Shown here one piece after another: positions 1 to 64,000 of a stretch of 64,000 bases of DNA. The DNA is from Sarcomyxa edulis. Its lineage: Eukaryota; Basidiomycota; Agaricomycetes; Agaricales; Mycenaceae. The notes beneath the pieces were generated by a model that was given only the letters and a program-made list of their open reading frames with translations, had not been told where the DNA came from and made no database searches. The DNA is taken from assembly GCA_009761415.1 (NCBI GenBank), contig QUOL01000006.1:1736001-1800000 (forward strand), read 5' to 3'. The number at the start of each line of letters is the position of its first letter. Position 1 is the stretch's first letter. The position numbers were made by a program, and so were the translations under genes.

Positions 1-2653
1 AATTATTCTGGGATTACCACCCTGGATTCTCGTGTGCTTTTTCACTGATTTCCTGACTGGACGTCTTTGGGAGGTACTGTGCTAATCATCGCCCTACTGC
101 TGAGCATGTATCGGAGATGTTATTGTAAGTTCATATCTAGGCTCCTTGTTGCCAAAGCTCCCGACGCGTTCACTTTCATTCACATCAAACCCTCCCAGTC
201 TATCTGCAGTGAGTCATTTCCAGATCGTTCCAGTCCTCTCTGCTGATTAGAAGATCGCATCGGTACCGGTGGGTCACGATATGCGTACGATATCATCTTC
301 AGTAATCGCAGATGTGTCAGTGGCCATGCACATGACTCGAACGTCACTGAGGTTGAACTCAGTCGAAGACTACTTATCTCTGGCATCTTGTATACCCCGT
401 AAGTGTATGCCTCGTTGCGCGGAGATCATGCGAGACCGGTATGGGTTGCAGACACCTCTGAGCGTTATCTGAATGGGCACGTCGATTGTCTTTCTACGTG
501 CAGCTTTGGGACATCATTAATCATTGTTCAATGCTACTCCGGTATCTTCCCAAATGGCGAAATGCTCTAGAACATTCGTCAAAAGCCCGTAATTTCGAAT
601 TGGCTGGACCTTGTGGGGCAACTTTCACAAGCATGGGGGTCGCGACATTCTGTGGGGACTGGTAGGTTATCGGCGACGGTGGCAAGTCGACTGTAGAGAC
701 ACAATTGTGTGACTATATGCGCCTGTATATGTGCGTAGATCCATCTGTCTAATGACAACGGAGCCTCTGGATACATGTACGAACATGTGAGGGTAGATCT
801 TTCGTATAGTCGACAGTACCTGTTCATCGAGTATATGCGCATGTGCATGCGTACTGGCACCCGAAAGGAGCTGGGGCGGATGGTCCTTTGGATTCACAGC
901 GAGATGATAGTTGGTGAACGACGTCAAGGAGTTGGGCTGCAAAGATCGGAGACCCACGGGGAGCCGCAGGTAGATTTCATGACGTCGACAATCTTTGATC
1001 GTCGCAACAAGGATGTCCTGCTCTAGAGCACCTTGGACTTTGGAGGCCTATCGTTTTTTTCAAACGGGGAGGTAGGAGTATTTCATCTACTCCACGGGGA
1101 AGAGGAGAAGAATATACATGGTACGCTTTAGAGGTCGTTCCGGAACGTGCCACTCAGGGCATGAGAGTGACGCGGCCTCGGTAAGAGTCGATCTTGGATG
1201 GGATATATGCGTGACGTCGACGTAGACCAATAAGTCTGTCTGGTGAGAACGAGATTTCGAGGTGTACGGAAGAGCCAGGAAGTGCCACCCAGCAAGTTGC
1301 AAGATACATTTGAGATTCGATAGTGATGATTTTTTTGGCCATTATCCCGTATTGACATCATGGTGTCATGTCACGGTGCGAGTTAGACAATAGAGCACTG
1401 GCCAGATTTATCGCACGTCTTCACGTAGATTCAAATGAGAGCCTGATAGGATACAGAGAATACACCTCATTGATTGTGTTGCCCAGTTTGAGCTGAAGGA
1501 TGTGAATTTGGGGCACACGTAGACAGACATCATCCAATGCAGTGAGGATACGCTTCTATACATTCGTGCGTTCTGTGTGTCGGATGTTAAGGCCTGAATA
1601 TGACAGTGCATCGGTGTATTGAAGGTCATCTTGAAGATTGAAAGTCATCTTGACGCGTACTGGGCATACGCACTTCAGTGGCAGCCATCGGTACGTGCAT
1701 ATTTAGAGCATATATGCGCGCCAAACTGTTCGCACGTTGAGTTTAGGTCTGTCCGATAGGCCCTGGGCTTCGCATTGAAGCTGAGGGATACTGTTTTTCT
1801 GGTCTGAATGCTAGGGGAAGAGGTAAGAAAGCTACACGAGGAAAGTTGAGCGAGCATACCACTGTATTGGTCGGTATGAATCATTGCATGCAGGTCATGC
1901 ATGACATAGGTAGAGACATGCCTGGGTTTGAGGACTGATACATATGCTGAGGAAGACCAAATGATAAAAGTGATCACTTCGCCACGACAGGACGATTTCC
2001 TGGATATGTTCGCGTCGATTTTCTAGATGTTGATACGAATTGAGTCGCTGTATTGCGTCACGAGAGGGCAAGAGGGCCAAAGCTTGCGAGAAAACGTTTT
2101 TTACGACGCATATTCCGGCATGATACGATACTATCACGTTCTAGCGTCGGTCGTAGGTAGGTATATGCGTCCGATACATCTAGGCTTGATCTAGACAGTA
2201 GGTGTCAGTATGATTTGTCTCTGCAGAAAACCTTCGAACACCAGGAGTAATCAGTAGAGCCACACTTGATTGGCAGGATGAAAAGCAAGTGATCAGACCA
2301 TGAAGGAGGATGGAGAGTTGATGGAGAGTACGAGGAGGAAGGGATGGGATTTGGAACATGGGAAATGCCGAACCAATCAGAATCGTTGAAAAGTGGTAGC
2401 CGCGGATTCTGTTCATGCGACGGTTCGAAAAAGCTGATGACAGCGAAAATACGGAGATGGAAACGCCCGGGCCAGGTGAATTTGGGGGTAGAGAGGTTGC
2501 GAAACTGAAAATCCGTCGTTGCATTCCCCCAAGAACCTGCCTAATCGGGCCACCTCACCGTCGCACCTCAACGGCCTCAACTCAGTGCAGCAGCGAGAAG
2601 GAAAGCAGGCAGCTAGAAGATATATATCAGCTGGAACTGTAGTCGTCGCTCGC
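1..2653. other. Left-edge region without a recognisable gene
   Basis: All frames on both strands are broken into open stretches of at most about 115 codons, none resembling a family I know, and no chain of plausible exons emerges. It may hold the 3' untranslated part of a gene outside the window, the promoter of the Hpc2-like gene, or decayed sequence. No tRNA, transposon end or long repeat was seen. Confidence 0.4.
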
Positions 2654-4858
2654 ATGTCCTCCGAACCAGATGTTGCTGAAATATTGAGTCAAAAATCATC
2701 CTCACATCCACCTCCATCATCTCTTTCCAGCCGCAGTTCCTCCGTCGACCCAAATGCCATCAACATAGGTACAAATTCACCAGAGAATGGTCCAATAAAT
2801 ATTCCTATTACTGTCGACGACGATGTCCAACAAAACCGCTCACCAACTCCCTCTGCGGCCACCGCCTCCGTCGCCGTCGCCGTCCCACCTCCGAGTAAAC
2901 CTAAATCAGTCAAACATCCTCGTCCTCGTTCTCCATCTCCATCTCCTCCTCCACCACCACCACCTCTTCGGACTATCCGTCTAGACATCAGGTTAGGAGG
3001 TCCGGACAATTATGAAGTCGACATTTCCGGTAGGGCCAAGGAAACGGGTCAAAGACCCAACACACCCATTCCGACAGGAAAGGTCACTGTCGATAGCAGC
3101 GACAGCGAGGGGGACGACGAAGGTGCTGTCCACAAGAAAAAGGTACGTCGTCGCTGTCTCACACCATGCAACGACCTCACGACGCGCGCGTGACCTAGAA
3201 AAAAGCTCGCGGGGCAGCAACAGAATACTACGACATTCATGACCCTTTCATTGACGATTCAGAACTAGCCATAGATGAGCGCACTTATTTCGCGCAGACG
3301 AAACAGAAAGGATTCTATGTCTCTAGTGGAGAGGTTGCATTGATGAAGGACAAGTGGGTGCAACATGTCGTTTTTGTACGTGCTACTGACCGCCCGTGCA
3401 TAGATCACCCAAGAAACCAAAGTCAAAGAAAGTGGCACCGACACATCCCCAACCCGAATCCCTCTCCACGGCCGGTGCATCCACATCCAAACTGCATCCC
3501 ATCTCATTGTCCTCCATTGATCTTGACCCAGGCCGGAAGCAGAGGGAAGAGCTAGGACTAATGAATGGCAAGAAACGAGAACTGTCGCAGCTGGAAGGAA
3601 CGAAGGATTCGCCTATAGCATTGGGCAGCGACATAGAAGAGGACGGGTACGCTCGAAGCGTCGACTCGGAAGGTGCTGGAGCAAAGAGGAAGAGATATCT
3701 GACGGTCCTGGAGCCTTCGGGTAAGAAGCGGAAAGTGGTCGACATGCATTCGTTCCATCCGGAGCTGCAGGTCGCGTTGGAAGGTCTGAAGCAAGCTATC
3801 GCACGGGGTGCGTTCTGTTTGTAGGTCATGTCTCCCTGGTGCTGACATTCTCGCAGAAAACTGGGAAGTCAAGGGCAAATTCCCGCCATCCCTCAAACCC
3901 ATCTTGTCGCAGGTCGCAGTCCTCGCCATCAAGCTAAACGAGTATGACGAGCACTTTTTTAATCTTATGCCCGTGCTGTTTCCCTACAATAAATTCACAA
4001 TGACGGCAAGTCTTTCACTCCAAGACGCATACATGGTATTCTAATACGGGGCATTCACAGAAATTAATCAAACGAACGGTGTTCCAAGAACATCTGGCAC
4101 TGCTCGTGAATCGGCAGGAAACGCTCCTCGAAGAACTCACTGTGCAGGCCACCGAGGGATTTCCGAAAGCGGAGGAAGAGTGGGACAGGACTATCGCCGC
4201 CTGGGGTACGTACAGCGTCTATGCGTCTCAATTGAACGTCTACTCACAATGTGCGCGCAGATAAACGCCAGGAAAAGGCACGAGCTGAAGCTGTAGACCC
4301 AAACAACTCGGATATGGCTTCTGGCAATGCCACGCGGCAGAATACGGAGGATGCGGGGAGTGGTATGGATGTGGACACTGTTCAAGAGAAGGACAAAGAC
4401 GGGGCGCCTGCTGGGAAAGAGAAGGAGGTGCATCCGCCGTCGAAGAAGTATCGAATGACGGATGCGATGAAGGCTATTGTGTGGCAGTTGGTGTTGCTGA
4501 GCAACGAGTGTTGTAGGATTGAGAACGAGAAAAAGTACGTGGGTTGTGTCCATTCTACGTGACTTGTTGCTGATGTTTTGGTTTAGTACGTTGGAAGGCT
4601 CGACTGTGCAGATGAGTGACCAGGGATTGAGGAAGGTTCTTTATCAAAAGGTGAGTCGACAGTCTGTCGCTGCTTGTTTATCCTGAGCCGTTTTGGTGTA
4701 GATTGTCGCTGCGTTCCCCCCTGGGTGGATGACTTCTGGACAGATATCGAGGGATGGTATGTTGTCTACTCCGTCTTCTTTACTTGGTCCTGACCGACGT
4801 GTCTAGTGAGTTCCATGAAAAAGAGATTCGAAAAAGAAGCCATGGACAACGATTGAAC
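2654..4858 (+). CDS. Hpc2/ubinuclein family histone H3.3/H4 chaperone (HIR complex) subunit
   Basis: The family works in the nucleus: Hpc2 in yeast and UBN1 in animals bind the HIR/HIRA complex that deposits histone H3-H4 outside replication. Nine exons give about 594 residues: 2654-3142, 3199-3353, 3404-3807, 3857-4005, 4061-4205, 4261-4534, 4587-4650, 4702-4756 and 4809-4858. Exon 1 encodes a low-complexity Ser/Pro-rich N terminus with acidic patches. Exon 2 holds the diagnostic Hpc2-related domain, reading EYYDIHDPFIDDSELAIDE and then a GFYVSSGEV strand. Exons 4-8 encode a helical middle region like the ubinuclein middle domain, ending at PPGWMTSGQISRD. Several Lys/Arg clusters could be nuclear localisation signals. 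The start is the first ATG in frame with the domain. Intron 4006-4060 begins with GC (GCAAGT) instead of GT. Frames join without loss, so the gene looks intact. Confidence 0.88.
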
Positions 4859-5478
4859 GCTCTTCTCTCTACATTCGCCACCGACCGCTACCTCCTACAA
4901 TCTCGCGTCTCCTTCGCTCTCCGGACTCACAGCTCGCTTTCCCGTTCTCGTTACCCCTCGTTTATTCATTCAGTTTATTTTATTATCTTCGTCGACGTTC
5001 TCCGCATGCCACCTTTCGTCCCTCGCACACGCACATCATCATTGTTATAAGTATCGTATTTTTATGTCCCACCCCCCTCCACCCCTTCCCCATATAGCTA
5101 CCAGCTACGTTCCGTTAATGTGTCCTTCGAATTCCAGTCATATATATAATTCGTCGTTTTCCTGTGGCTTTCTGAGTCGTAGCCTCTGCGTCATTGTCAT
5201 CCTCATCTGGAGCGCACGTCGTTTCTTCGTATGCATCAGTTGGAACGTGTACGTGAGCGGGATATACCTACGCGGCAACATATGTACAAGTTTCCCCCAA
5301 TACAAGGCTCCAAAGTCATCCCTTACGGATAAGCCAGCTTATGTGCACTGTATACCGACTGTCAGTATGCGTACTTGGAGCATACTCCCCGTCGACGGCC
5401 TGGTAGCTCATAAAGAACACCGGCGCAAGTGGCTGCTCGGGCATCTCGGGGTCCCAAGCGGGTGAGCTATAAAAAGAT
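4859..5478. other. Intergenic, 3' flank of the Hpc2-like gene
   Basis: Pyrimidine-rich sequence follows the stop codon (about 4860-5100) and probably includes the 3' untranslated region. I see no gene and no clear repeat before the tRNA-like fragment at 5479. Confidence 0.4.
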
Positions 5479-5511
5479 TGATTCGAATGAGGCTCGATCT
5501 CATGACCTTCT
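5479..5511 (-). pseudogene. 3'-third fragment of a tRNA gene (duplicate of the tRNA-Val 3' end)
   Basis: Read on the minus strand this holds a variable loop AGGTC, a T arm (ATGAG / ATCGAGC / CTCAT) with a usable B box, the acceptor 3' strand TCGAATC and a discriminator A, followed by a T5 run at 5471-5475. It matches 30 of 33 bases of the 3' end of the intact tRNA-Val at 6464-6554, in the same orientation. No 5' acceptor strand pairing with it lies within about 100 bases and no good anticodon arm precedes it, so it is a fragment rather than a gene. Confidence 0.7.
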
Positions 5512-5512
5512 T

Positions 5513-5672
5513 CTTAAGAACGAAATGCGGGCCATCGGCGAGCACCATGCAGAAAGGTGAGCACCACAGAAAAGTGAGGGATTTCCCCCGGCCATGGGGG
5601 ATCCTACCAAGAACAAAATGCACTCGGCCAGCTATGCAAAAAGTGAGATATTTCCCCCGGGCGTGGGGGAAA
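5513..5672 (+). repeat. Diverged direct repeat of about 70 bases at the left end of the palindrome array
   Basis: Two copies share the order AAGAAC(G/A)AAATGC, a CGGC core, ATGCA(G/A)AAA, GTGAG and then a TTTCCCCCGG palindrome. They show that the duplicated unit is longer than the palindrome itself, at least at this end. Confidence 0.55.
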
Positions 5673-6461
5673 GTATTCGAACGTGATTCTACCCGGTGTG
5701 TCGCCTCCTCCCAGGTTCAGGTGGGTTTGGACGCGAGCCCATCATGAGAGCCATAATTCCCCGGGCTCGGGGGAAAAACGTACTCACAAACATGGCAAAA
5801 TCCATGCTCAGTTGAACACAGCAATTTTCATGGTCGATACACTCAGAATTCCCCCGAGTCGGGGGGAAAATACACTCAAAAGCACAGTGAAGCTCTGATA
5901 GGACCAGAATCCCCCCCGCTCGGGGGAGAAAACACTCAAAATGCTAAATTCACACTTTGTCAGACCAAAATTCCCCGGATCGGGGGGAAAACACTCCATA
6001 TGACCAGAATCCCCCCGAGCCGGGGGGAAAGCTGACAGACTTCAAGTTGTGAGCTACTAGATCTGTTTTGTATGATAAGTAGCACAACAATGGTTGAACC
6101 AGAATCCCCCCGAACTGTGGGGAAAACACTCTCAAAAGGATCAATAGGACTGGAATCCCCCCGACTCGGGGGAAAAACAGACCTGTATCTCACTCTGTCC
6201 AGACAATAGCAGAGCTATGTGTGCTTGATTTGGCCAGAATCCCCCCGAGTCGGGGGGAAAACACTGTCATACTCAATGAGACAACCAATGTTTCGATACA
6301 CCCAGAATTCCCCCCGGGGGGGGGGGAAAACACACTCAAGGCATAAAGCAAAGCAACGTACGCACAATCTGCCCAAAATCCCCCCGGCTCGGGGGAAAAA
6401 CACCCCGAAAAGCTCAACAAAGTTCCGAAAGGACCATAATTCCCCCGGCTCGGGGGAAAAA
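5583..6461 (+). repeat. Array of 13 GC-rich palindromes with variable spacing
   Basis: Thirteen copies of a near-perfect palindrome are centred near 5592, 5661, 5766, 5858, 5919, 5978, 6018, 6114, 6165, 6249, 6318, 6388 and 6449. The best copy is CCCCCCGA, one base, TCGGGGGG. On the plus strand copies are typically preceded by CCAGAAT and followed by AAAACACTC, so the conserved unit is about 30 bases. Centre-to-centre distances run from 40 to 105 bases and the spacers differ. Minus-strand open frames across it repeat a VFSPxxGGI-like peptide only because the DNA repeats. The last copy supplies the T5 run that would terminate the tRNA-Val transcript. I do not know the function. Possible readings are clustered protein-binding sites, a hairpin-forming satellite or the body of an element targeting the tRNA. 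Confidence 0.85.
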
Positions 6462-6463
6462 GT

Positions 6464-6554
6464 TGATTCGGATGAGCATCGATCTCATGACCTTCTGTGG
6501 ACAAGTTGTAAACAATTGTTAGACAGATGTGATAACCATCTACACCACCGAACC
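6464..6554 (-). tRNA. tRNA-Val (anticodon AAC) with a 17-base intron
   Basis: On the minus strand the acceptor 5' strand GGTTCGG pairs along its length with CCGAATC (one G-T wobble) and the discriminator is A. The D arm contains GTGTAGATGGTTATCAC. The anticodon stem TCTGT pairs with ACAGA around a loop with anticodon AAC, interrupted after position 37 by a 17-base intron, the standard eukaryotic tRNA intron site. Variable loop AGGTC and T stem ATGAG/CTCAT follow. The T loop starts with A instead of the usual T, but the B box still fits GWTCRANNC. The mature tRNA is about 74 bases. A T5 terminator lies just past the 3' end, inside the last palindrome. Confidence 0.9.
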
Positions 6555-6875
6555 ATGTAGAGAGGGCTCCAGCGATTGGTGTTGATGGCCGCCTCTGTCA
6601 GATCCACTCCGGGGATACCCAGGAAGGCCTGTTGAAGCCAAGTTGCGGATGTTACTTGTGTGATTGCAATTTACCCCGCTTCTGGGAAAACCCAGTAAGC
6701 GTAGCCCCTGTCTAGCCGAAGGCCCTGAAAGTAAGCAGATGTAAACAAACGCGGACCGAAGTGACCGGGCTCAAATGTCACACCATCACCCGACTCCCAC
6801 CACCAGCCAAGGCCAGCTACTGCACTTGCCAGCCAAGTCTAGTAGCCTAGCCCACTCGCCAGCTAATCCAGCAGT
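6555..6875. other. Intergenic between tRNA-Val and the alpha-mannosidase gene
   Basis: It carries the 5' flank of the tRNA on one strand and the presumed promoter of the mannosidase on the other. No coding potential, repeat or clear TATA box was seen. Confidence 0.4.
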
Positions 6876-9800
6876 ATGGCCTGTCATCACAACCCCAGCT
6901 CTTCCCCGCAATACCCTGAACTGAACTATGGGAATGGCTCCAAGTGGATCAAGAATCTCACGAAAGATAGGCTGTATGCACTCTTCCCCTTTGTCAATAC
7001 TCTCATATGATCTGATCAATTGCACACCATCCAGTGGCCAGTTTAACGGAGGACACTACTCTGATGTGAACCTCGCCTCTGTTTTATGTATGCGCGCTCT
7101 TACCTCCTTATTATACCACCGAACTCATACGTTCACGTTTCGCAGTCACGCACCGCGTCGACAACTCTGAGCATGTCAAATTGCAAGTCTGGAGTGCCCC
7201 CGGCCTCACAAAGCCTACATTCGAGGAAGCTATGAAGCAGACGTTTAAGCCTGCAAAGAAGGGAGACTCGTTTGGTCCGTCGTGGGTAAGAGCCTCCAAC
7301 ACCTTCATCGCTTCCCTGTCACTTACACGCCGGCTAGACGAACCACTGGTGGAAAGTGTCTGTGACAATCCCCGGATATTGGCAGCAATATGAGCGGGTT
7401 CAATTCGAGTTTGATCCCGGTTGCGAGGCGATGATATTCACTACAGATGGCACGCCGTTGCAAGGTATGCGCATACCCACCGTACGCGACTCCTACTGAC
7501 TTTGTCGCAGGTATTACTGGAGGATACGGCGGTGACCGCAGAGTCGAGTTCATTCTCTCCCCCGAGGTGCGCAAGAAGGGAACGGCAGAGTTCGTCATCG
7601 AGTCCAGCTGCAATGGGATGTTTGGTGTGCCTTGGAACGGGGATACCATCGAACCTCCCGACGTACGTCCCTCTGATATGATCCCGCTTCATTGCCTTAC
7701 ACGTCGTTGCAGATGAACAGATACTTCTCGTTAGCTTCTGCTGACCTCGTCGTTCCGAACCAAGAAGCATGGGCGCTCCTAGCGGATTTCACAACGCTCC
7801 GCGAGCTCGTCGACACGCTTCCCGGGAACACTCCCCTGCAGAACAAAGCACTCGTCGTTGCCAACGAGATAATGAATGTCTTTCATAAAGGCGACCTTTC
7901 GGATATCCGACGCGCTCGAAAGTTGGCGGAAGAGGTGTTTGGGGAAGGGTGGGAAGCGAAGGGAGCGGGGATTTATGATGAGGGGACTAGGGATGCGACT
8001 ATTTGGGGTATCGGTCGTACGTGCTTTCTTACATTGATGATTAGTTGATACTAAGCACCTTCTGCAGATTGTCGTAAGTATTCGTTTGCATATCCTGAAT
8101 TGTAGCTAATTTTTTGGGTACATGCCAGACATCGATACTGCTTGGTAAGTCGGCTCTCGAATATTCAATCATACCCGCCTAACTCGAAGCAGGTTATGGC
8201 CTTATCGCGTCACGCAACAAAAGGTGGCAAGATCATGGGCGACGCAAGTCGATCTTATGGAGCGGTACCCCGAGCATAGATTCGCATGCAGTCAAGCGCA
8301 GCAGTACAAGTGGCTTGAACAGGTGCGTCCCTACCTCCTTACCCCCATTGATCAACACACTCATCACACCCCCACCAGCAATACCCCCCCCTCTTCTCCC
8401 GCGTCAAAGCCCAAGTCCTCGCAGGCAAATTCCACCCCGTCGGTGGTTCCTGGGTAGAAAACGACGCGAACATGCCCTCCGGCGAGTCGTTAGTGCGTCA
8501 ATTCCTTTTCGGTCAAAGGTATTTCGAGGAAAAGTTCGGGAAGAGGTGTGATACGGCGTGGTTGCCTGATTCGTTTGGGTTGACGGGGGCGTTGCCGCAG
8601 TTGATTAGGGGGGCGGGGATGAGGTATTTTTTTACGCAGAAGTTGTCTTGGTGAGTGGTCTTTGAGGGAGTTTGTGTGCATGATCTGAAGATGTTTGGTT
8701 TAGGAATAATATGTATGTTCTGATTTCATTCTTTTCGTTTGGAGCCACTCATCGCTAGGACAGCAATACGTTCCCGCATTCCACTTTCAACTGGGTGGGT
8801 ATCGACGGGACGCAGGTCTTGTGTCATATGACGCCGGTGAGTCGCTTCATCCCCCATCATATCATCTCCGAGACGCTGACCCGAGCTTCATCTACGCAGG
8901 TCGATACCTATACGGCGCAGGCGACTGTAGGCGACGTCAATAAAGGTCTTACGAACCACAAGGTCCGTCTTCCCTTTCGCTCCATACTTATCCGCCTACT
9001 CATTTCGTTTGTTCCTTGCAGAACTTGGAATCCTCCGATAAATCATTACTGGTATTCGGGAACGGTGATGGCGGTGGAGGGCCTTTGGCTAAGATGTTGG
9101 AGAATGTGAGCTTCGACGCACCCTGCTCCCTTCTAGATGTCCCCCCCCTGATTCTGTGATGTGATGTGTTTTTACGCAGCTCCGCCGCATCCGTGCGGTC
9201 ACCAACACCCACCGCGAACTCCCCCCGGTGAATATGGGTCGTTCGGTCGATGAGTTTTTCGATGAGTTGGCGAGGACGTCCGAGAGTGGGAGGAGGTTGC
9301 CGAATTGGTATCGTACCCTCCCTTTTTGCATGAATCTGTTGATGAGGGTGTTGATGCATGGGTTTGTGTTTTGTCGTGTAGGAATGGGGAGTTGTACTTA
9401 GAGGTGCGTTGCGCATATAACGTGTGGTACTCTGATGTTGATTAAGGGGCCTTTGGTAGTTCCATCGTGGGACGTATACCTCGCATGGTACGTTTCTATT
9501 CGCCACTACGTAGAGCTTCATAACGTCTCTGACTTTTGCTCTTAGGTTCCATCAAGAAAGGTAACAGACATTCGGAGATTCTTCTCAGGGATGTCGAGGT
9601 ACGCGTTATACGTTAAGTATGTCCAGAGAAGAAAGGATTGACATTAACTTGGGTTTGTAGCACGTCGCGACTTTGGCGTCTCTGTATAAGCCATCGGAGT
9701 ATGTCTATCCAAAGACGAGAATTGATGATTCTTGGGAGAAGGTTCTTTTGAATCAGTGTACGTCCCTGTGTATCTTCATCATCGTGGTTCGCGTTCTGAG

Positions 9801-12123
9801 CTAATGTGTATCTTGTAGTCCACGACGGTCAGTTTTTTGATGTATCTCCCGACCGTGTCACTCTCTGATTAACGTTACCGATAGTCCTTCCTGGGTCAGC
9901 TATGTGAGTCTCCAAGGTTCGTGTGTGTATATGCGCTTCACTGACCAAGGCTACGTGCACAGTGGGATGGTCTACGATGACGCTGAAAAGCTATACGCGG
10001 AAGTCCGCAAAGATGGCGATGCGATCCTGGAAGAAGCTTTCGACGTCATCTTCCCAAAATCTCTACCGCTCATCGGGACGAAATCGCTCCCTGGTAATAT
10101 GGATAGGAATGTCGATATCGTTGCTTACAACACTACGTTCCTATCTCGACAGGACGTTGTCGAAGTTCCTCTTGGGTTGCGGTACTTGAAATCAGATTTG
10201 GCTCAGACGTCTGGGGATGGGAAGACTGGGTATGCGCTTGTGCAGTGTTTGGGCGGTGCGAGTTCTGGTGCTTTGAGTCCTGGATTAGGATTGGATGCGA
10301 GCTGTGCACCTGCCACGGGTCAGTCTTAATCTTAATCTTAATCTTACCTCTACTCATCTACCATTACTAACATAACATTGCATCTATGAATTGGAATTTG
10401 CAGTGTACACCAATGGCTCTGATCACTTCGTCCTTCGGAATTCCACTATACAGCTCACGATTTCTAAAGGAAGGATCACTGGTCTCCTGGACGTCAAATT
10501 GGGGTACGTGTTCTTCCTTCGTCATCATTTGACACCTAATGATTTTGTTTCGCTATAGTCGTGAGCTCATTCCTGAAGGACGCACTGGCGGATTGGTCAT
10601 TTTCGAAGATCGTCCGAATTATTGGGATGCATGGGGTGAGAGTCTATCTGCCTCCTCTTGTTTTATGCTCTGCTCAGACGACTGTATAGATGTCGAGATC
10701 CATCACTTGGAGACTGGTCGTTCTTTGGAGTTCTCGAACATATCCGTCGTCGCATCAGGGCCCCTCCGGGCGTCGGTCAAGGCACAAGTCAAGTATGATA
10801 GGAGTGTTATAGATGTGACCGTGAGTACCTGCAATTCGTCAAGGTCTTGAAAGGGTCGTTGATCTTGCCTCTTCTAGATTTCGCTGGATGCAATCACTGG
10901 TTCGAATTTGCTGCATCCTGTTCTGGACTTGGGAACTGATTGGCTCTTGTTATCTAGCGACTATGAAGCCGAACTCGAGATCCATGTTCACCATTGATGC
11001 GGTTGTTGACTGGCATCAGAGACACGAATTCTTAAAATGTGAGATGTCTGCAGTCTTCTGTCGACATTGCGCTTTGAGCTGAACCATTTTTTCTCCTCTA
11101 GTCGAATTGCCCCTGAACATCCACAACGACAATGCAACATACGAGACTCAATTCGGTCATGTTCAGCGTCCAACGCACCGAAATACGACGTGGGATATCG
11201 CCAAGTTCGAAGTTTGTGGGCACAAGGTATCACTCTTCCTCTCAAGTACGATATATGCATGACTCATATTCCATTGCTTCAAGTATGCTGATCTGAGCGA
11301 GTATGGCTACGGGGTTGCGATTCTGTCCGAATCCAAGTACGGATTTGCCTGCCAGGGAAATGTCCTCAGAATCTCGTTACTGCGTGCTGCAACAGCTCCT
11401 GATGCCGAACAAGACCAAGGTGAGTTGCGATACCATCCTTATTGATATAGCTTCAATTCAGTTTGTAGGCGAGCATAAATTCAAGTGGGCGGTGATGCCC
11501 CATGTTGGTCATTTCTTGGAGTCTGATGTTCCAATGGCTGCATATATATTCAATTCACCTCTTCATGGTAAGCACTGTTCTAGAATGCCCCAAACCCCGT
11601 CTTAACGTCTTTTTGTGTCAGTCCGTTACGTGAGTCGGGACACGGAATCGATCCTCGCATCGCTCCAGTCGCCTTTCGTCGTAGAGGGCGCACCTAATGT
11701 CTTCCTCGAAACTATCAAACGCGGTGAAAACGACACCTTCGGACTGGATTCCCCGACTACTACCGTCGTTTTGCGACTCTACGAAGCCTTTGGCGGTCAC
11801 GCTCGGGCTCAGCTCAAGATTGCTAGCCACTTGGCTGTCTCAAAAGCTTATGTCACGAACCTTCTGGAGGACGAGAACGAGAACGAAGAATTGAACGTAC
11901 TTCGGTCCGAGAATACGGAGACGCCAGGGTCTCTAGTGAAGCTTGATTTCCGTGGTTTCGAAGTCAAGACTGTAAAACTTGTTTTTTCCTCCGTGAACGA
12001 TACAAAGTGAGTGCTTTCTGTGAGGCTACTGGTTTCATTGACATTTATGCTCTTGTGACCCGTAACAGCAGTCCAAACAGAGATAGCTGGATCACTGTTG
12101 ACACTTCTCATCTTTTGGACTGA
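6876..12123 (+). CDS. Alpha-mannosidase, glycoside hydrolase family 38 (Ams1 type)
   Basis: GH38 enzymes of the Ams1 class trim alpha-linked mannose from free oligosaccharides in the cytosol and vacuole. More than 20 exons encode roughly 1,050-1,100 residues, the usual length. The start ATG at 6876 leads into [20 protein letters not shown]. Motifs seen: [11 protein letters not shown], the zinc-binding GHCHIDTAWLWP, the nucleophile motif [26 protein letters not shown] and a C-terminal beta region ending TVDTSHLLD. There is no signal peptide, as expected for Ams1. The catalytic GHCHIDTAW is assembled from exon ends plus a 6-base exon (8069-8074) and a 16-base exon (8129-8144); other tiny exons are 8704-8712, 9819-9827 and 9885-9903. 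The first intron (6993-7041) has a weak GTCAAT donor. With these splices the frame stays open to the TGA. Confidence 0.9.
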
Positions 12124-12933
12124 GCTTCCCCTCAAATACCCTTGTATGGTTGACCTTTGATCGCCATCTCGCTGCTGCTGTTGTGTTGTTCCTGTACGTA
12201 CAAAAATTTCCGATACCCGTGCAATGTATATGGCGCATGTGCTGCCGTCCTGTATGACCGAAGCCTGTTCCCTCTGGGATAACAGTTGACAGTCTTTGAC
12301 TTTGAGAGATCAACACTCTTTCCAAGGATTCTTGGTACGTCTCGTTCGCGTTACTTTTGATACTACTAACGACACTTTACCTTCAGACGACTAAGTAGTG
12401 CAGCGCCTCTAGATGCTCACTTCGGTCCATTGAACCTTCATGGAACCGAGGATTACACGCATTACTGTGCTATTGATGTGAAGCTTCCTCAAAGAAAAGA
12501 GCTTGAGCTTGAATCCCTGTGTGCAGTGCAGTACTGCTCTCGCGGATATTGGTGAGCCTTAGCTTTAGCGTTATACATGACCTGTCCCCGAAATATCGAT
12601 AAATCCGGACCCGATTTGTCTTCAAGAGAGGACCAGGCATCGCCTCTCAGACGTCAAGTTGAGCATATTCCCACCACGTTCAGCCTTTCGGTGTCAGTTT
12701 CTTACCTATTCGGTGAGAGCAACACTTGCCTTCTTCGAATTAAGCTCATAGAATCTCCCGTCTCCCGGCGTTGCCTGCATATAAATACGACCATTATCTC
12801 CGCCTTTCTCGTCGTGTCCTTCGGCAGTAACACGAATTGGAGTACGTTCGAGTAATCGTTCAAGTGAGCTACCACAATTCGTTGATTAAATGCTCGCTGA
12901 AAGATGGTGATAGATCCGATATCCTGCTGACTG
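12124..12933. other. Intergenic with some coding-like sequence upstream of the kinase-KH gene
   Basis: This holds the mannosidase 3' flank and the kinase promoter. A plus-strand frame open for about 54 codons (about 12389-12555), beginning after a CTTCAG that could be an acceptor, has a coding look but joins to nothing I recognise. It could be an upstream exon of the kinase gene or a remnant. Confidence 0.3.
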
Positions 12934-15900
12934 ATGTATACCGAAACGACCACCATGACTTCGATGCACAGGTCCATTCCGGATCTGATTTCTCCTCTTT
13001 CTCCTGACACAATTATGAAGGAAACATTTCCTGAAGACTGTCGTAATCTCAATGTAACTGAAGCTCATAAGATGATGTTGGCACTCCAAAAAGTATGTTA
13101 CAGTCTCTCGTGTTCCTATCGTTGACCCTAGCAAAGACTACAGCTGCTGGATGATACAACTCAGTCAATGACGGGAAATTCTTGCCGCAACATTGCGTTT
13201 CGAGTCCTGAATTTCTTATCAAAGAAGTGCGACCAATTTGTCTCAATCCCCATCATCAAAATACAGGGCGATACCGAGGTGGTCGACAGAGGTGGATGTG
13301 GGACCATCTCAAAAGGGTATCATGAAGGAAAAATTGTTGCCATCAAAGCGATCACTCGATATTCCTCCCAGAATGACACTACAACACCAGACATGGTACG
13401 CGAGTCAGGCAATCAATTCGAGTTTGGACCTTTCTAATTCAATGTTAGGCTCTTCGAAGGGAAATACTGTTATGGCGCCAGCTCAGTGCGCACCACCATC
13501 CCAACATACTCCCACTACTTGGGGTCACAGACACGCGATTTTCGAAGATCAAGATGGTAGCTCCTTGGCATGAAAACGGCAATCTGCTGAAATATACGCA
13601 GAAACATGAAAATAACCAGGTTAACAGACTAGAGCTGGTGCGTCACCATTCGACACTGTTATCTTCTACCAGTAGCTTACAGTAATCGTGAAGCTATTGC
13701 AAACGTGCACTGCACTCAAATTCATGCACGAACATGTCCCAGTCATCGTACACGCGGATCTGAAATGCGCAAGTATTCAAACACGCCTGAACTCAACTCT
13801 GACCAATACTTTTCCCTCAGGCAAATGTATTAGTGAATGATCGCGGCGAAGCCTGTTTGTGCGACTTCGGTCTGGCGACCGTTCGGTACAACGGAGCCAG
13901 TTTAACGTCACATCTTGAAGGTGGTACTATCAGATGGATGGCACCGGAGCAGTTGCAACCCGAGAGTGACACCCCAGAGCATGATCCGAACGAGAAGTTT
14001 GATAGAGCTACGTGCTTCAGTGACATATGGTCTTTTGGGATGCTGTGTCTCGAATTATTGACGGAGGAGTGTCCGTTCCCCGACAAGGCCTTGGACTTTG
14101 CTGTCGTGCTAGGATTGATGCAGGGTGAACGTCCGAAATCTCCCAACCGAACGGCGAGGAGATATGGTCTTGGAGATGAATTATGGGGAGCGCTTCACAG
14201 GTGTTGGTCGGAAGAACCTAAAACGAGACCTTCTTTACATTCTCTTCAGAAATTACTTGGTAAACTCGCCAAAGAGTGGTGTCTGCCTCTTCCCGATGAC
14301 GAACAGCAACACATCGCGGTAATTCTCTCATCATTCACGTGGCTCTGGCGGTATTGAATACCAATCCCTACCCAGGTCTCATTTACAGTCCGAAAGGATG
14401 TTTGTCCTCATATCATCGGGAAGAATCACATACGCCTCAATCAGCTGCAGACCGAATTTGGAGTGGTAATCAAAATAACACAACAAGACGTGCTTGTAGG
14501 TTCCGAGCTGCTTATGTCTACGTTTCTGTCTCATGCCTATCAGATTTGTGGGCCCAAAGGCAACGTAGAAGAGGCTAGGAAAAGAATTGAGGCTATCTCG
14601 ACGACTCAGGTATGTCTCTCGATTCATAGGTGTTGTTATCGTCATGAGGATGGTTGCCATTAGATGGACTTCGTCGAGGAACGTATTCGCATTCCCAGTT
14701 CAATCCATGGATACCTTATAGGCAAGAATGGTGTACGTGTTCGACGATTGGAAGCGATGCACGAGGTCAAGGTGTCCTTTCTGGATGAGGATCGAGTCAT
14801 TGTCCGTGGACCCAAGGAATTAGTATCAAGAGCGATCATGGAAATCCAACAGGTCTGTCAAACCGCCCAAATTTCGAGCATGTCTTGATCTTTCCCGACA
14901 GAGTATCGACATCGACCGAGAATTTTCTTCCCAGCGCCAGATGAATGTCAGCCAGAGATTGGCCAGGCGACTGGAACTACAGGCTTCCGACGTAAAGAAA
15001 TCGAACGGATTAGACAATTTCAGTGTCTCTTCTGTCGAGTCCAGCGATGGCAGGTATCTCGTGTCTTTTCGTGGGAGCCCAGCGTCACTAGATAAAACCG
15101 AGGAATCAATCAAGGCTTTATTTGTGAGCTTGAAAGGGGAAACCCGGAAGAAGATACCTTTGCCCAGAAGCTTGGTAGGTGTTGTGTTTGGGACACACAA
15201 AACACGGTGGAGTGACATGGTCATACGCTATGGTGGTCCTGCGGATAAGAACATTCAACGAGACATCATCGAAATGTGAGCACAGTTTCTATCAACTGCC
15301 CTTGTAATTGCATCCTGATATTGTTTTCCTCAGCGATGGTGATTCGGAACAAGCTATACTCAGAGGCGATCGTCTTTTGGTAGAATCTCTGGCCATCGAG
15401 ATTGCGGAAATCGTATCCTCCAGTGACCGGAAAGTCTATGGATATCCTATTTCCTCTCGTTATCATAAAATTCTGCAGCCTTACTTGGTCGACATTGAAA
15501 ATCGAACGAAGACCACGATACTCCTTTCTACTCACACACAGTTCGCTAGATACTCCGATCCAATCAACTTGTCGGAAGTCAAGCTGCCAGAAGATCTCAT
15601 CAAGATCATCGGCACACAGGAAACATACAACCAGGCCGTGGGCGAATTACGCGTTCGTGGTGTTGACTCTCTCTTACCTCACTGCAACTTACATATCATG
15701 TGTGTCTCCCAGACCTGCCTCGACAAAATTCGGGACAAAGAAATGATTATCGAGATAAGCCTGAAGTATCAGCATGCTATTTACCAACACGTCCGGGAAC
15801 GCTTTCATGACCTTGGCATCCGTATCTCTCCTTCACCAAGCAGTTGGCCAGCCGAGTTCAAACCTTTGGGCCCTCTGTCGGGCACTGTAGACTGGAAGGT

Positions 15901-16343
15901 CAGCAAGCGCTTTCGCAATGATCTAGGATATTGTCGTTGGACACTGCGAGGTACTTCCAAGGCGAACATACAAACCGGATACGCATTGATCGAGGAAGCT
16001 TATAAACGCGTCCGTGAAGAGAAATACATAGGTTTTCTCTTCATAGATCCTACAAAGCATGGCCTGATTGTCGGGAGCGGTGGGGGCACTCTGCAGAACA
16101 TTCAAAAACACACTAATACCAGAATTATTGTCCCGAAGAAGGATTCTACCGAAGGCGCAATACAAATAATCGGTTAGTACCAGTGCATTCTTTCCCTTTC
16201 TCCTAAACTGACCTGACGTCATTCAAATCTCTACCCCAGGTAAAGAATGGGATATCAAAAGTGCCCGAGTCGAAATTCTCGCACTTCTCAATCCCCCGAC
16301 CACGACTCTGTTCAACAACTCGTATAACGCACAAACAAGATGA
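12934..16343 (+). CDS. Protein kinase fused to a multi-KH (vigilin-like) RNA-binding region
   Basis: Eleven exons: 12934-13092, 13144-13395, 13449-13637, 13676-13768, 13821-14318, 14376-14489, 14544-14609, 14664-14852, 14902-15275, 15334-16172 and 16240-16343, about 958 residues. Residues about 100-385 form a TKL-like kinase: glycine loop GGCGTISKG, lysine in VAIKAI, helix-C RREILLW, catalytic loop HADLKCANVLV, DFGLA and APEQL, so key residues are present. From residue about 395 come KH modules: CPHIIGKNHIRLNQLQ, then IHGYLIGKNGVRVRRLE, weaker middle copies and a last one with GLIVGSGGGTLQNIQ. The first KH strand (QQHIAVSFTV) is split across the last kinase exon and the next exon, so the two parts read as one gene. 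Intron 13769-13820 has a GC donor. Intron 14490-14543 is 54 bases and in frame, so it may be retained. An earlier start is possible. Confidence 0.75.
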
Positions 16344-16736
16344 GCCCTTCTCAAATACCTGAAAAACAGAACAATTGAATACGTGCATGTATGCATTATA
16401 GAATAAATACTTCAATGAAATTGAACTCCAGACGCTAAATCCTGGAAAAAAACTAATCCGCTGCGGAGGCGATGCTGTCATTCTAAACTTGTTGTCCTAA
16501 AGTTAACCTTGACATTCTCATCTTTCGTGCATCTATACGGCACGCACATTCATGTGAAGGAGTCGGGCAATCGTATCAGATGTCTTTGCAAATACTCGAA
16601 ACGTGGATGGCTGGGTGGGCGCGTAAATCGAGGACCTTCCCCAGAACGACTTCCTCTCGAGACTAATCTCCCTACTTCTGCAGGCGAGACTCACCTTCAC
16701 AGGGCAATTCAAGAAACGATATCTAAGTACGTTGCC
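16344..16736. other. Intergenic between the kinase-KH gene and the ALDH pseudogene
   Basis: This is the 3' flank of one gene and the former promoter of the other. I see no feature in it. Confidence 0.35.
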
Positions 16737-18661
16737 ATGGCCGAATCGAAACTCACGCTCATCGATCAAATTCCAGTTGTAAGTCGTTCACCACTTTTCC
16801 TTGAACTCTTTACGCATTGTATCTCTAGATAAGGGAAACACTGACGGATACCTTTCGCAAAGGCATCACTCGCCCATTGGCATGGAGACGTCATCAACTT
16901 CATCAACTTGCTCGCATGGCTCAAGAAAACAGAGATCTGTTCGCCGAAGCAATCACCGCCGATCTAGGTCGACCGAAGATGGAGACATACTTTGTTGAAG
17001 TAGGACTTGTCATCGAAAGAGGTCTTGTCAGCGCTGAGCGCCTGGAAGAATGGGCGAAGACGGAATCAGTGGAGTCGGAGGCCCAGGATTGGCTGGAAAC
17101 CCGCGATTCATAAATCGCCGAAAGGAGTGGTGCTGATTACATTTAGCGTGAGTACTTACTACCTCAGGAATCTCATGTCATTCTGTTAAACCACGAATGC
17201 ATTCTTAGACCCTGGAACTATCCAATGGTATGATATAATACAGCATCGAAAGGATGCTAATAAGTCGTCGTAGATCTTGATCCTCCAACCTCTTCTGGGT
17301 GTCATTGCGGCTGGAACTTGTGCTGTCGTCAAACCGTCCCGAATTTGCTTCTAATCACGCTGCGTTCTTCCTAAGTATCTCGACTCTTCAGCGTTCCGCG
17401 TTGCGATGGGCGGTGTCCCCGAAACGACGAGACTTCTTGAGCTACAATGGGATCATAGTACGTCCTAAATACCCTGCTTTCTTGAGCTACACTTATTTGA
17501 TACATTCCAGTCTTCTATACGGGTGATGTCAAAATTTCTCTGTACCGTTCGACGTCTTCTCATTGCAGTGGCCATATGATAGGTGACGGTAGAGTTGGAA
17601 GGATCGTGGCATCTGCAGCAGCGAAACATCTCACTCCTGTGACCTTGGAGCTTGGTGGAAAGTCTCCTTGCATCATTGATTCAGCCTATGACATCGGTCT
17701 CGCGGCCAAGCGGATCCTCTGGGGTAAGATCAATAACGCAGGCCAGGTCAGAATTATCCGAGGCTTTCTTTGGTTCAAGTATCACTAACAAGACTCTAGA
17801 TATGTGTGTGCCCCGACTACGCCCTGGTACCTAGAGACAAGCAAGACGAGCTTATCGCCGCTTTTCAGAAACATGCCACCGATTTCTTCCCCGAAAAATC
17901 TCTGAAGTCGTCATCTTCTGGTCGAATCGTCGATTCTCTCCATCACTCCCGTTTGAGAGATTTGCTTGACAGAACCAAAGGGATTATTGTCCTCGGAGGT
18001 CACGTTGACGATGAGAATGGCTTCGAAGTTACGATTGTCAAGGACGTCCAAGACGGTGATTGTCTAATGGAAGGGTACGTGCCATCTACCAGGACGTATG
18101 TTCTCGACTCACGAACCGGCACTTCAGAGAGATATTCGGTCCTGTAATCAAGCAGCAGAGTCAGTACACTTAGTGAAGCACTCAGCCGTCCTGATCGATA
18201 ATCTATGACAGTTCTTCACAACACAACAAGTGGTAATATTGTATTCAATGATACATTTCAACAACTCGCCGGTAAGTAGATGGACTAGATGTTATATTCA
18301 ACGAACTGACGATTTCCACAACTCAGTCGATGCCATTCCGTTCGGGGGCGTGATGGGTGAATCCGGATGTATGTAACCTCCTCTTGTCTTCCTCATGGTG
18401 CTTATCGGTTCGGAATTCTAGATGGCCGACAAGTTTTGAAACACAGCTTCGATACCTTTTCGTACACTCGCAGTGCTGTTGACGTTCCCCGAGAGTGAGA
18501 CCACTCGACTTTCTGACCTGAATTATATCTCACTAACACTTGTGATATTCCTTAGAGCAGAGCATTTTCTAGGAATCCGTTATCCTCCTTGCACAGAAGA
18601 CAAGTTCAGGGCCATCACTGCCCCAGTCTTTCTGAAGATACCGGACAGTGTTGCGCCGTAG
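16737..18661 (+). pseudogene. Decayed fatty-aldehyde dehydrogenase, first copy of a tandem pair
   Basis: It follows the exon order of the intact copy at 19261-21357, from an ATG at 16737 to a TAG at 18659-18661, but is broken in several places. About 8 bases are lost near 17090, bringing a stop at TCATAA (17108-17113). A second frame break follows VVKPS near 17338. The exons from after FGP to just before IIKKQ are missing at about 18150. One extra codon is present in the PFGGV-GESG motif near 18350. Preserved parts include [12 protein letters not shown] and ICVCPDY with the catalytic cysteine. The promoter-proximal part is well preserved, so it may still be transcribed. It cannot give a full enzyme. 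Confidence 0.85.
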
Positions 18662-19260
18662 GTTTTTTCAACGAATTCTGCGTAGTTGCATTGCCAGTCT
18701 CCACGTAGACACGATGTATTTATCTCGTTGTACATCTTTGTATAGTCTCATTATCACTGTACCGTCCTTGGTTGGTCCTTGGTCGAGTTTCCCTTTCGTC
18801 GGATACGCCACATTACACTAAATTTGACAGTTTGACTGCCGGGCACCGGATCTCATCTGCAGAGGCCCTCGCCTGAACGTTCAACTTCTAGAGGTCTCAT
18901 GCCTATCCTAAAATGAATGCATATGGTGGCAATGTGGTAGAGGCCGGTGCCACCATTGCCACGTTCTAAACTTGATCAGGTCCTAAAAATAGCATTTACA
19001 CTTCGCAGTCAAATTGCATCCCCAATCCTCGACGCGCAAATGGAAAGGAATCGACTAGATTCAGCGCTGTTCGTACACGTCAATCTGGACTAGCGCCAGC
19101 TATACATCAGTCGGAGGAGAAAGTCATCCTTGAGAAAGGTCAATTTCAAATTCCTCGATTTACACGCTCACCCAAACTTTTTACCCCACACTTCTCTGAT
19201 TCCACGAATCTACACACTTTCCCACCAACAGCCTAGTTCAAGAATCACACAAACGCTTCC
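18662..19260. other. Intergenic between the two ALDH copies
   Basis: About 600 bases with the promoter of the intact ALDH gene. Part of it (about 18825-18890) resembles the 3' flank of the intact copy (about 21520-21570), which suggests that the tandem duplication included flanking DNA. No other feature was seen. Confidence 0.4.
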
Positions 19261-21357
19261 ATGGTTGAATCCAACCCCATAATGACACCCATCGACGAGA
19301 TTGCAGTCGTAAGTAACTCGTCTCTCTTCTCTGGGCTCCTTACGCATCCTGCCGCTAGATCAGGGAAACACTGAAGGACACCTTCCGCAAAGGCGTTACT
19401 CGCCCATTCGCATGGAGACGTCACCAACTTCATCAGCTCGCGCGCATGGCTCAAGAAAACAGAGAACAGTTCGCCGAAGCCATGGCCGCCGATCTGGGTC
19501 GTCCGAAGATGGAGACATACTTTGCTGAGGTCGGCCCAGTCATCGAACGCAGTGTTATCAGTGCAGAGCGTATGGAAGAATGGGCGAAAACGGAATCAGT
19601 GGAGTCGGAGGCTCAAGACTGGCAGAAATCTTGGAGACCAGCGATTCATAAAGCGCCGAAAGGGGTGATTTTGGTCATAGCGTGAGTACTACCTACACCA
19701 TTTGTTTTCAATTATTCACCTGCGATCTTGACAGGCCTTGGAACTATCCAATGGTATTTGCAGCACAACGTACCTTTGGAAGGATGCTCATGACTGTTCT
19801 TAGATTCTAACTCTTCAACCTCTCTTGGGCGCCATTGCAGCTGGATGCTGTGCTGTGGTCAAGCCATCTGAAGTCGCTCCCAACTACGCAGCATTACTTT
19901 ATGAACTCCTCCCCAAGTATCTTGATTCCTCAGCATACCGCGTCGTGATGGGTGGTATCCCAGAAACGACGAAGCTCCTCGAACTGCAGTGGGACCACAG
20001 TACGTCCCTGATATCACATCTTCCGATCCGACTCTCCTAACACTCTCCAAGTCTTCTATACAGGTAACGTCGAATTTAGTTCGTGCTTGTTCGCGTTCTC
20101 TAATCTTTGGTGATCATTCGATAGGAAACGGCAGAGTTGGACGGATCATCGCATCTGCAGCAGCGAAACACCTCACTCCTGTGACCTTGGAACTCGGAGG
20201 TAAATCTCCTTGCATTATTGATCCTGCCTGTGACATCAGTCTCGCGGCCAAGAGGATCCTCTGGGGTAAGATGAATAACGCAGGCCAGGTTGGTATCTCT
20301 CTTTTTGGATCTCAACCATTTCTAAGTATCGCTACAATTTTTCTAGATATGTGTTTGCCCAGATTACGCTCTAGTACCTCGAGACAAGCAAGACGAGTTC
20401 GTTGCTGCCTTTCAGAAACACGCGAATAATTTCTTCCCTGACGGGTCTCTCAAATCTGCGTCCTTTGGTCGCGTTGTAAACTCTCTGCATCACTCTCGGC
20501 TGAAGGACTTGCTTGATCGAACCAAAGGAACCATCGTCGTTGGCGGCCATGTCGATGATAAGAATGGCTTCGAAGTCACGATCGTCAAGGACGTTCAGGG
20601 CAGCGACTCTCTTATGGAAGAGTACGTGCTATCTGTCGAAGGATACGTGTATATCTGACAAATCTCTCCAGAGAGTTGTTCGGTCCAATTCTTCCCATTG
20701 TTCCCGTAGACAATATTTCGGAAGCCATTGAATTTGTTAATTCTCGGTATGTGTTTCTGTCGAGTACCGAGTGTAGAGGGTGCTTACTCTCTCAAAGTCC
20801 GCATCCCTTGGTTATATATGCTTTCAGTAACGATCCTATAATCAAGAAACAAAGTGAGTACCCATATGCAATTACTCGGACGTCTTGATTAACATTTCAT
20901 TCTACCAGTCCTTGATAACACTACGAGCGGTAACATTGTATTCAATGACACGTTCCAGCAACTAGACGGTGAGCGAATAGGAAACCTCCTATACTTTTCA
21001 TGAACTGACAGTGTCCACGATTCAGTCGGTGCCCTCCCGTTCGGAGGTGTTGGTGAATCTGGATGTACGTCCATACCACCTTGTCTTTTCTTCTGCTGCT
21101 CATGCGTATAAACAAACAGACGGCCGACAGGTTCTGAAACATAGCTTCGACGCGTTCTCGTATACCCGCAGTACCATCGACGTGCCCCGAGAGTGAGAGC
21201 TTCTATTCCTAGTATATAGGCGTGCCACTGATTGATTGTACAATCCCTCAGAGCCGAGCCTTTCTTGGGCATTCGCTATCCTCCCTACACGGAAGACAAG
21301 TTCAAGGCTATCACCGCTGCAGTTTTTATGAAGATTCCGGATAGCGTTGCACCTTAA
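19261..21357 (+). CDS. Fatty aldehyde dehydrogenase (class 3 ALDH, Hfd1-like)
   Basis: NAD(P)-dependent ALDHs of this class oxidise long-chain aldehydes to fatty acids. Exons include 19261-19308, 19359-19681, 19735-19753, 19804 to about 20000, 20052-20063, 20125-20288 and 20347 onward, with five further short exons to the TAA at 21355-21357; about 510-530 residues. Motifs: [17 protein letters not shown], the LELGGKSP segment that holds the general-base glutamate, the nucleophile region [19 protein letters not shown] and PFGGVGESG near the C terminus. The segment WDHIFYTGNGRVG is completed by a 12-base exon (20052-20063) with GT-AG introns on both sides. No C-terminal membrane anchor is visible. 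It is the intact partner of the upstream pseudogene. Confidence 0.9.
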
Positions 21358-21651
21358 ATCTCGTTGATCCACGAGTGGCATTGGACGTAATTCGACTCTA
21401 CGCATAGATACGATGGGTTTGTTTCGTTGCAGAATTCTGTATGATACCGTTTGTTCCCGCTGTACATTGAAAAGGATTGCCATCCGTCAGAAACGCCACA
21501 TTATTACGAGTTGAACAGGCCTAAGTGACTGGACCCCGGACCCCAGTTTCCAGAGGCCCCTGACGTTTTGGCCACTGTGATCGTTCTCTTGTTCTAAACT
21601 TCTTTGTCCTTCGTCGGGTCTGCTCTTGTACTGTCTTCTTCTTAACGTCTA
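21358..21651. other. Intergenic
   Basis: 3' flank of the ALDH gene, sharing patches with the flank of the first copy, followed by the promoter of the SUMO-like gene. Nothing else is seen. Confidence 0.35.
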
Positions 21652-22274
21652 ATGGCCCAAAATCAGGAGCGCTCGTTAGTACGAGACGGATCACTTTTCA
21701 TTCTTCAGCATGGGCAACAACGAGTTCTTGTTCCTCGACCCGCCTCCTATGATGTTCGTCCTAGAAATCATTATTTGCTTCATTGTTCTGAAAGACTTTG
21801 CTTCTCCAGGCTGCTCTGGCAAGTGCACGATTACACTTCCGTGGTGTCCCGCGGGCGTCCATGACCTTACGAACCAACAAACTTGAAATCTGTGAAGGAA
21901 AATACGTCGACATCACAAGGGAGTCTTGGGACAATGTCATTGGTCTGATATCCTGTATCTCCGTGTTCACTTCTACCCCCGGTGTGTCTCCTTTCATCCA
22001 AGCTTTATGCGATGCTCATTCTGCACTACAAGCTTCCGAAGAAAAACTCACGATCACAGTCCAAGGCTGTAACGCCTATTTCTGTGTCAAGGTCAACCCG
22101 ACCACGAAACTGCAGAGCTTATACACCGCCATCAGCCGTCGCTGTCATGTTCCTGAAATCGACCTTTCGCTTCGCTTTGAGGGTCGTACTCTGGTAAAGG
22201 GAGCTATCGTGGCGCACTCTGGTCTAGAGGATGGTAGTGTTGTCGATGTCAAACGAGAACGGCTGTATATTTGA
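21652..22274 (+). CDS. Small protein with a C-terminal SUMO/ubiquitin-like domain
   Basis: Two exons (21652-21753 and 21810-22274) encode about 188 residues. The last 75 have a ubiquitin-like fold of the SUMO/Rad60 SLD type: LTITVQGCNAYFCVKVNPTT, the helix LQSLYTAISRRCHVP, then LSLRFEGRTLVKGAIV and GLEDGSVVDVKRE. It ends RERLYI without a Gly-Gly, so it is not a conjugatable SUMO as encoded. Such domains act as SUMO mimics in Rad60/Nip45-type proteins. The N-terminal half is unrecognised. The start is the first ATG in frame; the phase-0 intron has a weak GTTCGT donor. I call it a SUMO-like domain protein and assign no pathway. Confidence 0.7.
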
Positions 22275-22644
22275 TGTATCCTCTGTACTACCATTATACC
22301 TAGACTATAATTTTGTTTTATGTGGAGTAGTTTTGCGGCGTACCTGAAGGTTCCCCGCGTGTTTTGCCACAAAAATAATAGGGTTCAACAAGCTCTGACA
22401 GTCTCGAGCTACGGACTGCCAGTCCCCGCCCGCGACGCCGTACTGCCAGTTCAGCCTTTTTCTTCGTAACCATCATCTTTTCACAATACCCAGTCAACGG
22501 TCCCACCGGCACTCTTTCAACCTCCCTTCATCCAGAATTCCTCTTTTTCGTCGACTTTTGCTTCGCTGGCGTGACAGAGACCCCAAGAGAAACCGACAAG
22601 TCGAGACCTATAACGATTAATACTACTACCACCCAATACCAACG
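22275..22644. other. Intergenic
   Basis: Contains the 3' flank of the SUMO-like gene and the promoter and 5' leader of the Kre9/Knh1-like gene. No further feature is seen. Confidence 0.35.
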
Positions 22645-23356
22645 ATGCGTTTATCAAATTGGTTTCCTGTCCGGAATAGCGTGTGTCTGGTGCTGGGATA
22701 TCTGGCTACTGGAGCATCATGTGAGTACTCGACGAGTAAAGCTGCAAACATTATCCAGGCACTCAACATTCCTCAGCATATTTTGTCATCACAACACCCA
22801 AAGAATCGACGACGTGGTCGAACGGTGCTACTAATGTTGCCACATGGGTTAAAGGGCTTCACGATGGAATCGTTACCTTTGACGTTGAGCTGTCGCGCCT
22901 GAGTACAGACGGCCTCACCTTGGTTGCAAGAGATGGTGTGTTCCTGGAAATGATCTCAACACGACTTATTACACACACTAATTCGATACTCGTTTAGTTC
23001 CAGCAATAGACAACTCCATAAACATCGTTCTTCAAGACATCCCTCCAGGCGACGATTATTTCCTGTTGTTCATCAATTCGACGCATGGTCATATGTACGC
23101 CTCCTCCCCTCGATTCACCATCCTCGATGCATCAGCGACAGCCTCGTCGGGTGGACCCTCTATACCCACCGCAGCTACAGTCATAGTAAGCGGCTCGCCA
23201 AACCCCACTAAAGATTTTGCAACTACGTTCCCAGCCGTGACGAACGGTGTCTCATCAAGATGGAGCGCATTGAATCCAGATGTTAGAGGACCTATGTGGG
23301 GAATAGCCGGGGTGATGGTCGGTTGTTTCGTCGGTGCAGCATGGACTCTATGGTAG
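22645..23356 (+). CDS. Secreted GPI-anchored Kre9/Knh1-like cell-wall protein
   Basis: Three exons (22645-22720, 22777-22935, 22998-23356) encode 197 residues. It has an N-terminal hydrophobic signal peptide (CLVLGYLATGAS), then the Kre9/Knh1 N-terminal fold shown by YFVITTPKESTTWSNGA, VATWVKG and IVLQDIPPGDDYFLLFINST, a Ser/Thr/Pro-rich linker (residues about 120-175) and a C-terminal hydrophobic tail (MWGIAGVMVGCFVGAAWTLW) fitting a GPI-anchor signal. The family takes part in beta-glucan assembly or forms abundant wall proteins in basidiomycetes. Length and layout are normal. The exact role is unknown. Confidence 0.82.
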
Positions 23357-23707
23357 TAATTTCTGGTGAGCATGGACAGCAGTGTAGGGGGACAATTCTT
23401 AGATTAGGGTTTTGCGCGTTCTCTTTTGCTCTTGCACTATTTTATATATCAGGATGACTGACGATGGTTTTTTTATCCCTAGTTGACTACATATACCGGT
23501 TCTTTCTTTCAATTCGTGTCGCAACCCTTGGGATTTCCCCCCTTCGTTGTTCGTCCATTACTTATTTATGTATACGGCCGATTTAATTTCACGATGCGAA
23601 TCATGTATGGACCGTCTTTATTCATTCCACTGCACATTGACTATCACATTGGGGCTTTTTTGGGGGGGTTAACGGACTGATTTCCAATAACATGTAGGAG
23701 CTGCGTC

Positions 23708-24480
23708 GCATCGAACTGCAAATCCTCCGTCCTCCAGATTACAATCCTCTATCCAACAGACGCTGAGTAGTGCGTCAGCTTCATTCTATCGCAGTGTTAA
23801 TGAGCCTTTTCCGTGTTCTGAAGATAGTGAACGGATCATCCAAGTCTGATCTTGAGCTAAGATGATGGCATGGGCGCTTGCAAATAAGCCGTCTTCAGCA
23901 TCAGCTTACCATGGGTGGAGTAGAAAGCTCGATCAGATCCACCCGTCCTCAGGAGATCGACGCCTACGATCAGTGGGCTATCGCGCCGTCATTGAGCGAG
24001 GCACTGGACGCGGGCTATATTTGCGCACATTTTTGCTTCATATGAACTCATCAATAACTCGAACTAAAATTTGACAGACCTCATCCTTGTGTATGACCGT
24101 CAAGAGATCGCTTCATCCCAACTTCAGCCTGGCATAACTTAGAGGACGTTGCGTAGAACTGCAAATTCTCCGTTATCCAAATTGTAATCGACGACGCTAA
24201 GTAGTGCGTTATTTTGATCTGCCTGCAATTCTAATGTGCCTCTTCTCGTATTTTGAAAATAGTGGACGGAAAGTTGGATATCTAGCATCTAAGTTTGATC
24301 TTGAGCTAAGATGGTAGCTTGGGCGCCTGCAGATAACGCATACCCTCGAAAGACCGTCGTATCAATCGATACTCTTCCTTCTTCCGACTTCATCATGGGT
24401 GGAGAAGGACTTGCAATCAGATTTACCCGTCCTCACGATATCGACGCCGACGAGACATGTGGCCTCGAGCCATTATCAAT
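23708..24480 (+). repeat. Diverged tandem duplication of a promoter and gene start
   Basis: The segment at about 23708-24000 and the one at about 24150-24480 share many blocks in the same order: GAACTGCAAAT(C/T)CTCCGT, GACGCT(G/A)AGTAGTGCGT, GATCTTGAGCTAAGATG, then CATGGGTGGAG, ACCCGTCCTCA and GATATCGACGCC-like sequence. The repeat period is about 440 bases. The left copy has lost about 40 bases after the shared start codon and is closed by stops. Confidence 0.65.
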
Positions 24481-25305
24481 TGAGGAATTGAATGTGGCGT
24501 ATACCCGCGCCTATTCCTTCCTTCTCCAGTTGCTTCAGCCTGGAGGGACTTGGACAAAGATGGCGATGTCATTCCTGTAAGCGTTATTATCTTGTTCGTC
24601 TTACTAGTGTTGAAATTGGTCTACGCGGTAGTTGCTATTCCGAATTGCTTCCACAGTAGAACGGAGCAATGGTCGTAAAAGTGACGTCGAATTATCCCTT
24701 CCGTTGTCGTTCGGCACCTTTGACAATCCGACTCTATTCAAGAGGTGGATGCGGCTGTTCGATCGTCCTACTTTCGCTGCACGCCGCTCTGAGAAAAATC
24801 CCAGAATTCGAAGGGAGATAGGTCGATGTATGACCAAAAGTATGTTGTTCATTCCTTACGACGGTCAGTTGTCTTGAAATTTACAGATAATCCATGAAGA
24901 TTGATTCGTAGGTCGACGACGCGTCTCGTAACAATGATCATGATTCAAGGTAATAAATATATGTTTGTATTGTTTCGTTGCAAACCGCGCTCCCTGCCCA
25001 AGTCGGGCGCTTATATTTCAGCTCGTCCACACAAAAACTTGAGCCTCATCCTCCAAGTATTGCATCGCAAATGCTCGTTCTCTGAGACGAGTTCCATAGG
25101 AGCCCTCCGTCTTCATACTATTTTGCACACAGGTCTTCCTCTTACTCTGCTCAGGCACAACTCCTCCCCCCAACCCTCTGATACCTCCGTGTCCTCTTCG
25201 GAAACAACAAAACCAGACGATACCGATAGGTCGCGTAAGCGTAGGAATTCGGTGAACGATGGAGAAAGAACAACACCCTCAGCCCCAATCACTGAACATC
25301 ATTAG
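24311..25305 (+). pseudogene. Unrecognised, probably degraded gene in the second repeat copy
   Basis: An ATG at 24311 opens an 89-codon frame. Further coding-like stretches follow at about 24632-24840 (with FDNPTLFKRWMRLFDRPTFA) and 24940-25305 (a Ser/Thr-rich tail ending PSAPITEHH). I could not join them in one frame with GT-AG introns: the donor at 24577 leaves phase 2, while all visible acceptors give the wrong phase. One alternative frame at 24545-24576 spells DLDKDGDVIP, which resembles an EF-hand loop, but this may be chance. It overlaps the P450 3' end by 17 bases. I do not recognise the family. Confidence 0.3.
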
Positions 25306-27415
25306 CCGGAATCGAAGATCTCGGACGAATATTACATTTGTAGGGCTTGGGTTGACTTGAAAGAATTAGGGCCTCCATCAGCTTGACCTAGTCCAGCACG
25401 AAGCGAGGAGACTACGCGCACCTTGTCAGTCCAGTGGAAGACTCGTCCGACGGAATGATCTCCTTCCCATCCTCTCCGACTGCTCTGTCAATTCTGAAGG
25501 AGGCCAAAATCGACGCGATTGCAATCCAAACTGCGGCATTGGCTAAGTGACGTCCGGGACAAATTCTACAGAGGACGTTATCGGTGGGTGCACCTGTAAT
25601 GACCGAATTGAGACTGATTACCTGCGCCCGAACCCAAACGCGGCAATTGGATGAGGTTCCGCGTTTGGACCTAAGAATCGTGCGGGATTAAATTTGTGTG
25701 GGTCTTTGTAAATGTTCGTGTCTAGTCCCATTCCCCTAAAATTGAAGGTGTCAGTGATATGTATCGCATAAAATGGCGAACTCACTTTGCGTTAGCAAAA
25801 ACCAGAGAGTTCTTGGGGATAAACATCCCTCGATAGACGTCGTCTTCCATTGTTCGATGAGGTACACCTGTCCGAGAATGTTGATCAATTACTATTGTCA
25901 AATGTGATTCAGGTAACGCAACCAAGAGGAAGGGGAGGACGCCATCTAATTATATGAAGGCATCAGCCATCGTCTAGAACGGGTGGTCTGTAGCGCTATC
26001 TCCTTACCTTAGAACTTCTTGCATCACGCATTCCACGTACGGAAGCCGCGCATGGTCATCTAGTTCTGGTAGACGATTGTGGCCAATAACAGCATTGATT
26101 TCATTCTGAGCCCTCTTCTGACATTCAGGATAGAGGATCATGGCCAAAAGAAACCAGTTCAGAGTCGACAACGTCTAGTCGCGTGTGAGATGATGACTTG
26201 TAGCTGGTGCAAGATTGATATCAAAGACTCACTGTTTCTGCACCGGCGGCATATATGACTCCAGCCGTGTACTTGATGTCTTCAAGAGCGTCCGAGGATG
26301 AAGATGAGTCTCCTTCCGCGTGCAGCTTTTCGAAGTGATGACTCAAGAACGAGGGTTTGGCCGAACCACTCGCCTTGATTTCGGGTCCAGTCAGCGGAGT
26401 TCGAGGACTTAGTGAGCAAAGGAAGATACGAACGATCTGATCTCGGACATCATTGAACGGAAGGTCGTGTAGCTCCCTAATGGCCCAGCGCCATTCTTGA
26501 GCATATCCAACATGATAGGCTCCAGGGAACCACGAGGGTAGATGTTGCACTTTGTATGCCAGAAACGTGAGAGAGTAAGCTGAAGATCGCACTTGGTACT
26601 CACAGAACGGGAAAAGATCAACAAGCGTCGATCCTGGAGGTCCGCAGTTGTTCATAGCAAAACCAACGTTGTCGATGATCTTTGAGTATTTGTCGTCATC
26701 TGAGACCACTCTATGGCCGTATGTGATTCTCATTGCGATACTAGTGGTATAGCTTGGTGCGGATTGTTCTTATCAGCATCCGGGACATCTGAGAATACTT
26801 ACTCACCGCGAAAGCAGCTTCCCGTGGTGTTCTGGATGAGCCTTCAAGTTGTCGACCAGGGCTCGAGCTTCCTCCGTAACGAGAGGGTATAATGCTATGC
26901 AAGAATTCGGCGCAAGGTATTGCAAAAATAGCTTGCGGTGCTTGTGGAATCGCTTCCCGTACGGTAGGAAAGTCAGAGTCGGTGTCCATCCCATTCTGAA
27001 GATATTTCTATCGTAATCTTAGAGGATTAGAATTGAATGACTCACAACTCGAACACGACAAATCTAGGCCGATCGCTGTAAGTCTTGCTGCGTTTTTCTA
27101 GGAGATCGACAGCAGCTTGAACGGTATCCAAAATGATAATCGATCGTCCCGGAACACTCAGTGATATGACATCTCCTATGATGTAGAAAGCAGTCAGTGG
27201 ACCTGCTCAAGTGTAGTGCAAAACGACTGACCATAAAGTCGGGCCCATTCATGGAAAATATCTTCCTGTTTATCGGCAGGCATCACCCGTAGATGTCCAA
27301 TGAGAGGATCGGAAGGAGGACCTGGAGGCAGGATGATTGGTCGCTGAGGGCGTCGTATTGCTCGAATGACCAGAAACAATGATAACAGGAGTGTCACTAT
27401 TGCGATCAGAGCCAT
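25289..27415 (-). CDS. Cytochrome P450 monooxygenase
   Basis: Haem-thiolate oxygenase with an N-terminal membrane anchor (IVTLLLSLFLVI) followed by the proline hinge LPPGPPSDPLIGHL. It reads on the minus strand from ATG at 27415 to TGA at 25289-25291 through about ten exons, about 510-530 residues. Seen in order: C-helix region LTFLPYGKRFHKHRK, I helix AGVIYAAGAET, K helix motif EVLRWRPPLPLGVPHR, and the haem loop FGFGRRICPGRHLANA with its cysteine. The haem loop is interrupted by an intron inside RR. The last exon ends with PYKCNIRPRS, a usual fungal P450 tail, reached by an intron that removes an early stop. Every frame joins, so it looks functional. It resembles the broad basidiomycete families with unknown substrates. 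It stands alone rather than in an obvious cluster. Confidence 0.87.
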
Positions 27416-29399
27416 TCTGGTCGTTAGTATACACGGACAGTCGACTCAAGTGTCTTCCTGTGCGGGGGAGGACCGATTTATGCACCATATCCACGAGCAA
27501 AAGAGATATAAGAGTCGGCGAGTATGCTATTGAACATCTCGGTCAAGAAGGTGAATTGAAGGGTCGAATTGTGAAGATAGGAATTCATGTCCGATCTGGA
27601 ACTAGTCGATTAAACTTTCGAAAGCACAATTCAGCATGGTATGATCTGGATCAGAGACTAGTAGGATCCGGGAACGCACTAGTATGATGCAATACAATCG
27701 TCTGCATCAACAGAGTGCACATTAGTCGGAGGTATCAATCCTCGGAGAAGAGGGCGGCAGCTTGCAATGGAGCGACTCCAATCATGAGGTGCAATAGCCA
27801 TGAAAAGCTTCATCACCCTCTAGATTATACATATACCATACGGGTGGCGTTGTCACGATGGTCCTGCGAGAAGTATGTACGCACCGGTATGGCGGTTTCG
27901 CCTGTCTTTGTCCATGGAACGGGGACTTAGGACTTCTGGAAAAAGTCCCCGCTAGGGGTCTCGAAGCTGCTTACAGTAATCACATAACTTAATATTGTGT
28001 GAATGCGAAAATCTGGGATATGAAGATCAGATTGGATACATATACATCTACAGAATAGAATTAGATGGCTTCCGTTCAATTTATAACCAATACAATACGA
28101 ACGCACCAAGAGAAATGGAAGATTTATTGTGTTCGATATCCCTAATTGACGTGTCCTGCACGATTGAGCCATCTCGTACTAGCGCTCTTGAGTCCTAACA
28201 ATGCACTGGGAGCTCCGGGAGTTCACAAGCAACAGCTGCTGAGGCTAACAGCTAGGATGGACGAATGTAGTAGACAATTAGCTATATCGTTGCCTTTCTT
28301 GTTGAACGATCCCGGACGATAAATTCGTATCTTCATCTTACCTTCCCTTCAGGCCCTACGAACAGAGCTGATAGCGCCAGAAGAGCTTGGCCGAATAAGT
28401 CCCGAGACCACGTAGCGCTCTACCTATGATTTAGAGAAAGGAAGAGTGAGCTAAACAAATCGATGGTAGATTGGCGCAACTGACATGATACCCTATTCTC
28501 TTCCATACACCCCTTCGCTCAGATAGAATCGGCGTCGATATGGTCCTATTGGCGCGCTCTGTGCCTTCCGTTCAGTCATCACTTCAACGTCGACCGTTTC
28601 ATTTCCAGCGCCGGTGCGAGAGAAGACGACACGAGAAATGGTTGGGGCCTAGCAGAATTCTTAGACTATGATAACGACATGAGATCTCCGGGTCGATAGA
28701 TGGCCTGTGGTGGTTCGCGAATGAAGAAATGGCTGTGAACTCACCAATCAGTGGTAGGTAGCATCCATCTACGCCGACCGATGCCTGATTTTGCTTTGTT
28801 GATCGCCGGTCAGCTGGGCGAGTTGTGCACGAAGACGGATGACATTCTGGAAGCAAAGCATGTCGTGGTGCAGTGCTTGCACCTGAGTTGCAACGATGAA
28901 CGTCGAACGACCAAAGTGTCGAGTCTCCACGACGCAACGACGACGTCGCGACGATGAGACGTGACGCGTGACGCGTGCGCGTGACCTCTCGAGTTGGAAA
29001 AATTACTGTTGTGCTTCGACAGCTCAGGCTAACACCGCAAAGGACTGGAGACCGAACGAACAAGTTTTCGAACGAAACAACTATACATATACGTTTATCA
29101 ACCAGCTTTTTACTCGCTTGTATGTTCTCGTATGAATTCTCGTTCGCCACTAGAGCTGTCATGAATAGGTTTGAGCGCACCGATTGAAAACAAGATCCGA
29201 GGCACTGAACGTGATTTCCCGCTCTTCGTTGATCGTGCAAACGCAAGATTAGGGAGGGAAGGAAGGCAAGATACTGATCATTGAACTCGTACACAAAACA
29301 AAGAAAGAAAGGAAATTACTGAAGCACAATCCATTTGCTACGACCAAGCGCTGCATCGAAAGACGAGCGAAAGAAATCGTAGCAAAGAGAAAGTGGGAT
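27416..29399. other. Long intergenic region between P450 and U2 snRNA genes
   Basis: About 2 kb without a gene I can support. The longest open frame, 231 codons on the minus strand at 28599-29294, resembles no family and has unusual composition. Two adjacent ACGCGT hexamers lie at 28964-28976, inside a run rich in GTGACGCG; such motifs are MluI-type (MBF) sites in fungi, but no target gene starts nearby. Confidence 0.4.
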
Positions 29400-29589
29400 C
29401 CCCCGACGACACAAGCCAGTAGTGCAGTAGCAAGGTCATCGCGCCCCCGTGTTGCAAGCAGAGCACAGAGGACAAGGGCGGCAAAAATAAGATAACCAAG
29501 AATGGAGGCGGTGCCTCCATAATAGTGGTTAAACTATTAAGAACAGATACTACACTTGATCTAAGCCAAAAGGCCAGAGTGGTAAGGAT
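29400..29589 (-). ncRNA. U2 spliceosomal snRNA
   Basis: On the minus strand the gene starts near 29589. It contains the near-invariant U2 5' region GGCCTTTTGGCTTAGATCAA followed by GTGTAGTATCTGTTCTTA, which carries the branch-site recognition sequence GTAGTA. An Sm site, TTATTTTTG, follows about 100 bases in. A 3' hairpin near 29407-29445 carries the loop TACTGCACTAC, as expected for stem-loop IV, which binds U2B''. U2 base-pairs with intron branch points. The 3' end is estimated within about 10 bases. Confidence 0.9.
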
Positions 29590-29610
29590 TCCAGATGGTT
29601 TCTGTCTGGG

Positions 29611-29617
29611 TTTTATA
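29611..29617 (-). promoter_or_regulatory. Probable TATA box of the U2 snRNA gene
   Basis: TATAAAA on the minus strand lies 22-28 bases upstream of the inferred U2 5' end, a usual core-promoter distance for fungal genes. Confidence 0.55.
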
Positions 29618-30076
29618 CCAGGGAGTAGCGCACGGACCACCCTGCCAGATCACGCGCTTTGCCCGTCCGGTCACGCCGAATGTGACGGATTTCGTCGGCG
29701 GTAGTTTGGTGTTGATTGGCTGCGGCATCTGCGCGTGTCCTTTTCGGACGTGCTTGTGACTCCGGAATTTTTATCGCGTCTTCATCTTGTCTTCATGCCT
29801 CAGGCTGGTCTTTACGATGCTAGGATTCTGATTTATCACGACCTGTATATAGCACCTTTTTCACAACTCTAATCATTCTATACATCTCCCTAGGCCCATT
29901 GTCAAAAGCACTCCCTAGGCCGGACACCATCGGTGCTTGTTATACTTCTCTTTGGCTGACGACGATCTGACGTTAACCTTTGCATCCGATCGTGTAGACA
30001 TCTATACTCCGCACAACTGGTCGACTACACCGTACAATATGTGAGCTTGCAGTCGTACGCATGCCCGACGCCCGTT
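29618..30076. other. Intergenic upstream of the U2 gene
   Basis: Upstream promoter region of U2 and 3' flank of the first small secreted-protein gene. No clear feature was seen. A spliced form of that gene could extend to about 30007. Confidence 0.35.
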
Positions 30077-30223
30077 TCACGGAGACATACCTTCTGAACC
30101 ATTCTCTCCATTGATATCGCATTCTCTTCCCGGATTAGTCGGTCCAGTGGGAGCGGAGTGGGCGACGAGAATAATGAAGCCCAAGGCTAGGACGAACAAG
30201 GTCCAACGCTGAGAAAAGACCAT
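30077..30223 (-). CDS. Small secreted protein, paralogue 1
   Basis: A 48-residue open frame starts at 30223. It has a signal peptide (core LFVLALGFIILVAHS, cleavage probably after AHSA) and a mature part with PTGPTNPG then ECDINGENGSEG. The second gene at 35086-35280 has the same layout and matches closely. A GTATGT directly after GGTTCAGAAG could be a splice donor; splicing to an AG near 30035 would replace the last residues with a tail ending QLCGV. No function can be read. No Kex2-type KR sites and no CaaX box are seen, so neither a pheromone nor a typical repeat-core peptide precursor is supported. Confidence 0.5.
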   Translation of the reverse strand: MVFSQRWTLFVLALGFIILVAHSAPTGPTNPGRECDINGENGSEGMSP

Positions 30224-30570
30224 CGTACTTTAGGCGTGTCGGTGTCGGACTTGAGATGCAGTGGATGACTTGAGGGTCCCTACCGTGCTTCAGGTGCGCA
30301 GTGTCTCTTATATATATCCACTACTGACCGAGATGCATATAGACGAGTCTTATCGGATGACGATGCCCAATCGACGTAATCAGTACTCGAATGTCTATAT
30401 TTCTAGACTTGGTTCCTCGTTTTTACCTTCGGACCCACAATCGGGAGTCTGAGTCTGACCTTCACTCCATATACTCAAGGAGCACCAATATAAAGGCCGT
30501 CATTCGTCCCTCTTCATCTCGATCCCATGCGGTGAGTCGTCTTCTGCCCCGTTATACTGTGTGTATTTCC
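30224..30570. repeat. Promoter duplicated with the secreted-protein gene (first copy; second at 35281-35640)
   Basis: Both regions share, in order, a TATATA(C/T) box close to the start codon, CCCAATCGACG, TACTCAAGGAG or CACTCAAGGAAG, GGCCGTC(A/T)TTCGTCC and GTGAG(T/C)(C/T)GTCT. This shows that the whole transcription unit was copied. The box TATATAAG (minus strand) lies about 85 bases upstream of each start. Confidence 0.6.
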
Positions 30571-32066
30571 TAGACAGTGAGATAACAGTAGTTTTCCTTA
30601 TTTGCCAATAAACCTTCAGATATTGGGTCACGAGGATCATCCAAAGGTCCTCGGATTGGATTATTTTCTCAAACCAGATGAGCGGATATACCGATCTCCC
30701 ACTTGTCCGAGGCATATTGTCAAGTACGCGTCGGTCAGGCTCTCGGCTGTACCAAAAATCCAGACGAATATGCCGCGCTCGCGAATGGACTCGAACAAGG
30801 TCAATCATCACAAGACTTTGGCTCGTTCCTCTTTGCAATGCGAATCGCAGCTACACAATGTAGATCAACCTTGATCAAAATGACTGTAGACGTCACGTTC
30901 GTGAGTCAGACCGGTCATGACGCTCATTACAGAAGTTAACCTGCCCAGACTCTGCAAAACTGAAAGACACCACAATCAAACACATATATTATCCTTGCCA
31001 ATACTCTAGAGTCTTACGTCGTGCCTATCTAATCATATACAGCGGCCGTCCCTTCGGAAGTACATAAATTCGCTGGACTGTACAGCTACCTCGTCGCAGG
31101 GCTAGAAATTCGTCTTCGCGTCCTGCGTCTCCCGGAAACTCTCTCTTGTTCGAGACGCACGCCAAGCGCCCCTCTAGTATCCTAAACTACGTATACTATC
31201 CAAGAAATCAATATGTATCGGTGATTCCGGGGAGGACGCAAGTCCAGTGCGTTTTCTGGGCTTGTCATCGTGAATGCCCATTATCTACCCAGTTCGATGT
31301 GAGTACTTTGTTATCTTTTTTGGAATATAGTGGATATTGATGGACGCTGTTGTGTCTAGATGCGAGAGCTCCGTAGTCCTCTAGACGCCTCTTTCCAGAA
31401 TCCCTCGGCATCTCCCCTCAGTCTATCGACGCCTTGTCCACGATTTTTCTGCGCGAATTGGATATCCGCCGCTACTTGGGCCATTTACTCACATAACTTG
31501 AGCTTTCTTCTCGAGGAGCATCCCACCGTGATCGTCAGAATCTATCCGTATTCTATCCAGTTCGGACGCGAGCACCGACAATGTCAAAGACGGTCGCCCA
31601 GGCGGTCGGGCCTTTGCTATTGTGATCTTGAAGAGCACGGGCCAGGCTTTCGTACTTCAACATCTTTAATTTCGCAGGTAATCTTCCGTATTCGACTATC
31701 CGAACGACAAGCCGGTCTTCGAGGCGGAAATTGCCTGTGTGCTACTTACTCGAAAGGACGAGTGCCAGTAATGCCAACATCGCGATTCCAATAAACGGAA
31801 ACTCATTAGATTCATTTGTGTTCCATCCGCCTTGTACTCCATTCCTATCGTCGAAACACGATACAAAACGAAAACGACCCGCCGCATTGATGCACTAGCC
31901 ATCTATCTTATCTATCAAATCAAAACAGTCGCTCTTTGAAAATAACAATGGACAGAGGAAACTCCGCACCACCGCTACGGACAAAGGCCACGGAAACAAG
32001 TGGCATTGCCTCTCTACGTCACCACTCGGGCTTTATCCCACCGCATCTCGTGCCACTTTGCTCATC
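30571..32066 (+). other. Region with coding-like stretches but no complete gene model
   Basis: Several plus-strand stretches look translated: about 30705-30860 (with GQALGCTKNPDEYAALANGL), about 31042-31170 and about 31146-31300 (with LNYVYYPRNQYVSVIPG). Some are followed by possible donors such as GTGAGT at 30900 and 31300. I could not join them into one frame and do not recognise them. It may be a decayed or fast-evolving gene, perhaps the N-terminal part of the gene at 32067. Confidence 0.3.
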
Positions 32067-32899
32067 ATGTATTCTTCCTCGAGGGTGGACAGACCTGAAC
32101 CCATATGGCCAAACACTTGGCAACCCGTAGATCACGAAGGCGCCTCTATCATTGTCACCGATCTCGAACGAGACATCCACACCAAGCTCTGGACGTTCTG
32201 CCGTTCACTTATGGAAGTGTCCATTGATGCAGACCATCAGAAGTTCCTTCGACTATTCGCCCCTATGCTCGTCTTCATGCGTGAGCGTTGCGTCGAGATG
32301 GAGATGGAGATGAGTGATTATATCGCCGATTCGGTGAGTTCTGTCCCATTATCACTTGTCCGTGATTATTCTTTGATTTTCTTACGCTTACGCGTTACAC
32401 ACATAGGTGGTGAGATCGATTGATGTGCGTTGACCTTCTGCTTCCTCCACTTCACTCCGACCGACTGACTCGGACCTACTATAACTTCCAGTTCGCAATC
32501 TGCTGCTACTATGATCTCCTTCGCTACAGCCCGGTCAGTCCTGTCCTCTCACTATCGAAATCGTTCTCGCATGAGGAGTGCCACAAACGACTCCTCGAAT
32601 TTATTCAAGCATCAGACGATCTGCTTCGATTGTCCACGGATGCGAGGATGCCAGGTAAGTCCTGCATTCTCTTACTTATCCTGACTCACCTCTAATTCCA
32701 CCTCCAAGTTATCGAATGGATTAGTCTCATGGACGATGTAAATCCCACGCGACGTCGTGTAGAGTGCGTGGCATGTCATTCTGATCTCGTTCGTTTATCC
32801 TCTTCTCACAGTGTGCGCTGTAGTAACTTCATCGATGCCCCATCTCGCTTTAATTTGCCGGAGGAACTGACGCTCAGACCTATCGTCTACATTGAGTGA
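32067..32899 (+). CDS. Hypothetical protein of unknown function
   Basis: Five exons are inferred: 32067-32335, then short exons joined at introns beginning 32336, 32425, 32655 and about 32764, ending with TGA at 32897-32899. The product of roughly 170-190 residues is mainly helical, with KLWTFCRSLMEVSIDADHQ, MEMEMSDYIADSVVRSID, FAICCYYDLLRYS and DDLLRLSTDARMPVIEWIS. All introns have GT-AG ends and keep the frame, and hydrophobic spacing suggests a folded helical protein. The last intron is 48 bases and in frame, so it may be retained. I see no known domain. An upstream start is possible. Confidence 0.45.
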
Positions 32900-33240
32900 T
32901 TGATGCTCTTCTCTCCGTGTATGCGCCACTATATCTATGTACCTGATTTTTTGATTTTGTCTCGATCCTGTCATATGTATCCATGCTTTTATTCCCAAAC
33001 TTCTCCATAATGTGACTGTAGAACGACTCTACCGTTAAGTCTTTCGAGTCCAGACGGGTTTTCGGAAACGTGACTTTGCATTTTGACATTTAAAAATTGG
33101 AGGCGGGTCTCAGCTACGTTTCTTCGAAGGCAGGCGAATGTTTCCACTTTATATTGAGAATTTTTGGGAACCTAGAGAATGATTGCATTTGAGATACTAA
33201 CTTACATGACTACGGGTTATGTCTACATAATTGATCTATC
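32900..33240. other. Intergenic between convergent genes
   Basis: AT-rich region between two 3' ends. No coding potential or repeat is seen. Confidence 0.4.
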
Positions 33241-34861
33241 TCATTGCTCATCGAACAAAACTTGTGTATATGGGAAGGGTTTCAAAAGCGGTTCAATGAG
33301 CACCGCTTGCACGCCAAGATCTGACACCCCGTACATCTCTAAAGAAACATTGACCTCATCAGTATAGCTGCATAAGCCGCAGAGCTCACAAGGACGACTC
33401 ACCATTAGGAACGACGGCAAATTATGGTTACAATGGTTGCACCACCCACCCCCATGTCTATATCTCCAAGTATGCACTTGGCAGTCATGGTTAATACGAA
33501 GTGCAGCGATACGCTCGTGTACCCGGCCCTCGTATACCAAGGGAGCGGCAACGGCAGCTCGTGCACCGAACTCGTTCACGACACGCTCTCTAGCAGTGAC
33601 AATCAAGCGAGCTTCATCCCACTGGGGGCAAGGACACGTCTTCCAAGGAGCAGCGCAGAGGTAGCAAAACTGGGTCCTGCACGTGCACGTCATATGGAAG
33701 CATCCTTGCGCCAACTCGATGATGACCTTGCATCCCGGGCATCTCTGCCAACCCTCGTCTTGAGCTAATTTCTGCACCTCGAGTAATGCGGTGTCCTCTC
33801 CGCACGGCTTGCCTGGATGGGCGACACTCTTACACCTCGTGCACACCCTCGTCCAACATTCAACGCAATTCACTTCGTCACCGTTATTTTCGGACGATCC
33901 AAGGAACATGGAGCAGAGGTCGCTGGGACAATAGACACGATGAGGTGCTGGTGTACTAAACTCTCGGGATTTTTCTTGGAAGCGTCGTGCGAGGCTGAAT
34001 CCGACGCGATACAAGATATCAGCGACAATAAAGTTCTGGTTACAGCAGCGTAGAGGAAAAAGCGACTCGTCTCTGGTGCACGTTTCGACAAGGTCCGTGA
34101 GGCATGTGCGACAGTAATAATGAGTGCACGGTGCGCGAAAAGCTGACAATGGGCCAACATTTTCCATACAGCTGATACAGGTAGATCTGATTTCGACAAA
34201 CAATTCAGACGGCCCCGAAATTGGGTCCAAAGGTTGCTTACCGAGTTTTGTCCCGATGCTTAGTTTGAGAGGAGGAGACCTCAATGGTCACAAGTTGATC
34301 ATCATCGTCGGAGTCAACAACAGTTTCATCTGAGTTTAAGGTAGCAGTCTCGTCAGCTTGAAAATCAACAAGACTGTAGAAATAACAGTCAGTCAATCAG
34401 CATTGAGCAAGACGAGATTGTAAACACGCTCACGGCGGCTCAAGAGAAAGCAAAGGATCCTCCAGCGATCTCTGTGATCTAGAAGGTGGCGGCAGAGCCA
34501 AGCCACGAGACAGTGCAATAGCAGCTTGGTGATCATCATGTGCACCTTGCTCTACAATCGCGATAACATCGAGGAAATCACTGTCAGTGCGAAGGGCGTT
34601 GTGGAGGCTCTGTGCCAATCGATAGTCCTCGATAAGCCTGCAATAGTCTGATGAGTATTCAGCTTGAAGCTGAAGCGCCAGAGCTTCATCCGATGGTAGT
34701 GCGTCAGCCCTGCCTTTCCCTTTACTAGAGCCTTCGACAGACTCAATATCTTCAAGGGTAAGACGAGCAATGAGGAGCGCCGTCTCGACGTCTATATCAT
34801 CATTTGCGCCGTGGTTGAAAGCGCGAACCTGGGTTGCGAGAGCGGTAGACGTAGAAGCCAT
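33241..34861 (-). CDS. RBR-type E3 ubiquitin ligase (RING1-IBR-RING2)
   Basis: RBR ligases take ubiquitin from an E2 on RING1, pass it to a catalytic cysteine in RING2 and then to the substrate. Three exons on the minus strand (34861-34434, 34373-34242, 34186-33241) give about 501 residues. The N-terminal 180 residues are acidic and low complexity, with two EALALQLQ/AIALSRGL-like helices that resemble ubiquitin-interacting motifs. RING1 reads CISCMENV...CTHYYCRTCL; IBR has CVECWTRVCTRC and HPGKPC; RING2 reads CPGCKVIIELAQGCFHMTC-TC followed by QFCYLC. The catalytic cysteine is the first C of the HMTC-TC segment. A C-terminal extension carries more Cys/His (WCNHCNHNLP, CELCGLCSY). This is the usual basidiomycete RBR layout, and it appears intact. 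Confidence 0.9.
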
Positions 34862-35085
34862 GCAAGTTGATGGGGGTGCACAAAGGCCTCGATGAGCCTC
34901 GATGAGGTTTATATATGACAGATAACATACATATACACACGAGGTAAACTTCTATCATGCCAGAATAGATGCCACAGTGAGTGTTCTATTCGGATTCAGC
35001 TAACGCTAATATTTCACTGACCCGCGCATCAAGCATCGTCGTATGATACTTTCCACTCAGATTCCGCAGTCACGATCCACTACCA

Positions 35086-35280
35086 TTATTGTCCGTCAGC
35101 TCCCCATCGTACATATGCATGTTCCAGTTTGTAGAGCTCAGGCATACCTTCTGAACCGTTCTCCCCATTGATGTTGCATTCTCCTCTAGGAATAGTCTGT
35201 CCAGTGGGAGCGGAGTGGGTGACGAGGATAGTGAAGCCCAAGGTGAGGAGGAACAAGATCATACGCTGGAGACCAAGCAT
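35086..35280 (-). CDS. Small secreted protein, paralogue 2
   Basis: A 64-residue frame starts at 35280: signal peptide core LFLLTLGFTILVTHS, then APTGQTIPRG and ECNINGENGSEG, matching paralogue 1 at 30077-30223. After GSEG the unspliced frame runs on to VRWGADGQ. As in the first copy, a GTATGC directly after GGTTCAGAAG could be a donor; joined to the AG near 35105 it would end EADGQ. The single cysteine in the GECNINGENG motif is conserved. The function is unknown; secretion is inferred from the signal peptide. Confidence 0.55.
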   Translation of the reverse strand: MLGLQRMILFLLTLGFTILVTHSAPTGQTIPRGECNINGENGSEGMPELYKLEHAYVRWGADGQ

Positions 35281-35696
35281 TATTGTAATCGTCAAAGTGT
35301 CGATGTGGACTTGAATGAATTCCTTTGGGGAAAACTGTAGTGCATTATGTGTGTAATTTCTCTCCTTATATACTCAACGGTGATTGACGAGCACAAGGAC
35401 GTGCACTTTCGAATGCCACCACCCAATCGACGGCATCGATACATGGTATTTCCTTCGTCTACCCGGTTTGCACATGTCCCCGTTATCATTACATCAATGG
35501 ATCCCAGGATCGAATCGCAAAGCTTGACCCTAACTCTATTCACTCAAGGAAGTCAACGAATCGGAAGCCGTCTTTCGTCCTTTTTGCATGTGGTGAGCTG
35601 TCTCCAGCATTGGTACGCTGTATAGATATTCAAATCGGATGTGATAGTATCCATTCACCGATAGTCCAAAGTTTTTCTTGGTCTTGAAGATCACAC
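35281..35696. other. Divergent promoter region
   Basis: It holds the second copy of the duplicated promoter (see 30224-30570) on the minus strand and the promoter of the membrane protein at 35697 on the plus strand. Confidence 0.4.
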
Positions 35697-36644
35697 ATGG
35701 CCGTATACACACCTCTAGGGTCAACGTCGAATGATGCTCAGCGCAAAGGGTCGCCTTCAGTGCTCGGCCCATGGACGACTCTCATATGCGTTGTCTGTAC
35801 TATCATCAATATTTCATTCCTCTTCTATCGTCCCGTATCATCTTCGACTCCAGCGAAGGCATTCACGTACCACTCCATCCAATCCCTCCGTCGTCCTTCT
35901 CAGTTCATAGGCTTTGACCGTATCGTCGACAGACCTTCCCCGCCTACGCCTAAGCATTTTATCAATTATCCAGTGCTCCTTACCCAGGTCGACAAGGCGC
36001 AGCCAGACCTGGTGTCAGGAGATGACCCAAGACGATATCTAAGCCGAATAGGGACGGTGTCTCCAGAAGATCGCTTAGTGCGCGTCAACCAGACTGTAAG
36101 CCTTCTCCTTTGCGTTATATTTCCTGGTCCATTTCACTGACACTTACGACAGGTATCCACCATCGCTCAATTCAGAGCAATAGACTACGGCATGGAAATT
36201 TGCCAACTCCAACTCTACCTCACCCGCGGCTCTAACCCACCCTCCGCCTCACCTATCTCTTCCTCATCTCTCCTCTTCCCCCGCGGTGTCCCGTTCTCGA
36301 TCTCACTATTTCGTCTCAACACAACCTCGCCCAACGGACCCTTACTCGATCCATCGACACTAAACTACCACACGCGCCCTCCGCGTCTCGAGAAGATTGC
36401 AGATATTCCGATCCGTGCTAATGGGGAAGGAATTTGGAGTCAGCGGTTCGCGTGTAGTATTGATGAGGTCCTCTCATTTGAACTGGCTTGCGATAACGAG
36501 GCAGAGGAGGAGGAAGAGGTAGGAGCGTGCGATGCAGAATGGTGGCAACATCATAGAGGGGATCGTTCCGGTAAGGTCCCTTCCTTAGTCGATATGCTTC
36601 CCTCGGATACTGAATTGGAGTTTCTTCCTAAGGATTCTTTATAA
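35697..36644 (+). CDS. Conserved fungal single-pass (type II) membrane protein of unknown function
   Basis: Two exons (35697-36095 and 36153-36644, phase 0) encode 296 residues. One membrane segment lies at residues 25-45 (TTLICVVCTIINISFLFY), preceded by a short polar N terminus, so the large domain should be luminal or outside. The segments QSLRRPSQFIGFDRI, VLLTQVDKAQPDLV, DPRRYLSRIGTVSPEDR and STIAQFRAIDYGMEICQL belong to a family I know as widespread but uncharacterised in Agaricomycetes. An acidic EEEEEVG stretch sits near the C terminus. No catalytic motif is visible. Confidence 0.78.
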
Positions 36645-37068
36645 TCCAACACGCGACTATCTGATGTTGTAAATACCGGGCTGGAGCCCAACGCTATTGT
36701 CAGCATGTGCTCTGTAGTCAAATCTGACTCGGGAAAAAAGAAAGTGCCAGAATTGCTGAACCTGTCACCGATGTGCTCGGACGTGAAGAGGCCACATATG
36801 TAAGTGCCTTCCGCTGCGCATGCGTCCATAGAATCTTCTCCGAGTCTGAGCTTATAGCATGTACGTCTTTCCTATTGCTCGTAATCACTTCTTCGATCGA
36901 TCTTAGCCTGATCATCAGTAGGTTTACACGAGGACAGATACAAGGCCCACATGCCTTCAAATCAAAAACAAGCAATATTCGCTCCTTGCCTAAATTGCTC
37001 ACAGATTACAGGAATCTCGTTAGCGGATACTACCTCTCTCTCACAATTGCCGTCATTCACCATCCACC
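36645..37068. other. Intergenic
   Basis: 3' flank of the membrane protein and promoter of the hydrolase gene. Nothing else is seen. Confidence 0.35.
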
Positions 37069-38035
37069 ATGACAGAATCAAGCGGTTTCATCGATTTCAC
37101 CTTCGGGAACGAGACATTCCAAACCTGGTACAAAGTCGTCGGCAATCTCGAATCATCCTCTCGGCCCCTCATCGTCCTCCACGGCGGTCCAGGCATGGCA
37201 CACAACTACCTGCACCCCCACATCGATCTCCACGTATCCTACAACATCCCCATCATATTCTACGACCAGATCGGTATAGGCCGTTCCACTCATCTACGTG
37301 ATAAACCCGAAAGTTTTTGGACTATGGACTTCTTCGTGGCAGAGCTACATAACGTCCTTACACACCTGAGCGTCTCTTCAAATTTTGACCTGTTAGGCCA
37401 CTCGTGGGGTGGGATGCTAGCTTTAGCTTATGCTGCCGAGCGTAAACCCCAAGGTCTCAAATGCATCGTATTGGCGAGTGCCCCAGCTTCCCTGGAGCTT
37501 TGGGAGGTCGGAACGAATTCGCTGCTTGATGCTCTTCCGAGTGGACTGGGCGAGGTTCTGAGAAAGCACGAACGAGAGGGGACTACTGATGACGATGAGT
37601 ACCAGAAAGGCATGCTCGTGTTCTATAAAAGGCACGGCTGCAAAGTCGATCCTTGGCCAAAGGAGGTTTTAGATTCTGTTGCGTCGACGGAAGAGGATCC
37701 GACTGTCTACCATACAATGTACGCGAATTTCTGCGAGTCATCTTCATCTTTGTGCTCACTTGCCTGTTCGTTGGTTCTTCAGGCTCGGGCCTTCCGAATT
37801 CTGCATCACTGGAACTCTCAAAACCTGGTCGATCATTGATAAACTGTCCGATATCGATTACCCTACCCTCGTTATTAACTCTATCGACGATTCAGCTCAG
37901 GACGCGTGTGTTTTACCGTTCTTCCATAAATTGCCGCGCGTGAAGTGGGTTCAGTTCTCTCGCAGTAGTCATATGCCGTTTTGGGAGGAAAGAGAGCGGT
38001 ATATCAAAGTCGTGGGCGATTTCTTGACTTTGTGA
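37069..38035 (+). CDS. Alpha/beta hydrolase, proline iminopeptidase type
   Basis: Enzymes of this group (peptidase family S33) remove N-terminal proline from small peptides; many fungal members accept other amides or lactams. Two exons (37069-37718 and 37783-38035) give 300 residues, normal for the family. The oxyanion-hole motif LIVLHGGPGMAHNYL, the DQIGIGRS segment and the nucleophile elbow LLGHSWGGMLALAYA are clear. The acid should be the Asp in VINSIDDSAQDAC and the base the His in SRSSHMPFWEER, so the triad is complete. There is no signal peptide, so it should be cytosolic. The exon junction splits an ATG codon before LGPSEFCITGTLK. Confidence 0.9.
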
Positions 38036-38510
38036 GACAGATACTTTTTTGGGACGACGAAACCATATATCCAGCACAACGCAAGTCATATAACGGATTC
38101 TTGGGACGCGCACTAAACTGAAATCTGAGTCGGTCTTGTTACTTCAACTGCAATTCAACTGACCAATCTTTTGGTCCAATATCTCCATATCTTTGCTGAG
38201 TTTAGGAGGAGCGATACAGTGATGAGGCGCACTCGGGAATAAATGAACACAGCTAATAAACATAAGTACCCGGAATGATATACCGTCTCCGTCGACTCGG
38301 AATTCTCAAGGCACTGCACGTGAGGTGACAATTGAGTCACAGTGTTTGGCTACGGCACCGAAACATCTGATTGGTTGGCAATCGACTGGGCCACACACAA
38401 AGTGACGAATCGTAAGTATTCGGAAAACGTGGTATGTCAATGGTATGTATGTCAAAAGCGAATTATCGGTAGTCAAGAGAATCAGGTCATAATAAATACG
38501 AATCGCACGT
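38036..38510. other. Intergenic between convergent genes
   Basis: AT-rich 3' flanks of the hydrolase and the seven-helix protein. No gene is seen. Confidence 0.35.
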
Positions 38511-39715
38511 CTAGACCGCCGTAGACGAAGTAAAGCGTGAGTTCGGTACACCTTTGCTATCCACCTTCCCTCTGAACATGTCCTTAGTCTCTATAGTAGA
38601 AGAATTTATTGTGTTGCTAGTGAACGTCACTCTGGAGAATTTGGACATTGGCATAGGCGGTGTCCGATCAGTGGTCACGAGCTGGCTCGTCTCTGTAGAC
38701 CAGGCTTTGCCTTGCGCAACTCGAAAGATAATCAAGAACGGCGCGATGATCTTGATAACCATAGTCAAAACGTGATAGTGGGTTGTGGAGTATGTGCCTA
38801 TGAGACAGACGCACCTGTATTTCGCTGAGAGCCTGGAGGGAGATATTTGTGATAGGGCTTCCCATGGCAAACGGGATAAGGAATAGAAGGGCGAACACCG
38901 CGTATAGCGCGGCAGATTCTACCAGCATACTTGCTATGGTAGTATACTGAGTACCATGCCCAGGCCCTAGGATCTTCGTAATACGACGACGGTATAGAAG
39001 AAGCCGAACGACAATCATGATCGTGATGATGATGTTGAGGGCTAAGGAAATGGTCGCATAAGGTAGAGTAAAATTGATCGGGCCGTTAGCCCACGGCGAT
39101 GACACCGAAACCTGGATGAGAAACAAAATTCCCATGACTGCAATCGACATTTGAGTATACAGCATCCGACTACTTGAACAACTGACTTCGCACCGAACGA
39201 TGTGGCGAACATGAGGCACGGCAATGACATCACGATCCAGGGCGAAATGCCCGAGCCTTTGTAGATAACAAAGCAGCGCCAGACCTGTGTTAGAAAGTTT
39301 CAGCAACGTAGCCGCCACACCAAGACTAAGCTGAACTTACAAGAAGTCCATCCGCCAACCAATTTGCAATGACATAAGCCACATTTCCAAGATCATCGAC
39401 GGGGATGGAGAACATGTCTGTCTCGTACTGCGCAGGCCCGCCAGAGTAGTTTCGATTATTGATAAAGCTCAACTGGGTCATCTCAGCGCAGGCGGCCATG
39501 AAGAGGGTGCCCATTATGAACATCGTGGTGATGTATATCAAGAACGCGATATTACGATAGGAGTTGGAACGTGTCCTGCTGGAGATTAGAAGGTAGAAAC
39601 ACATAATGAACAGTGTGAGCACAACTCCATATGCGACGCCGGTCACGATAGCTCCTTGAAGCCATGTTTTCTCGGTGAACAATTGGAGAGAGCTCTCGTC
39701 CGGAGTATTAGACAT
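38511..39715 (-). CDS. Seven-helix membrane protein of a basidiomycete-specific type
   Basis: Exons on the minus strand: 39715 to about 39341, two middle exons and a last exon ending at 38511, joined at phases that keep the frame. The product of about 330-340 residues has seven hydrophobic segments, including IVTGVAYGVVLTLFIMCFYL, IYITTMFIMGTLFMAA, VMGILFLIQVSVSS, ISLALNIIITIMIVV and YAVFALLFLIPFAMG, then a Ser/Thr-rich tail ending RFTSSTAV. The layout is like receptor-type proteins that are abundant and uncharacterised in agarics. A possible N-glycosylation site (NYS) lies in the first outside loop. I see no known ligand or G-protein motif. Confidence 0.75.
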
Positions 39716-40427
39716 GGTGATTGGTAGCGTAGAACCATAGACACGAGTCCATACATCTGGTTATATACCCAGTAGCGGATCAACACGAAGTACAATAAGT
39801 GGCGTGCAGCGTCTAAAGGTTGTACTCACAGCAGGAATGACTCCTCTGCCACTAATCGCAGCTTGATTGAGGATCGAGCGATGCCTAGGACAGTAGAGGA
39901 ACTTCCGAATTGAGGCCACGACAGACGATCAAGAGAAGAGCTTAAATATGTTCATGTGGCATAGACCTGTAGTATTAGTTGCAGTTGATCTGGACCGATA
40001 TATCAATAAACCGTACGTCGTTTAAGATCGAAAGAGATCCGGGGTTGAACGACGTTGGATTATGATAGACTGAAACCAAACTGAAACGTAGACCATACTT
40101 CAATCAGTAGTCCGGATAAGGCGTTGATATACCGTCTTGAGTAATCATCACTCTCACCTGGACCGCTCCATAGAGCGCTGAAGGGAATCACAACGCGACA
40201 AGTAGTCTGTCGGATGCCTCGACTCCGCCCACGCTGTATCCGAATCACTGATACAAGGCTTATGACTCAAAGCAAGCTTTTGATCATCACAGATACGAAG
40301 ATCACTTGAAGTCGTGACTTCTTCCAGCCTAGCCTTCGAAGTTCAAGGTATCTGCTCAATCAAGATTAAGCCAAGACGAATTCTGACAATCTTTAGTGTA
40401 AGACGCCATACATGTGACACGGATCAT
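39716..40427. other. Intergenic
   Basis: About 700 bases holding the promoter of the seven-helix gene (minus strand) and the 3' flank of the UstYa-like gene. I see no gene or repeat. Confidence 0.35.
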
Positions 40428-41178
40428 TCAATTCACCACTTCCGCCGCTAAAAGCTTCCAATCCTCGAAGTTTTTGTCCATAACCTGGTGTACCACTTCC
40501 CAATCGCGGCAAATCAGAGTGTCCCCCTGCCTGTCAGATTCAATGTCACGCTGCATGAAATCACCAGCCTCGAGCGAGTCGGCGGCCTCGCAAAGAAACG
40601 TTTGACGAAGGTAGTTCAGGCAGTGCCGGATGTGATGGGAGTTCGCATCAATGTCAGCGCGATCCAGTAGCGCAAGTTGGATGCGGCGGAGACAGTGGTA
40701 TTGATGATAGAAGGTGACTAGGAACGAGCGATGATCAATTCCCCTAAACGTACACGACCAGCCCCTTCTGGATATCGCAAGAGAGTCGACCACTCAGCAT
40801 CTGCGCTTGGGTCTGTCCGGTTCAGTGAAAAATGGAGCGTTTCGGAAAATTGGAGAGAAACAGCGTCAAGGGCGGGGACAGGGAGTTCAAGAGGATGATC
40901 GTGACCGATATACGTGTAGTCGAGTTCGGCCTCTGGACACAAAATCGTGGAATCAGCGTGAGGCTAACGGTGATGTCACTGGGAAGCTTGACTTACGATT
41001 CAAGTATGGAGCTCCAAGATGACTAGACTGCTTGACAGTACACCATGTAGTAATGGAAATATTGACGACCACCATCATACAGATGGAGATGCAAAAGACA
41101 CCATGTTCCTACATCAAGATGAGTCGGACGCACCCTCCAATGCTTTAGCGTACTGACCTTCCAGCTCAGTGGCACCAT
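40428..41178 (-). CDS. UstYa-like (DUF3328) protein, with a probable frame break
   Basis: UstYa proteins are membrane-anchored oxidases known from cyclic-peptide (ustiloxin-type) pathways. The minus-strand model starts at 41178, is joined by an intron ending at TAG near 41130 to a membrane segment (GVFCISICMMVVVNISITTW), and by a second intron to AELDYTYIGHDHPLELPVPA and DADAEWSTLLRY. The family motifs follow: YHQYHCLRR (HQxHC) and HHIRHCLNYLRQTFLC, then ICRDWEVV near the C terminus. Between GRVRLG and HRSFLVTFYHQYHC, near 40748, the two halves lie in different frames. Removing the 38 bases between them as an intron would delete conserved residues and is shorter than any other intron here, so a one-base indel (pseudogene or sequence error) is more likely. 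Confidence 0.65.
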
Positions 41179-41931
41179 GATGAAAGACGTGAAAGGGGTC
41201 TCCGTGCTAAATCTTATGAGGCTGAACTATCGATACCTGGCAGTCTGAGAATAGACCGGTCAAAGTCACGACCTGGATAGCGACCTCAAAAGAGTTTGTT
41301 GCATGCGAGACCTACACAAATCTAAAAGGTTAAGTTTATGCGGCCAAGAAAATGGAATCGTCTTCACCTAGAATACTCTATTCAGGGGCAGGCAGCTGTG
41401 GTGCTGTCGGAAGCATCCTGTAGATCAACCAGCCAGTGCCTTCGTCCCCTCAGAACCCGCAAGTACCAGCGATGGCCCGGTCAGAATCGACAGGGAATGA
41501 TGGCATCGCAAAGTAGACGAGGCCGAAGCCGAGCTCTTCAACATCGAAGGAGCGCCATGGGCGATATCATAGTTATTCATCCTGACAACGGCAAGTCCTC
41601 GGGGACACTTCTTCATCAGCAATAGAGGGAGGACCTCCGCAGTGGCGGTATTTTTGCTTTCCAGGACCGTACCCTAAACGCCGCGATGGTAGTTAGTGTT
41701 AATAAGTAGGGACACCTGATCAGATTTCATCCTCCATAGATAGTCCATCTAAATTCGGACTGTCGAAAAGCCTCCCCCAGAAAGGCGAAGTCATGAAACC
41801 ACGTAACACAGATCGTCGAAAAAAAGAGTTCGAGAAGAACGAGAAGAAAAGTGAAGCAAAACAAAGAAAAGAAAGAAGAAGAGTGAAAACGCTGAGATGG
41901 GATGAGGTGGTGAGAACCAAAAAAATCGATT
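41179..41931. other. Intergenic between UstYa-like and F-box genes
   Basis: About 750 bases. The minus strand shows short coding-like stretches (for instance about 41425-41622) that do not join into a gene. A purine-rich GAA/AAG tract lies at 41815-41885. Confidence 0.35.
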
Positions 41932-44199
41932 TCAAAACTCCGTATGATCTCTCCACTGAGCGTCCTCACAGCCAAGCCAGTCCAACCAATCCGCCGTATG
42001 ATATCGTATCCTCCGTTTAGGCCATTGCTCCATCTCCAATTCGACAACCTCGTCACTTTTACTCCGAGGTATAGTATGCTTACGCGTGACCGTCCAGTAG
42101 TTGTTGCCAACACGAATGAGTTTTATGGTGGGGAAGCCCTGCTCCACTATAGAAGAGATGCTTCGAAGAGGAAAATCGGTCAGCCCGATGTAACGTAGCG
42201 TGGGTGGTACACCCGGGCGTAATTGCTGTGGACGATCCGGGGCGCGGGGGGATAGAGTAAGTCAGTACGGCAGGAATCGGAGGGAAGGCAAACGGAAGTA
42301 CTAACGTTCAAGAATGGAATAGGGTCCCTCGTTAAAGAGCTGACACAGTCCAAGTTCAATGCGAGAACACCGCGTGGAATCAACCACATGGCCAAACCTG
42401 GGGACAAGTCTCGCGGGTACCTAGACGAAGTAGGATTGGGAGGGAAGGTTAACGCAGTCCGTGGGTGCAAAAGAAACGAGGAACAGTGGCATACGTGATG
42501 GCGAGCCCCCTAAGGTTTACAAGTGACGGCAGTACACCCCATATAGCCGAATCGAAGCCGACGGCCTTCTGCACCTGGTCTGCTTCTGGAACAGTGAGAT
42601 GCAAAGTCCTCAGTTCCGTGCGATGGCGGAGAAACTCTGCGATAGCGGGAAAGAGATCACGATCGTTCAGTCGGCGGTTGACACTGTAAACTGTAAAGGC
42701 AAAGTGTCGCAAAAAGGGTAAACTCGACTGATGTACTCTGAAATGAGTCGAAGGGGAACAGTCTAAGAGGCAACTGAGGCTCAACGATTCGAGTTGTCTG
42801 CCGTTCGAGAGGATGGCGGGGATAGCTGTACAATCTATAGGGAAATGCCCAAAGAAGTCGATGTGGGTAAGATTCCTGATAGATAGCGCGTCTGTGGGGA
42901 AGGTCCAGAACTGGTTGTCCAAAGAGAGTGTACGAATCGATGCGTTCTGTGCTATAAGGTTGTGAACTTGAGTGGGGTTCCCGCCGCTCGTGGTATAAGC
43001 AAAGTGCACGAGGTGTGAGAATTCCAGGGGGCCGAGTTCACCTGGGCCATCTGTAGAACTACGAGAGGGATGGAACGGGATGAGTAAGAGAATCAGAGCA
43101 CGTGAGAGACAGAGGAAGAATCGATCTCACGATAGCGACAAGCCTCGAAGACGTGGAATCGATTTCTGAAGGAGTCGTAGGATCGTGGCAATGCTTTCGC
43201 TGTTCGCAGTGATGTGGATGTTGCGTAGATTCCGTAACGAAGGGATAGCGTTGGCCAGCATTCCTGTGCACAATGATTAGCTTTTTTGTCCTCGGTTAAA
43301 TAAGCGATAAGAGAAGAGAAACAATGCGTACCAGTCTGGAACGCAATTGAAGAATCCGTATCGCGCCGAGGTGAGTATATTCTTAAAGTCCTCACTAAGC
43401 TAGCAAACTCTGGGTCGACGATAAGGCGCGTGAGGATATCGGCGCTTCGTTGAGCATCTTGGTCTTTGCCCCGGGGAGGACTATGCGAGCTCCACGGATC
43501 ACCGTCGTCGTCGTGAGTCCATCCACTGAAGTGGAGATCAACTTTACGGAATATGAGCTGGCTTGCGGTCCGCGAGATGACGGGATGCGGAACAAAGAGG
43601 AGGGATTGCAAGTCGCGACGAGGGAGGAACTGGGCGATTTCTCTCCATAGTTCTGGGGAGAATTGGACACCGAGCCTTGTGGTGTCTTTTATAGGATTCT
43701 GCCAACGACGTTGATGACGAGAGCCCAAGAGAACGTGCGCACTGAATAACACACCTTCACCGGAGTGGTGGACCGTGGGCGCAGAAGCGACGTAACCTCT
43801 GTATTATCAGGTTCAGCAGAAAGAGCCGCTTCAAGGTCTACATGATTTGTGAATGAGATGTATTGGCATCACTTTGAGATGATACACACCTTGTTGTGCG
43901 CTGATGAGAGACCCGGCAGCCTGTCGGGCCTTGGCTCGTAGGATACGAGCCTTCACTTCGTTTTCCGTCGACAGAGTAGGTATCTGGAGACACGATTGCA
44001 CTGCGTTTTCAATAACGGTCCTGGATCGACTGAGGAAAAGGCATGAGCCCGTAGTCAAAACAGGAAAGATCGACACATACCCAGTAAGATGGAGATTTCT
44101 CATCGCATAGAGTAGCACATCGACCTTGTCGTTATCGGATAGACCAGATACGACATCTCGAATACTAGCATCGAGGATTTTTGGGTTGAAGACGTCCAT
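41932..44199 (-). CDS. F-box protein with an N-terminal TPR-like region
   Basis: F-box proteins recruit substrates to SCF ubiquitin ligases. On the minus strand the gene starts at 44199 and runs through about eight exons to TGA at 41932, roughly 580-620 residues. The first 110 residues are helical and TPR-like (VIENAVQSCLQIPTL, AAGSLISAQQDLEAALSAEP). An F-box follows: VQFSPELWREIAQFLPRRDL and LLFVPHPVISRTASQLIF. The rest forms irregular leucine-rich repeats (LRNLRNIHITANSE, ASIRTLSLDNQFWTF, TELRTLHLTVPEAD) to TVTRKHTIPRS and a tail ending QWRDHTEF. Introns have GT-AG ends with matching phases throughout. The substrate is unknown. Such proteins are numerous in agarics. Confidence 0.8.
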
Positions 44200-45119
44200 T
44201 GTATGTTCAGGAAAGGATACGGAGTGAATTCATGAGTTGGTTTTGATGATGCAAGGAGCAAGTTAGGTACCAGGTACAGAGTGCGGACAAACCGAGCTTT
44301 TGCGGTTTGATGAGAAAAAAGGGGAGGATTTGGAAAGAGAGTTACGTGAAGGCTGCCGAGAACTCACACGAGAAGTTGAGCAGGAAAAGAAATGTTCAAG
44401 TGATGTCGGCGACCGTTGAAATTCGAGGGTGGCAACCAAGTGCAGGTGTAAAGGTAAACCCGCAAATCGGAGGTCTTCTGGCGTGTTTCTGGGTCGGATG
44501 ATGGGAAATAGCAAGCAAAAACCAATTAAATCTAGAGAAGGCTGGTACCCATGGTGGATATCCAGATAAGAGAGGATGAACGTCGACGTTGAGGAAAAGT
44601 AACCCCACGCGCTAAATTTGCCGCAAACCCCGCCGCGGACTTTCAGGCGAACTACCACTACAGTACTCTCGAATTGTCTTGTGGCGCATTTTACTTTGCT
44701 TGAAATTCTTATGGATACCGTGGATGGGTCGTAATGTGAGTTCATATCCATTTCACAGAGTCGAGATCAACTCTGAGTCAACTTCGGCATCGTAGACGTG
44801 AGGGAGGACTCCTGCAGACTTAACCTTCAGTGGAATTGGCGCCTACATACGTGCTGTGCCAATGAGAACATCACGATTGTTGACGATACTGTGGTATTCT
44901 AGCAGCTTACTGAGCTGAGCTTTTCGATAGGCCAAGATTCGATCGGACTCTACGTATACTGCTGTTGAAATGGCGCCGTAGAGTTCTCCTCATGTTGTGG
45001 TTTTGGGCGTCAAGCTTGGAAACTAAGATTGACATCCTCGAGGCCTTCTGCGGAATTTCATCGAACGAGGTTCTGAGTTTCCTGGTGCCACGCTAGCCCG
45101 TTCCCCTACATCGACAACT
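44200..45119. other. Shared promoter region of divergent F-box and helicase genes
   Basis: About 920 bases between two start codons pointing away from each other. Open frames here (up to 162 codons on the minus strand, 44263-44751) resemble nothing known. No repeat is seen. Confidence 0.4.
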
Positions 45120-48100
45120 ATGTCCATCTCGCAAAACATCCTCCCGAGGTCTAGTCCTTCAAAGAGTATACCTCTCAGTCGTTACAATCGTCGACAAGCT
45201 GGTGGAGCAGCTAAGCGTCTGATTGACTCCCAGTCAATTGTCGTCGGTGTGGCCCTCCAACTATCGTCTTCTGGAACAATCCAATACTTTGCCTTGGCTA
45301 CAGATACTCATATACATCTCATCGAGGTCTCTCCGGAACCTCAGACTCGCGTTAAATCAAATGCCATGTATCCCCTAGACAACCATCTCTCCATGCTTCT
45401 TCACCCGCATAATGAGCAGAACACAGTCGATCATCTCATAGTCGTTGGATTCGAGATGCAACGACTTGCTCTGCACCTAAATCGTGACCTCGAGGTCCCC
45501 GTTCTCGGTGTAGACTTGTCGACTCTCTGCTCCTCATCCACAAATCAGCCATGGTATCCGTCCAGATTCATCGCGGAGAAAATTTCTCGAGACGTTGATC
45601 AATTTGCTATAAACCGTCTTTGGGAGGAAAACTACCACGACGTTTCCGCTATCGAACGTGAGGTATGTCTTCGAGCTTGGTTGACTGCTGTGTAAGTCAA
45701 GCCTTTATCTGAGCGTCAGGCTCATATTCATGCCCTTGTATTTCGGTAGAGCAGGGGGGACAGTGCACGCAGATCTCAGGGTAGCTCGTAGAATTGACAC
45801 CTCCCTCTTGTCCAAAGACGTCCGTCTTCCTCTCCGCCCGTATGTTTCTTGTCTGAAGCTTACAGTGTGCCTACAGGAACTGTCGTGTCTAGCGCAAATG
45901 ATACAAGAACGCGATGTCTTGAACCGTGCCAAACCTAGAGAAACAAAGAACGAGTTCGCCGGATTCGAAGTCAACAAATCAGGAGAGTTCAATCTATACA
46001 ATGAACGATATCGTACTCGCGTTCGACAAAGCAGGCAGGCAAGTTCGTCCGTCCACTTGACGAGCTTTCATTGAGCATGACATGTTCCCGTTACGATAGA
46101 CGCAAGTGATCTTGACAGATTCCAATGGTCGTGAATACCTTGCGCGAGCCCAAAATGCCAAGGGCAAAGCAACTCATATCCGATTTCAAGACAAGGGTCC
46201 TCTTCCCAAGAATCTACAGAACGTACGTGTCGTCGGGATACCAGAGCCCAACAATTCAGAACGAGCTCGGGACGAGTTGATACTTTGCGTGTTGCGTGGA
46301 GAAAGACGACTAAAGGACTGCCAGTTTGTTCGCTTGTTCTGGTTTCCCTCTTCGAAACAATCATCCAACATCAAACCAACGACTCACGCTCCTGTTTTGA
46401 ATCGGACCTTTAACTTAAACCCATCCCAGTACAAAGTCGTTGCAGCAATGACTTCGCAATCCAATTCTGTCGTGATAACTCATGGTATGCATCATTCTCT
46501 GGCTATACATCACACTATCTTCGTCTTAGGTCGATTCATGACATAGGGCCGCCTGGTACCGGTAAAACAACAACCATCTCCGCGGCAGTCAAAGTCTGGG
46601 CGGACGCTCACCTTCCTGTCTGGATAGTCGCACATTCAAACGTAGCCGTCAAAAATATCGCCGAAAGTCTTTTTAAACATGGCATCGAGTTCAGAATACT
46701 TGTATCCAAGGAATTCTACGTGGAGTGGTGAGTCTTTCCTCCCATTCAAACTCGAGGTTCTTAGACCGATGAAGACATTTTGACCAGGCACGAACATATA
46801 TACACCACGATAAACCAGAAGCTCTTGCGCTCTGACGAATTACCATCCCGAAAGGATCGGGGCGAGTTGGAGAGGGTGTTTGACAAATCGACCGTGGTGC
46901 TTTCCACGCTAAGCATGCTATCAAACCCCGTGATAGAGGAGTCGGGTCTATTCAGTCTGATTCCGGTAGAGAAGCTAGTAGTCGATGAAGCATCTCAAAT
47001 CAATGTGTTTGAATTTATGGTGCGTGAGATATCGCTTCATATTTACTGTGTACTTTTCGAATGAAGACGCACAGCATATATTCCATAAATTCAAACGCTT
47101 GACAAAAGTTTGTTATTTTGGTGATCCAAATCAACGTATGCCACGTTCTATCCTTACACTCTTCGTTCGCCTTGTTAACAATGACACACTTCTACTTTAG
47201 TACCACCCTACGGGCACAATGATCTTCCCACTCTCCAAAGTATTTTCAATGTAGAGCATCTTCGTAAGACTGCATATTTTTTGGACACTCAATGTAAGTG
47301 ACCGCTATACGTCGAACATTTGTCATCCTTACCTGATAACCTATCCATGTATAGATCGGATGCCAGTTCCGCTCGGCGACTTTATCTCACAGCATGTATA
47401 CGGCCGGAAACTCAAGTCTAACCATCGGATCCGGTCGATATCGTGTCTGTCTTTCATTGATGTCACAAGAGGACTTGAAACAAAGAGTGGATTCAGCTGG
47501 AAGGTATTATGCTGTCGTGTTTGGTGTACGATATCTTTTGATGATATTCGATCGAACAGAACACGGAAGAAATATATACTATAGTCCACCTAGTGCGAGG
47601 CTACTATAAAAACACCAACTTCTGTATCATCACTCCGTATGACGCTCAAAGAGCCGCTATACAGAGCCAGCTCAAGGCTGAGGATCTTCCTTGGGACTGT
47701 GTTTACAATGTGGATAGTTTTCAAGGTCAATCTATCTCTATATATGCCTCACAGTTCAGCACTGATTGATGTCTGGAAATAGGCAATGAAGCCGACTACA
47801 TCATCATATCCGTCGTTCGTACAACTACCCCTGGATTTCTCGCATCAACAAATCGTATGAACGTCCTGCTCACCAGATGTCGTGCTGGAATGGTTATCGT
47901 AACTAATCGCAACTTTTTATTGGGTCGCGGACAGTCAACCCTACTTGGAAAGCTTTGTTTGCATTGGACCAACATATCTCCTCATATCCCTTGGATTGAC
48001 TGGCAACTCGTCGCCGAGCATAAAGCAGATCTTCCTGGTGCTCCAGGATCACATCGTCCCATTCATACTCTCCACGGAGCACCGGCCATGACACCTTTCT

Positions 48101-48699
48101 CTATCTCGTACACACCAATTTTGACCGATAGGCCTGCCAATTCAATATCGACACATCATTTTCCGCCTCTCCCAAAGGTAGAACCTACCTCGACTCCAAG
48201 ACTCAGCCCATCTCAACCAACGCACAGGGCAGAAACAGTACCCCGCCCTGCTGGTCCTGCAGCTCCAACCGGTGGACGAACTATATCATACCATTTCCAA
48301 GCTCACACTGTCCCTGATAGGGCACCGCTACAACTCAATAGATCTTGGGCTGACCGTAATGCATCAATACCACCCGCACCTAGTCAGATTCCGTCCAGAG
48401 AGAGGGCAAGAGGAAAGTGGGCATCAGTCTCCAGGCCCTTTCCCATCCGAGGGAGTGCACGTGGACGGGGGCAAATGAGTAGTGGCGTTGGTTCAGCGAC
48501 GTCGAGACCTACGGTCAGACCGGATATACACATTTCGTCAGCTGTCCCTGCCAGTAAATCTTCTTCTGGTCCATCTCAACCTTTCATACGTTCTTTTGTT
48601 ATCAATAATATTGTCCCAGATGCTCCTACCGTTACTCATAAAGCTGGAACTGTCGGACAACAATCTTATGCTGCTTCTATTGGGACTCGGAAGAAATAA
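45120..48699 (+). CDS. UPF1-like superfamily 1 helicase with a low-complexity C-terminal tail
   Basis: SF1 helicases of this type move along RNA or DNA using ATP. About ten exons encode roughly 1,000 residues. The N-terminal 190 residues (AGGAAKRLIDSQSIVVGVAL, YFALATDTHIHLIEV, LIVVGFEMQRLALHLNRDL, VPVLGVDLSTL) look like an RNase-H/exonuclease-type fold without clear acidic catalytic residues. The helicase core has Walker A GPPGTGKTTT, the Q-region NLNPSQYKVVAAM, motif II VDEASQI, motif III VCYFGDPNQ, FLDTQYRMPVPLGDF, YNVDSFQGNEADYIIISVVRT and motif VI TNRMNVLLTRCRAGM. The last 200 residues are Pro/Ser/Arg-rich (GRGQMSSGVGS), perhaps for nucleic-acid binding. Intron 46039-46099 uses a GC donor (CAG|GCAAGT). 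The frame is open throughout. Closest known families are UPF1, SMUBP2 and DNA2; I cannot choose among them. Confidence 0.85.
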
Positions 48700-50096
48700 T
48701 GGTCTTTATGATTGCGGGGTACTGGCGACGTAGGCGGCTGCTCATCCGGATACCTCTCGACCTCGGCGTTCAGTAATTGGACTATGCCCTGAGTACATAC
48801 ATACATACAGCACATATTAATTTTTTGGGGGGCTTTGAGTACATAACGACGCTTCTGGAAGGGCTCTGACTAGTGTAAGCAATTCTCGTGGTCGATGCTA
48901 GAGGGAAGAAGGTCAACAAAGATATATTGCACAAGAACATTGAGATTTCCATTGCATCTGGGTCAAAGTTTGACTCCGTGCAATGAATTGCTGTGAAGAG
49001 GGAAGGAGTCGAGAGAACTGAACAAGGAACATATTTCTTCCCTGAGCTGACCGTCGTCATCGTAGATCTCGCTTTGAATCACTTCTGAAGAAAAGTAAGG
49101 ATGTTCGCGCAAGAGGACGGCACGTGCTTTGCCCCTATCCGTGAATCACAACTCGAGAAAAATCTGGAGATTCGCGTACTTTTGAAGCACAAGAAAGTCG
49201 TAAGCTGCCACCTATGGCCTCTAGAGGGAAAAATCACAATATCATCAGTGGACAGGTGACGCGATCCTCACCGCTGCAGAAGACTAATCGGCGATCTCGA
49301 ACGCCGGTTTTGAAGGGTACTGCGTGCCTCCGCAAAAAGCGAGAACAACTCCCATCAGACCATGACAGAAGAACACCAGACATCAGCTTGAGGCTGGATA
49401 CAAACAGACGAGACTATTACGCTAAAGCGTGGAATTTCCAGAGACCAGCCTGGAATTTCCAGAGACCAGCCAACTTTGATGTCGCCAGAGCCAGAGCTCG
49501 AGATCGATAGAGGTCGCACTGTTCAAGTGTTGCCAGATTGCCCACCGGTGGCACTTGCCCATTTGAGGTTGAGGTTGAGGTCATTACAAAAGAACGGGAT
49601 GGATGTGAACAATGTTACGTCGATCCCCCATCTTGATTTTTTTTTTGAATGTTTGTTTTTCTGTCTTCGTCTTCGAGGTGTTCCCAAGCCTATGCGAGAA
49701 AGGTCAGAGCAATCGTCCCTCTGAGAAGTGCCCGAGCTAGCCATGATCACCGAGAAGAGGTCTTGTGTTCGAGAGCCCAGTGAAAATTGGTGATGGATCA
49801 TACCCAGCGATGCACTAGCAGGCCTCCTATCATATAAAAGTCCAGGACCACAAGATCGACGTCCTTTAAACACGCTGCAATCAGAGGAACAAGTTGGGAA
49901 CAAGAGCATTTCCAAAAATGCTCGCCAGGCCGCGACGATGCCAGGTCAAACTCGGCACAATTTTGCGCAGATTTCGCGGAAATTGGATCCGTCCAATAGG
50001 AAGAGCCAGAAATAAAACCGGCTGCACCCGGAGTTGCCCGGGACTCGTCCGCTTTGGGCTCTTGCTCTCACTTTCGTTTATTCACTTTTCGTCGAA
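48700..50096. other. Intergenic region with short unsupported open frames
   Basis: About 1.4 kb. A plus-strand frame of 98 codons (49214-49510) and one of 82 codons (49476-49724) overlap in different frames; both are Arg-rich and unlike any family. They could be a decayed gene. A T9 tract lies at about 49636-49644. The promoter of QCR6 should lie in the last few hundred bases. Confidence 0.35.
49430..49471 (+). repeat. Perfect 21-base tandem duplication
   Basis: Two identical adjacent copies of a 21-base unit (beginning TGGAATTTCC, ending GACCAGCC). In the 98-codon frame that crosses them they encode WNFQRPA twice. A perfect match indicates recent origin. Confidence 0.9.
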
Positions 50097-50738
50097 ATGT
50101 CGTCCATCTCATCATTTTTCTCGTCGTTCTTCGACACGGTCCATGCAGATACCTCTGCTGAGTCTGAACAGACTCACGACGAGCCCGCTGAAGAGGAGAC
50201 GGAGGCTGAGGAAGCCCCAGCAGAAGAGGAGGAAGAGGAGGAACCAGAGGACGTGCGTTATCACCCTTTACCAGTCGATTCTACCCGTAGTTGAACATGT
50301 ATCCCTTTATGAAGCCAAATCCTGCAATCAGGGAAGACTGCAAAAACTCAGCGAAATGTGCCGCTCTAGCGAAGCATTTCGAACACTGTAACGAGAAGGT
50401 TGAGAGCGGTCAAGGGTTCAAGGGCGAGGATTGCGTCGAGGAACTGTACGTGACATCTCTCTTTGTTTAGTCTATCCAGCTCATTTTTATTTTAGATGTA
50501 CGTTGATCTTTGATTGTGTCTACTATGTCTGGTGTTCATTGATATATCGTGACTTCTCATCACCCTCAGTCCAGTAAGTCTCTTGTTCTCTTGTATCTGG
50601 GGCGCCGCTCTAACGGTCTATCTTCTAGCCTGATGCACTGTGTAGATGTATGTTTTTGTCTCTCAAAGTACTTCACAGGCTTGACCGTCTTTTCACCAGG
50701 CCTGCGCCGCCCCAAAACTGTTCTCCAAGCTGCGCTAG
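50097..50738 (+). CDS. QCR6: Cytochrome bc1 complex subunit 6 (acidic hinge protein) with 2-base and 4-base exons
   Basis: QCR6 is a small acidic subunit of mitochondrial complex III on the intermembrane side, near cytochrome c1. Six exons fit: 50097-50252, 50315-50445, 50496-50497, 50570-50573, 50629-50647 and 50700-50738, giving 116 residues. The N terminus is Ser/Phe-rich with a run of Glu (about residues 24-50), then NPAIREDCKNSAKCAALAKH, KGEDCVEELFHLMHCVDACA and a final APKLFSKLR. The cysteine pairs of the hinge fold are present. CT + AT + TCCA + C spells Leu-Phe-His exactly where the family has ELFH; without the two tiny exons the frame is lost. Both are flanked by strong sites (TTTTAG/GTACGT and CCTCAG/GTAAGT). 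The other exons are secure; the microexons are inferred. Confidence 0.85.
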
Positions 50739-51210
50739 AGGGCTTTACCATAGATTGTCTACTCGGATTTAGTGCGCATCAATCACTTGGACAATCTCGC
50801 ATGTTATTGACCTCATATATATTTCCAGACGGTTGGGACAGGAGTTTGCTCAAGATGCTTAATACAGTGCACGCATGTAAAAGTAATCAGTATCCTGTCT
50901 CGCTTCGTCACTTTGGAAATACGAGCGAAACTAAACGTCGAAGCATGGACTGCTCGTCGTAATTTGCGAGAGTCATGGCATGCTCTCAATTCGTCTACCA
51001 CGCCGGCATCTACGGGTGCGCATCACCCTCCAAAATTTCGGGCCAGTCTACCGCATTTCATGGAGCTCGAACGCCGGGTCAGACTATCGCCGCAGATGCG
51101 CCAACATTACACTGTCCTAGACTCTGTCTACAGATAGCCTACTCCCACTAGTAAGCATTACTTTCGTACACAACTAAGCCAAGACCCAGGGTGCGAATAT
51201 CTTTTGAAAG
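50739..51210. other. Intergenic between convergent QCR6 and UstYa-like genes
   Basis: 3' flanks of both genes. A 75-codon plus frame (50913-51137) resembles nothing I know and is not called. Confidence 0.35.
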
Positions 51211-51856
51211 TCAACTACCTGGATACGTCCTGTTGATATTTATGTATCGCTCATGATTCCTCTCAGCCTCATCGTACACCCGCGTCCAGTCCCGACAAAG
51301 CGCCTCATACCCACGACTAGTCGTACCCTTCGCATCCCTCGTCGACTCCAATCGCAGGTTAAGCCGGCATAAGATTGACTGGCGGAGGTAATTCATGCAG
51401 TGATTCGTCAGTGCAGAGATAGGAAGGTCCGACGGGCCAACATATTGTTGTCGAACGATGTCGAGACATTTGATCTGGTGGAATAAGGACACTGTGTATG
51501 GTGCATCGACGATGTGGACGACGTGTCCGCCTGATGGCATGAGTTTGGCATATTCTTGGCTACCGAGTTCACTATCGAGCTCGTAATGCGTAGAGTCGTC
51601 GATGTGCATGGCGACTGGGTCTCCAAAGGAGACGGAGAATGATAAATCTGTCCAACGAGGGCTCCAGAGTTCTGTTCTCGAGGGTGAAGTTGATATTGGA
51701 CGTACCCTCATTCTGCCGAAAGGTTGTCTTGAGATAATCGGACCGATTTTTGGAATTCCAAAGCGATGAGAGTGTGACTAGGGTGATGCTAAGTAGACAA
51801 GCGAAGAGTGCAAGGTGTTTTCTCGCTGACGCTTGGTTGCTTTCCATACTATACAT
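51211..51856 (-). CDS. UstYa-like (DUF3328) protein, second gene
   Basis: Minus-strand gene starting at about 51856 with a membrane segment (HLALFACLLSITLVTLSSLW) near the N terminus. The C-terminal 165 residues hold LWSPRWTDLSFSVSFGDPVA, AKLMPSGGHVVHIVDAPYTV, the HQxxC-type motif VSLFHQIKCLDIVRQQY, then NHCMNYLRQSILC and ALCRDWTRVYDEAERNH. The family usually has HQxHC; here the second His is Lys (HQIKC). The membrane segment and the C-terminal domain lie in different frames near 51700. The only GT-AG join I see would be a 34-base intron, so a frame break or a missed microexon is possible. It is about 11 kb from the other UstYa-like gene and clearly diverged from it. Confidence 0.65.
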
Positions 51857-52144
51857 CGCTGTCGCGCTGTCGTTTGGATCGTCTCCCGGCAAGAGAAGAA
51901 GGACTTACAACATTTTGAGGTTCACGTCAGGACCGGAACTCGAGCAACCAAAACAGGTGCCAGCTATGAGCCAACGCAGTCGATGGGTGGAAGAACGGCG
52001 ATACTTTATCTGAAGGTAATGAACTCGCCTCTTCGATGGACTTCGAGTCCTAGTCACAAGGCATGCAACGAAGGCTTACTAGAGGCCTTCCCTACAAGTT
52101 GTACATAGTCCGGTCCCTAAAACACGGGATCACGCATTACAGTC
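51857..52144. other. Intergenic
   Basis: 5' flank of the UstYa-like gene (minus strand) and 3' flank of the STAND receptor. No feature is seen. Confidence 0.35.
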
Positions 52145-55100
52145 TTACATCTCATCTCTACACTGTGTCCAGACCGCGCCGTGGACAAACTGTCCAAAGT
52201 CAAGCTTCACAGACTGGTCTGCCAAGACAAACGTATTCCTGGGCCACCATAATCCCACTCGATTCCAAGGAGGAACCCAAAAGAGCAAGTCCGAGTTTGA
52301 ATCTAGTATCCAACCGTTCACGATCGGTGACCCATCCTCGAACTCACCAAGTTGCGTGGCGACTACGGGTTTATTGTCAGAGAGATCTGATACGTCCCAT
52401 ACACGGATCGTTTTGTCTTCGGATACTGAGACCAAAGACGTTCCACTGCGAGAGCAAGCAACGGAAAGGACAGCGTCAGTATGTCCTCTCAGAGGGCTTA
52501 GCACTGGACTGCATGTCTGAATATTCCAGACTAAAATTGTCTGATCGTCGGAGCCCGAGACCATATATTTTCCGTTCGGGAAGATAGACACAGACCTGAC
52601 TGGTCCTGTATGGCCATCGAAGACCACAGAAATGCCGGATGTTATTGTCCATACGCGAATGGTGGCATCATAAGATGCAGATGCAATGTGTTGGCAGTCC
52701 GAGGAGAATGCGACGGAAAGGACTACATCGGTGTGTCCATGGAATATTCTGATCTCGGGTGACTTTACATCCAGTTGAAGGTCCCACAGGCGGACAGTCA
52801 TGTCTTCAGAACCTGATATTAACTGTTTGTCATCGCTAGAGATTCCAAGAGAAGTGATGGCGGATGTATGTCCTCGGTAGACTGCAGCTTCTGTCTGTGA
52901 GTCAGCGTGCCAGATCCGGATTGTCTCATCGGACGAGCCGGAAATGATAAGTCTGCCATCGGATGAAAAGACAACGGACCTAATTGCTTGCTTATGACCT
53001 TTGAAAGGCTCAGCTATGGGATCGCCGGTACGAGCGTCCCATATCTGTATTGTCTTGTCATATGAGCCCGACACGATATATTTCCCGTCTGGTGAAAAGG
53101 CAACACACGTCACAAAGTCGCGATGCCTGCTGATAGTCACCTCGTCGGTACGTGTATCCCAGACTCTGACTGTACGGTCGCGAGAGCCTGAGACAATGCG
53201 ATTTCCATCTGGCGAAGAATCAACCGACAGGATTGCTCTGACATGGCCTTGGAATGACTGAGACGTCAACATCAATTGTTTGACATCCCATACACGGACT
53301 GTTTTGTCCTGAGAACCAGATGCGACGCAGGTTCCGTTCGGTGAGAACGCAACACAAGAAACCCAGTCCGTGTGACCGTAAAGCGGCCCAGAAACGAGAT
53401 CGCCAGACTCCGCACTCCACACTCTGACAGTATGGTCTACCAAACCCACGACCAATAACTTCTTATCAGGCGAGAAGGTGGCTGACTCTAATTCCGAGAC
53501 ATCTTTTCTGGAGATATGTTTTAGAGGTAGGACAATACTTTCCCCAGAAACAAGATCCCAAATACGGATCGAGTAATCGATAGATATTGAGAGAATCTGC
53601 TGGTCATTCTCGGAAAACGCCACAGCAAGGACACTTTTCTCGTGTCCAGAAAAGATTCTAGGAACTTTGTCGTTTGTTTTGATATCCCACAATCGAATAG
53701 TGGAGTCACTTGAGCCAGACAAGAGATTATTCGTATCCGAAGAAAACGCGACGGACATGACCCAGCTACGGTGACCCTGTAAAGGGGCCCCAACAGCATC
53801 GCCCGTCTCTGCATTCCAAATCCTGACCATCCTATCAGACGAACCCGATGCGATGAGTTTCCCATTGATGGATATTGCGAGGGATGTGATGGAGCCCAAA
53901 TGCCCGAGAAGTGGTGCCAATACAGGTTTTCCGGTATACGCATGCCAAACTCTGATGGTCCCGTCGTTGGATCCAGATACAAGTCGAGTGCCGTCTGGCG
54001 AGAATACGAGAGACTTGACACCACGAGCGGATCCATGTAATGCTTCTGCGATTACGTGGCCATCTTCAGCGTCCCAGATTATGATTGTGTTGTCCTGGGA
54101 TCCCGAGGCGATTTGTTTACCAGATGGAGAGAATGCAACACAGTCAACAGAGTCAATATGGTGCTCCAAAACACTCAAAATCGGAGGCCAGTTATCGGCT
54201 GCTCCTATCTGCAGCTTCAGCATCTTGGAAAACTTGGGAAGAAAGGTTTTTCTGATTGTCGACTCCCTCGGGGAAAATGGGAGTGCCGACAAGTATATGT
54301 GCGGAGTACTTTGCGAAATCGGGTTTCTGAAGACTGAGATGAATTTTGCGATGTCGTTCGCCAACGCTACAACGCTCATGTCGGACTAAAAGTGGACAGC
54401 GTTGAGAAGATAAGCTCGGAACGCGAAAAAGTTACAACTCACAGATGCCCACTCTCCCAAAGCCAATGCTGCTTTCGACGCGATACTAAGCGCTCGTAGC
54501 AGACTCAACACCTCTATCCAGTACAGGAATCCCTCGTACAAAAATTCGCGGACTTGATCGAGCAGCCCAGCTTCAAATTCTGTAACGCGGACATGATCCA
54601 TCCAAAAACGACACGAATACGACAGAGAAGAAGAAATATGATGATTGATGCGAGAAGGCAAGTCTGGGATATCCTCATTCCGGAGGTGTGATGTCTCCAA
54701 CTGACAGATATTGAATTGAAGTTCTCTCAAAACGCGTAACGAGGCCAGAGCGATGGAACGGTTTTGAAGAGAGCCGTCGGCGTAAAAGCCTTTACTTCGG
54801 GCTTCATCGACAAGGAAGTCACGAAATGACGAGTGAAGAGGACGGACTGGGTATTCCTCTTCGGAAACACCACTTAACAAAGACCCGAGAGGTCGAATGA
54901 TGGATTCTACGACCTCGCGAGTATAGCGCCCATCGCAGAAATCACAAAGAGCGCGGACAGACAGGGGCTCTTTAGCTTCCAAGAGTGTGCCCAATATGTC
55001 TTTGAAACGAGTCATAGGAATAGCATCCTCGATATCGAAGATTCTCTCGAGAATACTAGAGTAGAGAGAGTCGAGGTTGGACGAAGATGAAAGAATTATG

Positions 55101-57410
55101 GACAATCGTTCGGTAGGTGTCCAACCGCGTTTCACCGGACCTTTGATAAACCTGCATGCAGTAAATGCCCATTGAAAGAGACCCTCGGATTGCAAGACCA
55201 ACTTCAAGCACAACTCGCGGTCCAACGAAGTAATAGTTGATAGCTCGGACTGTACAAAGACAGTAAGATCAGCGTTCGTGGAGGTTCTATCAATGGCATC
55301 CATGGATTTGTGAAACACACGAGGGTTATGACGAAGGGCAGTCTGTATATCTTCTTCTGGGCGGGACGTGACAATGAAACGAAAGTTGGGCGGCAGGTCG
55401 GAAGTTCCATCAGCGAGAACCGATAGAACTTCTTCCCGAGATGCCTCATCGCCGCTTTCATCTAACGCGTCAATAACGATAACGATAGGCCCCATTATCG
55501 ACAGATTCGCAGAAGGCTTTACCAAGAATCCATCAAACTGAGATTGGATGGAGGTGGTGGTACGCAATGAACGTTTCGCCTTGATAGAGTCCCATAGAGA
55601 AGACTTCCACTTAGTATCAAGATCCGCCAGGTCCACGGCGATCGTACTGAAAAGATGATGGGGCTGCAGCTCCGTTTGACGAGAAATATCGAAAGCGAAG
55701 AACGATCCAAGACGGTTCTGATCATCGAATAACCGCGCGATAGTATGGGCTATAGCGGATTTTCCGGAGCCGGCGAGGCCACTAAGCCAGAGTAATCTCG
55801 TGGTGTCTTCAGGATCAGGGTCCGTTATCCACTTTACGAGATCGTCGATGATACCTTGACGTGTTTGGGGGAGGCATTCCTTTCCGGGATTTCGTCCAGC
55901 GCCATTCGCATAGGCCATATCGTGCAGATCAACTTTGGTAACTATCAGTATAACGTTAGTGATGGTATTGAGTATATTAACGGAGACCCTTGCTCACCCA
56001 GAGCGTCAATGGTATTTTGGATGTTCAGGGTCACAAATCGGACTTGTATGACATTGATTTCCGTTTCGACGGCAGCTTGAGTTTGAAAAGCAACTCGCAT
56101 TTCGTTGAAGCTGGTTTTGAACTCTGCAATTTTATCATCAGCCTCCGAGAGTAGATGCACAAAGGATTTCTTCCCTGTGGAGCACCGTTATTAGTTGATG
56201 TCATGAAGCAATAAAATCTGCGTACAAAAGTTCTTTTCTTTGGCATAATGATAGATAAAGTATGCGCATTCGGTTGTCTGGCGTATCATCCGCATGAGCA
56301 ACTCTCGATGGAATTCTATTTTCTTGAGGGGGTTGGCTTCGTGCACGAATGCAAAAGCATCGTTCATCGCTGAAACCAAATCGTCCACATTCTTGTCGCG
56401 CGCCTTCTGTGCGAGAATAATCTGCAAATAAATTTAGAATTGGTGTTTCGCTCACGATGGTTCGTGCGCTCACCTTGTGCGCGGCGGAAATTGCTCCCCA
56501 TGCAATCTGAGCATAAGGGTGTATCTAAGAATCCAAGGAAGCCAGTCAGTACTTAATTGAAAGATATCTGGATATTCATCGTAGTACCTGCGCAAGTTTA
56601 TCGATCATTTGACTAAACAGCTCGACTTTAGAGAGGAGCGGTTCCCATGAATCGGCTGCGTCGTCACTCCCGTCTATCACGTTGTTCACCACCTCGATAA
56701 GTTCGTCTACTTGGTGTAATTCTGCAGGAGCTGGGACAAGATGTATTTCTGCATTAGCGTCCATAACGGCTGCGCCCAATTGATGCTCCTCCGCGAGGTT
56801 CAGTGATTTGGAAGATTTGATAGTGAACTCGAGGATGCCATCACTATTGCCTGAAATTGGTCTTCTTAGCGTAAGAACTGAATCTACGTAGAATCTCAGG
56901 ACGACTTTTTCATCATTAGGAATGAAATGGCAATTGCTCACCGTTGGTACACGACGAGAGGAGAGATTCAATATTTTCCTCTACTCCTCCCGCATGGTAA
57001 TCCTGATGGGTGATATGCCGAGCGAAGACATCTAATTTCAAGATGGAATCTGTGTGTGCATCGCTAAGGGAAGGAAATCAAGACTAAGTACAGGGGATGC
57101 AATTTGCGCCCATCAGGACCCACAAGTAGAAAGTTTCCCTCCACACCGGCGCGCCTGTCCTCGGAGACACGATTGTCTTTCTCATCTCTCCATCAACCAC
57201 GAGTCTCACGTAGAACTTTCCGGGTCGTTTTCGCCATAATGGAGTATCACTGGCAGGGAGCTGATGCCCTTTGATGTCTATGAAAACCAATCAGCATCGT
57301 CGGGGTCACGATATCAAGAAGGTGCTATTCCTGCCTGTGATCGTCAACAAGATCGCAATCTTGGCCTGGGGGGAGCTTGAATGGGGAGAAATGGGACAAG
57401 CTGGTGGCAT
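52145..57410 (-). CDS. STAND (NLR-like) receptor: C2 - helical - NACHT - 14 WD40 repeats
   Basis: Fungal NACHT-WD40 proteins are candidate non-self recognition receptors that oligomerise on ligand binding. The minus-strand gene starts at 57410 (MPPACPISPHSSS); intron 1 begins with GC at 57334. Order of domains: C2-like (GKFYVRLVVDGEMRKT, then PVWRETFYL); helical region with IHPYAQIAWGAISAAHK and FREL-type amphipathic helices; NACHT with Walker A LSGLAGSGKSAIA and Walker B PIVIVIDALDESGDE (about 55460-55800); winged-helix-like GRYTREVVESIIRPLGSLLS; then fourteen WD40 repeats (about 54200-52350), exactly two seven-blade propellers. The C-terminal cap reads LLFWVPPWNRVGLWWPRN. Total about 1,600 residues. 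A single intron separates NACHT from the WD40 exon. The frame is open throughout, so it is probably functional. Confidence 0.87.
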
Positions 57411-57608
57411 AGTGCCTTAAGCTGCTGATGGTGAGTTTTCAAGTTGAACGTTTGACAGTCAGTCGAACGTAACTGACTCCTCACTTAGCACTGTCGCCAA
57501 AGTCTCTACTAGTACAGAGTCTATATGCGCTCCAAGCTCTAAGAAGATGACGAGAGAAATTGGTGAGTTACTTCCATGAAGTCATGAATAGATCTTGAAC
57601 CGCTGTTC

Positions 57609-58230
57609 TCATAAAATCAGTCTTTGGGTCCTCAAAGTGTCTTTTGGCGCGATGAATGAGTATATGGATACGGAGGCATCCGCACCTGGACGTCCCTCTT
57701 CAAAGCTCTTCCTCATGGAACGTGTAGCTATAACATTCAATACTATCTCGTTTACATCCACCGTCTCGACTTCGACGTCGTCTCCCTTGATCTGAAATTG
57801 GGCCATGAAATCGCTGGCGGCACTTCCCCCATCTTCGGTTCATCGACATTGAACTCCCTGAGGGATGCCCTTGCATCAGCTTTCTTCAACTCCCACAATT
57901 GCTTCTTCTTCGTCAAATCTGCCTCCATCTGTGCAACTGTCCTTTTCCACTCCTCGACTTTCGCACGATACTCTGACATAACGAGCCTTACCGTAATGGT
58001 CACATTTCCATATGTTTGGTTGGATTTCAGCAACGGACCCGAAATCGCCATCATTTCGTCATTGTGAGTCCCGAGTTCTCTGTCTTGCTCTGCAATCTTC
58101 GCATCAAGGCCCTCGATAGTCTCTTCGAGAGCCTGAAGTTTCCGAGTTGTGTAAAGATATCTAGCCGCAAAGATATCTAGCCTCAAGAAGTTTGGCGCGG
58201 GCCTCGGCAGTTATGGGGTGGCAGTGGGTG
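57609..58230 (-). pseudogene. Decayed coiled-coil protein gene between the two STAND receptors
   Basis: On the minus strand a coiled-coil stretch of about 130 residues (ALEETIEGLDAKIAEQDREL, VEEWKRTVAQMEADLTKKK) runs from about 58160 to 57800. It is interrupted twice. At 58153-58184 a 16-base tandem duplication of AAAGATATCTAGCC(G/T)C shifts the frame; upstream of it TAEARAKLLEARYL reads naturally into YTTRKLQALEE. At about 57825 a run of five G breaks the frame; one more G would join DEPKMG to GSAASDFMAQF and the following 55 codons. The upstream part resembles the helical linker found before F-boxes in agaric proteins. It could be a remnant or an intact gene carrying sequence errors. Confidence 0.5.
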
Positions 58231-58478
58231 TCATGAAGAAGATGTCCTGGAGCAAACGTCTAGATACGAATAGCGATGTAAATCTGCTCTGTGGGGTCCT
58301 TCGGAAATATCGATGTGAAGACGGATATTGGGACTGGTCGATGGCAGAAAGATGGGAGATATCAGGAGATATCGGTAAGAATCATAAGATTTGATCAAGA
58401 TCATCGGATCAACGCGACACGCGACGACGTCGTTTGCGTCTGCTTGAATCAGACGCCGGCGCCCACGCTTCTGACTCG

Positions 58479-61400
58479 ATGGCCACCATTCCCGAGTCGG
58501 CTACAAGGTGAGCATTATACTATCACCTTTGGTCACACATTCATATCTCTTGTTCGTGGTCCACCTCATACCAGGAAAATCAAAATATCAGGTCAGATCA
58601 TCTGTCAGATCTGGATGAGTGCCTCTGACCGGCGTTTATTGCAATTGGGAATTGTTACATAGATATCAGATGCGACCCTCTCCCAAAAGTGGGCTTACTG
58701 TCGCGTCGTAAGTTCTACGTGAAGGTTATTGTCGATGAAGTGGTAAGAAAAACCGGATTGTCGGAGAGTAAAGCACGAGCCTGGCATTGGGAGGAGACAT
58801 TTCATTTGTAAGTTTATCTTTTACCCCACGCTCAGACAGTGCTCACGAATAACCCCTAACTTTTTCATAGCGATATTCAAGGCTCTCAGACCTTTAAACT
58901 TCACCTCTATGCACAACATAGTTTTCATTCTCGAGACGACTATATCGGAGGCATAGAAGGCGACGTCAAAAACTATCTTGACACCGACAAACACGGTTCG
59001 TTTATCCACTCTATGCTCCTATGACTCGTGATCGGTTGAGAGAGAGAAACGCTAGCTATGAGCCTCTCATTAACACTCGACGCCCCGGACCTAAAGGCCC
59101 CAGGCTGCACTGTTACATTCAATATCGTCGAACTCGCCGTCTTTGACAATGCAGCTACGCGCCAGGCGGGAGATTTACGCAAATATGCGGAGGAAGAGAT
59201 TGACAGGATGCAAGTCCTACCGTCGTCATTTGATGGCCCTCTGGGAGCAGTAGATGATATGGACTCTGCTCTTGATCAGGCCAGCTCCAGCACTGAATTA
59301 TTAGGATCAGTGTTAGAGAAAGTCGAGCTGTTCACTCAGCTCGTAGATGGATTTGCAGAGGTTAGTGGCGTAAACGTAGAGTTTGAGGTATCACTAAGTC
59401 CTGTTTGATTCCTGCACAGATACATCCGTATGCCAAGTTAGCATGGAGCATCTGTTCGGCCATTCCGAAGGTCGGCGAGATAGCTGTTCTTGTTCCATAT
59501 CTTGTTGCGCAAATGTACTAATGATCATTGCAGGCCGTGCTCACTCAAGTCAATCGTGATAAAGAAATCATCGGCCTATTGGATACCATAGATGAGGCGT
59601 TCGCATTTGTACGTGAAGCGAGACCTCTCGAAAAAGTCAAATTCCACGAACAAATCCTAGCAAGGATGGCACAACAGACGGTTGAATGTGCATACTTTGT
59701 ATGTGCGTACGCCAAGGACAAGACGTTCGGTGAGCATTCATGACGATCTCACAGTCACAACGTGTTCTCATTTACTCCAGGGATACGCATCTTGAAAGGC
59801 CTGACATCGAATGCGGACAGTAGGATTGCAGAGTTTAAGGCGAAATTCGCCGAACTCACCACACGCCTGGAGAGCCGTGTCGTCATCCAAACCAGCATCG
59901 ATATCATACAAATCAAATTTGCTAATGAGAGTATCGAGAGGACTCTCAACTATCTGGGCAAGTGCTCTCAGATATGACTGACAACGTCTCTCTAACTCTA
60001 TGTGCAGCCGCGAATGCTGATTTCACCGATATGCACTATGCCAGCGCTTCCGGATATCGTCTCGAACGAACCTGCCTTCCTAAAACACGAGAAAGGATCA
60101 TCGATGAGATAATCGACTGGGTAAATCTATCAGAGTTTGATGACCCTACTCGATTACTCTGGTTGAACGGTCTCGCCGGAACCGGAAAGTCTGCAATTGC
60201 ACACACGCTCGCCCACATATTCGATGGACAAAAGCGTCTGGGGTCTTTCTTTGGGTTTGATGTTGCCAATAAAGTCAATTGTCGGCCAGACTACCTATTT
60301 AGCACCATTGCCGTCAACCTTACTGCTGTCGACTCGGCATGGCGCAACTCGTTATGGAGCGTCGTCAAAGATAACCCATCTCTTCGCTCTACTACTTCGA
60401 TCGAATTGCAGTTCAATCGATTCCTATTGGAACCAGCGACTTCCCAAGGTCTTGACTTTATCGGACCTATTGTCATTATCATCGATGCACTGGATGAGAG
60501 TGGAGACGAATCTTCACGGACTGGTATCCTTTCTATACTCGCCTCTGGAATACAGAACCTTCCTCACAATTTCCGCTTCATTCTCGTCTCTCGTCCCGAA
60601 GTTGATATTCAGGATGCTCTGCAAGGAAGGACACACGTACTCTGTAAAACCATGGCCGCAATTGATGAGAAATCTACCGAGCAAGATATCTCAGCCCTCA
60701 TTTCTTCTCAATTGTCTACCATCAATATTCGGCGTAAGAAGTGGGGGGATCGAGAGGTCGAGTTACTGGTCCAAAAGTCAGAAGGGCTTTTCCAATGGGC
60801 CTCTACTGCATGTCAATTCATCAAAGGCATAGGAACCAAAGCTGGTTCTACACCAACAGAGCGCCTCTACGTCATACTTTCTTCCGTATCGAATCTCGAT
60901 TCGTTGTATCTGGAGATCTTGAAGCGAACCTTTGACACCGATAACCCGACTTCTATGGATCGTTTCCGTGGAATATTGGGACTTTTGTTTACAGTACGAG
61001 AACCTCTGTCCGTCGCATCACTCCAGAAACTGTGCAGTGACGAGTACGATTCTGATGTTGTTGCCTCTGTGCTAGAGCCTCTAGGGTCTTTGCTGAGCGG
61101 TGTCGGGGAAGAATCAGTTCCAGTTCGACCCCTTCACACTTCCTTTTACGACTTCCTTACGGACTCAGGCCGTAGCAAATCCTTCCACGTCGATATCTCT
61201 TTACAAAACTGTACACTTGCTGTTGCGTCCTTGCGGGTCATGCGGGAGGAGCTCCGATTCAACATTTGCGGGTTAGAATCCTCTTACCTCGAAAATTACG
61301 AAGTTCCCGGGTTAGATACTCGAATCGCAAGATTCATACCTCCTCATTTATCTTATTCGTGTCGTTTCTGGACCGACCATCTCCAGAATACAGATTTCCA

Positions 61401-62975
61401 AGACGAAATCTTCGAAGAGGTCCGCGACTTCCTATACAGATACTTCCTGTACTGGTTGGAAGTTCTGAGCTTCTTGAGGTCATCCAAGATGGCATCTGAC
61501 TCGCTGTCTACTATAGCGGAATGGTGCATGGTGAGATTCATATTCAGATACCATACAGAGAGTGCTGATTGTAGCGTTTATAGTATGACGATGAAGTCGT
61601 AGCGTTTACCAATGATGCCATTCATTTCGTTAAATGTTTTGATGCTCCCATAGCCGCCAGTGTTCCCCATATATACATATCGGCACTCCCATTTGCACCC
61701 GCAGAATCGCTTGTTGCTAAACATTATCTACCCTCGTTCCCGAATACTCTATCTGTTGTGAACGGACGACAGACCCGCTGGGAGGACGTCCAAGATGTAC
61801 AACATAGAGCTGCAGTACGATCTATCGCCTTCTCGCCGGATGGAAACCGGGTGGTCTCTGGATCCTTTGACTGCACAGTTCTGGTATGGGATTCCGAAAC
61901 CGGTGAAGTAGTAACTGGTCCGTTCATTGGCCATGAAGGAGAGGTCAATGCTGTGTCATTCTCGCCAGACGGAAAGCACATCGCTTCGGGATCCAGTGAT
62001 TCGACAATCTTGGTATGGGATTGTGAGAGCCCTGACCTAGTACCACGACGGTTCGTGGGACACGCCGATAGAGTCAATTCTGTCACCTTTTCTCCTGATG
62101 GGAAAACCGTCGTCTCTGCCTCCGATGATTGCACCATTCGGCTTTGGAATTTGGGCGAATCATCATCCATCGGTGTTTCGAAAATATTTGAAGGACACAG
62201 TGGTCCAGTTCATGCCGTTGCATTCTCTCCAGACGGGGGGCAAATTGTCTCCGGCTCTCAGGATTACACAGTACGGCTTTGGAATCTGGATTCCAATCAT
62301 GCCGTTTCGCATGTCAGTATCACGGATCCGGATAACCAATTTTCAGAGGTAAACGCTGTTGCTTTCTCCTCGGATGGTAAAAAAATTGCCTCAGGATCGG
62401 ATCATGGAATAATTCGCGTCTGGGATGTAGAAACGAAAGAAGAGCTTACGTGGAGTCCGATACGCATGTGCACAAGTTCTGACAAAAGCATCAACTGGGT
62501 CTGGTCTGTCTCATTCTCCTCGGATGGGATGTTTATCGCCTCTGGATCCAGCGATGCAACCGTCCGCCTCTGGGATTCAGAGAGTGGTAGATCCGTCGCA
62601 GTCCCATTCTACGGCCATGCCGATTGGGTGATGTCCGTGGTTTTCTCTCCAGATGGTAGACGAGTCGCTTCCAGCTCTACTGACGGTACCATTCGTGTAT
62701 GGAATATCGGCGACTTAGTGGATTCGTATACCTCGAAGCTTCCCATCCAAAACGCTCCAAATATATATACAGTACCTGGATTTGAAGACGATGCCACGCT
62801 AGAAGACGGCTGGATACGCTGGTACGACGGGAAGCTGTTTTGGGTCCCGACTTCAAATAGGCGTGGTTTACGTTGGCCTCGAAGTTTAGCTACCATGGGA
62901 GTAACGATGACTAGCGTAGATTTCAGTTCATTCTCATACGGCTTTCATTGGCAAAAGTGTAGATCTCCACCTTAG
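58479..62975 (+). CDS. STAND (NLR-like) receptor: C2 - helical - NACHT - 7 WD40 repeats
   Basis: This is the divergent paralogue of the receptor at 52145-57410, with the same layout. The start ATG at 58479 (MATIPESATRKIKIS) precedes a 17-base exon (58575-58591) and exon 58663-58807 with RRKFYVKVIVDEVVRKTG of the C2-like domain. The helical part has IHPYAKLAWSICSAIPK and AFAFVREARPLEKVKFHEQ. Intron 59958-60007 has a GC donor. NACHT: Walker A LNGLAGTGKSAIA, Walker B GPIVIIIDALDESGDE, then PVRPLHTSFYDFL. After an intron near 61531 come seven WD40 repeats (about 61800-62720), one propeller, and the conserved cap LFWVPTSNRRGLRWPR. About 1,300 residues. The two proteins match from the first exon to the last residue but have diverged strongly. 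Confidence 0.87.
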
Positions 62976-63111
62976 TTTTCGAGGCAGGTGCTTGTAATAA
63001 TTTGTGATCATGAACATCGACCATAAGCTACTGGGACAGACTGTAGGAGGTTCTGTTGACTCTCGAATGGTACCATGGCACCAACATGAGACCCTAGCCC
63101 AGTCCTCTGTA
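62976..63111. other. Short gap between convergent genes
   Basis: Only 136 bases separate the stop of the STAND receptor from that of the F-box-type gene, so the 3' untranslated regions probably overlap. Confidence 0.5.
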
Positions 63112-64000
63112 TCAGATCTTCAGTATCGTAATCCTCCCGTAGCTAGATCCCAAAGCGATTCGGCCCAACTCCTCATTATAATCTAGTGCAGTCCAATTAT
63201 TGAGCGGATTGGTGAACATCGTGCTCGTCTTGACCGGTATGACAGTGGTTCCATTTATTGCGTCATCCCTCCCCTCCGATCCCAAAAACGGCCCAGGGAA
63301 AACTGCAGCGACCAATTTTTCATGAGGCGTCGATCCTGAACCGCTATCGAAAGAATGTGCCTCGGGAGATACGAGCCCGACGACTGCACGGTCGTGTGGA
63401 TGGATCCATAAGGCGGTCCCGTAGCTCCCCATTATGACATCGGTGCATCTCAGAGAGCCTCGAACGGAATGAACGGTCGCGGAGAGAACTGGGGGGAAAA
63501 TATATGGAACGGGTGGTGAGAATAGCTCTGTCGGTGGAATATTGGACTCATTGAAATCGAAGGAGGAATTTGGTTCTAATGTGTAAAGATCTAGATGGTG
63601 GGCCTCGGAAGCCCATGGGTCGTCACTTTCTGCACGAATAAGGATAGATAATGAGGCAGCCGGGATTGCTGCTTCCCTCCGGTGCCGTGAGAGGGACACG
63701 GAGACCCCATCAATCCAGCCAAAGGTGTGTTCTGCGATGGGAAAGTGAATTAGATCTGAGTGTGTCGTCCGAGTCGTGAGTTGCAATGTGGGCCAAGAGA
63801 AAAGGTGTATGGAGCGCGCTCTGACGACCAGGATACTTTGATGTGCGAATACCACTTGAATGCATCGATCATACTTAGTCTTGATATCAACTTGAGACAC
63901 CAATCATTAGAATTGCGTGGACATACCTGCCAGGGATCTGTGTCATTTCGGACATGCTTCAAGGTGGCGGACTCGTTTCGTTTCCAGTCATGAATCACAG
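63112..64000 (-). CDS. F-box-type protein, C-terminal part (5' end outside the window)
   Basis: The minus-strand exon 63879-63112 (256 codons with stop) joins at phase 0 to an upstream exon (from 63927 past the window edge) that contains VIHDWKRNESATLKH and NDTDPWQ. The product is rich in beta strands: QVVFAHQSILVVRARSIHLF, WIHPHDRAVVGLVSPEAHSF and, at the end, NNWTALDYNEELGRIALGSS then YGRITILKI. In agarics such sequences form the C-terminal beta domain of proteins that begin with an F-box. The F-box itself is not in the window, so the name rests on the C-terminal resemblance. Confidence 0.7.

What the first reader, a model, noticed from the sequence alone, without database searches (positions are those of the whole stretch)
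50440..50650. QCR6 appears to need a 2-base exon followed by a 4-base exon
Seen: after GAA-CT (ending 50445) the conserved protein resumes only at C-CTG-ATG-CAC (50629). Between them lie TTTTAG-AT-GTACGT and CCTCAG-TCCA-GTAAGT. CT+AT+TCCA+C spells Leu-Phe-His, giving EELFHLMHC, the expected family sequence, with introns of 50, 72 and 55 bases, all within the normal range here. Known: exons this short cannot be defined by usual exon recognition and must rely on intron definition. No other GT-AG combination I found restores the frame. A 2-base exon would be among the shortest described.
Basis: partly seen in the sequence, partly recalled or inferred. Interest (0 to 1): 0.88.

Follow-up and report, generated by a model that had tools for sequence, protein, structure and literature searches.

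The report
Two-base exon conserved across mushrooms
In this fungal genome the only QCR6 gene found, for a small part of the respiratory chain, is predicted to be spliced through two extremely small exons in a row (2 bases, then 4 bases), and tell-tale errors in the QCR6 protein records of many mushrooms suggest that the whole group likely shares this arrangement.

Summary
The core observation holds. In the window's QCR6 gene (Pfam UCR_hinge; only copy found), AT (50496-50497) and TCCA (50570-50573) lie between good GT-AG sites and give EELFHLMHC, with introns of 50, 72 and 55 nt. One sub-claim is wrong: 61 of 389 GT-AG chains keep the frame (including a 183-nt skip and a 78-nt exon), but only this one gives the family's [FY]H. 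Chance is remote: 10 of 9581 genomic segments allow any [FY]H chain, none with sites as good. New here: among 217 listed homologues the junction is widely misread. Of 171 named ones 36 carry [FY]H, 85 lack exactly those two residues and 50 are garbled; of 46 environment-only ones 40 carry it and 6 break off or go astray there. Most errors fit a shared 2+4 layout: Met becomes Ile in gapped forms, Phe-Cys tails spell a 2-nt exon running into a GTNNGT donor, V-H or D-H tails spell AG|TCCA or AG|AYCA. So the pair is most likely old and shared by the class Agaricomycetes. No RNA and no relative's DNA could be examined. Mechanism (inferred): intron definition with stepwise splicing.

The parts
50097..50252 (+). 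QCR6 coding exon 1 (start codon, acidic N-terminal region)
   Evidence: translation; UCR_hinge match of the spliced protein; ab initio model has the same start and end
50253..50314 (+). intron 1, 62 nt, GTGCGT...AAG
   Evidence: joins PED to PNPAIRE as in the family; same in the ab initio model; its best branch-like site is very weak
50315..50445 (+). coding exon 2, ends ...GAG GAA CT (phase 2)
50446..50495 (+). intron 2, 50 nt, GTACGT...TTTTAG, branch-like CTCAT at 50480
   Evidence: donor and acceptor each at percentile 93.8 of 97 reference introns; motif
50496..50497 (+). microexon of 2 nt, AT: third base of Leu96 codon and first base of Phe97 codon
   Evidence: only chain of 389 that gives [FY]H; ab initio model
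50498..50569 (+). intron 3, 72 nt, GTACGT...CCTCAG; a multiple of 3 without a stop in this frame
50570..50573 (+). microexon of 4 nt, TCCA: rest of Phe97 codon and first two bases of His98 codon
50574..50628 (+). intron 4, 55 nt, GTAAGT...TTCTAG, branch-like CTAAC at 50610
50629..50647 (+). coding exon 5, C CTG ATG CAC TGT GTA GAT
50648..50699 (+). intron 5, 52 nt, GTATGT...CACCAG
50700..50738 (+). coding exon 6 with stop codon, ACAAPKLFSKLR (first codon GCC)

Best explanation
The window's QCR6 gene most likely contains two consecutive constitutive microexons, AT (2 nt) and TCCA (4 nt), which together would supply the conserved Phe-His of the hinge protein and which the class Agaricomycetes probably inherited as a 2+4 pair. 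Shown: the sites, their strength, that only this chain gives the family sequence, and the pattern of errors in homologue records. Inferred: each of the three short introns (50, 72, 55 nt) is recognised as a unit (intron definition), and they are removed one after another, because two bases leave no room for factors on both sides at once. Removing intron 2 glues AT to exon 2 and makes an ordinary exon end (...CTAT|GTACGT) from which intron 3 is spliced, which in turn glues on TCCA (...TTCCA|GTAAGT) for intron 4. The opposite order works equally well on paper. Skipping one microexon breaks the frame; skipping both gives an in-frame protein without Phe-His.
For: Only chain of 389 with [FY]H. Sites: GTACGT is the commonest donor in 97 reference introns (11) and occurs at introns 2 and 3; against all GT/AG of the window the inner sites lie at percentiles 99.6 (acceptor of intron 2), 99.6 (donor of intron 3), 88.0 (acceptor of intron 3) and 98.1 (donor of intron 4); a 183-nt intron would be at the 99th percentile (1 of 103 is that long or longer). 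Chance tests. Protein-blind gene finder picks both exons. UCR_hinge: 102 bits with FH, 87.8 without, 82.8 with the 78-nt exon. Only copy found. Homologues (217 proteins listed): gapped forms have an NNC-encodable residue before the next block in 85 of 85 (51 of 76 in [FY]H forms); Met 25 and Ile 1 in [FY]H forms against Met 0 and Ile 18 in gapped ones (p 1.8e-11), as AT|G read as AT|C predicts; 11 of 12 proteins reading Phe-Cys after EE fit a 2-nt exon followed by a GTNNGT donor; the 10 proteins ending V-H (5) or D-H (5) before the block all fit NNA-G|TC-CAC or NNA-G|AY-CAC, the D-H ones all from Trametes, Ganoderma or Dichomitus.
Against: No RNA from this species was examined. No relative's DNA was reachable, so the class-wide claim rests on reading misannotated proteins backwards. 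61 chains keep the frame, and by weakest site the 183-nt skip and the 78-nt exon score slightly better (0.90 against 0.65). 36 of 171 named homologues carry [FY]H, so in some species the pair may be absent, or annotators had transcripts. 8 of 56 garbled homologues fit none of the rules, and three others with x-H before the block are not V or D (P0085 L-H, P0002 I-H, P0026 C-H). The homologue lists are the best 120 of 510, 298 and 174 hits, and the second and third queries were themselves a gapped and a garbled record, so the proportions are not those of all fungi. One written prediction failed: that all new environment-only proteins would carry [FY]H (3 of 9 did, 6 break off or go astray). The rules are lenient: many residues have NNA, NNG or NNC codons. 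The acceptors of introns 3 and 4 are middling (32nd and 37th percentile).
Confidence: 0.9

Rival explanations
1. Both tiny exons are illusory: one 183-nt intron (50446-50628) is removed and the protein reads EELLMHC, two residues short.
For: In frame; uses two good sites; 85 of 217 homologue records show this kind of gap.
Against: All 40 environment-only homologues that reach the next block carry [FY]H, and records of one species disagree (Lentinula edodes P0007 with FH, P0059 and P0104 without). The intron would be at the 99th length percentile. It shortens a C-x13-C spacing that is the same in this protein and in the five chains printed, and costs 14 bits in Pfam.
Confidence: 0.04
2. A normal 78-nt exon (50496-50573): the 72-nt stretch is not an intron, and the protein is 24 residues longer, with V-H before LMHC.
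For: Open frame, 72 = 3 x 24; with the 183-nt skip it has the best weakest site of the 61 chains.
Against: Loses Phe and splits the domain match (82.8 against 102 bits, two stretches); GTACGT at 50498 is left unused; none of the 40 complete environment-only homologues has an insert here.
Confidence: 0.02
3. No 2-nt exon: exon 2 ends two bases later (...CTGT) and a non-canonical AC-AG intron of 122 nt leads straight to TCCA. The protein is identical.
For: Spells CTG TTC CAC, the same protein: the donor's own GT happens to stand in for the missing two bases.
Against: Needs an AC donor beside a top-scoring GTACGT and ignores AG|AT|GTACGT. In relatives it cannot give the F-Y-H or I-F-H records (TT+GT is Leu, AT+GT is Met), nor the Phe-Cys tails.
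Confidence: 0.03
4. Pseudogene, or a sequencing or assembly error in this stretch.
For: Nothing specific beyond the odd structure.
Against: Only QCR6 copy found in 35.6 Mb, rest of the frame intact, and the same junction is disturbed in records from many other genomes.
Confidence: 0.01

Closest known systems
1-nt exon of Fusarium CYP621A (PMC12940212; abstract, introduction and discussion read)
   Same: Fungal exon of one or two bases that completes a conserved motif, found because exon phases did not join, candidate identical in all 24 genes of its discussion; SRA reads support it in two species (abstract).
   Different: One exon of 1 nt in one P450 subfamily of one genus; here two consecutive microexons (2 and 4 nt) in a respiratory-chain gene, with signs of sharing across a fungal class, and no reads yet.
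1-nt exons of plant APC11 and VPS55 (PMC4674806: discussion and passages read; PMC8831610: passages read)
   Same: Tiny constitutive exon in a core gene, old and generally misannotated; stepwise intron removal proposed for APC11.
   Different: Plants, 1 nt, single microexon. PMC8831610 also mentions two adjacent microexons in rice (5 and 12 nt), longer than here.
4-bp microexon of human MPC1 (PMC9929638: abstract and one results section read)
   Same: 4-nt constitutive exon in a mitochondrial gene; minigenes shortened to 2, 1 and even 0 bp were still spliced.
   Different: Human, natural length 4 nt, with an exon-definition region in the neighbouring intron; the 2-bp form was artificial.
Recursive splicing at ratchet points or RS-exons (PMC5126111, PMC6224609, PMC8605326: search listing with start of abstract only)
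   Same: A donor is regenerated at the junction and used for the next step.
   Different: Described there mainly for long introns; here two coding bases stay in and the introns are 50-72 nt.

Membership tests
UCR_hinge / QCR6 (Pfam PF02320) | full-length match above the curated cut-off | tested here: met
   102 bits against 27.2, profile 1-65 of 65
UCR_hinge / QCR6 (Pfam PF02320) | [FY]-H before the M-H block and C-x13-C spacing as in relatives | tested here: met
   only with the 2+4 exons among GT-AG chains; spacing seen in the alignments
microexon | exon of 30 nt or less between functional-looking splice sites | tested here: met
   sites scored; use in RNA not seen
microexon | inclusion in mature mRNA | not testable with these tools
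   no RNA data of the species at hand
U2-type spliceosomal introns | GT-AG ends, typical length, branch-like motif | tested here: met
   lengths of introns 2-4 at percentiles 3.9, 83.5 and 29.1 of 103 reference introns
recursive splice site | AG directly followed by GT (zero-length exon) | tested here: not met
   two bases lie between AG and GT; it may still work like one
class-wide conserved microexon pair | same two boundaries in relatives' DNA | tested here: inconclusive
   inferred from protein records only; scans of genome contigs and viral contigs found no relative

The most novel reading that the evidence does not exclude
A 2-nt exon followed by a 4-nt exon sits in QCR6 throughout the Agaricomycetes, from Cantharellales to Agaricales: the smallest tandem microexon pair known, kept since the origin of the class in a core respiratory gene, hidden because gene predictors delete or garble exactly these six bases, and a built-in splicing checkpoint, since losing either exon alone destroys the reading frame.
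Probability: 0.6. Interest if true: 0.87.

Novelty: new variant of a known kind. Interest (0 to 1): 0.74.

Why it matters
Exons of 1-2 nt have rarely been reported and test how the spliceosome tells exon from intron. A 2+4 pair that is probably shared by a whole fungal class would be a natural, deep data set for the order and rules of stepwise splicing. It also means that many public QCR6 records of mushrooms are wrong at the same six bases: of 171 named homologues listed in three searches, 85 lack exactly [FY]-H and 50 are garbled there. Databases and gene predictors inherit that error. The footprints used here (Met-to-Ile swap, Phe-Cys tails, V-H/D-H tails) may help to find other hidden microexons from protein records alone.

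Tried and rejected
Gene finder, first version: the intron count ran away (3764 introns in 26 genes); discarded and replaced, which is still permissive. First homologue count covered 120 proteins; the recount used a pattern that mislabelled many Polyporales and was dropped; one search corrected it for 172 proteins; one search's pattern left 34 of 217 unclassed ('no second block'), so the final figures are those, with a looser anchor, for all 217. The split into named and environment-only (sources jgi, lgn or ena alone) was typed by hand from the tables. That complete environment-only proteins come from transcripts is inferred from mostly short contigs and an unbroken frame, not shown. In one search my script added a stop sign to the end of each record, so where a record simply ends I took the end for a stop codon.

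Literature (10 searches, CC-licensed PMC papers only): none joins QCR6 with microexon; the 2-nt-exon phrases searched gave two unrelated hits; some searches gave the precedents cited, and I saw nothing on this gene in their listings, which for the larger searches show only the top 10-20. PMC12940212 states that exons of 2-5 bp are on record in Arabidopsis, Drosophila and human, so size alone is not new.

Considered and rejected: GC-AG donors (none of the form GC[AG]NGT in 50421-50640); a single 6-nt exon giving [FY]H (no such chain). The V/D rule was written down before the last homologue search; two new cases turned up (P0173 D-H, P0182 V-H) and both fit, but for P0182 (Rhizoctonia) I had seen no intact record, so only P0173 is a clean test. 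The same note's prediction about environment-only proteins failed. The Phe-Cys rule was seen only after the last search and is post hoc.

Full report
What is in the sequence. The window is G000:C37:1736001-1800000 of a 35.6-Mb assembly. The gene at 50097-50738 (+) encodes the hinge subunit of complex III, QCR6 (UCR_hinge, 102 bits), and is the only copy found. Its best-scoring named relatives are mushrooms such as Lentinula and Collybia (class Agaricomycetes recalled). The spliced CDS has six coding exons of 156, 131, 2, 4, 19 and 39 nt and reads MSSISS...GEDCVEELFHLMHCVDACAAPKLFSKLR*. Exons 3 and 4 are AT (50496-50497) and TCCA (50570-50573).

Is the chain forced? One of the 389 gives EE[LMIF][FY]HLMHC, and it is the reported one. 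Its summed site score (13.74) is the highest of the 25 chains printed there, partly because it has three introns; by weakest site the 183-nt skip and the 78-nt exon are slightly ahead (0.90 against 0.65).

Are the sites good? A gene finder trained by itself on 264 kb of this genome yielded 103 strictly chosen introns: median 58 nt, 95th percentile 122 nt, one of 183 nt or longer. GTACGT, used by introns 2 and 3, is the commonest donor (11 of 97 introns of up to 110 nt). Blind to proteins, the same gene finder placed both tiny exons in QCR6, but it ended intron 4 too late and overran the stop. It predicted 32 exons of 6 nt or less among 619 internal ones, so it is permissive; AT has the highest summed site score of the 32, narrowly (9.88 against 9.85 for the next).

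Chance. Keeping the outer ends, 109 of 40000 dinucleotide shuffles allow any chain spelling [FY]H; none reaches the summed score of the four inner sites and 5 reach their weakest score. Of 9581 GT...AG stretches of 153-213 nt from the genome, 10 allow any such chain and none reaches either score.

The wider pattern. Three homologue searches listed 217 distinct proteins, the best 120 of 510, 298 and 174 hits; the second query was a gapped record and the third a garbled one, which favours such records. Of 171 with a named source, 36 carry [FY]H, 85 lack exactly two residues and 50 are garbled. Of 46 known only from environmental sources, 40 carry [FY]H and 6 break off or go astray at the junction (with the source labels as). 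An earlier count on 172 proteins gave 37 of 37 against 33 of 135 (Fisher p 1.7e-18); the third search, made after it, added the 6 environmental exceptions. Records of one species disagree: Lentinula edodes has MFHM in P0007 and a gap in P0059 and P0104. So here annotation varies, not the protein.

The errors report the hidden DNA. (a) If exon 2 ends after the second base of the EEx codon and coding resumes at a C, gapped forms must show a residue with an NNC codon: 85 of 85 do, against 51 of 76 [FY]H forms. Met before [FY]H (25 of 76) must turn into Ile: gapped forms have 18 Ile and no Met, [FY]H forms 1 Ile (p 1.8e-11). (b) If a 2-nt exon NT is followed by a GT donor, reading on must give Cys (T|GT), then an NNG codon and a TNN codon from GTNNGT. 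Phe-Cys cannot come from reading on at the first donor, because TT|GT gives Leu. Of 12 proteins with Phe-Cys after EE, 10 fit by reading on and one (P0156) as a 6-nt exon ending at GTGC|GT; P0165 does not fit. In four of the ten (P0174, P0175, P0177, P0197) the record ends after the third residue and I took that for a stop codon; in the other six the next residue has a TNN codon. In a single species such a tail could also mean that exon 2 is two bases longer, but then the gapped form TT|C would lack a GT donor; Lentinus tigrinus shows both forms (P0110 gapped, P0176 Phe-Cys-Glu-Tyr, two strains). (c) Six records end right after EEL (P0183, P0186, P0210, P0211 environmental; P0188, P0196 named), as a GTRA donor read as G TRA would give, though a contig end is not excluded for each. 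(d) If the 4-nt exon is preceded by AG, reading from the intron must end NNA-GTC-CAC (V-H) where the residue is Phe, and NNA-GAY-CAC (D-H) where it is Tyr. Of 13 garbled proteins with x-H before the block, 5 are V-H (Tricholoma, two Suillus, Laccaria, Rhizoctonia), 5 are D-H (three Trametes, Ganoderma, Dichomitus) and 3 are neither (P0085 L-H, P0002 I-H, P0026 C-H; the last fits rule (b) with GTCAGT). The residue before V or D has an NNA codon in 10 of 10. Intact records seen read LFHL in Suillus (P0006) and FYH in Trametes, Cerioporus and Lenzites (P0024, P0122, P0124). For Tricholoma, Laccaria and Rhizoctonia no intact record of the genus was seen. (e) Dichomitus squalens shows both sides: P0085 reads on at the first donor (L-Y-V), P0173 ends D-H. 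Eight of 56 garbled proteins fit no rule (P0002, P0051, P0165, P0180, P0194, P0213, P0216, P0217).

Range. Orders were looked up for Suillus (Boletales), Trametes (Polyporales), Laccaria (Agaricales), Ceratobasidium (Cantharellales) and Russula (Russulales). The gapped form occurs in Suillus luteus P0075, Trametes versicolor P0086, Ceratobasidium P0141 and Russula emetica P0159, and in Agaricales for example in Amanita thiersii P0047 (order recalled); Laccaria P0063 is garbled. Tremella, Dioszegia, Saitozyma and Kwoniella (Tremellomycetes, recalled) carry FH without a gap (P0098, P0115, P0119, P0169). This suggests that the outer boundaries are about as old as the class; the inner 2+4 split is supported by rule (b) or (d) for Agaricales, Boletales, Polyporales and Rhizoctonia.

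Mechanism. Intron definition fits introns of 50-72 nt. Two bases leave no room for factors on both flanking sites, so stepwise removal is the likely route, as proposed for the 1-nt exon of Arabidopsis (PMC4674806, discussion read). Human MPC1 minigenes with 4-, 2-, 1- or 0-bp exons were still spliced (PMC9929638, one results section read), so size is no bar there. Single skipping breaks the frame in this gene: without AT it runs on in another frame, without TCCA it soon meets a stop; double skipping stays in frame. A role as checkpoint is speculation.

Limits. No transcript of this species and no DNA of relatives was read. The class-wide claim is an inference from protein records.

Noticed in passing
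52148-55993 (-) and 59929-62972 (+): Two NACHT/NPHP3_N plus WD40-repeat open frames in opposite orientation near QCR6, NLR-like proteins; one has 13 and the other 7 significant WD40 stretches.
   Followed up: partly
50498-50569: The 72-nt intron is a multiple of 3 and stop-free in frame, so its retention would give a longer open protein; a gene predictor may well prefer that 78-nt exon.
   Followed up: yes
50446 and 50498: Introns 2 and 3 begin with the same GTACGT; chance (commonest donor here) or a trace of how the introns arose.
   Followed up: no
homologue P0002 (Lentinula raphanica): Reads EEMIHMMHC: right length, but Ile in place of Phe; fits none of the misreading rules.
   Followed up: no
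L007:5512 (-) and window 31293 (+), 8068 (+): Other tiny exons with fairly strong sites in the permissive gene predictions (5, 6 and 6 nt); not checked against proteins.
   Followed up: no
33244-34287 (-): IBR-domain open frame (half RING finger).
   Followed up: no
37024-37836 (+): Alpha/beta hydrolase open frame.
   Followed up: no
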